From Bacillota bacterium (GTDB lineage: Bacteria > Bacillota_E > JAJZYS01 > JAJYTV01), in contig JAJZVM010000036.1 in the NCBI GenBank assembly GCA_021845645.1, positions 1 through 33,307 of the forward strand: a stretch of 33,307 nucleotides of DNA. Direction: 5' to 3'. The first letter of the stretch is position 1; each line of letters begins with the position of its first letter. The notes beneath the pieces are model-generated. The model was not told the origin of the DNA. It was given only the letters and a program-made list of their open reading frames with translations, and did no database searches. This document shows positions 1-33,307 of the stretch, one piece after another. Made by a program: the position numbers and the translations under genes.

Positions 1-2
1 CC

Positions 3-170
3 TGGGTCGTCTACGGTGTGCAGCGCACCGCGGACGCCGTCACGCCGGTGCACGACCTGTTCGGCTACCTCGCCCTCTACGCCCTGCTCTATCTCCTGCT
101 TGGCACGACGGTGCTCTGGCTGCTCCGACGGGTCGAGCGCGAGACGCCAGCTCTGGAGGAGGCGGCATGA
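3..170 (+). CDS. cydA: Cytochrome bd ubiquinol/menaquinol oxidase subunit I, C-terminal end (partial)
   Basis: Only the last 55 codons are inside the window; the gene begins upstream. The frame opens with WVVYGVQRTADAVTP, which matches the conserved segment before the last transmembrane helix of CydA, followed by a hydrophobic helix (about residues 20-40 of the fragment, rich in Leu/Tyr) and a short charged tail ending at a TGA. CydA carries the hemes and quinol site of cytochrome bd oxidase, which reduces O2 to water at the cytoplasmic membrane. The stop overlaps the cydB start as ATGA, so the two are translationally coupled. The identification is supported by the cydB neighbour more than by the short fragment itself. 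Confidence 0.85.
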   Translation, partial: WVVYGVQRTADAVTPVHDLFGYLALYALLYLLLGTTVLWLLRRVERETPALEEAA

Positions 171-1189
171 CGCCCTCGGCGCCGTGGCCGGACGTCGCCT
201 GGCTGGTCGCGGTCGCCGCCATGACCGCCTACATGCTCCTCGGCGGGGCGGACTTCGGCGGTGGCGTCTGGGACCTCTTCGCCTGGGGGCAGGACGCGGC
301 ATCGCAGCGGCGGGCGATCGCCAGGGCGATGGGGCCGGTGTGGGAAGCGAACCACGTCTGGCTCATCTTCCTCCTGATCCTGCTGTTCACGGGTTTCCCG
401 CTGGCCTTCCACCGGCTTGTCATCGGCCTCTACCTGCCCCTCAACCTCGTGCTGCTCGGCATCATCCTGCGCGGCGCCGCGTTCGTCTTCCGGGCGCACG
501 GCCGCCGAGGCGTCGGCCAGCAGTCCAGCTGGGGCAGGATCTTCGGCGCGGCCAGCAGCCTTACGGTGGTGCTGCTCGGCGCGGCTCTCGCCGCCGTATC
601 CGCCGGAGGGGACTTCATGGTGGCCTGGCGCTCGTATCTCAGCCCGTTCGCCATCCTGACGGGCCTCTTCGCTCTGGCCGCGGCCGCCTACCTTGCAGCC
701 ACCTACCTCACTTTCGAGGCCCAGGGCAGCCTGCGCGAGACCTTCCGCAGGCGGGCGCTGCTGGCGGCGGAGGCTGCCGGAATTGCCGCACTGCTGGACC
801 TCGGCCTGATGAGCTTTGAGGCGCCGCGCCTCTTCGTCCGCCTGGTGGCCCCTGACATCCTCGGTCTCGTGCTGCTGGTGGCTTTGCTCGGCGTCGGCTC
901 GTACGTCAGCCTGCGCCGCAGGCACGATGGGCTCGGCAGGTTTCTCGCGGCTTCGGCCCTGTCCGTGATGCTCTGGTCCTGGGCCGCCGCCCAGTGGCCT
1001 TACATCATCTACCCCGGCTTCACGGTGTACGGCAGCGCGGCACCAGACCTCGCGCTGCGTCAGGTTCTGACGCTGGTGCCGTTCGGCCTCCTGCTGCTTG
1101 TCCCATCGCTTTGGCTGCTCCTGCACGTGTTCAAAGGACGTCTGCCGATCGACGGAGAGGCCGGCCGTCGACCGAACCCCGCGCGATAG
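167..1189 (+). CDS. cydB: Cytochrome bd oxidase subunit II
   Basis: A 340-residue, very hydrophobic protein with about eight or nine membrane segments. The N-terminal block MLLGGADFGGGVWDL and the following PVWEANHVWLIF are signatures of CydB/CioB, the subunit that pairs with CydA to form cytochrome bd quinol oxidase. CydB has no heme ligands of its own in most bacteria but is needed for assembly and stability. Its length matches the family (about 330-380 residues). The start ATG overlaps the cydA stop, and an upstream GGAGGAGG lies at normal spacing. No transporter genes cydC/D follow. Whether this is the cyanide-insensitive (short Q-loop) or classical type cannot be decided because the Q-loop of CydA is outside the window. 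Confidence 0.93.
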   Translation: MTPSAPWPDVAWLVAVAAMTAYMLLGGADFGGGVWDLFAWGQDAASQRRAIARAMGPVWEANHVWLIFLLILLFTGFPLAFHRLVIGLYLPLNLVLLGIILRGAAFVFRAHGRRGVGQQSSWGRIFGAASSLTVVLLGAALAAVSAGGDFMVAWRSYLSPFAILTGLFALAAAAYLAATYLTFEAQGSLRETFRRRALLAAEAAGIAALLDLGLMSFEAPRLFVRLVAPDILGLVLLVALLGVGSYVSLRRRHDGLGRFLAASALSVMLWSWAAAQWPYIIYPGFTVYGSAAPDLALRQVLTLVPFGLLLLVPSLWLLLHVFKGRLPIDGEAGRRPNPAR

Positions 1190-1338
1190 CAAAGGCGTTC
1201 TGCTTCCGTTGCCGGAAGGGTCATCCCTGTAGCGCGTAGAAGGTCCAGGATGTCGCCAGCGACACGGTCTGCAAGGTGCCGGGCGATCGCATCCGCGGCC
1301 CACCGCGGATGGACGAAGAACGGCACGGGGCGGCGGGA
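1190..1338. other. Intergenic region with two perfect hairpins
   Basis: No gene is assigned here. There are two perfect inverted repeats: a 6-bp stem with a 4-base loop at 1202-1217 (CTTCCG/CGGAAG) and an 8-bp stem with a 4-base loop at 1291-1310 (ATCCGCGG/CCGCGGAT). Neither is followed by a T-run, so they are not obvious intrinsic terminators. The minus strand reads open across the whole gap with protein-like composition, but it has no recognisable family. Confidence 0.4.
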
Positions 1339-2695
1339 ATGAGGCTGATCCGACACGCGGGTCGCAAGGCTGCTCGCCCCGATCTCGATCGCCGCCCTTC
1401 TCGCGGCGTGCGGCACCCCGCCGCAGAATGCTGGCCAGAACGGGCATGGGCGGTCATCGGCCACCAAGGTCACACCTGCGTCCACGGACGCCACCGTGCC
1501 GTCCACTGGGTCCTCCAGCGCGTCGCCCTCGCCTGTCGCAAGCGGCACGACGCCTGCGCAGACGCCGCAGATCACAGGTCCGCATCGGGTCGTGAACGGC
1601 TGCGACCCGACGATGATCGATCCTGCCGGTCCGTTCGGTATGTGCCTGGACGGCCCGCCGCACTTCTACTGCTGCAGTTCGGCAGCCACCGGCTGGTCCG
1701 GCGTCGTCGCGGGGATGGACGTCGACATCAAGGGCGCGGTGCCCATCGATCCCGAGACCGGCAGGCCGCAGAGCTCGGCGGTCCTGCTTTTCGGCCCGAA
1801 CGGCTGGCGCGAGGCGATTCCGGTTGCCGCAAGCGGCGCGTTCGAACACGATGTCACCTTTCCTACGGCGGGCGTCTACCAGATCGGCGTCCAGTATCGC
1901 GGGGCCCCCGCGAATCTTCAGACCTTCCCGGTCGCGTGGCGCTGGGACGTGCGTCAGGGGATCAGCGTCGCCGACGTCTTTCCGTCCAAGGCCGGCTACT
2001 TCCCAAAGGGCGACGTGCTGCTGCTGCAGGAGATCGGGCGTCCCGCCACCATCACGATCAGGCTCGAGACCGCGCAGGGTGTACCGCAGCCCGGCGCCAA
2101 CCTGGCCATCGGTGCATGGCACCCCTTCAAGCAGAAGCCGCCCTTGGCGAACGCCCAGGGCGACGTGACATTCACACTTCCTAAGACAGATTGGATCGTC
2201 AGCGCGGGCCAACTCGAACCCAGGCTCCTGGTCATGTCCTATGCCGACATCCGCCCGCGCGGGGACACGCTCGTCGGCTTTCCCGCATGGCAGGGCCCAA
2301 GCGCGTTGCCCACGCAGGCGCCCTTTTCTATCATGCAGAACGGCGTCCTCTACTACGACCTTGCAGACTTCCTCGCCCGCGCCGACGGCGGCGACAGCTT
2401 CGGTGGACCCGGCAACGCCTACGACGCGTCGAACTGGGTCGTTTCCTTGAGCAACCAGATGAGCGGATCCAGAGCCAGGATCCTTCTCTCGACCGGCGCC
2501 GTTCAGCAGGCGACCGGCTCCGGCGTCTACCATCCGGTCACCACCTGGACGACCATGGGTACGGTGCAGACCGTCATGCAAGGCGACCAGGCCTACCTGG
2601 CCATGCCAGACCTCATCACCGTCGCGGGCGCACTCGACTGGGCCGTGCCGGACGGTAGCGGCGGCATGTACTTCACGTTCCCGTGGGCGCCCTGA
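1339..2695 (+). CDS. Secreted lipoprotein of unknown function, apparent one-base frameshift in the signal peptide
   Basis: From about 1370 to 2695 one frame reads a lipoprotein: a hydrophobic stretch LLAPISIAALLAAC with lipobox LAAC, a Gly/Ser/Thr-rich linker, then about 370 residues of soluble sequence. It contains a Cys cluster (FGMCLDG..FYCCSS) and is rich in Gly, Pro and aromatics. That frame has no ATG, GTG or TTG upstream before a TGA at 1346. In the neighbouring frame, ATG 1339 encodes MRLIRHAGRK, an ideal positively charged signal-peptide start; it would join the hydrophobic part if one base near 1361-1370 (AAGG) were removed. So either the sequence has an inserted base or the gene is recently broken. 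A later in-frame ATG (1496) would give a cytoplasmic product without the lipobox. The mature domain was not recognised; a cell-surface role is inferred from the lipobox only. Confidence 0.6.
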
Positions 2696-3099
2696 TCGTC
2701 CTGGCTCGTCGCACACGTGACGGCCGTCGTGGTGCCTCGCGATGGCGAGAGGCTCTCCTCCGGAACCCAGCCCTCATCGCCTTGGGCGTTCCTGCACCAG
2801 ATCCAGTTCCCACGACCTCGAATCGGATCAGGATATCGCCCGGTGTCACGGTCAGTTCGATGCTGCTGTAATCTTTGAGGGCCCAGGTGGTCCCGTCCTT
2901 GCGCGTGTCGAGATACGCCTCGTGGACCCAGCCGGACACCTCTGTCCGAGCGTCCGTTCACCAAAGCCACGAGGTCCAGGTCTCGTCCCGGCGCCCCGCC
3001 GACACGACGTCGCCGGCGCGCAGGCGGAGCGGCCGTTCGTAGCTGGCGTCTGTGGGCCGCGGTGACGCGATACTTGCGACCTGCCTCTGCCCGATTCAT
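2696..3099 (-). pseudogene. Remnant of an SH3-domain protein, several frameshifts and a stop
   Basis: The start is well formed: AAGGAGGAG precedes ATG 3099, which opens MNRAEAGRKYRVTA. The coding sense then moves to another frame near 3050-3060 (SYERPLRLRAGDVV..DETWTSWLW), meets TGA at 2960-2958 where a Cys codon (WLWC) would be expected, and continues in that frame with SGWVHEAYLDTRKDGTTWALKDYSSIELTVTPGD. Near 2806-2813 it shifts again to NWIWCRNAQGDEGWVPEESL. Stitched together this is two tandem bacterial SH3-like repeats, each with the W-x-W-C..G..GWVPE signature, as in small single-gene SH3 proteins of about 120 residues. No stop follows before the frames run into the convergent lipoprotein gene, so the 3' end is lost. 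Three or more lesions make decay likelier than a single base-calling error, but error cannot be excluded. Confidence 0.72.
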
Positions 3100-3184
3100 C
3101 GGCCGATCTCCTCCTTGATCGCTTCTCTGCGGCGGACGTCGAACTCGACACGGCAGATTGCCGCCGACCTCTTCACGGTCTGCA

Positions 3185-3206
3185 CGGCCCTTCGGTTGAA
3201 GGGCCG
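3185..3206. repeat. Perfect hairpin next to the erpA terminator
   Basis: A 9-bp stem CGGCCCTTC/GAAGGGCCG with a GGTT loop lies just beyond the terminator of the erpA-like gene. Neither strand gives a T-run directly after it, so it may only reinforce or protect transcript ends. Confidence 0.5.
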
Positions 3207-3208
3207 AC

Positions 3209-3245
3209 AAAAAGCGGGTTGCACGGCATGAGCCGTGCAACCCGC
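3209..3245 (-). terminator. Intrinsic terminator after the erpA-like gene
   Basis: A perfect 14-bp stem (arms 3214-3227 and 3232-3245, loop ATGA) is followed on the minus strand by five T residues (3213-3209). It sits 15 bases after the stop of the erpA-like gene and is a textbook Rho-independent terminator for the minus-strand operon. Confidence 0.93.
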
Positions 3246-3260
3246 GACGACCTCCCGAGC

Positions 3261-3614
3261 TTAGCAGTGCGAATGGCACGCCTCGCCGTCTTCCGTCGTG
3301 AAGGAGTGCCCGCAGGAGCACTGGTGCACGGCGTTCGGATTGTGGATGGTGAAGCCCGCGCCCTCGATCGTGTTGATGTAGTCGATCTCCGCGCCCTTGA
3401 GCAGCGGAGCCGAATTCTCGTCGATCAGGAGGCGGACACCCTGGACCTCGGCGATGGTGTCGCCCTCGCGCTCCTCATTGTCGAAGGCCATGCCGTAGCT
3501 GTACCCGGCGCAGCCTCCGCCCGACACGAACAGGCGCAGGCTGTACGGGCCATTGCCCTCCTGAGCCATCAACTCCTGCACCTTCTCGGCAGCAGTTGCC
3601 GTAATCTCGACCAT
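3261..3614 (-). CDS. erpA: A-type iron-sulfur carrier protein (HesB/IscA/ErpA family)
   Basis: A 117-residue protein of the HesB-like family, which binds an Fe-S cluster (or iron) and passes it to target apoproteins in the cytoplasm. The three conserved cysteines are visible: Cys35 in SGGGCAGYSYG and Cys99/Cys101 in QCSCGHSF, giving the C-(about 64)-C-x-C pattern. The GGGCAGYSYGMAFD block resembles ErpA-type rather than IscA-type proteins, but the subfamily is not certain. An extra ACHSHC ends the protein, adding two Cys and two His beyond the family core. ATG 3614 was chosen because GGGGAGG lies eight or nine bases upstream; the longer reading to 3668 lacks this. It stands alone between the methyltransferase and its own terminator, with no other Fe-S assembly genes in the window. 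Confidence 0.9.
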   Translation of the reverse strand: MVEITATAAEKVQELMAQEGNGPYSLRLFVSGGGCAGYSYGMAFDNEEREGDTIAEVQGVRLLIDENSAPLLKGAEIDYINTIEGAGFTIHNPNAVHQCSCGHSFTTEDGEACHSHC

Positions 3615-3691
3615 GTTCTCGCCTCCCCTGCACCCGCCGCCAAGTCGGCGACGATCGTATGGGTGCATTATAGCACGAGAGCACGTCCATT

Positions 3692-4321
3692 CTATCTGGT
3701 CGGGATGGCCAGCATGAGCTGCAGAACCTCGCCGGCGACATGCTCGACGCGTGTCGGTTCAAGACCCGCTATTCGCAGGCTCTGCTCCGTCCGGCGGTTG
3801 ATGTGGTCGCCGATCAGCCAGACGGTCAAGGGATTGAACATGTTCTGCAACACGCCAAGGAGGCCCTCGACGCGGACATGTTCGAGCAGCACGACCCGGC
3901 CGTCCGGGCGGACGACGCGCCGCGCCTCGCGCAGGCCGAGCACGGGATCCGGAACGGTGCAGAAGACGAGCGTCGCGAGCACCGTGTCGAACGACGCGTC
4001 CGCAAACGCAAGCTCCTGGACATCCATCCGTTCGAGCCGGCATGGCACCTTGCACGGTTGGCTTCTCGCCTGTGCAAGCATCGCCGAGCTGAAATCCACC
4101 CCGGTGACGGACTCCACCTTGCGCGGATCGTAAAGCGGCAGGTTGCTGCCGGTACCCACACCCAGTTCGAGCACCCGTCCCCTGGCCTCGCCGACCGCCC
4201 GCTCGCGCCACTCGCGCCGGATATGCTCGTCGGCGAAGCGGTAGAGGCGCGCGCCGACTTCGTAGCGTCGCCTTGCGCGCTCCGTGGCTCTCAGGTTCCC
4301 GATCGGTCGGGAGCCGCCCAT
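3692..4321 (-). CDS. Class I SAM-dependent methyltransferase
   Basis: A 209-residue Rossmann-type methyltransferase of the Methyltransf_11/UbiE-like group. Motif I for SAM binding is VLELGVGTGSNLPLY, motif II is VTGVDFSSAML, and FADASFDTVLATLVFCTVPDP is motif IV followed by the post-motif acidic loop; LREARRVVRPDGRVVLLEHV completes the fold. The C-terminal region (LGVLQNMFNPLTVWLIGDHINRRTEQSL) resembles proteins that methylate small hydrophobic or phospholipid acceptors, but the substrate cannot be read from sequence. Its start ATG overlaps the TGA of dapB by one base, so it is coupled to dapB on the minus strand. It is distinct from the true menG at 21916-22644. Confidence 0.85.
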   Translation of the reverse strand: MGGSRPIGNLRATERARRRYEVGARLYRFADEHIRREWRERAVGEARGRVLELGVGTGSNLPLYDPRKVESVTGVDFSSAMLAQARSQPCKVPCRLERMDVQELAFADASFDTVLATLVFCTVPDPVLGLREARRVVRPDGRVVLLEHVRVEGLLGVLQNMFNPLTVWLIGDHINRRTEQSLRIAGLEPTRVEHVAGEVLQLMLAIPTR

Positions 4322-5070
4322 CAGGACAGCTGCGGCAGGAACCGGCCGAGGTCCGTCACAAGACCCTCCGCCTGCCCGAGGCCCAGGATGCAAAGGCGCA
4401 GACCCGACGCGTAGCAGCTGCGGTCCAGGGCGTCGTGGCGCAGGGTCAGCACCTCGCCCTGGCTGCCGAGCAGCACCTCCTGGTGCGCCACGAGGCCGGG
4501 CAGCCGGACGCTGTGCACCGGCACTTCCTGCTCGCCTTGCTCCTCGAGGAGACGCTTGAGGCGCCTCGCCGTCCCACTCGGCCTGTCCCGCTTGCTGGCG
4601 GCGTGAAGTTCGATGAGTTCGGCACCTTCGAAGTAGGGCAGGGCCATCAACGCAACCCGCTCGAGGAGCCAGGCTACGATCGAGAAGTTCGCGATCACGG
4701 CGCCCGGGATCCCTCGATCCCGGCAGAGGGCATCGGCCTCCCGCAAGGCGGCGTCCGAGAGCCCGGTCGTCCCGATGACCGGCCGCACACCCGCCCACAG
4801 CGCAAGGCGGAGGTGCGCCTCGGCGACCTCCGCCTTGGTGAAATCACAGAGCACGTCTGGTCGCAGCGCGGCCATCGCCCGGCTCGCATCCGCGTAGATC
4901 TCGCGTCCGTCGCGCTCGCCGTGCCACAGTTCGCCGAGGTCGCGGCCAGCGCTCTGGTGACCGACCGCGCCCACGATCTTGATGCCCGGCATGCGATCCA
5001 GCGCGGCGCCTGTAGCCCGGCCAGTGCGGCCGGACGGCCCCGCGAAAAGCACGCGGACGCTCTCGGTCAT
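4321..5070 (-). CDS. dapB: 4-hydroxy-tetrahydrodipicolinate reductase
   Basis: A 249-residue DapB, which reduces hydroxytetrahydrodipicolinate with NAD(P)H in the lysine/diaminopimelate pathway. The nucleotide-binding loop is FAGPSGRTG (residues 9-17), GTTG lies near residues 99-102, and the active-site block is ELHAASKRDRPSGTA (residues 153-167). In E. coli DapB the corresponding block is a His-His pair followed by Lys three residues later. Here the first His (155) and the Lys (159) are kept and the second His is Ala. Sequence similarity is otherwise good over the full length. It follows the SCP2-like gene by one base and overlaps the methyltransferase, so it sits within the mutase-led minus-strand operon, apart from other lysine genes. 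A related oxidoreductase with a changed substrate remains possible. Confidence 0.85.
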   Translation of the reverse strand: MTESVRVLFAGPSGRTGRATGAALDRMPGIKIVGAVGHQSAGRDLGELWHGERDGREIYADASRAMAALRPDVLCDFTKAEVAEAHLRLALWAGVRPVIGTTGLSDAALREADALCRDRGIPGAVIANFSIVAWLLERVALMALPYFEGAELIELHAASKRDRPSGTARRLKRLLEEQGEQEVPVHSVRLPGLVAHQEVLLGSQGEVLTLRHDALDRSCYASGLRLCILGLGQAEGLVTDLGRFLPQLS

Positions 5071-5071
5071 G

Positions 5072-5395
5072 TCAGCTTCTGAGCAGGCTCTCGAGACGGA
5101 AGGCCTCGCTCATGTCGCCCTGCAGCTTGACGCGGCCCTGCATGAAGAGCCCCATCGCCGAGACCTTCTCCGCCAGGAGATCCGCGAAATCCGTCGTTGA
5201 CAAGGTCACGGCGGCCTTCGGTTCGGCACCCTCGTCCGGCACGATCCCGACCTGCCCATCCTGGACGCGCAGGCGGAAACGCCCGCCACCGTCCCCGGTA
5301 AGGTCCACCACGTAATCCGACGAAATGCCCTTCAGCTTGTCCTGGTGCTCGTTCATGCGGGCGATCACGCCCTCGAGCAGTTCGTGTCCATCCAT
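5072..5395 (-). CDS. SCP2 sterol-binding-domain protein
   Basis: A 107-residue single-domain protein of the SCP2 lipid-transfer family. The central pattern fits it: a beta-rich core GGGRFRLRVQDGQVGIVPDEGAEPKAAVTLSTT, the helix DFADLLAEKVSAMGLFMQGRVKLQGD and the tail SEAFRLESLL. In these proteins the fold holds acyl or other hydrophobic ligands. ATG 5395 was chosen because a GGGG purine tract precedes it and because upstream residues (31 codons) lack domain character. It follows the acyl-CoA dehydrogenase and precedes dapB by one base on the same strand. A role in presenting acyl groups for the acyl-CoA enzymes of this operon is inference from position. Confidence 0.82.
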   Translation of the reverse strand: MDGHELLEGVIARMNEHQDKLKGISSDYVVDLTGDGGGRFRLRVQDGQVGIVPDEGAEPKAAVTLSTTDFADLLAEKVSAMGLFMQGRVKLQGDMSEAFRLESLLRS

Positions 5396-5500
5396 GCAGC
5401 ATCCCCGCCTCGATCGGCGGGAGCCTCCTCCCGATCTCGTCTTTTGTCCTGCGCATGGTTCGGTCAGGCACCCGGGGATTCCTGTCACCAGGCCGCGGCG

Positions 5501-6661
5501 TCAGACCTCCTGCATCTGATATTCCGCGAGAAGCGCCCGGGCAATCACCATGCGCTGGATTTCGCTCGTGCCCTCGTAGATCTCGGTGATCTTGCTGTCA
5601 CGCACGAGGCGTTCCTGCAGGGTCCCCGCCTGGTAGCCCTCGCCGCCCATCAGTTCAGCGGCACGCATGGTACCCGCCACCGCCACCTTCGATGCGAAGA
5701 GTTTTGCCATCGAGATCTCTTTCGTCACGCGCTGACCCTGCCCGTGCTTCCAAGCGGCCCCTTAGAGCAGCAGGCGCGCGGCCTCGAGATCGGTGGCCAT
5801 CTCCGCGAGATGGGCCTGCACCAGCTGGCGGTCGGCGAGCCGCCGACCGAAGGTCTCACGCTCCAGGGCGTACCGCGCGACATTGTCCAGGGTCGCCTGG
5901 AGGATGCCTACGCCCTGGGCCGCGATGCCGATGCGACCGCCGTGCAGCGTCCTGAGGGCGATCTTGTAGCCCTCGTCGACGACGCCGAGCACGCGATCGT
6001 CCGGCACGAAGACGTCCTGCAGGATGACGTCCGTGGTGGCCGAGGCGCGGATGCCGAGCTTCTGCAGCGGCGGTCCGAAGGAAAGCCCCGGGGCCTCCTT
6101 CGGCACGATGAAACAGGTGATGCCATGGCTGCGCTTCTCAGGAGACGTCACGGCGTAGAGCAGGTACTCGTCGGCCTGGCCGCCGTTCGTGGTGAAGACC
6201 TTGCGCCCGCTGAGGCGCCAGCCGCCTTCCACCCGCACCGCCTGGGTCTGCAAGGCGGATGCGTCGGAACCCGCGTTCGGCTCGGTCAGGGAGTAGGCGC
6301 CGAGCACCTCGCCGCGCGCCAGACGAGGCAAAAAGCGCATGCGCTGTTCCTCCGTACCGTGGTTGTACACGGCCTCGGCGTGCAGGGAATTGTGCACCTC
6401 GAAGATGACGCCCGTGACCGGGCAGGCCCGCGAGAATTCCTCGACGCAGAGCGCGTAGGAGAGGTAGTCCGCGCCCTTGCCGCCGTAGCGCTCGGGCAGC
6501 GTCATGCAGAGGAAGCCCTCTTCGGCCAACAGGTGAAAGTTGCGCCAGGGGAACTCGTGGCTCTTGTCATACTCCCCGGCGTGGGGAGCGAACTCCCGCT
6601 GTCCGAGTGCGCGCGCCCGCGCGCGGATGGCTTCCTGCTCCGGCGTCAGTGCGAAGTCCAT
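5501..6661 (-). pseudogene. Acyl-CoA dehydrogenase interrupted by an in-frame TAA
   Basis: Read through, this is a full-length acyl-CoA dehydrogenase of 386 codons beginning MDFALTPEQEAIRARA. It has the FAD/substrate motifs AYSLTEPNAGSDASAL and FTTNGGQADEYLLYA, and the signature MAKLFASKVAVAGTMRAAELMGGEGYQ. Codon 300 (5764-5762) is TAA, exactly in frame and with no frameshift, where the family normally has a Tyr in LLLYRAAW. The catalytic Glu of this family, in the tail motif IYEGTSEIQR (codon 363), lies beyond the stop, so the 299-residue product should lack it. No plausible internal restart would yield a working enzyme. These enzymes introduce a 2,3-double bond in acyl-CoA and pass electrons to ETF. 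It follows meaB by 85 bases in the mutase operon, which suggests a short or branched-chain substrate. A single recent nonsense change or a base-calling error are both possible. Confidence 0.88.
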
Positions 6662-6746
6662 AGCCAGCGCGGCGCTCCGCCGTCGGCCTGAGGCCGCCGG
6701 CGGAGGCGCCGCCACCTCCTTCCATCCCACGGCGTTGCGCCGCGAT

Positions 6747-7673
6747 CTAGTCCTGCTCCAGATGCAAGGCCCTTGCGGCACCGGCAGGGTCCAGACGCCG
6801 CCCGGCGACTTCCGTGAGCACCTCGTTCCAGCGGCCATCAGCCTGGCTGCGGCTCACGACGCGACGGACGAGCTGGTCCGCAAGGGCGTCGCGCACCAGT
6901 CGCTCGGCCTCCTGCATGCGGCGCTGCCGCTGCTCGGGATCGGTGAGGCGCACCTCGGAATGGCGGAGGATCGCGTCCGCGATCTCCGCTACGCCGATGT
7001 CCTGCTGTGCCTGGGCGGAGAGCACCGGCGGCAGCCAAGCGCGCTGTGGGCCAAGGTGCAGCATCTGGCGCAGTTCGCGCATCGTCTGGTCCGCCCCGGG
7101 CCGATCCGACTTGTTGACGACGAAGATGTCACCGATCTCGAGAATGCCGGCCTTGAAGGCCTGGACGTCGTCGCCGAGGCCAGGGACGACGACCACGATC
7201 GTCGTGTCCGCAAAGCCCATGACGTCGACTTCGCTCTGCCCCGCTCCGACCGTCTCGAGCAGGATCAGGTCCTTGCCGAAGGCCTGCAGCAGCTGGATCG
7301 CGCGCGGCGTCGCGCGCGCGAGGCCACCAAGGTGGCCACGGGTCGCGAGGGACCGCATGAAAACGTCGCTGCCGCGGCCCTCCATGCGCACCCGATCGCC
7401 CAAGAGGGCCCCGCCAGTGAAAGGAGACGACGGGTCCACCGCCAGGATGCCCACCTTGCGCCCGCGCGCGAGAAACTGGCCCGCCAGCCGATCCACCAGC
7501 GTCGACTTGCCGACGCCCGGTGCGCCGGTGATGCCCACGACGATGCCGTGACCGGTGTGCGGGTAGACTTCCGCAATGATGTCGTCGGCCGCGTGCGGGT
7601 CACTCTCGACCAGGGTCAGGGCGCGCGCCAGGGCGCGCCGATCACCACGTAGGATCTCCTGGCCCAGGCTCAT
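6747..7673 (-). CDS. meaB: MeaB-type GTPase, chaperone of a B12-dependent acyl-CoA mutase
   Basis: A 308-residue G3E-family P-loop GTPase (MeaB/ArgK). [12 protein letters not shown] (residues 47-58) is Walker [20 protein letters not shown] follows as in all MeaB proteins, [11 protein letters not shown] (140-150) is the Walker B/switch region and NKSD (187-190) gives guanine specificity. The C-terminal helices ([17 protein letters not shown]) form the dimer arm. MeaB gates adenosylcobalamin loading and protects or reactivates the mutase. Its ATG overlaps the stop of the small mutase subunit by four bases, so expression is coupled to its client. The older name ArgK (arginine kinase) is misleading and not supported. 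Confidence 0.96.
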
Positions 7674-8092
7674 GCGCGGCCCACGCTCGCACGGGTGAAG
7701 CGCACGATCTCCTCGGTTTCCGTGCCGGGGCCGAAGACGGCCTTGACGCCGAGTTTCTTCAGCTCCTCCGCGTCCTCCTCGGGAATGATGCCGCCCACCA
7801 CGACCACGACATCGCCCATGTTCTGCGTCTGCAGGAGCTCGATGACCGCCGGCACCAGCGTCAGGTGGGCGCCGGACAGGATGGACAGGCCGACGACGTC
7901 GACGTCCTCTTGGAGCGCCGCCTCGACAATCTCCTCCGGGGTCTGGTGGAGTCCTGTGTAGATGACCTCCATGCCTGCGTCACGCAGGGCCCTCGCCACG
8001 ACCTTCGCACCGCGGTCGTGACCGTCGAGTCCCGGCTTGCCGATCAGCACGCGGATCGGCCTCGTGCCCTCTCTCTGCTCTGTCTCGGTCAA
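7670..8092 (-). CDS. icmB: Acyl-CoA mutase small subunit, cobalamin-binding
   Basis: A 140-residue stand-alone B12-binding domain. [17 protein letters not shown] carries the DxHxxG motif (Asp23-x-His25-x-x-Gly28), whose His coordinates cobalt from below. LSIL (69-72) supplies the SxL motif, and [29 protein letters not shown] carries the GG motif (100-101) and the nucleotide-tail pocket. This domain makes up the C-terminus of single-chain methylmalonyl-CoA mutases; as a separate polypeptide it is typical of isobutyryl-CoA and 2-hydroxyisobutyryl-CoA mutases and of some archaeal/thermophile MCMs. It overlaps the large subunit by four bases (ATGA) and meaB by four bases. Confidence 0.93.
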
Positions 8093-9672
8093 AACACTGC
8101 TGCCTCCCGATAGCTCCCGAATACCGCCCGCATCGCGCGGACGATCTCCCCCTCCGTCGCGTAGGCACGCACCGCGTCGAGAATCGGCGGCATGAGATTG
8201 CGGCCGGACACCGCCGCCTCCCGCACACCCTCGAGAGCGGCTTCGACGGCCGCCTGGTCCCGCTCCTGCCGCACGGCCCGCACCGCGTCGCGCTGGTTGC
8301 GCTCGAGCGCCGGGTCGATCTTCAGGATGGGGATGCGCTCCTCCTCCTCTTCGACGAAAGCGTTGACGCCAACGATCAGCCGTTCCTTGCGATCGATCTC
8401 CTGCTGGTAACGGTAGGCCGCATCGGCGATCTCGCGCTGGAAGAAGCCGAGCTCGATGCCGCGCAGCACACCGCCGAGCTCGTCGATGCGGCGGAAGTAC
8501 TCCTCCGCCGCGGCCTCCATGCGGTCGGTGAGGTCCTCGATGAAGTAGGAGCCCGCCAGGGGGTCCACCGTGTCGACGACGTCGATCTCATGCGCCAGCA
8601 CCTGCTGCGTGCGCAAGGCGATCGTCACCGCCTTCTCGGTCGGCAGCGACAACACCTCGTCCATCGAGTTGGTGTGCAGCGACTGGGTACCACCCAGGAC
8701 GCCCGCCAGGGCCTCGTAAGCCGTGCGGATGATGTTCACCTCCGGCTGCTGGGCGGTGAGCGAGCAGCCGGCCGTCTGGGTGTGGAATCGCATCATCCAG
8801 GAACGCGGGTTCTTGGCGCCGTACTTGTCGCGCAGATGGCGGGCCCAGATGCGACGGGCGGCGCGGAACTTCGCGATCTCCTCGAAGAAACTGAGGTGCG
8901 AGTTGAAGAAGAACGAAAGCCTGGGCGCGAACTCGTCGACGTCCATGCCCCGCTCCATGGCGGCCTCGACGTAGGCGAACCCGTCCGCCAGGGTGAACGC
9001 GAGCTCCTGGACCGCGGTCGAACCGGCCTCGCGGATGTGGTAGCCCGAGATCGAGATCGTGTTCCACTGCGGCACTTCCTTGGCCGCGAACTCCATCATG
9101 TCGACGATCAGCCGCATCGAGGGCTCCGGCGGGAAGATCCACTCTTTCTGCGCGATGTACTCCTTCAGGATGTCGGCCTGGAGGGTGCCGCGGACCTCGG
9201 ACCAGGGCACACCCTGCTTCTCCGCGACGGCGAGGTACATGGCGAACAGGATGATGGCGGGACCGTTGATGGTCATCGACGTGGACACCTCACCGAGCGG
9301 GATGCCCTCGAACAGGCGCTCCATGTCGCGCAGCGAGTCGATGGCGACGCCCTCGCGGCCGACCTCGCCAAGGCTGTGCGAGTCGTCGGAGTCGTAGCCC
9401 ATCAGCGTCGGCATGTCGAAGGCGGTGGAAAGGCCCGTCTGGCCCTGACGCAGAAGATAGTGGAAGCGCTCGTTCGTCTCCTTGGCCGTGCCGAAACCGG
9501 CGAACTGGCGCATCGTCCAAAGGCGGTCGCGGTACATGCCGGGATGGATACCGCGGGTATAAGGATACTGGCCCGGTTCCCCGATGTCGCGCACCGGGTC
9601 GGCCTTCACGTCCTCAGCGCGGTAGACAGGCTTGACTTCCAGCCCGGACGGCGTCCTGCGCTCCTTGGCCAT
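8089..9672 (-). CDS. icmA: Acyl-CoA mutase large subunit, isobutyryl-CoA mutase-like
   Basis: A 527-residue TIM-barrel subunit of an adenosylcobalamin-dependent acyl-CoA mutase. The region [25 protein letters not shown], the block [16 protein letters not shown] and the active-site His segment [12 protein letters not shown] are all family hallmarks. Two residues known to set substrate choice can be read: Phe57 in MRQFAGF (Tyr in methylmalonyl-CoA mutase, Ile in 2-hydroxyisobutyryl-CoA mutase) and Gln175 in EYIAQKEW (Arg in methylmalonyl-CoA mutase). They are 118 residues apart, as in characterised enzymes. Phe/Gln is the isobutyryl-CoA/butyryl-CoA mutase pair. ATG 9672 was chosen for the GGAGG at normal spacing; a longer reading to 9732 has no such site. 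First gene of the operon with icmB-like and meaB downstream. Automated naming would probably call it methylmalonyl-CoA mutase. Confidence 0.93.
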
Positions 9673-9748
9673 CGAACCACCTCCGCTTGGTCGTCGCGGC
9701 GGATCCCTGCGCTCGAAATCCGCGCAGCACACGGCTTTCTGGCAGCAT

Positions 9749-9778
9749 CCATTCTACGCGCACGGTGGTAGAAGCGAC
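9749..9778 (-). promoter_or_regulatory. Putative promoter and operator of the mutase operon
   Basis: On the minus strand TTGTCG (9778-9773), an 18-base spacer and TAGAAT (9754-9749) resemble a housekeeping promoter about 75 bases before the mutase start. A perfect inverted repeat, TTCTAC at 9750-9755 and GTAGAA at 9766-9771 with a 10-base spacer, covers the spacer and most of the -10 box, the position of a repressor operator. A further GTAGAAG occurs at 9804-9810 towards the divergent phosphoglucomutase gene. Confidence 0.45.
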
Positions 9779-9845
9779 AAGCCGGCAGGCCCTGGACCCC
9801 GTCTTGTAGAAGGATTTCAAACTTCGCGCTATGGAGTGATCACCG

Positions 9846-11222
9846 TTGGATCTGTCGCCCGAGCTCTTTCGTCAATACGACATCCGCGGCCACGTCGGCG
9901 TCGACCTGACGCCGGCGGCAGCCCACCAGATCGCCCTCGGCACGGCCGAGTACTGGCACCGCCATGGCCAGGCCACCGCCATCGTCGGCCGCGACTGCCG
10001 CCTGTCCTCGCCGGAACTCGGCGAAGCCTTCGTCGAGGGCCTGCTCGACGCCGGCATGGAGCGGATCATCGACCTCGGCATGGTGCCGACGCCGTTCGTC
10101 TACTTCGCCCGCCACCACCTGGGCGTCGGGCCGGCCGTCATGATCACCGGTTCGCACAACCCGCCGCAGATGAACGGATTCAAGCTGGCGCTCGGCCCGG
10201 GCACGCTCTACGGCGCCGAAATCCAGGAGGTGCAGGAGCTCTGCCGCGGCGCGCGCCCGCGCGGCCGGACGGGCCGGGTCGAGCAGTACGACATCTTCCC
10301 ATGGTACCGGCGGCGGATGCGCGAGCTCTTCCCGGACGGGCTCGGCGGTCTCGAGGTGGTGGCCGATGCCGGCAACGGCGCCGGCGGCCCCTATGCGCCC
10401 ACCGTGCTCGAGGACCTCGGGCTCAAGGTGCATCCTCTCTTCTGCGAGCCCGACGGCCACTTCCCGAACCACCACCCCGACCCCCTGCAGCCGAAGAACA
10501 TGTTGGCCCTTCAGGGTGAGGTGGTCCGCCTCGGGGCACAGCTTGGATTCGCGTTCGACGGCGACATGGACCGTCTCGGCGCCGTGGACGAGCACGGCCG
10601 CATCCGTGCGGTGGACGAGCTGCTCATCCTCTATTGGCGCGACATCTTCCCGCGCTACCCCGACAAGCCGACGCTCGTCGAGGTCAAGTGCTCCCAGCGT
10701 CTCGCCGACGATCTGAGCCGCATGGGCGCGCACCCCGAGTTCACCCCGACCGGCCACTCCCTGATCAAGGCCGCGATGCGCAAGGTGGGTGCGGCCTTCG
10801 CGGGTGAACTCTCCGGCCACATCTTCTTCGCGGACCGGTTCACGGGCGACGACGACGCGCTGTACGCGGCCTTGCGGCTTGCGGAGATCTGCGCCCGCAG
10901 CGGCAGGTCCCTCGCGGATCTCCTTTCGGACCTCCCGCCCGCCTACGCGACGCCGGAAACCCGCGTCGCCTGCCCCGAAAGCGCCAAGGCACGCGTCACG
11001 GAAGCGGTGCAGGCCACGTTCGCCGGCCGCTACCCGCTCGTGACCGTCGACGGCGTCCGCGTGATCTTCGATGGGGCTTGGGCCCTCCTTCGTCCGTCCA
11101 ACACCGAGCCTGCCCTGGTGTTGCGCGCCGAGGGCGAGACCGAGGCGGCCCTGGCCTTCGCCAAGTCGGAAATGGAGCAGGCGCTAAAGAGCCATCCGGA
11201 GGTCTCCCGCCCCGAGTGGTGA
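9846..11222 (+). CDS. Phosphoglucomutase/phosphomannomutase
   Basis: A 458-residue alpha-D-phosphohexomutase, which interconverts hexose 1- and 6-phosphates for cell-wall and exopolysaccharide precursors. All four family motifs are present: the phosphoserine loop MITGSHNPPQMNGFK (catalytic Ser103), the Mg2+ loop DGDMDR (238-243), the sugar-binding GELSGH (320-325) and the phosphate loop RPSNTEP (416-422). The first residues (LFRQYDIRGH) are typical of the PMM/PGM (AlgC/ManB) branch rather than GlmM. The start is TTG with a GGAG at about nine bases; no other start fits better. It is divergent from the mutase operon and followed by the riboswitch-controlled transporter. Preference for glucose or mannose phosphate cannot be decided from sequence. 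Confidence 0.93.
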   Translation: MDLSPELFRQYDIRGHVGVDLTPAAAHQIALGTAEYWHRHGQATAIVGRDCRLSSPELGEAFVEGLLDAGMERIIDLGMVPTPFVYFARHHLGVGPAVMITGSHNPPQMNGFKLALGPGTLYGAEIQEVQELCRGARPRGRTGRVEQYDIFPWYRRRMRELFPDGLGGLEVVADAGNGAGGPYAPTVLEDLGLKVHPLFCEPDGHFPNHHPDPLQPKNMLALQGEVVRLGAQLGFAFDGDMDRLGAVDEHGRIRAVDELLILYWRDIFPRYPDKPTLVEVKCSQRLADDLSRMGAHPEFTPTGHSLIKAAMRKVGAAFAGELSGHIFFADRFTGDDDALYAALRLAEICARSGRSLADLLSDLPPAYATPETRVACPESAKARVTEAVQATFAGRYPLVTVDGVRVIFDGAWALLRPSNTEPALVLRAEGETEAALAFAKSEMEQALKSHPEVSRPEW

Positions 11223-11348
11223 GGCACCATTTTCGGAGTGCGTTCGTACCGTAGCTTGCGTACACCCGCGCGCGGAGGAGATTGAGAGACTTCTGGAGCA
11301 TCCAGTGGATGCCTTTGGTCTTCCTTGCCTGAAATCGCCCTAAAACTG
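11223..11348. other. Intergenic region before the M-box promoter
   Basis: This stretch runs from the phosphoglucomutase stop to the -35 box at 11349. I see no gene in it and no clear intrinsic terminator for the phosphoglucomutase. Confidence 0.4.
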
Positions 11349-11376
11349 TTGCATTCGCCGCGTTTGATGCTATATT
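11349..11376 (+). promoter_or_regulatory. Promoter of the M-box/Nramp-like transcript
   Basis: TTGCAT (11349-11354) and TATATT (11371-11376) are separated by 16 bases, with a TG in the extended -10 region (TGCTATATT). Transcription would begin around 11382-11385, just before the riboswitch. This is the best-looking sigma-A-type promoter in the window. Confidence 0.7.
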
Positions 11377-11386
11377 GGGTGTGGAA

Positions 11387-11544
11387 CGTCTGTTAGGTGA
11401 GGCTACCCGCGAGAGATAGGCTCTTGCCCGGAAACATCGAGAGATGCCCACGGGTGAAACAGTCCCGGTCGAAGCAAGGCCGGAACCAGAGAGCTGGAGC
11501 GCAAGCTCCTATGCCGTGAGGTGCTGAAGCTCAACGAGAAGACG
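11387..11544 (+). promoter_or_regulatory. M-box (ykoK leader) Mg2+ riboswitch
   Basis: The leader carries the conserved M-box sequence elements in order: GTTAGGTGAGGCT at the 5' side, then GCCCGGAAACATCGAGAGATGCC with the following GGGTGAAACAG core, a CCGGTCGAAGCAAGGCCGG hairpin region, and GGTGCTGAAGCTCAACGAG at the 3' side. P1 can form between CGTCT (11387-11391) and AGACG (11540-11544). The segment GACGCC (11541-11546) can alternatively pair with GGGCGT (11557-11562), which is the left arm of the terminator, so ligand-stabilised P1 would free the terminator. This is the usual Mg2+-off arrangement of M-boxes, which control Mg2+ transporters. Identification is by recognition of the conserved core, not by a covariance search. 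Confidence 0.92.
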
Positions 11545-11553
11545 CCACTCTTT

Positions 11554-11583
11554 TCTGGGCGTGTTCTCACGCCCAGATTTTTT
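11554..11583 (+). terminator. Riboswitch expression-platform terminator
   Basis: A perfect 10-bp stem (11554-11563 with 11568-11577, loop TTCT) is followed by six T residues (11578-11583). It lies ten bases after the M-box 3' strand, and its left arm overlaps the putative antiterminator, as expected for a transcription-attenuating riboswitch. Confidence 0.92.
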
Positions 11584-11727
11584 GTACCGAAAGGGGGGAT
11601 CAGGCCGTGGCCGCAGACGATCATAGTAGACCCAGACTTCGGGATGGCGAACGGGAATACGGACGGGCGGCGACCGCGGCCTGTCCTGGGCTGCGCGCCC
11701 TCTGACGGCGCTTGCCCCTCTTCCCTG

Positions 11728-11773
11728 CACGCCTCCCGACACGTGCCGGCAACCGGCTCTGAAGGGAGGCGTG
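11728..11773 (+). promoter_or_regulatory. Hairpin sequestering the ribosome-binding site of the Nramp-like gene
   Basis: CACGCCTCCC (11728-11737) is an exact 10-base reverse complement of GGGAGGCGTG (11764-11773), which contains the Shine-Dalgarno GGGAGG of the gene starting at 11778. The 26-base loop holds its own hairpin, GCCGG-CAA-CCGGC. Folded, the structure would bury the ribosome-binding site, adding translational control about 150 bases downstream of the transcriptional M-box switch. No known ligand-binding motif was recognised in the 11584-11727 leader. Confidence 0.65.
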
Positions 11774-11777
11774 ACGC

Positions 11778-13133
11778 ATGTCGTCGGCCAAGATGGAAAA
11801 GGAGATCCGGGAGTTGCCGCGGGAAGTGCGTCAACGCGCCGAGGACCGGCTGCAACTGCAGTACGCGCGTCAGCGCGGCGGGCTCTGGGCGCGGCTCCGT
11901 CTCCTCCTGCTGCTGATCGGCCCCGGTATCCTCGTCATGATCGCCGACAACGACGCCGGCGGAGTCATCACCTACGCCCAGACCGGTGCCAGCTATGGTC
12001 TCGGCTTCTTCATCCCGTTCCTCGTCCTGATGATCCCGGTCGCCTTCGTCGTGCAGGAGATGACGGTGCGGCTCGGCGCGGTGACGCGGCGCGGGCACGC
12101 GGAACTCATCTTCATGCGTTACGGCCGCTTCTGGGGCACCTTCTCCGCCATCGACCTCGTGATCGCGAACGCCCTCACGCTGGTCACGGAATTCATCGGC
12201 ATCGCGGCGGGTCTTGCCATCTTCCAGGTGCCCATCGTTCTTTCGGTGCTGCTCGGCCTGGCCGCCGTCTGGGCGGTCACCCTGATCGGCCGCTACCGCG
12301 TGTGGGAGCGCATCTCCCTCTGGGTGGCCCTCCTGAACGTCGTCTTCGTGCCGCTGGCGCTCGCCGCCCACCCGGACTTCGCCGCCGTGGCCCGCAGCTT
12401 CCTCACGTGGCACATCCCCGGCGGCGCCTCGGGGCCGTTCCTGATGCTTCTGCTGGCCAACCTTGGCACCACGATCGCGCCCTGGATGCTCTTCTTCCAG
12501 CAGTCCGCGGTCGTCGACAAGGGTCTGACGCCGCGCGACGTTCGCTTCGGGCGGATGGACACCCTGATCGGGAGCGTCGTGATGGGCATCGTGGCGATCG
12601 CCCTCGTCATCCTGGCCGCGACCGTGCTGCACGCGGCACCTGGCTCATCCGGCCTCGACATCCATTTCATCCTGCACTCGGTCGGCCAGCGCGTGGGCCG
12701 CTGGGCGGAGTCGCTCTTCGCCTTGGGCTTGATCGAATCCGGACTCATCGCCGCCATGGCGATCACCGCCAGCACGTCCTGGGCCGCCGGCGAGGCGCTC
12801 GGCCTCAAGGTGCGCAGCCTGAACGCGGGCGTCCGCCAGGCCCTGCCCTTCTACCTGCCCGGGCTGATCGCCGTGACGCTCGCCGCCTCGGTGGTGCTGA
12901 TCCCCGGGGCGCCGCTCGGATACCTCAACGTCCTCGTGCAGGTGCTGGCGACCGTGTTCATGCCGGCCGCGCTGCTCTTCCTTCTGCTTCTCGTCAACGA
13001 CCGCGAAGTGATGGGGCACCACGTCAACACCCGCCTGCAGAACGTCGCGGCCATCGGCATCGTCGCCATGCTGGTCGTCATGAACGGGCTCTACGGCACG
13101 TCGGTCGTGCTACCCTCGCTATTCCCGCACTGA
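11778..13133 (+). CDS. Nramp-family divalent cation transporter, probably Mg2+ (NRMT-like)
   Basis: A 451-residue membrane protein of the Nramp (SLC11) family with about eleven helices after a charged 40-residue N-terminus. The family landmarks align: GPGILVMIADNDAGG in helix 1, VVQEMTVRLGAVTRRGHAELI in helix 3 and GTTIAPWMLFFQQSAVVDKG in helix 6. In Mn2+/Fe2+ transporters helix 1 carries DPGN and helix 6 carries MPH. Here they read DAGG (59-62) and APW (234-236), so the Met that favours transition metals, the Asn and the His are all gone while the Asp is kept. This pattern, with the M-box Mg2+ riboswitch upstream, fits the Nramp-related magnesium transporters described from gut actinobacteria and firmicutes. 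Its ribosome-binding site AAGGGAGG lies in a hairpin. It would commonly be named manganese transporter MntH, which the residues do not support. Confidence 0.9.
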   Translation: MSSAKMEKEIRELPREVRQRAEDRLQLQYARQRGGLWARLRLLLLLIGPGILVMIADNDAGGVITYAQTGASYGLGFFIPFLVLMIPVAFVVQEMTVRLGAVTRRGHAELIFMRYGRFWGTFSAIDLVIANALTLVTEFIGIAAGLAIFQVPIVLSVLLGLAAVWAVTLIGRYRVWERISLWVALLNVVFVPLALAAHPDFAAVARSFLTWHIPGGASGPFLMLLLANLGTTIAPWMLFFQQSAVVDKGLTPRDVRFGRMDTLIGSVVMGIVAIALVILAATVLHAAPGSSGLDIHFILHSVGQRVGRWAESLFALGLIESGLIAAMAITASTSWAAGEALGLKVRSLNAGVRQALPFYLPGLIAVTLAASVVLIPGAPLGYLNVLVQVLATVFMPAALLFLLLLVNDREVMGHHVNTRLQNVAAIGIVAMLVVMNGLYGTSVVLPSLFPH

Positions 13134-13157
13134 TCCGAACGAAAGGGGCGGATGATC

Positions 13158-13352
13158 ATGGCCCGCACGCTGACCTACGACAACGAGGCCATCTGGAACG
13201 TCGTCCGCGAGGAGTCTCTCCTGCAGGAGCCGCCCGTGTACCACCGCGTCGAGGTGCGTGGACCCGTTGCGGTCGTCTGGTGGGGGCTTCGCATCTACGT
13301 CATCCTGATGGCCGCACTGATCGTGGCCGGGTTCCTGCACGGCCTGCGCTGA
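13158..13352 (+). CDS. Small single-pass membrane protein downstream of the Nramp-like transporter
   Basis: A 64-residue protein: a charged, soluble N-terminal part of about 43 residues (LTYDNEAIWNVVREESLLQEPPVYHRVEV) followed by one transmembrane helix near the C-terminus (VVWWGLRIYVILMAALIVAGFL). AAAGGGG lies nine bases before ATG 13158, the preferred start; ATG 13152 would be only three bases away. It begins 25 bases after the transporter stop and is followed by a strong terminator, so it should be the last gene of the riboswitch-controlled transcript. No family was recognised. An accessory or regulatory partner of the transporter, like other small proteins that bind Mg2+ transporters, is inference from context. 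Confidence 0.7.
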   Translation: MARTLTYDNEAIWNVVREESLLQEPPVYHRVEVRGPVAVVWWGLRIYVILMAALIVAGFLHGLR

Positions 13353-13368
13353 ACATGTTGCCCTGTCG

Positions 13369-13406
13369 ATCGAGGCGGCGGGATCCCCCGCCGCCTCGAT
13401 ATTTTG
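13369..13406 (+). terminator. Intrinsic terminator ending the Nramp-like transcript
   Basis: A perfect 14-bp GC-rich stem (13369-13382 with 13387-13400, 4-base loop) is followed by ATTTTGT. It ends the plus-strand unit and sits between convergent genes; no T-run follows on the minus strand. Confidence 0.88.
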
Positions 13407-13428
13407 TCCGGGTCTCAAAGCACCTGGC

Positions 13429-14322
13429 TCAGGTCCGGGATGCGTCATGCAGGGCCTGCCAGAGGGCCTCTTCCGCCGGCAACCGCCGCTGCAGGACCCG
13501 ACGGAAGGAGTAGACGCGGCGAGGCCCGCCGAGGTCGGGACAGGTGGCGGCGCTGAGGCGTCCCGCATCCACCTCCCACGCGACCGACAGTTCCGACAGG
13601 ACCCCGACGCCGACCCCCGCGGCGACAGCTCGCTTGACCGCCTCGTTGGACGCCAGTTCCATCACCGGCTGCGGCTCGTAGCCAAGGGCGCGCTGCAGAA
13701 CGGTCCGCGTATGGGACTCGCTCTCGCGCAGCACGAGCGGCACCTCGCGCAGTTCCGCGATGCTCCAGTCCCGTCCCGCCCGCGGATCGTCGGCGGGCAG
13801 CACGACGCGCATCTCGTCGAGACCCAGGGTGCCGATCTCGAAGTCTCCCTGCCAGGGCGGCAGATCGTGCGCGCCCATGGCGACGGCGACATCGATCGCT
13901 CCGCTGTCGAGCAGTTCGTGCAAGGCGCCGGGATTCTCCACGCTGAGGCGGATCTGCACGTCGGGATGCTGCCGCACAAAAGGCGCCAGCCGGTAGGGCA
14001 GAAGATAGCTCGAGGGTGTCGCGCTGGCACCGATCCGCACGGGCCCGCCGCCGCCGCGCATGCGCGCCATCGCGCGGTCGAGGCCCTCTACGCCCGCAAG
14101 TACCCGATCGGCGTGCCGCAGCAGTTCCTCCCCCGCGACGGTGAGCCGGATGCGCCGGTGGGAAACCTCGACGAGCGACACCCCCAGCTCCCGCTCGAGC
14201 GCCCGCACCTGCATGCTGATCGCCGGCTGGCTGCGCCCCAAGATCTCTGCCGCCGCAGTGAACGTCTGGCTCCTTGCCACCACCTGGAACACGCGCAACT
14301 GCCCGAGCTGCAAGCCCCTCAC
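13429..14322 (-). CDS. LysR-family transcriptional regulator
   Basis: A 297-residue LysR-type regulator. The winged helix-turn-helix is at the N-terminus (LRVFQVVARSQTFTAAAEILGRSQPAISMQVRALERELGVSL, about residues 9-50), followed by the linker helix and a type 2 periplasmic-binding effector domain from about residue 94 (VRIGASATPSSYLLP onwards). The start is taken as GTG 14322; TTG 14313, giving MQLGQLRVFQ, has GGAG eight bases upstream and is a good alternative. It is divergent from the MFS transporter with a LysR-type box between them, which makes that transporter the likely target. The effector is unknown; the sequence alone does not place it in CysB, CbbR or another named subgroup. Confidence 0.93.
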   Translation of the reverse strand: MRGLQLGQLRVFQVVARSQTFTAAAEILGRSQPAISMQVRALERELGVSLVEVSHRRIRLTVAGEELLRHADRVLAGVEGLDRAMARMRGGGGPVRIGASATPSSYLLPYRLAPFVRQHPDVQIRLSVENPGALHELLDSGAIDVAVAMGAHDLPPWQGDFEIGTLGLDEMRVVLPADDPRAGRDWSIAELREVPLVLRESESHTRTVLQRALGYEPQPVMELASNEAVKRAVAAGVGVGVLSELSVAWEVDAGRLSAATCPDLGGPRRVYSFRRVLQRRLPAEEALWQALHDASRT

Positions 14323-14326
14323 TCCG

Positions 14327-14341
14327 ATAAAGTGCTCTTAT
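14327..14341. promoter_or_regulatory. Candidate LysR-binding box
   Basis: The 15-mer ATAAAGTGCTCTTAT has the ATAA-N7-TTAT dyad with the T-N11-A pattern typical of LysR regulators. It lies directly before the lysR start and about 50 bases before the divergent MFS gene, where an autoregulated LysR would bind. A weak -10-like TACTAT for the MFS gene follows at 14353-14358. Confidence 0.5.
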
Positions 14342-14388
14342 GGTAAGGCGAAGATACTATAGCATTTTTCTTTCCCCTCGGATGCACT

Positions 14389-15813
14389 ATGCTCTTTGAC
14401 ATGCAAAACAACGCGGTTCAAGTCGAGACAGGTCTTGCCGAACGCCCGTGGCTCGCCGTCGCGACCGTCTGCCTCGGGGCCGCGATGGCCGCCATCGATG
14501 CCAGCATCGTCAGCGTGGGAAACCCGACGATGCAGCACTACTTCCATACGACGACCAGCAACATCGCCTGGGTCTCCCTCACCTACCTCCTCGTCCTCAC
14601 CACGATCGTCGTGCTCGCGGGTCGCCTGGCCGACGGCATCGGGCGCTCGCGCATGTACCGCTTCGGCTTTATCGTGTTCGGCGTCGCGTCCGCGGGCTGC
14701 GGCTTCGCGCCAAGCCTCGGCGTGCTGCTCGTGTCCCGCCTCGTCCAGGGCGTCGGAGCCGCCATGCTGCAAGCCAATTCGGTCGCCATCGTAACGTCCA
14801 GCGTGCCGGCGTCGATGCGGGGGCGCGCGATCGGCGTCCAGGGCGCCGCGCAAGCCGTGGGGCTGGCGATCGGCCCCGTGCTGGGCGGCTTTCTCATCGC
14901 CGCGTTCACCTGGCGCGCCATCTTCCTCGTCAACCTGCCCATCGCCGCGATCGCCCTGATCGTCGCTCCCTACACGCTGCCCAAGGACCCGTCAGGGCGC
15001 GTGATGCCGCACGTCGACGTGCTTTCGTCCGTTTTGATGGCTGTCGTCCTGGTGCTGGCGCTTCTCACCCTGAATCCATCGCTGCCTGGACATCAGTTCT
15101 GGTATGTCGAGTTGGCGATAGCCATCGTGCTGGCGTACGTCTTTGCCCGCCGCCAGGGTCTTGTGCCGACGCCGCTCGTCGAGCCGGAACTCGTCAAGAT
15201 CCTCAACGTCACCGGCGGGGTCGTGCTGGGCGTTCTCTCGTTCAGCGTGCTCTACGGCATCATGCTGCTCGCGCCCTACTACTTCGAGTGGGTCCGCCAC
15301 CAGTCCACGGCTAACGTCGGCCTCCTCGTCATGGCTCTCGCGCTTGCCATGACGGCGGTGGCCCCCCTCGCGGGCACGCTCGCGGACCGCTTCGGCAACC
15401 GCAGAGTGGCCGTCGGCGGCCTGGTCATCCTGGCCGTCGGATCGCTCGCCATCTACCTCTGGACGCCGCTCATCGCGTTCGGCTTGACCGTACCCGCGAT
15501 GGCCCTGGTCGGTGCGGGCGCAGGCGTCTTCACGCCGCCCAACAACAGTTCCGTCATGGGCAGCGCCCCGCCCGAGCACCTTGGCGTGACGGGCGGCCTC
15601 CTGAACATGGGCCGCTCGATCGGCATGAGCCTCGGCCAGGCGCTCGTCGCCGCCGTCTTCGAGATCGAATCCCTGAAGGGCGGCTACTATCAGGGCTTCC
15701 GCGCAGGCGCCATCCTGGTGCTCGCAATCGCCCTGGTTGCGCTCGTCCTGCAGTGGTTCATGCCCAAGGACACCGGCAACGCGGGCCACGACATGCCCTT
15801 CCTGCCGGACTGA
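14389..15813 (+). CDS. MFS drug efflux transporter, DHA2 (14-helix, EmrB/QacA-like) family
   Basis: A 474-residue membrane protein with about 14 predicted helices. The DHA2 signature is clear: Asp37 in helix 1 (AAIDASIVSV), motif A GRLADGIGRSR in the loop between helices 2 and 3, RLVQGVGAAMLQ in helix 4, and motif C AVGLAIGPVLGGFL in helix 5, which marks antiporters. A second motif-A-like loop (GTLADRFGNRR) begins the other half. Such pumps export drugs, dyes or metabolites using the proton gradient. No strong ribosome-binding site precedes ATG 14389; ATG 14401 in the same frame is also possible, and a leaderless message cannot be excluded. Control by the divergent LysR protein is likely. The substrate is unknown. 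Confidence 0.92.
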   Translation: MLFDMQNNAVQVETGLAERPWLAVATVCLGAAMAAIDASIVSVGNPTMQHYFHTTTSNIAWVSLTYLLVLTTIVVLAGRLADGIGRSRMYRFGFIVFGVASAGCGFAPSLGVLLVSRLVQGVGAAMLQANSVAIVTSSVPASMRGRAIGVQGAAQAVGLAIGPVLGGFLIAAFTWRAIFLVNLPIAAIALIVAPYTLPKDPSGRVMPHVDVLSSVLMAVVLVLALLTLNPSLPGHQFWYVELAIAIVLAYVFARRQGLVPTPLVEPELVKILNVTGGVVLGVLSFSVLYGIMLLAPYYFEWVRHQSTANVGLLVMALALAMTAVAPLAGTLADRFGNRRVAVGGLVILAVGSLAIYLWTPLIAFGLTVPAMALVGAGAGVFTPPNNSSVMGSAPPEHLGVTGGLLNMGRSIGMSLGQALVAAVFEIESLKGGYYQGFRAGAILVLAIALVALVLQWFMPKDTGNAGHDMPFLPD

Positions 15814-15841
15814 CTATCTGCGTCCCCCCGGGTGGTGCGGT

Positions 15842-16678
15842 TCAGGCGTGCGCGACCAAGGTGAAGAGCACCATGATCGCCGTCGCGAGAGCCACCTCCT
15901 GGCGTCCCATGCGGTTCATCTCCAGCCATGGCCGGCCACTGCCGAGCCAGAGATACGCGCGCACCATCTGCGGCAGGAGCGGTACGGCCGCCCAGATCGG
16001 CAGGTAGCCGAAGAGGCTGACGACCACGACGCCGACCGTGATCAGCGAGGCCGATCCCGCAAGCAGGATCGTGCCCTGTCGCACCTCGGCCGCCTCCATG
16101 TGCGTGCGGGCGGCCACAATCTGCAGGCGGAGGAAGCCGACGCCGTAGAGGAAGTGCAGAACGAGGCCGAGATACACGATCCACATCGCCATGTCCGTGG
16201 GGAGGCCGAGGGCGATCCAGGTGCCGGGAACGGCGAGCAGGAGGCCCCACGTGGCCACCAGTTCCCGCAAGGTGCGCCAGCGCTCGCCCCAGAAGCCGAG
16301 CAGCATCGCGACGGCGTAGAACGGCGCCGCGATGAGCGGCATGATGTAGATCGTGGGGCTGTGCGCGCTGCTCGCAGCCAGGCTGCCGAAGAGTCCCGAC
16401 AACACGAGCTCGGCCAGTAGAACGCCAAGGCAGCGCAGGCGCTGGCGCGCCTCGCCTGCCTTTGCGCGAAGGAGCCGCTCCAGCGGCTCCTTCGCCATCA
16501 GCAGCAGGATCATCGCCGGCAGCAGCCAGAGCGCCGCCGGCGTCAGCGCGTCCGCGACGGCCACGGCCGTGATGTAGCCTGTGAGCAGCATGGACCAGGC
16601 GCCATACTCCCGCGGCAGGAGCCACCAGAGGCCCGGACGCGGCGGCGTGGTCGTGGAGAGCGCCTGTGCCGTGTACAT
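15842..16678 (-). CDS. YwiC-like membrane protein
   Basis: A 278-residue protein with about eight to ten hydrophobic segments. It opens with WLLPREYGAWSMLL, the LPxEHGAW-type signature of the YwiC-like family first noted in Bacillus. The loop KEPLERLLRAKAGEARQRL and a later HFLYGVGFLRLQIVAAR are also family-like. The biochemical function is not established; the architecture is reminiscent of UbiA-type prenyltransferases, but the DxxxD motifs are not evident. It begins seven bases after the ispH stop on the same strand and is probably the last gene of the menG-hem-ispH run. MFS gene and this one converge with a 28-base gap holding no clear terminator. Confidence 0.85.
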   Translation of the reverse strand: MYTAQALSTTTPPRPGLWWLLPREYGAWSMLLTGYITAVAVADALTPAALWLLPAMILLLMAKEPLERLLRAKAGEARQRLRCLGVLLAELVLSGLFGSLAASSAHSPTIYIMPLIAAPFYAVAMLLGFWGERWRTLRELVATWGLLLAVPGTWIALGLPTDMAMWIVYLGLVLHFLYGVGFLRLQIVAARTHMEAAEVRQGTILLAGSASLITVGVVVVSLFGYLPIWAAVPLLPQMVRAYLWLGSGRPWLEMNRMGRQEVALATAIMVLFTLVAHA

Positions 16679-16685
16679 GCCGGCC

Positions 16686-17582
16686 TCAGGCCCGCACCGG
16701 ATCGGCGCTCGCGCCGGCCGGGTACTGTTCGAGGTACTGGATCACCTCGCGGGTGATCGGGCTCGGTGTCGAGGAGCCGGCCGTCACGCCGACGGTCCTC
16801 TTGCCTTCGAGCCAGGCCGGATCGATCTCGTGCACGCCGTCGACGAGATAGGCGGGCCGCCCGGCCTGCTCGCGCACCACCTGCACGAGGCGGTTCGAAT
16901 TGTTGGAGCGCGTATCTCCGACCACGATGACGAGATCGCAGTTCTCGGCCTGATGCACGGCGGCCTCCTGCCGGAGCTGCGTCGCCAGGCAGATCTCGTT
17001 GAAGACCTCGATGTGGGGGTAGCGGCGTCTGAGTTCCTGGATCGTGGCGTCGGTATCCCAGCGCGACAGGGTGGTCTGCGTCACCACCGCGAGCTTCTTG
17101 CCGTTGAGATCGAGATCTTGCGCGTCCTCCACGGTCTCGATGAGGTGCACGTGATCCGGCGCCTCGCCCATGGCCCCTTCCGGTTCCGGGTGGCCGCGCC
17201 GCCCGATGTAGAGGATGGTGTAGCCGTCCTGGGCCAGGTTGCGGATCAGGTCGTGCGTCTTGGTCACGTCGGGACAGGTGGCGTCGACGACGTCGAGTCC
17301 CTTCTCCGCGGCGCGGCGGCGCACCGCCTCCGACACGCCATGGGCGGTGAACACGACGGTTCCCTCATGGACCTGCTCGATCAGCTCGAGCCGGTTCTCG
17401 CCATCGAGCGAAACGACGCCGTAGCGATCGAGTTCCTCGACGGCGTGGCGGTTATGGACGATGAGGCCGAGCACGAAGATCGGCTTGCGCGTCTTCGGGT
17501 CCTCGGCCACCTGCCGAACCAGCTTCATGGCGTCGACGACGCCGTAGCAATAGCCGCGTGGCGTGATCCTCACGACCTGCAC
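16686..17582 (-). CDS. ispH: 4-hydroxy-3-methylbut-2-enyl diphosphate reductase
   Basis: A 298-residue IspH (LytB), the final [4Fe-4S] enzyme of the MEP pathway, making IPP and DMAPP. The three cluster cysteines are present: Cys12 in RGYCYGVVDAM, Cys103 in DATCPDV and Cys198 in NEICLAT. Conserved His residues lie in VHN (44), TAHG (81) and GHPE (131, with the catalytic Glu at 133). Length and the GYCYGVVDAM start are those of the Bacillota subgroup. The start was set at GTG 17582 because GAGGGGGAGA lies six bases upstream; a TTG at 17603 overlapping the hemB stop is less likely. Placement after hemB links isoprenoid supply (menaquinone tail) with the heme/quinone cluster. Confidence 0.95.
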   Translation of the reverse strand: MQVVRITPRGYCYGVVDAMKLVRQVAEDPKTRKPIFVLGLIVHNRHAVEELDRYGVVSLDGENRLELIEQVHEGTVVFTAHGVSEAVRRRAAEKGLDVVDATCPDVTKTHDLIRNLAQDGYTILYIGRRGHPEPEGAMGEAPDHVHLIETVEDAQDLDLNGKKLAVVTQTTLSRWDTDATIQELRRRYPHIEVFNEICLATQLRQEAAVHQAENCDLVIVVGDTRSNNSNRLVQVVREQAGRPAYLVDGVHEIDPAWLEGKRTVGVTAGSSTPSPITREVIQYLEQYPAGASADPVRA

Positions 17583-17599
17583 GGGCGATCTCCCCCTCG

Positions 17600-18577
17600 T
17601 CAACGTGCGAGAGCGCGCCTAGCCCACTCGTGCGCGTAATAGGTGACGATAAAGCGGGCTCCGGCGCGCTTCAAACCGATGAGCGACTCCTGCACGACCT
17701 GGTCGCGGTCGAGCCAGCCGCGCTCGGCGGCCGCCTCCAGCATGGCATATTCGCCGGAGACTTGGTAAGCCCCGACCGGCACGCCGACGCTGCGGGCGAC
17801 CGACGAGAGCACATCCATGTACGGCATGCCCGGCTTGACAAGCAGCATGTCGGCGCCTTCCGAGACGTCCAGACTCGCCTCGCGCAAGGCTTCGCGCCCG
17901 TTGCGGTAGTCCATCTGGTAGCCTGATCGGTCGCCATGTTGCGGCGCGGAGCCGGCCGCCTCGCGGAACGGTCCGTAGAACGCCGACCTATACTTCACGG
18001 CGTAGGAGAGGATCGCCGTCTGCGTGAAGCCGGCCGCGTCCAGCCCCTCGCGCAACGCGGCCACGCGGCCATCCATCATGTCGCTCGGAGCGATCACGTC
18101 GGCACCCGCCTCGGCCTGGCTCACGGCCGCGGCCGCCAGAAGCGGCAGCGTCTCGTCGTTGTCGACCATGCCGTCCGGGCGCAGCACGCCGCAGTGCCCG
18201 TGGTCCGTGTATTCGCAAAGGCAGGTGTCCGCGATCACCAAAAGCTCCGGCACCGCCTGCTTGATCCGGCGCGTCGCGTCCTGAACCGGCGCGTCGAGCC
18301 GCGCGGCCCAGCTGCCCAGTGCGTCCTTCTCGGGCGGGATCCCGAACAGGAGGATCGCCGGCACGCCGGCGCGGTAGATCTTCTCGGCTTCGCGCGCGGC
18401 TTCGTCTGGCGAGAGATGTTCCTGGCCCGGCAGGGCGGCTATCGGCCTGCGCACCCCCTGGCCCGGGACGACAAAGAGCGGCTGGACGAGGTCCCTTGCG
18501 CGTAGGTCCGTCTCGGCCACCAGGTCGCGCATCGTCTGGCTGCGACGCAGCCGCCTCGGCCTCTCGATCAGTTCCAC
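17600..18577 (-). CDS. hemB: Porphobilinogen synthase (delta-aminolevulinic acid dehydratase)
   Basis: A 325-residue HemB that condenses two 5-aminolevulinate molecules to porphobilinogen. The Zn-site cysteines are visible in DTCLCEYTDHGHCG (Cys119, 121, 129), so this is the zinc-dependent type. The two Schiff-base lysines are Lys195 (SYAVKYRSAFYGPFR) and Lys248 (LVKPGMPYMD). GTG 18577 is preferred: GGAG lies eight bases upstream and the length then matches the family; ATG 18610 would add 11 residues and overlap hemD. It sits in the order hemA-hemC-hemD-hemB as in Bacillus, without hemX or hemL here. Confidence 0.96.
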   Translation of the reverse strand: MELIERPRRLRRSQTMRDLVAETDLRARDLVQPLFVVPGQGVRRPIAALPGQEHLSPDEAAREAEKIYRAGVPAILLFGIPPEKDALGSWAARLDAPVQDATRRIKQAVPELLVIADTCLCEYTDHGHCGVLRPDGMVDNDETLPLLAAAAVSQAEAGADVIAPSDMMDGRVAALREGLDAAGFTQTAILSYAVKYRSAFYGPFREAAGSAPQHGDRSGYQMDYRNGREALREASLDVSEGADMLLVKPGMPYMDVLSSVARSVGVPVGAYQVSGEYAMLEAAAERGWLDRDQVVQESLIGLKRAGARFIVTYYAHEWARRALAR

Positions 18578-18596
18578 GAGACTCACTCCTCGAAGA

Positions 18597-19664
18597 TCAT
18601 TCGTTGGCATCGTTCAGCACCTGGCGCAGCGCCGCAAGAATTCCGGCAAGGCCCGGCGTCTCGGACTGCGCGGCCACCTTCAGCCCAAGTTCCAGGCACG
18701 CGGCGCCCGTCGTGGGACCGATCGCCACGGCGGGCACCTCGGCGAGAAACCTCTGCGGCAGGGCGGCAACCGTCGCCTGGACCGCGGACGGGCTGTAGAA
18801 GAGCACCGCGTCCGGAGCGCCCGCACGCGTCAGCGATGCCGCCAAGTCCTCCGGCACCCCGCGCAAGGTGCGGTAGATCGGGACCGTGTCGACCTGCAGG
18901 CCCTGGTCCCAGAGCGCCTGTACGAGCGCCGTATCCGGCGGCTCCGGACCCAGCAGCAGGGCACGGTCCCCGACGCGCACCCTGCCATGGAGCTGGGACG
19001 AAAGTCCCATGGCGGTGCCGACGCGGGCGATCTCCGCCACGAGGCCGCGTGCCCTTAGGGCCAAGGCGGTCGCCGCGCCGACCGCGAGCAGGCGCGCGTC
19101 GCCCAGGCGCCGCACGTCGACCGCTTTGGCGTCCAGGGCCGCAAAGAAGTTCTGCACGGCGTTCTGGCTGGTGAAGAGGATGTAGCGGTAGGTCCCGACG
19201 CGCTGCAGGGCCGCGTCGAGCGGCCGCTGATCGAGCGCGGGGGCTATGCGCAGCGACGGCAGAAGCACGGGCGCAGCTCCGCGAAGGCGCAAGGCTCCCA
19301 GGAGCGCCCCGGACTGCGCCGCCGCCCGCGTCACAAGCACGCGGCGGCCGTAGAGGACCGGCGCCCCAAGTTCGGGCCCGGCCGGTCCGAGCGTTGGCAA
19401 GGTGGTCGCCTCGTGGCCCCGGGCCACGAAATCGGCGGCTTCGTCCGCCAGATCCTCGCCGTCGCCGTAGAGCCGCGCAACCATTCCTTCCTGCCTCAGC
19501 ATGGCGATCCGCGGCGAAACTTTCTGCGCCTGGGGGTGCAGGTACAGCTCGAGTTCGGCCGGCAGGGCCCCGGCCGCCGCCACCACCGGCGCAGCATCGA
19601 GCAGCTCCGACAGCAGCGGCGTCGCGGCGGGGTCCCAGTAGGCGTAGAAGATCTCAGCGGGCAT
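18597..19664 (-). CDS. hemD: Uroporphyrinogen-III synthase with a degenerate N-terminal extension
   Basis: A 355-residue protein. From about residue 104 (LYGRRVLVTRAAAQSGALLGALRLRGAAPVLLP) it is a standard HemD, with ILFTSQNAVQNFF and VLFYSPSAVQ in the two lobes. HemD closes hydroxymethylbilane to uroporphyrinogen III. HemD alone is normally about 250 residues; the extra 100 N-terminal residues (FYAYWDPAATPLLSELLDAAPVV..., VARLYGDGEDLADEA...) faintly resemble a shortened tetrapyrrole methylase (CobA/SUMT), as in CobA-HemD fusions, but the SAM-binding GxGxGD loop is missing. ATG 19664 was chosen because GGAGG lies nine bases upstream; it overlaps hemC by 11 bases. The HemD call is firm; the origin of the extension is inference. 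Confidence 0.92.
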   Translation of the reverse strand: MPAEIFYAYWDPAATPLLSELLDAAPVVAAAGALPAELELYLHPQAQKVSPRIAMLRQEGMVARLYGDGEDLADEAADFVARGHEATTLPTLGPAGPELGAPVLYGRRVLVTRAAAQSGALLGALRLRGAAPVLLPSLRIAPALDQRPLDAALQRVGTYRYILFTSQNAVQNFFAALDAKAVDVRRLGDARLLAVGAATALALRARGLVAEIARVGTAMGLSSQLHGRVRVGDRALLLGPEPPDTALVQALWDQGLQVDTVPIYRTLRGVPEDLAASLTRAGAPDAVLFYSPSAVQATVAALPQRFLAEVPAVAIGPTTGAACLELGLKVAAQSETPGLAGILAALRQVLNDANE

Positions 19665-20574
19665 CGCCTGCCGCCTCCCGGAGGATGCGCCCCGCCCCGC
19701 CCAGGAGAAGCTCCTTGGCGGCCGTGCGGCCGAGATCCGCCGCGTGGCCACCCTCGAGCGTGACGCGGATGGCCGTGCTGCCGTCTGGGGCGAACACCCC
19801 CGCCGTCAGTCGCAGGTTGCGCCCGTGCGCGGTCGCGAGGGCCCCGACGGGCAGCGTGCAGCCGCTGCCCAGTTCCATCAGCAGCGTGCGCTCGCAGAGC
19901 GCCCTGCGCTCGGTCGGGGGGTGGCTCAGGCGGCGCAGCATCGGGAGCAGATCCTTGCGGTCGGCCGCGGCCTCCACGGCGATGATGCCCTGCGCCGGCG
20001 CGCCGAGCATCTGCTCGGGTGCGAGGTACTGGGCGATCGACGCTTCGCGGCCATCCCGCAGCAGGCCCGCAGCAGCCATCACCAGCGCATCGTACTGCCC
20101 GTCCGCCAGCTTGCGCAGGCGGGTGCCGACGTTACCGCGCAGCTCGAGCACCTTGAGGTCCGGGCGCTGATGCAGGAGTTGGGCCCGCCGCCGCGGGCTC
20201 GACGTTCCCACCCTCGCGCCGTAGGGCAAAGCGCCAAACGTGAGACCCGGCGGGCCGACCAGGACGTCGCGCGGGTCCTCGCGGCGCAGGAGCGCCGCGA
20301 GTACGAGGCCGGGCGCGAGCCCCGTCGGCAGGTCCTTGAGACTGTGCACCGCGACGTCCACCTCACCGCGTCGCAGCATGGCCTCGATCTCCTGGGTGAA
20401 GACACCCTTGCCGCCAATGCGGACCAAGGACTCTTCCTGCCGGATGTCGCCTTCGGTCTCCACGGTCACGTAGCGCACCAAGACATCCGGCCGCGCCTGG
20501 GTGAGCACGGCTGCGAAAAGCTCCGCCTGCCTCCTGGCCAGGGGGCTGCGCCGCGAGGCGATGCGAATCTCCAC
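19654..20574 (-). CDS. hemC: Hydroxymethylbilane synthase (porphobilinogen deaminase)
   Basis: A 306-residue HemC that polymerises four porphobilinogens to hydroxymethylbilane. It opens with IRIASRRSPLARRQAE, carries the catalytic Asp81 in VHSLKDLPT, the arginine-rich GTSSPRRRAQLL and LRGNVGTRLRKL segments that hold the growing chain, and Cys239 in LGSGCTLPVGA, the attachment point of the dipyrromethane cofactor. The start is GTG 20574 with AGGGGTGA upstream. The length equals the family norm. It follows hemA after a 64-base gap containing a strong hairpin and overlaps hemD. Confidence 0.96.
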   Translation of the reverse strand: MEIRIASRRSPLARRQAELFAAVLTQARPDVLVRYVTVETEGDIRQEESLVRIGGKGVFTQEIEAMLRRGEVDVAVHSLKDLPTGLAPGLVLAALLRREDPRDVLVGPPGLTFGALPYGARVGTSSPRRRAQLLHQRPDLKVLELRGNVGTRLRKLADGQYDALVMAAAGLLRDGREASIAQYLAPEQMLGAPAQGIIAVEAAADRKDLLPMLRRLSHPPTERRALCERTLLMELGSGCTLPVGALATAHGRNLRLTAGVFAPDGSTAIRVTLEGGHAADLGRTAAKELLLGGAGRILREAAGDAR

Positions 20575-20599
20575 TCAATCACCCCTAGGTGACAGGCTC

Positions 20600-20632
20600 A
20601 GCCGGGAAGCCCCGCGCTGGGACTTCCCGGCT
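20600..20632 (-). promoter_or_regulatory. Stable hairpin between hemA and hemC
   Basis: A perfect 10-bp stem, AGCCGGGAAG (20600-20609) with CTTCCCGGCT (20623-20632), extended by three more pairs after a mismatch. No T-run follows on the minus strand, so it does not look like a full terminator. It may cap or process the mRNA and set the ratio of HemA to downstream enzymes. Confidence 0.5.
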
Positions 20633-20638
20633 GTTTGA

Positions 20639-21919
20639 TCAGGCTTCCTGCGGCCAGTCCGGGCCATCCAGATGGAAAATATCGGCCGCGAGGCGCAGGC
20701 AGCTCTCGCCATCCTCGCGCAAGGCGCACTCCTTGAGGGCCAGGGTAGGTTCGTTGAGCAGCTTGTTGACGATGCGGGACGCCAGCTGCTCGATCACCTG
20801 CCGCTCCGTCTCCGGCAGGTCGCCCAGTCGGTGCAGGGCGCGCCGCACTTCCTTATCCCGCACTTCCTCCGCCTTGCCGCGCAGGGAGCGGATCAAGGGC
20901 AGGGCCTGGCGCTCGCAGCGACGGCGTTCGAAGTCCGTGGCGGCCGCGAGAACGATGGCCTCCGCGGCCTCGGCCTCCCGCAGGCGTTCCTGGCGCTGGG
21001 CCTGGCTGATGGCCGCAAGATCGTCGAGGTTGCGCACTTCAACCCCTGGCAGCGTAGCGCAGCCAGGCTCGATGTCGCGCGGCAGCGAGAGGTCGACGAG
21101 GACCATCCGCCGACCTCCCCGGCGGCGCATGGCCTCCTTGATGTCGCGCGCATAGAGCACCTCGTGCGGGGCGCCCGTCGAGCTCAATACGATGTCGGCC
21201 TTTTCGAGACACTCGTCGATCTGGGCCCAGCCGACGGACGTTCCGCCAAATTCCTTGGCGAGTTTCGCCGCGCGCTGACGCGTGCGGTTCGCGATCACGA
21301 TCTCGACGTCCGCCGCCTCCCGCAGATGCTGGCAGCACAGCTCCGCGACCTCGCCCGCGCCGATCAGCAGGACGCTGCGGCCCGAAAGGCTGCCAAGCGA
21401 CCGCTTCGCAAGAGCGACGACGGCGCTGCCGACCGACACGGGATGCTGGTCCATGCCCGTCTCGCGGTGGGCGCGCCGCGCCGCGGCCAGGGCCGCCTGC
21501 ACGAGCATGCTGACTTCCTTGCCCACCGCCTCGGCCGCCGCGGCACGATTGAAGGCCTGCTTGATCTGGCCGAGGATCTGCGTCTCGCCGACGATCTGGG
21601 CCTCAAGGCCCGCCGCCACCATAAAGAGGTGGCGCACCACGTCCTGCCCGTCGAGACGGAAGGCGTAGCGGGCCAGGACGGCAGGCGCCATGCCCGTCAC
21701 CTCGGCGAAGGTCGTCCGCAGGCAGGGAGCCACCTCCTCGACGACGCCGAAGGCGTAGATCTCGCTGCGGTTGCAGGTATGCAGGACGAACGCCTCGTCC
21801 GCGGACGCGAGCACTCGGCGGTAGACCTCGTCGACATGCGGTTCCAGGGTCAGTCGTCCGCGGGTGTCGAGGTCCGTGCCTTGATGGCTGATGCCGAGGA
21901 ATGTCCAGCCCGTCCTCAT
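20639..21919 (-). CDS. hemA: Glutamyl-tRNA reductase
   Basis: A 426-residue GluTR, the first committed enzyme of the C5 tetrapyrrole pathway, which reduces glutamyl-tRNA(Glu) to glutamate-1-semialdehyde with NADPH. The catalytic Cys49 is in VLHTCNRSEIYA, GETQILGQIKQAF follows in the catalytic domain, and GAGEVAE (about 187-193) begins the NADPH domain. The C-terminal helices form the dimer domain. Its ATG overlaps the menG stop as ATGA, so quinone methylation and heme entry are translationally coupled. GGGGG lies upstream at 10 bases. A longer reading to 21970 lies inside menG and is not favoured. hemL (GSA aminotransferase) is not in the window. Confidence 0.96.
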   Translation of the reverse strand: MRTGWTFLGISHQGTDLDTRGRLTLEPHVDEVYRRVLASADEAFVLHTCNRSEIYAFGVVEEVAPCLRTTFAEVTGMAPAVLARYAFRLDGQDVVRHLFMVAAGLEAQIVGETQILGQIKQAFNRAAAAEAVGKEVSMLVQAALAAARRAHRETGMDQHPVSVGSAVVALAKRSLGSLSGRSVLLIGAGEVAELCCQHLREAADVEIVIANRTRQRAAKLAKEFGGTSVGWAQIDECLEKADIVLSSTGAPHEVLYARDIKEAMRRRGGRRMVLVDLSLPRDIEPGCATLPGVEVRNLDDLAAISQAQRQERLREAEAAEAIVLAAATDFERRRCERQALPLIRSLRGKAEEVRDKEVRRALHRLGDLPETERQVIEQLASRIVNKLLNEPTLALKECALREDGESCLRLAADIFHLDGPDWPQEA

Positions 21920-22644
21920 GGCGCTGCCACCCCCCGGTGAATTGCGACCGATCCAAGGGTCAAGGGCCACGCCTTGACCTCCGTGAAGCCCGCCTTGCGG
22001 TACATCTCCGCAAGAACGACGCGACCAGGGAACTTGCGATGCGATTCCGGCAGCCAGGCGTATGCCGCGCCGCGGCTGCCCGCGAGGCGGCCAAGCACCG
22101 GCACGATGCCGTAGAAGAAGAGCTTGAAGCCGAAGAAGACGAGACGGCTGGTCGGACGCGACACCTCAAGCGACAGCGCCCGCCCACCCGGCTTCAGGAC
22201 GCGGCGCATCTCCCCGAGCGCCGCCTGCAGGTCCGGAAAGTTGCGCAGTCCGAAACCGCAGGTGACAAGGTCGAAGCTGGCGTCCGCAAACGGCAAGTCG
22301 AGCGCGTTGCCTTCCACGAGGTCGACGCGTGACGCAAGCCCGCGTTCCGAAACCTTGCGCTCGGCCACGGCGAGCATCTCGCGGCTGAGGTCGAGGCCGG
22401 TCACGTGCATGTCGGGCTGCATGCCGGCGAGAAGGATCGCGAGGTCGCCCGTGCCGGTGGCCAGATCGAGGCAACGCTCACCGGGTCCGGGCGCGACCAA
22501 CTCGAGGAACCGACGCTGCCACCTGCCCCATTGACCAAGGGTGATGACGCGGTTCATCGGATCGTAGACCTGCGCGATGTCGCCGAAGATGCGGCGGATC
22601 TTGGCGTCATGCGAATCGTGGCGGGCCAAAAGGGATCCTCCCAT
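21916..22644 (-). CDS. menG: Demethylmenaquinone methyltransferase
   Basis: A 242-residue MenG/UbiE, which methylates demethylmenaquinone to menaquinone with SAM. Family motifs are strong: IFGDIAQVYDPMNRVITLGQWGRWQR at the N-terminus, LDLATGTGDLAI (SAM motif I), VTGLDLSREML, FDLVTCGFGLRNFPD and RVLKPGGRALSLEVSRP. The ubiquinone version is unlikely given the apparent Gram-positive host. It overlaps hemA by four bases and follows the 103-residue membrane protein by three bases. In Bacillus menG also travels with isoprenoid genes; here it heads a heme run. Confidence 0.93.
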   Translation of the reverse strand: MGGSLLARHDSHDAKIRRIFGDIAQVYDPMNRVITLGQWGRWQRRFLELVAPGPGERCLDLATGTGDLAILLAGMQPDMHVTGLDLSREMLAVAERKVSERGLASRVDLVEGNALDLPFADASFDLVTCGFGLRNFPDLQAALGEMRRVLKPGGRALSLEVSRPTSRLVFFGFKLFFYGIVPVLGRLAGSRGAAYAWLPESHRKFPGRVVLAEMYRKAGFTEVKAWPLTLGSVAIHRGVAAP

Positions 22645-22647
22645 GCT

Positions 22648-22959
22648 TCAACTTCCCCGCTCAGGATCGTTCGCATCCTTGGCCAGTACATAGGCGCGCT
22701 GACCGGAAGCGGGATGCTGCCAGACATCCACCGTACGATTGCTGGTCGGGTCGACGAAGCGCTCACCGGTAAAGACGTAGCCGGGAGGCGGCTCCGTAAG
22801 CTCCGCGCGGTAGCGCGGACCGACCAGGAAACCTGCCAGAAGCAACACAATACCGATCAACGCGAGATAGGCCGCGGCGATCGATGCTGTGGCCAGAAAG
22901 AGGATGACGCCTGCCACGAGGCCGATGCCGCCGAACGTCAGAAACCAGCGATTGCGCAT
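22648..22959 (-). CDS. Small two-helix membrane protein of unknown function
   Basis: A 103-residue protein with two adjacent hydrophobic helices in its first 60 residues (FLTFGGIGLVAGVILFLAT and AAYLALIGIVLLLAGFLVG), then a soluble tail RYRAELTEPPPGYVFTGERFVDPTSNRTVDVWQHPASGQRAYV. ATG 22959 was chosen because GGAGG precedes it at normal spacing. It is the first gene of the minus-strand menG-hem-ispH unit, three bases before menG. The tail could be a small extracytoplasmic or cytoplasmic beta domain. No family was recognised; a link with quinone or heme metabolism rests only on position. Confidence 0.75.
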   Translation of the reverse strand: MRNRWFLTFGGIGLVAGVILFLATASIAAAYLALIGIVLLLAGFLVGPRYRAELTEPPPGYVFTGERFVDPTSNRTVDVWQHPASGQRAYVLAKDANDPERGS

Positions 22960-23120
22960 GACGAGATGCCTCCAGCGGGCAGCCCGACGACTCCTTGCAC
23001 AGTTTAGCACAGGTTCGCTCTGCGCGTTGGTCGCACCACTCGCCAAGTGCTGGGGTCTACGTTATATTAGCCCCATCGTCCAAATTAGCGTTGTGCATGC
23101 AAAAGGTAGAGAGGCATTCG

Positions 23121-24275
23121 ATGACGGATCGGCCAATTTGGCGAATCGCTGGGGTGACGGTGCTATTGGCCCTGCTCGGCGGTTGCGGCGGGCATAGCGC
23201 GGCGCCTGCGCATAAGAAGACCGTGTCGCACAAGACCGCGGCCAAGGCGGCGGCCGTCCCGGCCGGCACCCCTGTGGCCGTCGACGGATATACGGCCTAT
23301 CTGCCGCAGGCCGTGCTCGCCAACACGCCCGGCCTGGACGTCGCCCTGACGCCGTACGGCCTCGTGTGGAGTTCCTACGCCGACGCCCAGGACGCGGGCG
23401 GTACGTTTCTCATGCCCCATCCGTTCGCCGTCGAGATCTCGCCGACGCCCGGAAGCGGCCCCCTCGCAGGGAGCGGCAGGCTTGTCGCCGAGATCCCGGC
23501 CAGCGCCGGGCTGCAGTCGGCCGACTTGCACTTCGTCGGCACGTCCGGTCCCTACCTCGGCTTCACCCTCGACCTCGCCGGCACGGCGACCACCATCGGC
23601 GCGGGCATGCTCGACCTGCGCACGGGACAGATCATCATGGCGCCCGAGTACCTGACATCCAATGCGGGTGTCGTCGTGGCCGGCGAGCGCATGGGCATCC
23701 TGGCGCCGAACGCCACGTACGTCATGGACCCTCGAACGGGCAGCCTGCAAACGTATTCCGTGGCCGCCGGATCCGATCTCTGGCTGGATCTCGCGTATGG
23801 ACTGCCGATCGGCCAATCGGCCGTGCCGGATCCGACAGAGCCAGGCGTCGTTCCCTACGCGGCCGGCAGCATCACCCTGTACGGTCCGCCGGCCTGGCAG
23901 GAGACGAACCAGCGCCTGGGCGGCGGCTTCACGATCTGGCGCCTCCGAGACCCCAATGATCCTGCCGCCTTCGTTGAAGTCGAAACGGCCCCGTGCATCG
24001 GCTGCAGCGTCGTCAGCCTGACAGATGGAGCCCTGCCCGCGCCGCAGGTGGTGCTTCCCGACGCCACAGCGACACCCGACGTCTCCGAGCATTGGTTGTC
24101 CGATTACGTCATCTCCTACCACGGCACGGTCAAAGGCTACCACTACCCCGTCTGGGGTCTTGCCATCGCTCCAAGACCCGGGCAAAGCGGATTCGAGGAG
24201 GTCGTCGTCACGCTGCCGACGGCGGAGGCAAGCCTCGCTCAGGATATCCTCGGGCGCTATCCCCTGCCCCGCTGA
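23121..24275 (+). CDS. Secreted lipoprotein of unknown function
   Basis: A 384-residue protein with a lipoprotein signal: MTDRPIWR, a hydrophobic stretch GVTVLLALL and lipobox LGGC at residues about 19-22, then a Lys/Ala/Pro-rich linker. The mature part is Gly/Pro-rich and beta-like, with repeated short strands (TFLMPHPFAVEISPTPGSGPL, LYGPPAWQETNQRLGGGFTIWRL) and one CxxC (CIGC) near residue 300. AGAGAGG lies six bases before ATG 23121; longer readings upstream have no such site. It is a different protein from the lipoprotein at 1339-2695, though both share Gly/Pro/aromatic character. It converges on the next gene with a 19-base overlap at the 3' ends. Confidence 0.78.
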   Translation: MTDRPIWRIAGVTVLLALLGGCGGHSAAPAHKKTVSHKTAAKAAAVPAGTPVAVDGYTAYLPQAVLANTPGLDVALTPYGLVWSSYADAQDAGGTFLMPHPFAVEISPTPGSGPLAGSGRLVAEIPASAGLQSADLHFVGTSGPYLGFTLDLAGTATTIGAGMLDLRTGQIIMAPEYLTSNAGVVVAGERMGILAPNATYVMDPRTGSLQTYSVAAGSDLWLDLAYGLPIGQSAVPDPTEPGVVPYAAGSITLYGPPAWQETNQRLGGGFTIWRLRDPNDPAAFVEVETAPCIGCSVVSLTDGALPAPQVVLPDATATPDVSEHWLSDYVISYHGTVKGYHYPVWGLAIAPRPGQSGFEEVVVTLPTAEASLAQDILGRYPLPR

Positions 24276-25333
24276 TTGTCCGGCGCAGACCCTGTCCGGC
24301 TGGTGTCGAACGGCCCGAACGCCGTCAGATCGTGGCCGAAAGCGGCGCTCCTCAGCGTGCCGAGGAGCCGCTCCACGGTCTCTTTGCCCGTCGTCTCCGC
24401 GCGCCACCACACTTCGCACGTCTCCACCGTGAGCGGGCGGAACGCGAGCGAGCAAGCCGCGGCGGCGGCGGCGCTCGCGATACCCACGTCCGCCTTCCCG
24501 CGCGCGATCGCCTCGGCCACCTCCCAGTGGCCCGGGAGTTCCCTGTCGTAGCCGAAGACGCGTGCGGGCGACAACGACGCCTCCCCGATCAGGCGGTCCA
24601 GCAGGCGCCGCGCGCCCGATCCGCGCTCCCTGTTGACGATCCGCAGCCCCGGCCTTGCCAGGTCACCCGCGTCTTCGAAGAGTTCCGCACCCTGGCGCGC
24701 GACGATGCCCATCTGCCAGCGCGAGAGGACAATCCGCTCGACCTCTGGGGCCGGCTCGGGCGGCTCCTCGCCCTCGGTCCAATGCACGGCGGCGAAGTGC
24801 GCACGCCCTGAGCGCAGCTGTTCGCGCGCCGCGCCGCTTCCCGCCGTGAACCAGAAGGCGCGCGTCCCCTGGCGCTGCAAATGATCCGCGACCAGTCCGA
24901 GGGCAGGATCGCAGCCCGCGATGAAGACGGTGTCCTGGCGACGCTCGCCAAAGCGCTCGAAGGAGACGGCGCCGTAGGCATCGACCTCGGCCAGGCCGTC
25001 CGCCGCGGCGGCCGGCCAGCGGTAGGCGCCAAGCTGTCCGAGCCCCCGCAGCACCTCGCGGCCGCCGATCACCGCCGACAGCACGCGCGTCGTCCCCGCC
25101 TGCGGCAAGAGCCCCGCGTCGGGCGTGTCCTTGATGCGCAGGGAGAAGATGTCGTCGATGGGCACGTCGAGGGCCGTGGCCAGGCGAAGGCCGACCTCGA
25201 GGCTAGGACCGTAGTCGCCAGCCTCGATGGCCCCTACGGTCTGGCGCGTGAGACCCGCACGCTGCGCCAGGACCTGCTGTGTCAGACCGTGGGCCATGCG
25301 CACCTCGCGCAGGCGATTACGAAGCTGCGCCAT
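24257..25333 (-). CDS. HTH transcriptional regulator with a periplasmic-binding-protein-like domain
   Basis: A 358-residue fusion of an N-terminal XRE-type helix-turn-helix (REVRMAHGLTQQVLAQRAGLTRQTVGAIEAGDYGPSL, about residues 8-45) with a C-terminal domain of the PBP-like family used in molybdate/tungstate-related regulators (FIAGCDPALGLVADHL, LRIVNRERGSGARRLLDRLI, GKADVGIASAAAAAACSLAF). The NRERGSGARRLLD segment is especially characteristic. Such proteins sense an oxyanion or cofactor and regulate the divergent binding protein or molybdenum cofactor genes. It is divergent from the binding-protein gene at 25450, with a shared 116-base control region. The ligand is not proven by the sequence. 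Confidence 0.88.
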   Translation of the reverse strand: MAQLRNRLREVRMAHGLTQQVLAQRAGLTRQTVGAIEAGDYGPSLEVGLRLATALDVPIDDIFSLRIKDTPDAGLLPQAGTTRVLSAVIGGREVLRGLGQLGAYRWPAAAADGLAEVDAYGAVSFERFGERRQDTVFIAGCDPALGLVADHLQRQGTRAFWFTAGSGAAREQLRSGRAHFAAVHWTEGEEPPEPAPEVERIVLSRWQMGIVARQGAELFEDAGDLARPGLRIVNRERGSGARRLLDRLIGEASLSPARVFGYDRELPGHWEVAEAIARGKADVGIASAAAAAACSLAFRPLTVETCEVWWRAETTGKETVERLLGTLRSAAFGHDLTAFGPFDTSRTGSAPDNQRGRG

Positions 25334-25389
25334 GCCTCATCCCTCCCGGTCCTGATGCAAAGTGTAGCATACGTAGATGTAAATGATTC

Positions 25390-25418
25390 TTGCCCGATGC
25401 GCTGTGTGGGACTAAGGT
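25390..25418 (+). promoter_or_regulatory. Putative promoter of the solute-binding lipoprotein
   Basis: TTGCCC (25390-25395), 17 bases, TAAGGT (25413-25418), followed by a 31-base leader to the TTG start. Just upstream, the AT-rich stretch around 25364-25385 contains two GTAGNN copies and a TACGTA palindrome and is the natural place for the divergent regulator to bind. Confidence 0.4.
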
Positions 25419-25449
25419 AGAGACATCTCCTCTGTTGGAGGTTCTCCCC

Positions 25450-26415
25450 TTGTACAAGCGGCCTGCGCTGCCCGCCCTTCTTGGCCTCCTTGCCCTGACG
25501 CTCGCCGGCTGCGGCCAGAGCCCCGCGAAGCAGGCGTCCGCACCCAGCCAGGTTTCTGTCGCCTACGCGGGCTCGCTCGCCTACATGAATGACCAGGTCC
25601 TCGGCCCTGCCTTCACCAAGGCGACCGGCGTCGCCTACGCGGGGCGCGGCGGCGGCTCCTGGGCCCTCGCCCACGAGCTTTCGGGCGGCGTGATCCAGTC
25701 CGACGTGTTCGAGAGCATGGGTACGGGGCCAATCGCCGCACTCGGAGCTTCGCGCGCAACTTGGGCCATCGGCTTCGCAACGAGCCCGCTCGTGGTCGCG
25801 TACAACCCGAGGAGTCGCTACGCGCCAGAGTTCGAGGCCATTGCCCGGGGCAAACGACCGATGGCGGACCTCTTCACCCTGCTCGCGACGCCAGGGCTGC
25901 GGCTCGGCCGCACGAACCCCGCCACCGATCCCCAGGGCCAGACCTTCTACCTGATGGTGCAGCTCGCACAGAAGATCTATCACCTGCCCGCAGGCACGGC
26001 CGAACGTATCCTGGGTGCCTGGGACAATGCTCAGCAGGTGTTCTCCGAAGAGGGGCTGCCGACCCAGCTCCAGGCGGGTGGTCTCGACGCGGCGTCGGCG
26101 TTCCTGCCGCAAGCGCGTCAACTTCACCTGCACTACATCGCACTGCCGGCTGCACTCGACTTCGCGAACCCGAAAGACCTGCCGCTCTACAGTTCCGTCG
26201 CGATGACCATCCCGAAGGTGGGAACCGTGCGCGGTCAGCTCTCGCTGCTCGCTCTGACGGTCCTCAAGGGCAAGGGCGCGGCGGCAGGCGACAGCTTTGC
26301 CCGCTTCGCGTTGGCCACGGTAGAGAGACACCTTTGGCAGCGGGAGGGCTACGAAATGATCTCTCCCGTGATCTGGGGTCGGCGCGACGCGATTCCCGAG
26401 GGCTTGCCGCACTAA
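25450..26415 (+). CDS. Molybdate/tungstate-like substrate-binding lipoprotein
   Basis: A 321-residue extracellular solute-binding protein: signal MYKRPALPALLGLLALTLAGC with lipobox LAGC, then VSVAYAGSLAYMNDQVLGPAF, which matches the AGSL-type N-terminus of ModA/WtpA oxyanion-binding proteins. ADLFTLLATPGLRLGRTNPATDPQGQTFYL is the typical hinge/ligand segment in this group (GRTNPxxDPxGQ). It starts at TTG with GGAGG eight bases upstream. Such proteins deliver molybdate or tungstate to an ABC importer, but no permease or ATPase follows: the next gene, on the other strand, encodes YbjQ. The divergent HTH/PBP regulator supports the oxyanion assignment. Confidence 0.82.
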   Translation: MYKRPALPALLGLLALTLAGCGQSPAKQASAPSQVSVAYAGSLAYMNDQVLGPAFTKATGVAYAGRGGGSWALAHELSGGVIQSDVFESMGTGPIAALGASRATWAIGFATSPLVVAYNPRSRYAPEFEAIARGKRPMADLFTLLATPGLRLGRTNPATDPQGQTFYLMVQLAQKIYHLPAGTAERILGAWDNAQQVFSEEGLPTQLQAGGLDAASAFLPQARQLHLHYIALPAALDFANPKDLPLYSSVAMTIPKVGTVRGQLSLLALTVLKGKGAAAGDSFARFALATVERHLWQREGYEMISPVIWGRRDAIPEGLPH

Positions 26416-26440
26416 CCGCCTGGCCTCGGGACCGGGCGCA

Positions 26441-26761
26441 TTAGCGCAGCTTTACCGCCGTGCCGTAAGCGACGACCTCGGTCATCGTCTGTCCGATCTC
26501 CGACGAGTCGAAGCGCATCGCCACCACCGCGTCGGCACCCATCTTGCCGGCGTTCTCCAGCATGCGGTCGACGGCTTGGCGGCGCGTGTCCTCAAGAAGT
26601 CTCGTGTACTCGTGGATCTCGCCACCGCCAAGGCTGCGCAAGCTGGCGAGGATGTTCCCGCCGAGACCCTGGCTGCGCACCACGACGCCGAACACCGTAC
26701 CCAAGGTCTCCCCGATCTCCCGTCCCGCAACCTCGAACGCCGTCGTGACGACCACGGCCAT
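26441..26761 (-). CDS. YbjQ/UPF0145 family protein
   Basis: A 106-residue YbjQ-like protein. It begins MAVVVTTAFEVAGREIGETLGTVFGVVVRS and contains EYTRLLEDTRRQAVDRMLENAGKMGADAVVAMRFDSSEIG, both highly characteristic of this heavy-metal-binding-domain-like family, which forms pentamers in known structures. The biological role is not established. GGAGG lies nine bases before the ATG. It stands as a single gene 25 bases from the convergent binding-protein gene. Confidence 0.93.
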   Translation of the reverse strand: MAVVVTTAFEVAGREIGETLGTVFGVVVRSQGLGGNILASLRSLGGGEIHEYTRLLEDTRRQAVDRMLENAGKMGADAVVAMRFDSSEIGQTMTEVVAYGTAVKLR

Positions 26762-26987
26762 CTCTGACGCCTCCGTTCACCATCCCTGTGCGATGCGGCA
26801 TTCTGCACGTCCGCAGCGGACTCCTCGTGGCGAGGTCACGGCTGCAGGTGGACAGACTTGCCTTGGCGGTGATCGCCCTCTGCGAGCGCCATGTCACCTA
26901 TCTCTCTCCGTCCACTTGGCCAGATCTCCTTGCCACATGGCCCAAAGCTGGGTTCCAATTTAAGCATCCGCACACAAGGAGGCATCG
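26762..26987. other. Intergenic region upstream of the FAD oxidoreductase
   Basis: About 225 bases between divergent genes. I see no reading frame with a ribosome-binding site and no convincing -10/-35 pair. A short hairpin, GTCCGC-AG-GCGGAC-like, lies near 26811-26822. The last bases hold AAGGAGG for the oxidoreductase. Confidence 0.35.
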
Positions 26988-28172
26988 ATGATGCACGCGT
27001 TCCGCTACATCCTGGTGGGTGGCGGCATGGCCGCAGCAGCCGCCGTGGAAGGCATACGCCGTCACGATCCCCATGGCAGCATCGGCCTCTTCAGCCAGGA
27101 CCGCTATCCGCCGTACAGCCGCCCGCCGCTCTCGAAGGGGCTCTGGCGGGGCAAGCGGCTCGAGACGATCTGGCGTTACAAGGATCCTGCGGCGATCGGC
27201 GTCACGGAGCATCTGAACGCGACGGTGACGGCCATCGCACCGCAGGAGCACCGCATCCATCTGGACGACGGGCGATCCTTTACCTACGACCGCCTTCTTC
27301 TGGCGACCGGCGCAGAGCCGCGGCGCCTGCCCGGCGACCCTGCCGGCGTGCAATATCTCCGCAGCCTGGACGACTACCTGAATCTCTTCCGTCTTGCGCG
27401 GGGCAAGCGCTTTGCCGTGATCGGCGGGGGCTTCATCGGCGCAGAGATGGCAGCGGCGCTACGCGATCAGGATAAGGATGTGCACATGGTCTTCCCCGAG
27501 TCCGCCATCCTGGAGAGCATCCTGCCCGCCGACCTCGCGCAGGCGGTCTCGGGCTACTACCAGGACAAGGGCGTCCGTGTCTCGGCGGGCCTTGGCGTCG
27601 AGGCAGCACGCGCGGGAGACGGCCAAGTATCCCTGCGCCTCAGCAACGGCGAAGATCTGGCGGTGGACGCCGTCGTCGCCGGGCTTGGCGTCCTGCCGCG
27701 CACCGAGCTCGCGGAGGCGGCCGGCCTCTACGTCCAGGACGGCGTCGTGGTGGACAGCTTCGGACGAACCAGTGACCAGGACATCTACGCCGCCGGCGAC
27801 ATCGCCCGCATCCCGGTACCGGCCCTCGGCACGACCCTGCGCGTCGAGCACGAGGACAACGCCGTCAGCCGCGGCCGCGTCGCAGGGGCCAATATGGCGG
27901 GTGCGGGCGAGGAGGCCGTGGACGCCCCGCTCTTCTACTCGGATCTCTTCGATCTCGGGTTCGAGGCGGTGGGCGTGCTGGACAGCAGGCTCGAGACGTA
28001 CGCCGACTGGGTCGAGCCCTACCGTCGCGGCGTCGTCTACTACGTCCGGGACGGCCAGGTACAGGGGGTCCTGAACTGGAACGTCTGGGACCAGGTCCCG
28101 GCCGCAAGGGCCTTGCTTGGTACGGCTTGCAGCAGCCCTGCCCAACTGAAGGGCAGGGTGCCGCTCGGTTAG
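26988..28172 (+). CDS. FAD-dependent NAD(P)H oxidoreductase (ferredoxin/rubredoxin reductase-like)
   Basis: A 394-residue flavoprotein of the two-dinucleotide-binding-domain family. YILVGGGMAAAAAVEGIR is the FAD-binding Rossmann loop, LLLATGAEPRRLPG the FAD-side ATG motif, FAVIGGGFIGAEMAAALR the NAD(P)H-binding loop, and DIYAAGDIA the second FAD motif. The C-terminal 80 residues (APLFYSDLFDLGFEAVGVLDSR..YYVRDGQVQGVLNWNVWDQ) resemble the reductase C-terminal domain of ferredoxin reductases and AIF-type proteins. No CxxC redox pair is seen, so disulfide reduction is unlikely. AAGGAGG lies six bases before ATG 26988. The electron partner is unknown. Its TAG stop shares bases with the TAA of the convergent NDH-2 gene. 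Confidence 0.88.
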   Translation: MMHAFRYILVGGGMAAAAAVEGIRRHDPHGSIGLFSQDRYPPYSRPPLSKGLWRGKRLETIWRYKDPAAIGVTEHLNATVTAIAPQEHRIHLDDGRSFTYDRLLLATGAEPRRLPGDPAGVQYLRSLDDYLNLFRLARGKRFAVIGGGFIGAEMAAALRDQDKDVHMVFPESAILESILPADLAQAVSGYYQDKGVRVSAGLGVEAARAGDGQVSLRLSNGEDLAVDAVVAGLGVLPRTELAEAAGLYVQDGVVVDSFGRTSDQDIYAAGDIARIPVPALGTTLRVEHEDNAVSRGRVAGANMAGAGEEAVDAPLFYSDLFDLGFEAVGVLDSRLETYADWVEPYRRGVVYYVRDGQVQGVLNWNVWDQVPAARALLGTACSSPAQLKGRVPLG

Positions 28173-29437
28173 CGCGGAGCTGCCCTTGCGGTCCTCGGTT
28201 CCGTGATCAGGCGATCGGCGCGCTCGAACGTCACGTAGGCGTAAGCCCAGTGCCAGAGGACAGCGATGCGGTTGTCGAAGCCGATCAGGTAGAGGATGTG
28301 CACGAAGAGCCACGTCAGCCAGGCGAGAACGCCCGTGAGACGCAGGCCGCGGATCTCCGCGACGGCCGCCCGGCGGCCAATCGTCGCGAGCGCGCCGCGA
28401 TCGTGGTAGACGAACGGCTGGGTCGGCTGGCCCGCGATGCGCCGGATGACGTTCCGGGCGGCCAGCCGGCCTTCCTGCATCGCGACTGGGGCAAGACCCG
28501 GCATGACCCCGCCGTTGGCGCCACGCGCCAGGGCAAGGTCCCCCACCAGGAACACCTCGGGGTGACCCGGGAGCGAAAGATCCGGCAGGACTTCGATACG
28601 CCCTGCCCTGTCCGCCGGCGGGCCCAGCGAGCGCCCCAGCGGCGACGCCTCGACGCCCGCCGCCCAGATGACCGTCCGACTCTCGATCCATTCGTCGCCG
28701 AGACGTACGCCCTCCGGTGACACGTCCGACACCGCCGTGCCAAGACGCACTTCAACGCCCATGGCCTCGAGCGTAGCCTGGGCCCTTCGGCTGAGGTCAG
28801 GCGGAAAGCTTGGCAGCACCCTCGATCCGGCCTCGATCAGGATCACGCGCGACGTGGTGGGATCGATGCGGCGAAAGTCCCGGCGCAAGGTGCGGCGGGC
28901 GATCTCCGCGATTGCCCCTGCGAGTTCGACACCTGTCGGACCGCCACCAATCACGACAAAGTCCAGCAGACCAGGCAGACGACCGGGATCTGGGCAACGC
29001 TCGGCCTCCTCGTACGCAAGGTAGATCCGCCTGCGGATGTCGAGCGCGTCCTCGATCGTCTTCAAACCCGGTGCTGCCGCCTCCCAGCCTTCGTGACCGA
29101 AGTAGGCGTGCCGTGCACCGGTCGCCACGATCAGGTAGTCGTACGGGATAGGGCCATCGCGGTGCACCACTTCCTTGCGCTCGAGATCGATGTCGTCCAC
29201 GTTCTCGAGCAGCACGGAGATATTGGCTTGGCCGCGCACCACGCGCCGGATCGGCGCCGCGATCTCGCCGGGCGCGAGGCCGCCGGTCGCCACCTGGTAA
29301 AGAAGCGGTTGGAACAAATGATAGTTATTGCGGTCACAAAGCGTGACATCAGCCGGCGCGTGACGCAGAGTCTTGGCCGCCTCAAGGCCGCCGAAGCCAC
29401 CACCGACCACGACGACGCGAGGAATCTCCCCGGACAT
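28169..29437 (-). CDS. ndh: Type II NADH dehydrogenase (NDH-2)
   Basis: A 422-residue membrane-associated flavoprotein that passes electrons from NADH to menaquinone without pumping protons. PRVVVVGGGFGGLEAAKTLR (GGGFGG near residues 12-17) binds FAD, YHLFQPLLYQVATGGLAPGEIAAPIR is the NDH-2 quinone-side signature, DFVVIGGGPTGVELAGAIAEIA binds NADH and VFLVGDLALARG is the second FAD motif. The C-terminus (TWLFVHILYLIGFDNRIAVLWHWAYAYVTFERADRLI) is the amphipathic membrane-anchoring helix typical of NDH-2. ATG 29437 follows GGGAGG at nine bases. It lies after the sdh operon terminator and so is separately transcribed; it likely feeds the same quinone pool as Sdh and cytochrome bd. Confidence 0.94.
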   Translation of the reverse strand: MSGEIPRVVVVGGGFGGLEAAKTLRHAPADVTLCDRNNYHLFQPLLYQVATGGLAPGEIAAPIRRVVRGQANISVLLENVDDIDLERKEVVHRDGPIPYDYLIVATGARHAYFGHEGWEAAAPGLKTIEDALDIRRRIYLAYEEAERCPDPGRLPGLLDFVVIGGGPTGVELAGAIAEIARRTLRRDFRRIDPTTSRVILIEAGSRVLPSFPPDLSRRAQATLEAMGVEVRLGTAVSDVSPEGVRLGDEWIESRTVIWAAGVEASPLGRSLGPPADRAGRIEVLPDLSLPGHPEVFLVGDLALARGANGGVMPGLAPVAMQEGRLAARNVIRRIAGQPTQPFVYHDRGALATIGRRAAVAEIRGLRLTGVLAWLTWLFVHILYLIGFDNRIAVLWHWAYAYVTFERADRLITEPRTARAAPR

Positions 29438-29459
29438 GGAATCCGCCTCCCCCAAGTCG

Positions 29460-29489
29460 AAAACGCCCCGGGCCTCCCGCCCGGGGCGT
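29460..29489 (-). terminator. Intrinsic terminator of the sdh operon
   Basis: A perfect 11-bp stem (29463-29473 with 29479-29489, 5-base loop) directly follows sdhB and ends in a T-run of four on the minus strand, of which the last stem base is one. Stem strength is high and the T-run is short. Confidence 0.8.
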
Positions 29490-29504
29490 CTTCCTACGTG
29501 GGGT

Positions 29505-30233
29505 CTACTTGTGCAGCTTGCGCACGAGTCCGCCGAGCGGATCCCAGTAGACGTCCGCGACGCGCTCCTTGAGCGGGATGATACCGTTGTCGGTAATGTC
29601 GATCCCCTGCGGGCAGACGACCGTGCAGCACTTCGTGATGTTGCACATGCCGACGCCCGCGGCGCCCTTCAGGAGGTCCAGCCGGTCGCCGGTGTCGAGC
29701 GGGTGCATCTCGAGCTCGGCGATGCGGATCATGAGGCGCGGGCCCCAATAGCGGTCCTTGGCGTCGTGGTCGCGCAGGACGTGGCAGATGTTCTGGCACA
29801 GGAAGCACTCGATGCAGTTGCGGAACTCCTGGATGCGGTCGACATCCCGCTGCTGCAACGTGAACGGCGCCTTGATCGCAGGCTGGAAGGCAGGTACCTG
29901 CCTGAGCTTTTCATAGTTCCACGAGACGTCCGTGACAAGGTCCTTGATCACAGGGAAGCTGTGCATCGGGCGGACGTGGATGACCTCGCCGACGTAGTCG
30001 TCGACGCGAGTCTTGCAAAGAAGCTTCGGCGAGCCGTTGATCTCGGCGCTGCACGAGCCGCAGTGCGCGGCCTTGCAGTTCCAGCGGACGGCGAGATCCG
30101 GCGCGTCGTGAGCCTGGATGAAGTGCAGTGCATCGAGCACGACCATGCCGGTCTGCATCGGCACCTTGTACTCGACTTCCTGGCCGCCGCTCTTGTCGCC
30201 GCGGTATACGCTGAGGGTGATCTCGTCAGGCAT
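29505..30233 (-). CDS. sdhB: Succinate dehydrogenase iron-sulfur subunit
   Basis: A 242-residue SdhB carrying the electron path from FAD to quinone. The [2Fe-2S] ligands are Cys53, Cys58, Cys61 and Cys73 (RWNCKAAHCGSCSAEINGSPKLLC). NCIECFLCQNIC (Cys140, 143, 146, 150) and MCNITKCCTVVCP (Cys197, 202/203, 207) supply the [4Fe-4S] and [3Fe-4S] clusters. The sequence is of the mycobacterial Sdh1 type rather than the classical Bacillus type. It follows sdhA by six bases and ends the operon before a terminator. Confidence 0.95.
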   Translation of the reverse strand: MPDEITLSVYRGDKSGGQEVEYKVPMQTGMVVLDALHFIQAHDAPDLAVRWNCKAAHCGSCSAEINGSPKLLCKTRVDDYVGEVIHVRPMHSFPVIKDLVTDVSWNYEKLRQVPAFQPAIKAPFTLQQRDVDRIQEFRNCIECFLCQNICHVLRDHDAKDRYWGPRLMIRIAELEMHPLDTGDRLDLLKGAAGVGMCNITKCCTVVCPQGIDITDNGIIPLKERVADVYWDPLGGLVRKLHK

Positions 30234-30239
30234 GGCCGA

Positions 30240-31991
30240 CTACTCCTTCCTGGCCGAATTCGCGAGGCCGGGAGCCATGCCGAGCTTGAAGAGCCTTGCA
30301 AGCTCCTCCGGCATCTCAGGCACCGGCTCCGGGTGCAGCTCGATGCCGCGATCGGTGAGGCGCTGCACGTAATTGACCTTGCCCTGGTCCTCGAGCTCGT
30401 CGGGGAAGTCCGTGCGCCACTGGGCGCCGCGGCTCTCCTTGCGCTCGATGGCGCCACGGATGATCGCCTCGCCGAGGAGCACCATGTTCTGCACGTCGAA
30501 TACGCCGTGCCAACCCGGGTTGAACTGGCGCGATCCCTTGGCCATCTGGTGCTCCGTGCGCTCGCGCAGCTCCTGGATCTTCCCGAGGCCCTCTTCGAGG
30601 CTCGGGCCATTGCGTTCGATGCCCGCGTGGGCGGCCATGATCTCCTGGAGATCCTCGTGCAGCTTGTACGGGTTCTCTCCCTCGGTGCGCGAGAGCGGTG
30701 CAAGCACACGCTCCACCTCGGCCTGCACCTCGGTGTTGTCGATCTTCGGCATCTTGGTGTCCTTGGCGTACTCCATCGCCCCGGCGCCGGCGCGACGGCC
30801 AAACACGAGGATGTCCGAGAGGGAGTTGCCGCCGAGCCGGTTCGCGCCGTGCAGTCCCGCGGCGCACTCGCCTGCGGCGAAGAGGCCGGGCACGCTGGTC
30901 GCGCCGGTGTACGGGTCGACGCGCAGGCCGCCCATCGTGTAGTGGATCGTGGGCGCCACCTCGAAGTGGGACTTCGTGATGTCCACGTCCGCGAGGGAGA
31001 GCAGCTGCTCGTACATGCCCGGCAGCTTGCGCTTGATGAACGCCGCGCCCTTGTGGGTGATGTCGAGCCACGCACCGCCGTGCGGTGTGCCGCGACCCGC
31101 CTTGACCTCCTTGTAGATGCCGCGCGCGACCACGTCGCGCGAGGAGAGTTCCTTGCGCGCCGGGTCGTACTTCTCCATGAAGCGCTCGCCTTCGGAGTTG
31201 AAGAGGAGACCGCCCTCACCGCGCACGCCCTCGGTGACGAGAATGCCGCGGGCGCCCGGCGGCCAGGTCATGCCGGTCGGGTGGAACTGGACCATCTCCA
31301 TGTCGGCGAGCTCCGCGCCGGCGCGGAACGCGAGCGCGGCGCCGTCGCCGGTGCTCTCCCAGGAGTTCGAGGTCACCTTGTAGGCCTTGCCCCAGCCGCC
31401 TGTGGCGATCACGATCGCCTTGGCGGTGAACACGGCAAAACGGCCGTCTTCACGGTAATACGCGATGCAGCCGGCGATGCGGTCCTGGTCCTTGAACAGC
31501 TTGGTGGCCGTGATCTCCTGGTAGACGTCCACGTCGAGCGTCATGATCTTCTGCTCGAGCGTGCGGATGAGCTCCTTGCCCGTGCGGTCCCCGACGTGCG
31601 CCAAGCGGCGGAAGCTGTGGGCGCCGAACGGGCGCTGCATGATCTTGCCTTCCGGCGTGCGGTCGAAGACGGCGCCCCAGTACTCCAGCTCGAGGACGCG
31701 GTCCGGCGACTCCTTGGCGTGGATCTCCGCCATGCGGTAGTCGTTGATGAAGTGCGCGGACCGGCAGGTGTCGTAGAAGTGTGTCTCCCAGCCGTCCTGC
31801 GGGTCGACGTTGCCGAGCGCGGCCGCGACGCCGCCCTCCGCCATCACCGTATGAGCCTTGCCGAGCAGGGACTTGCCAAGGACCGCCGTCTTGAGCCCGC
31901 CCTCGGCGGCCTCGATCGCGGCCCTGAGACCTGCCCCGCCCGCGCCGATCACCAGTACGTCGTACTCGTGGTACGCGATGTCCTCACTCAT
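30240..31991 (-). CDS. sdhA: Succinate dehydrogenase flavoprotein subunit
   Basis: A 583-residue SdhA that oxidises succinate to fumarate. DVLVIGAGGAGLRAAIEAAE binds FAD, SLLGKAHTVMAEGG contains His47, the covalent FAD attachment residue, and MVQFHPTGM (QFHPTG at 235-240) with RGEGGLLFN line the active site. HYTMGGLRVDPYTGATSVPGLFAAGECAAGLHGANRLGGNSLSD is the capping/active-site signature. ATG 31991 overlaps the sdhC stop by one base (TGATG), so translation is coupled. Fumarate reductase is the alternative activity, but the aerobic context favours the dehydrogenase. Confidence 0.95.
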   Translation of the reverse strand: MSEDIAYHEYDVLVIGAGGAGLRAAIEAAEGGLKTAVLGKSLLGKAHTVMAEGGVAAALGNVDPQDGWETHFYDTCRSAHFINDYRMAEIHAKESPDRVLELEYWGAVFDRTPEGKIMQRPFGAHSFRRLAHVGDRTGKELIRTLEQKIMTLDVDVYQEITATKLFKDQDRIAGCIAYYREDGRFAVFTAKAIVIATGGWGKAYKVTSNSWESTGDGAALAFRAGAELADMEMVQFHPTGMTWPPGARGILVTEGVRGEGGLLFNSEGERFMEKYDPARKELSSRDVVARGIYKEVKAGRGTPHGGAWLDITHKGAAFIKRKLPGMYEQLLSLADVDITKSHFEVAPTIHYTMGGLRVDPYTGATSVPGLFAAGECAAGLHGANRLGGNSLSDILVFGRRAGAGAMEYAKDTKMPKIDNTEVQAEVERVLAPLSRTEGENPYKLHEDLQEIMAAHAGIERNGPSLEEGLGKIQELRERTEHQMAKGSRQFNPGWHGVFDVQNMVLLGEAIIRGAIERKESRGAQWRTDFPDELEDQGKVNYVQRLTDRGIELHPEPVPEMPEELARLFKLGMAPGLANSARKE

Positions 31992-32734
31992 CAGAAAAAC
32001 CTCACATCGTGGATTACGCCGTTCATCAGGAGCCGGATGTATACGTCCGTGAACCAGACGAAGAACATCGAGATCCAGGCGTAGGTGCCGTGGTGCTCGT
32101 TCCATTCGGAAACGCGGTTCCACCACTTGTAGCGCGTCGTTGGACGGCCGTCCGAGCAGGAGAACTTCTGCGAGCCGCCGCCGATCAGGTGCCTGAAGGC
32201 GTGGCACGAGAACGTGTAGGCCGTCAAGAGGCAGACGTTGATCAGCATGATGATCGAGCCCAGGCCAATGCCGAAGTGGCCATTGAAGATAAAGGCCTGG
32301 ACCGCGTCGATCCATAGGAACACGAGGACGATGACCGCCACGTACCAGAACCAGCGGTGCAGGTTCGCCCAACTGAACGGGAAGCGGGTCTCACCGAAGT
32401 AATACTTGCGCGACTCAGGTACCGCGCAGGATACAGGATCGTGGAAGAAACCGCGGTAGATCTCCTTGCGGTAGTAATAGCACGTCGCACGGAACAGAAG
32501 CGGCGACCATAGCACCCAAATCGCCGGCAGGACCTTGATGCCCCACGATTCGGTGGGAGAGAAAAATGGCGAAAGATAATTGTGGAACTGACCGCTCGAC
32601 TGGAAGAAGACAAGCCACAGGGTGTACAGGCCGAAGAGCCCCAGGGCTACGACCGTAAAGGTCGGCTCCACCCAGTAGGGCAGAGCGTGGGACTTGCGCT
32701 TGGTTGGCTGCAGCGACTCCGCAGTTTGCGCCAC
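31991..32734 (-). CDS. sdhC: Succinate dehydrogenase membrane anchor, mycobacterial Sdh1-like
   Basis: A 247-residue membrane subunit with about five hydrophobic helices. It differs from the Bacillus cytochrome b558 anchor and resembles the single large anchor of mycobacterial Sdh1: FRATCYYYRKEIYRGFF, PVSCAVPE, YFGETRFPF, LHRWFWY and FSCHAFRHLIGGG are the recognisable blocks. Cysteines at 85, 103, 168, 177 and 193 and histidines at 126, 178, 182, 214 and 215 are candidate cofactor ligands. GTG 32734 follows GAGGAGGA at normal spacing. Gene order C-A-B matches the mycobacterial locus. Quinone type and heme content cannot be read off. Confidence 0.88.
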   Translation of the reverse strand: MAQTAESLQPTKRKSHALPYWVEPTFTVVALGLFGLYTLWLVFFQSSGQFHNYLSPFFSPTESWGIKVLPAIWVLWSPLLFRATCYYYRKEIYRGFFHDPVSCAVPESRKYYFGETRFPFSWANLHRWFWYVAVIVLVFLWIDAVQAFIFNGHFGIGLGSIIMLINVCLLTAYTFSCHAFRHLIGGGSQKFSCSDGRPTTRYKWWNRVSEWNEHHGTYAWISMFFVWFTDVYIRLLMNGVIHDVRFF

Positions 32735-33016
32735 CGATCGTCCTCCTCGCTCGGAAAGGTTGCTCCGTACCGTGCGCCGACGCGGTGCGCAAACTCAAGG
32801 TACCGCCGCGCCTCGCCGCTTCAGGCCCTTGGGCAGACAGTTACCCAGCCTTTAGGCCAACAACGCCAGTATAGCGCAGACGCCATTGCGGCGCATGGCC
32901 AGTCTGTGCCCGATTTGCTACAGTGCGACGATGCCATGTGGCCGCCCCTCGACTGGGACCAATTGCCCTTCGGTGACATAAAAATGTGACGACAGGTTCT
33001 CGAGGAGGGATCGACC
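32735..33016. other. Divergent intergenic region between sdhC and the last gene
   Basis: About 280 bases with no supported gene. The minus strand contains TATACT (32877-32872, reading CTATACTGG), a good -10 for the sdh operon, but its -35 is weak. The plus strand ends with GAGGAGGGA for the next gene. I see no riboswitch. Confidence 0.4.
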
Positions 33017-33307
33017 TTGGCCGACCTCGCCACAAGCCTGACCCGCCTCTTTGTCCTGGCGTACATGTCCCAGACCGTCTCGCAGATCGGCGAGCGTCTG
33101 GTGCCACCCGGCGTCATGAGCCAGCGCGCCCGCGAAAGTCTCGGCGAGTGGATCTCCACCGCTGCAGGCGTCGGCCTCACGTTCGCGGCGGACGCCGACA
33201 TCCTCGGGGACCTCGGCCTGCCGTTCGAGCCCGCGATCATCGGCGTGCTCCTGACCGGATTGATCGTCGGCCAGGGCGGACGCTTCCTGGCGAACTGGGT
33301 CGCCGGG
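33017..33307 (+). CDS. Membrane protein of unknown function, N-terminal part
   Basis: A TTG start at 33017 preceded by GAGGAGGGA opens a frame that is still open at the window end (97 codons). The protein begins MADLATSLTRLFVLAYMSQTVS, continues with a charged stretch (ERLVPPGVMSQRARESLGEW) and two hydrophobic helices (ISTAAGVGLTFAADA and EPAIIGVLLTGLIVGQGGRFLANWV). The last segment resembles small membrane proteins with a TGLxxxxGxxFxxxW-type helix, but no family is claimed. Confidence 0.6.
   Translation, partial: MADLATSLTRLFVLAYMSQTVSQIGERLVPPGVMSQRARESLGEWISTAAGVGLTFAADADILGDLGLPFEPAIIGVLLTGLIVGQGGRFLANWVAG

Follow-up and report, generated by a model that had tools for sequence, protein, structure and literature searches.

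An M-box-linked NRMT transporter of an acidophile branch and its candidate one-helix partner

An Nramp-family gene lying behind a Mg2+ riboswitch raises the question of which metal its product carries and, at the locus described here, of what the short gene directly downstream of it does. We analyzed a window of 33,307 nucleotides (contig JAJZVM010000036.1, assembly GCA_021845645.1) from a Bacillota bacterium. The initial annotation had recognized an M-box with terminator and antiterminator, followed by an Nramp-related gene with an altered metal site, and had proposed a Mg2+ transporter of the NRMT type; a 66-codon gene at 13152-13352 was absent from it. The features of the locus are as follows.

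11382..11549, forward strand: M-box (ykoK leader) Mg2+ riboswitch aptamer (RF00380, 113.9 bits, E 5.9e-25)
11536..11568, forward strand: antiterminator, 11536-11546 pairing with 11558-11568 at 10 of 11 positions
11554..11583, forward strand: intrinsic terminator of the riboswitch, a 10-bp stem (11554-11577) and a U run
11607..11705, forward strand: possible leader ORF of 32 codons, GTG start after AAGGGGGG, of doubtful coding status
11778..13133, forward strand: NRMT-type Nramp-related transporter, 451 aa (PF01566, structure matches, trees, site columns)
13152..13352, forward strand: membrane protein of 66 aa with one helix, unannotated, a candidate partner of the NRMT (linkage, dN/dS, AF2)
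13369..13400, forward strand: terminator-like hairpin after the second gene, 14 bp of which 11 are GC

Besides the 66-aa ORF, the neighbors of the NRMT gene are genes of the phosphomannomutase and LysR types. It is probable, in our judgment, that the locus forms a Mg2+-repressed two-gene operon, with the M-box controlling a Mg2+-importing NRMT and a dedicated one-helix partner, in a Bacillota lineage from an acidophile setting. The M-box/NRMT locus itself is another case of a known pairing; what is new here is the acidophile NRMT branch, sister to the characterized one, and above all its tiny partner gene.

The riboswitch and its leader

The RF00380 covariance model matched over its full length (model positions 1-169; cmscan gathering score 44 bits), and this was the only Rfam match in the window above the gathering score, as well as the single M-box found in the organism's genome assembly, which is 76.7% complete. 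The M-box read from the sequence in the initial annotation is therefore genuine by the covariance model, and the start given there, 11387, falls within it, although five bases inside the aptamer. The terminator and antiterminator also proved to be present. The 5' strand of the antiterminator, 11536-11546, also serves as the 3' strand in the closing helix of the aptamer, so that the antiterminator is mutually exclusive with that helix and with the terminator. RNAfold assigned -18.8 kcal/mol to the terminator by itself. For the segment 11526-11571, in which the terminator is still incomplete, the antiterminator fold was obtained (-17.4 kcal/mol), and for the full segment 11526-11583 the terminator fold was preferred (-21.3 kcal/mol); thus, the antiterminator would need to fold while transcription is still under way. 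Both helices are readable by eye in six close relatives (L003, L004 and L006-L009), and the OFF architecture seen here is the one described for M-boxes in the accessible text of PMC4072509.

From the aptamer and its expression platform, a response to Mg2+ is predicted. At high cellular Mg2+, the aptamer would close, its 3' closing strand would become unavailable to the antiterminator and transcription would stop at 11554-11583, whereas at low cellular Mg2+ read-through into the presumably co-transcribed genes would be expected.

Directly after the riboswitch terminator, the possible leader ORF is preceded by a strong ribosome-binding site, and its frame is open in all 7 leaders compared, the window included. 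Although frame and ribosome site are kept, dN/dS values of 0.43-0.96 (8 pairs) indicate a weakly constrained peptide, and the ORF was rejected as a conserved peptide. A small ORF likewise follows the M-box in Mycobacterium tuberculosis, where it is named rv1805A (PMC12810186, as far as its accessible text goes); the window differs in that its platform is an intrinsic terminator, its leader ORF is weakly constrained and the partner gene is separate and lies downstream.

The transporter and its place in the Nramp family

The transporter matches PF01566 with 223.6 bits and passes the broad NCBIfam Nramp model NF037982 (65.6 against a cut-off of 50), and its score against the NCBIfam MntH model, 114 bits, is below the cut-off of 430. 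In place of the Nramp signatures DPGN and MPH it carries D59AGG62 and T231TIAPW236, the substitutions pointed out in the initial annotation, together with E138. W236 and Q241 occupy the proton-path His positions, leaving a DxxG/TxxA site in which the His is replaced. The earlier account of this change as a loss of the Met and of Asn/His ligands with retention of the Asp was right about the altered site but not about the His as a metal ligand, because this residue belongs to the proton-release path in the available portion of PMC8806188.

A sequence search of the PDB gave 180 bits for EleNRMT versus 63-71 bits for MntH chains. The AF2 model (pLDDT 89.7) had 7qji/7qia as its best PDB matches, and EleNRMT was closest both by sequence (30-31% identity) and by Foldseek; the Z value from VIA did not tell EleNRMT and MntH apart. 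Placement was examined in two trees, one of 133 and one of 153 Nramp-family proteins, inferred by a quick method with long branches flagged; a gene split by a stop (L056) was left out of both, and L137, which duplicates L160, was removed. In both trees, the transporter fell into a group with EleNRMT and the M-box NRMTs of clostridial type, and every DPGN sequence lay outside this group; SH-aLRT support was 100 for a 103-row clade and 99 for a 111-row clade that includes the long row L205; both clades also contain Met-keeping groups. Thus, the assignment to NRMT rather than MntH stood up to model scores, structure search and trees alike, and a canonical MntH is ruled out by the DAGG/APW site, the model score and the tree position. 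The transporter does not lie inside the characterized EleNRMT/clostridial branch of these trees, but in a sister branch drawn from acidophiles. Both trees put the Met-keeping DAGS/AVIMPW group on the window side (SH-aLRT 99), and the NAIAPW and DAPS/ATITPW groups likewise join the acidophile branch.

The closest relatives were compared as the best 80 of 531 loci. These include Sulfobacillus, Alicyclobacillus, Acidithiobacillus, Acidiphilium, Thermoplasmata, Micrarchaeota and Marsarchaeota, and we take the branch to be one of acidophiles from the presumed acidophily of the genera named. Transporter identities in these best 80 of 531 loci are 55-63%, save for close kin at 76-99%, and such values across bacteria and archaea point to transfer between the domains. 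The DAGG and TT(I/V)APW site is present in all 80 (best 80 of 531; L056 was read in two pieces). An M-box lies upstream in 27 of these best 80 of 531 loci, namely in 27 of the 28 titled Bacillota, Bacilli, Actinomycetes or their genera, the exception (L005) being cut at a contig end. None was found in the other 52 loci, of which 14 are titled only 'bacterium' and one (L014) has 17 nt upstream. The transporter thus appears to have traveled widely, and its control seems to have stayed with Gram-positives. Among 299 genomes sampled from the window's phylum, 104 contain an M-box.

NrmT received its name in 2014 (PMC4072509) on the strength of an M-box in front of an Nramp-related gene, so this pairing is not a new type of evidence; M-box and NRMT together, and Mg2+ transport by such proteins, are already in print in the accessible parts of PMC4072509 and PMC8806188. 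The NrmT proteins Ca_c0685 and Ca_c3329 of Clostridium acetobutylicum (Shin et al. 2014, PMC4072509) likewise combine an M-box with the NRMT class, and Mg2+ transport is reported for them in the text available; in our trees, their branch is represented by the clostridial-type M-box NRMTs and EleNRMT rather than by the two proteins themselves. Most members of the NrmT group in PMC4072509, according to its accessible sections, carry a gene for an MgtE N-terminal domain, whereas the neighbor in the window encodes a 66-aa membrane protein. No MgtE-domain partner of the clostridial kind lies beside the gene, and MgtE (PF01769) was found in none of 11 genomes checked, the window genome among them. 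EleNRMT of Eggerthella lenta (Ramanadane et al. 2022, PMC8806188, PDB 7qia) shares the DAGG/TTIAPW site, the helix-3 Glu and the Trp in place of the first proton-path His; it differs, as far as that source is available, in having been characterized as a single protein, in having Ala at both positions 126 and 320 and in its tree branch.

Fifteen loci (L149-L151, L206, L207, L209, L212-L219 and L222) contain a distinct Nramp-related group with DAGS or DVGS and AV(I/V)MPW, in which the Met is kept, Trp stands for His and Ser for Asn. This group falls between the NRMT branches, and no small partner gene was found alongside it.

A small gene linked to the acidophile branch

The 66-codon ORF starts 18 nt past the NRMT stop codon. 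Its dN/dS of 0.06-0.21 (9 pairs) makes it very likely that the gene is translated and constrained. AF2 modeled the product as one long confident helix at residues 38-65 (pLDDT 70.3, pTM 0.36 for the protein). The window protein had no match in Pfam or NCBIfam. When the 70 of 81 family proteins that make up the alignment were compared with these databases one by one, the best values were 0.0023 (SMIM5_18_22, 7 members) and 0.0037 (OppB, 4 members), which we read as chance in view of the 70 scans, and a comparison with the PDB gave nothing significant (best 0.75). A profile search of 5.8 billion proteins returned 159 family matches; among the 120 of these listed, the named ones are called 'hypothetical protein', bar one with an unrelated name.

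In all 80 closest loci (best 80 of 531), bacterial and archaeal, a homologue lies directly downstream of the transporter gene on the same strand, at a median gap of 18 nt (range -4 to 220). In an all-against-all test of flanking ORFs, the small-gene cluster was recovered in 76 of the 80 loci, and the next largest clusters covered 18, 16 and 11 loci, those shown as members being minus-strand ORFs that overlap the M-box, the small gene itself, the end of the NRMT or a paralogue. Across 50 of the genomes that carry the best 80 loci, 79 of 80 copies of the small gene are downstream of a PF01566 gene (among the matches listed), on the same strand and within 1 kb; the orphan copy (L241, minus strand, 1453-1620) has no Nramp-family gene alongside. 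Two of the 299 genomes sampled from the phylum contain the small gene: the window's own genome and one other (G158), in which an M-box lies 1.6 kb upstream of it on the same contig.

Next, 150 Nramp-family genes were tested for the partner, with 35 of the 80 closest loci included here as in the 153-protein tree. The partner was detected beside 62 of them. It was next to none of the 35 DPGN (MntH-type) genes, the 13 genes of the characterized NRMT branch, the 22 of the DAGS/DVGS group with its Met-keeping kin, the 9 NAIAPW-type genes, whose position among the partner-bearing branches is unresolved, and the 6 of the GPGT/GTGT type. Because the small proteins detected had themselves gone into the profile, only these negatives count as an independent test, and some of the downstream stretches were short (62 nt in L213, 241 in L122, 539 and 738 in L159). 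The sister DAPS/ATITPW branch has a diverged version of the small partner. Transporter and partner distances are correlated (r = 0.87, 79 loci), which we do not use as proof because shared ancestry alone yields such a correlation.

A search for a natural fusion of transporter and partner covered P0083 (507 aa), the longest of the 120 homologues listed, whose extra length is N-terminal and unlike the partner. In L056, from Acidithiobacillus ferrivorans, the NRMT copy is broken by a stop and the small partner gene remains. As noted at loci L223-L262, the 50 genomes searched hold 1 to 7 Nramp-family matches each, among the matches listed; of the paralogues, those with DAPS/ATITPW mostly have a diverged small partner, and those with DAGG/NAIAPW have none detected.

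The small proteins share the motif W-x-L-R-x-Y-x-x-x-M, of which R, Y and M (R47, Y49 and M53 here) are invariant in 106 of 106 proteins of both kinds, an invariance that is favored by the way these proteins were found, namely by similarity searches. The transporter, in turn, has two branch-specific acids in predicted membrane helices, D126 and E320. Among the closest, partner-bearing transporters (best 80 of 531), all 79 rows readable at position 126 have D there, and all 80 have an acid at position 320, E in 66 and D in 14; the sister DAPS/ATITPW branch has D126 in 24 of 24 and E or D at 320 in 24 of 24. Elsewhere, an acid at 126 was seen in 1 of 36 DPGN proteins and in none of 14 from the characterized branch, 21 of the DAGS type and 9 of the NAIAPW type; at 320, there was none in the same 36, 14 and 21, and D in 6 of the 9 NAIAPW-type proteins. 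This pattern follows the tree, so it suggests a contact and is not independent evidence of one. Two exceptions were seen: L249, of the sister branch, has both acids and no small gene found alongside (two copies lie elsewhere in its genome), and L211 combines D126 with N320 and likewise has no small gene alongside.

What the pair may do

Mg2+ is the substrate suggested by the M-box and the metal site together with the presence of a separate DPGN MntH-type gene in relatives. Such a gene was found in each of the whole genomes of six close relatives (G299-G304; among the matches listed), and a single PF01566 gene was found in the incomplete assembly of the window organism. The NRMT would import Mg2+, and perhaps Mn2+ too, via the enlarged DxxG/TxxA site, and this transport is probably not coupled to protons. 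Much of the argument for Mg2+ depends on the M-box, since the NrmT of Acidobacterium capsulatum, which has no M-box, is reported to act chiefly on Mn2+ and rescued Mn2+ transport (PMC4072509, accessible part); EleNRMT also transports Mn2+ (PMC8806188, accessible part). CorA-like genes are present in 9 of the 11 genomes checked, the window genome included, so that Mg2+ could also enter by another route, and the idea of NRMT as the sole uptake route is not supported.

Short membrane proteins that modulate a transporter are exemplified by MgtS with MgtA and AcrZ with AcrB, and the candidate partner would work alike. In sequence the two appear unrelated: the NCBIfam MgtS model hit 1 of 70 family members at E 0.74, a chance value. 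We propose the 66-aa protein as a candidate dedicated subunit of the acidophile-branch NRMT. Its Arg47 would probably lie against D126 (helix 3), E320 (a later helix) or both, and the protein would most likely stabilize, tune or seal the transporter at very low outside pH. A fuller version of this proposal, which we advance tentatively as possible rather than probable, is that the protein is an obligate accessory subunit of an Nramp/SLC11 transporter that arose with the acidophile NRMT branch, that the two-gene unit was passed between bacteria and archaea and that the membrane Arg pairs with D126/E320, so that a Mg2+ pathway without proton coupling would stay stable, or closed to protons, in the face of a pH gradient several units steep; the DAPS/ATITPW sister set would have kept the same partner system.

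In the open-access literature searched, no mention was found of the acidophile NRMT branch and its tiny partner (including the accessible text of PMC9606685, PMC10606218 and PMC12252169), nor an example of an accessory subunit of an Nramp/SLC11-family transporter; subscription papers were outside the search. The accessible literature describes carriers of the Nramp family as single polypeptides; a partner conserved in 80 of 80 close loci (best 80 of 531) is a candidate subunit. The locus would thus allow a direct test of Mg2+ uptake by an acidophile through such a carrier without proton leak, and the small gene together with D126/E320 could serve as a gene-context marker for dividing generic 'NRAMP family' annotations into functional groups.

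It appears rather unlikely that the acidophile branch differs functionally from the tested NRMTs, importing Mn2+ or Fe2+ or being proton-coupled via D126/E320, with the Gram-positive M-box reporting only general divalent balance. The branch is sister to the tested proteins and has the Met-keeping DAGS/AVIMPW group adjacent, the 52 other loci are without an M-box and the Acidobacterium NrmT acted on Mn2+. In addition, the Nramp-type genes of Acidithiobacillus have been proposed as Fur-controlled Fe2+/Mn2+ importers in the accessible text of PMC2631029, where the gene meant may not be the NRMT. Against this stand the M-box in nearly every Gram-positive-titled locus, the uniform DAGG and TT(I/V)APW site and the lack of a convincing Fur box upstream of 17 chosen loci. 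The best Fur-box scores there were 13/19 (L033, L059 and L017), and the L033 score was reached in 7 of 200 shuffles, all mononucleotide shuffles; Fur control of the Acidithiobacillus members was therefore rejected.

We consider it unlikely that the locus is an ordinary M-box/NRMT operon whose small gene is a co-inherited neighbor with an independent job, such as that of a general acid-stress membrane peptide. The orphan copy fits such a neighbor, operon transfer by itself can hold two genes together and EleNRMT was characterized as a single purified protein in proteoliposomes (PMC8806188, accessible part). However, all other copies in the 50 genomes adjoin an Nramp-family gene, in bacteria and archaea, and no other neighbor is widely kept; two sister transporter branches each have their own diverged version of the small protein, and a fully conserved Arg inside a membrane helix would normally need a partner. 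A canonical MntH manganese transporter that merely sits behind an M-box is scarcely conceivable, since the matches to the Pfam and broad NCBIfam Nramp models are outweighed by the placement outside all DPGN sequences and by a site without DPGN or MPH.

The CorA-like domains of the window genome (G000:C27:14190-14840) and of five close relatives (G299-G301, G303 and G304) lie within unusually long open frames of 561-696 aa, possibly as fusions with another domain.
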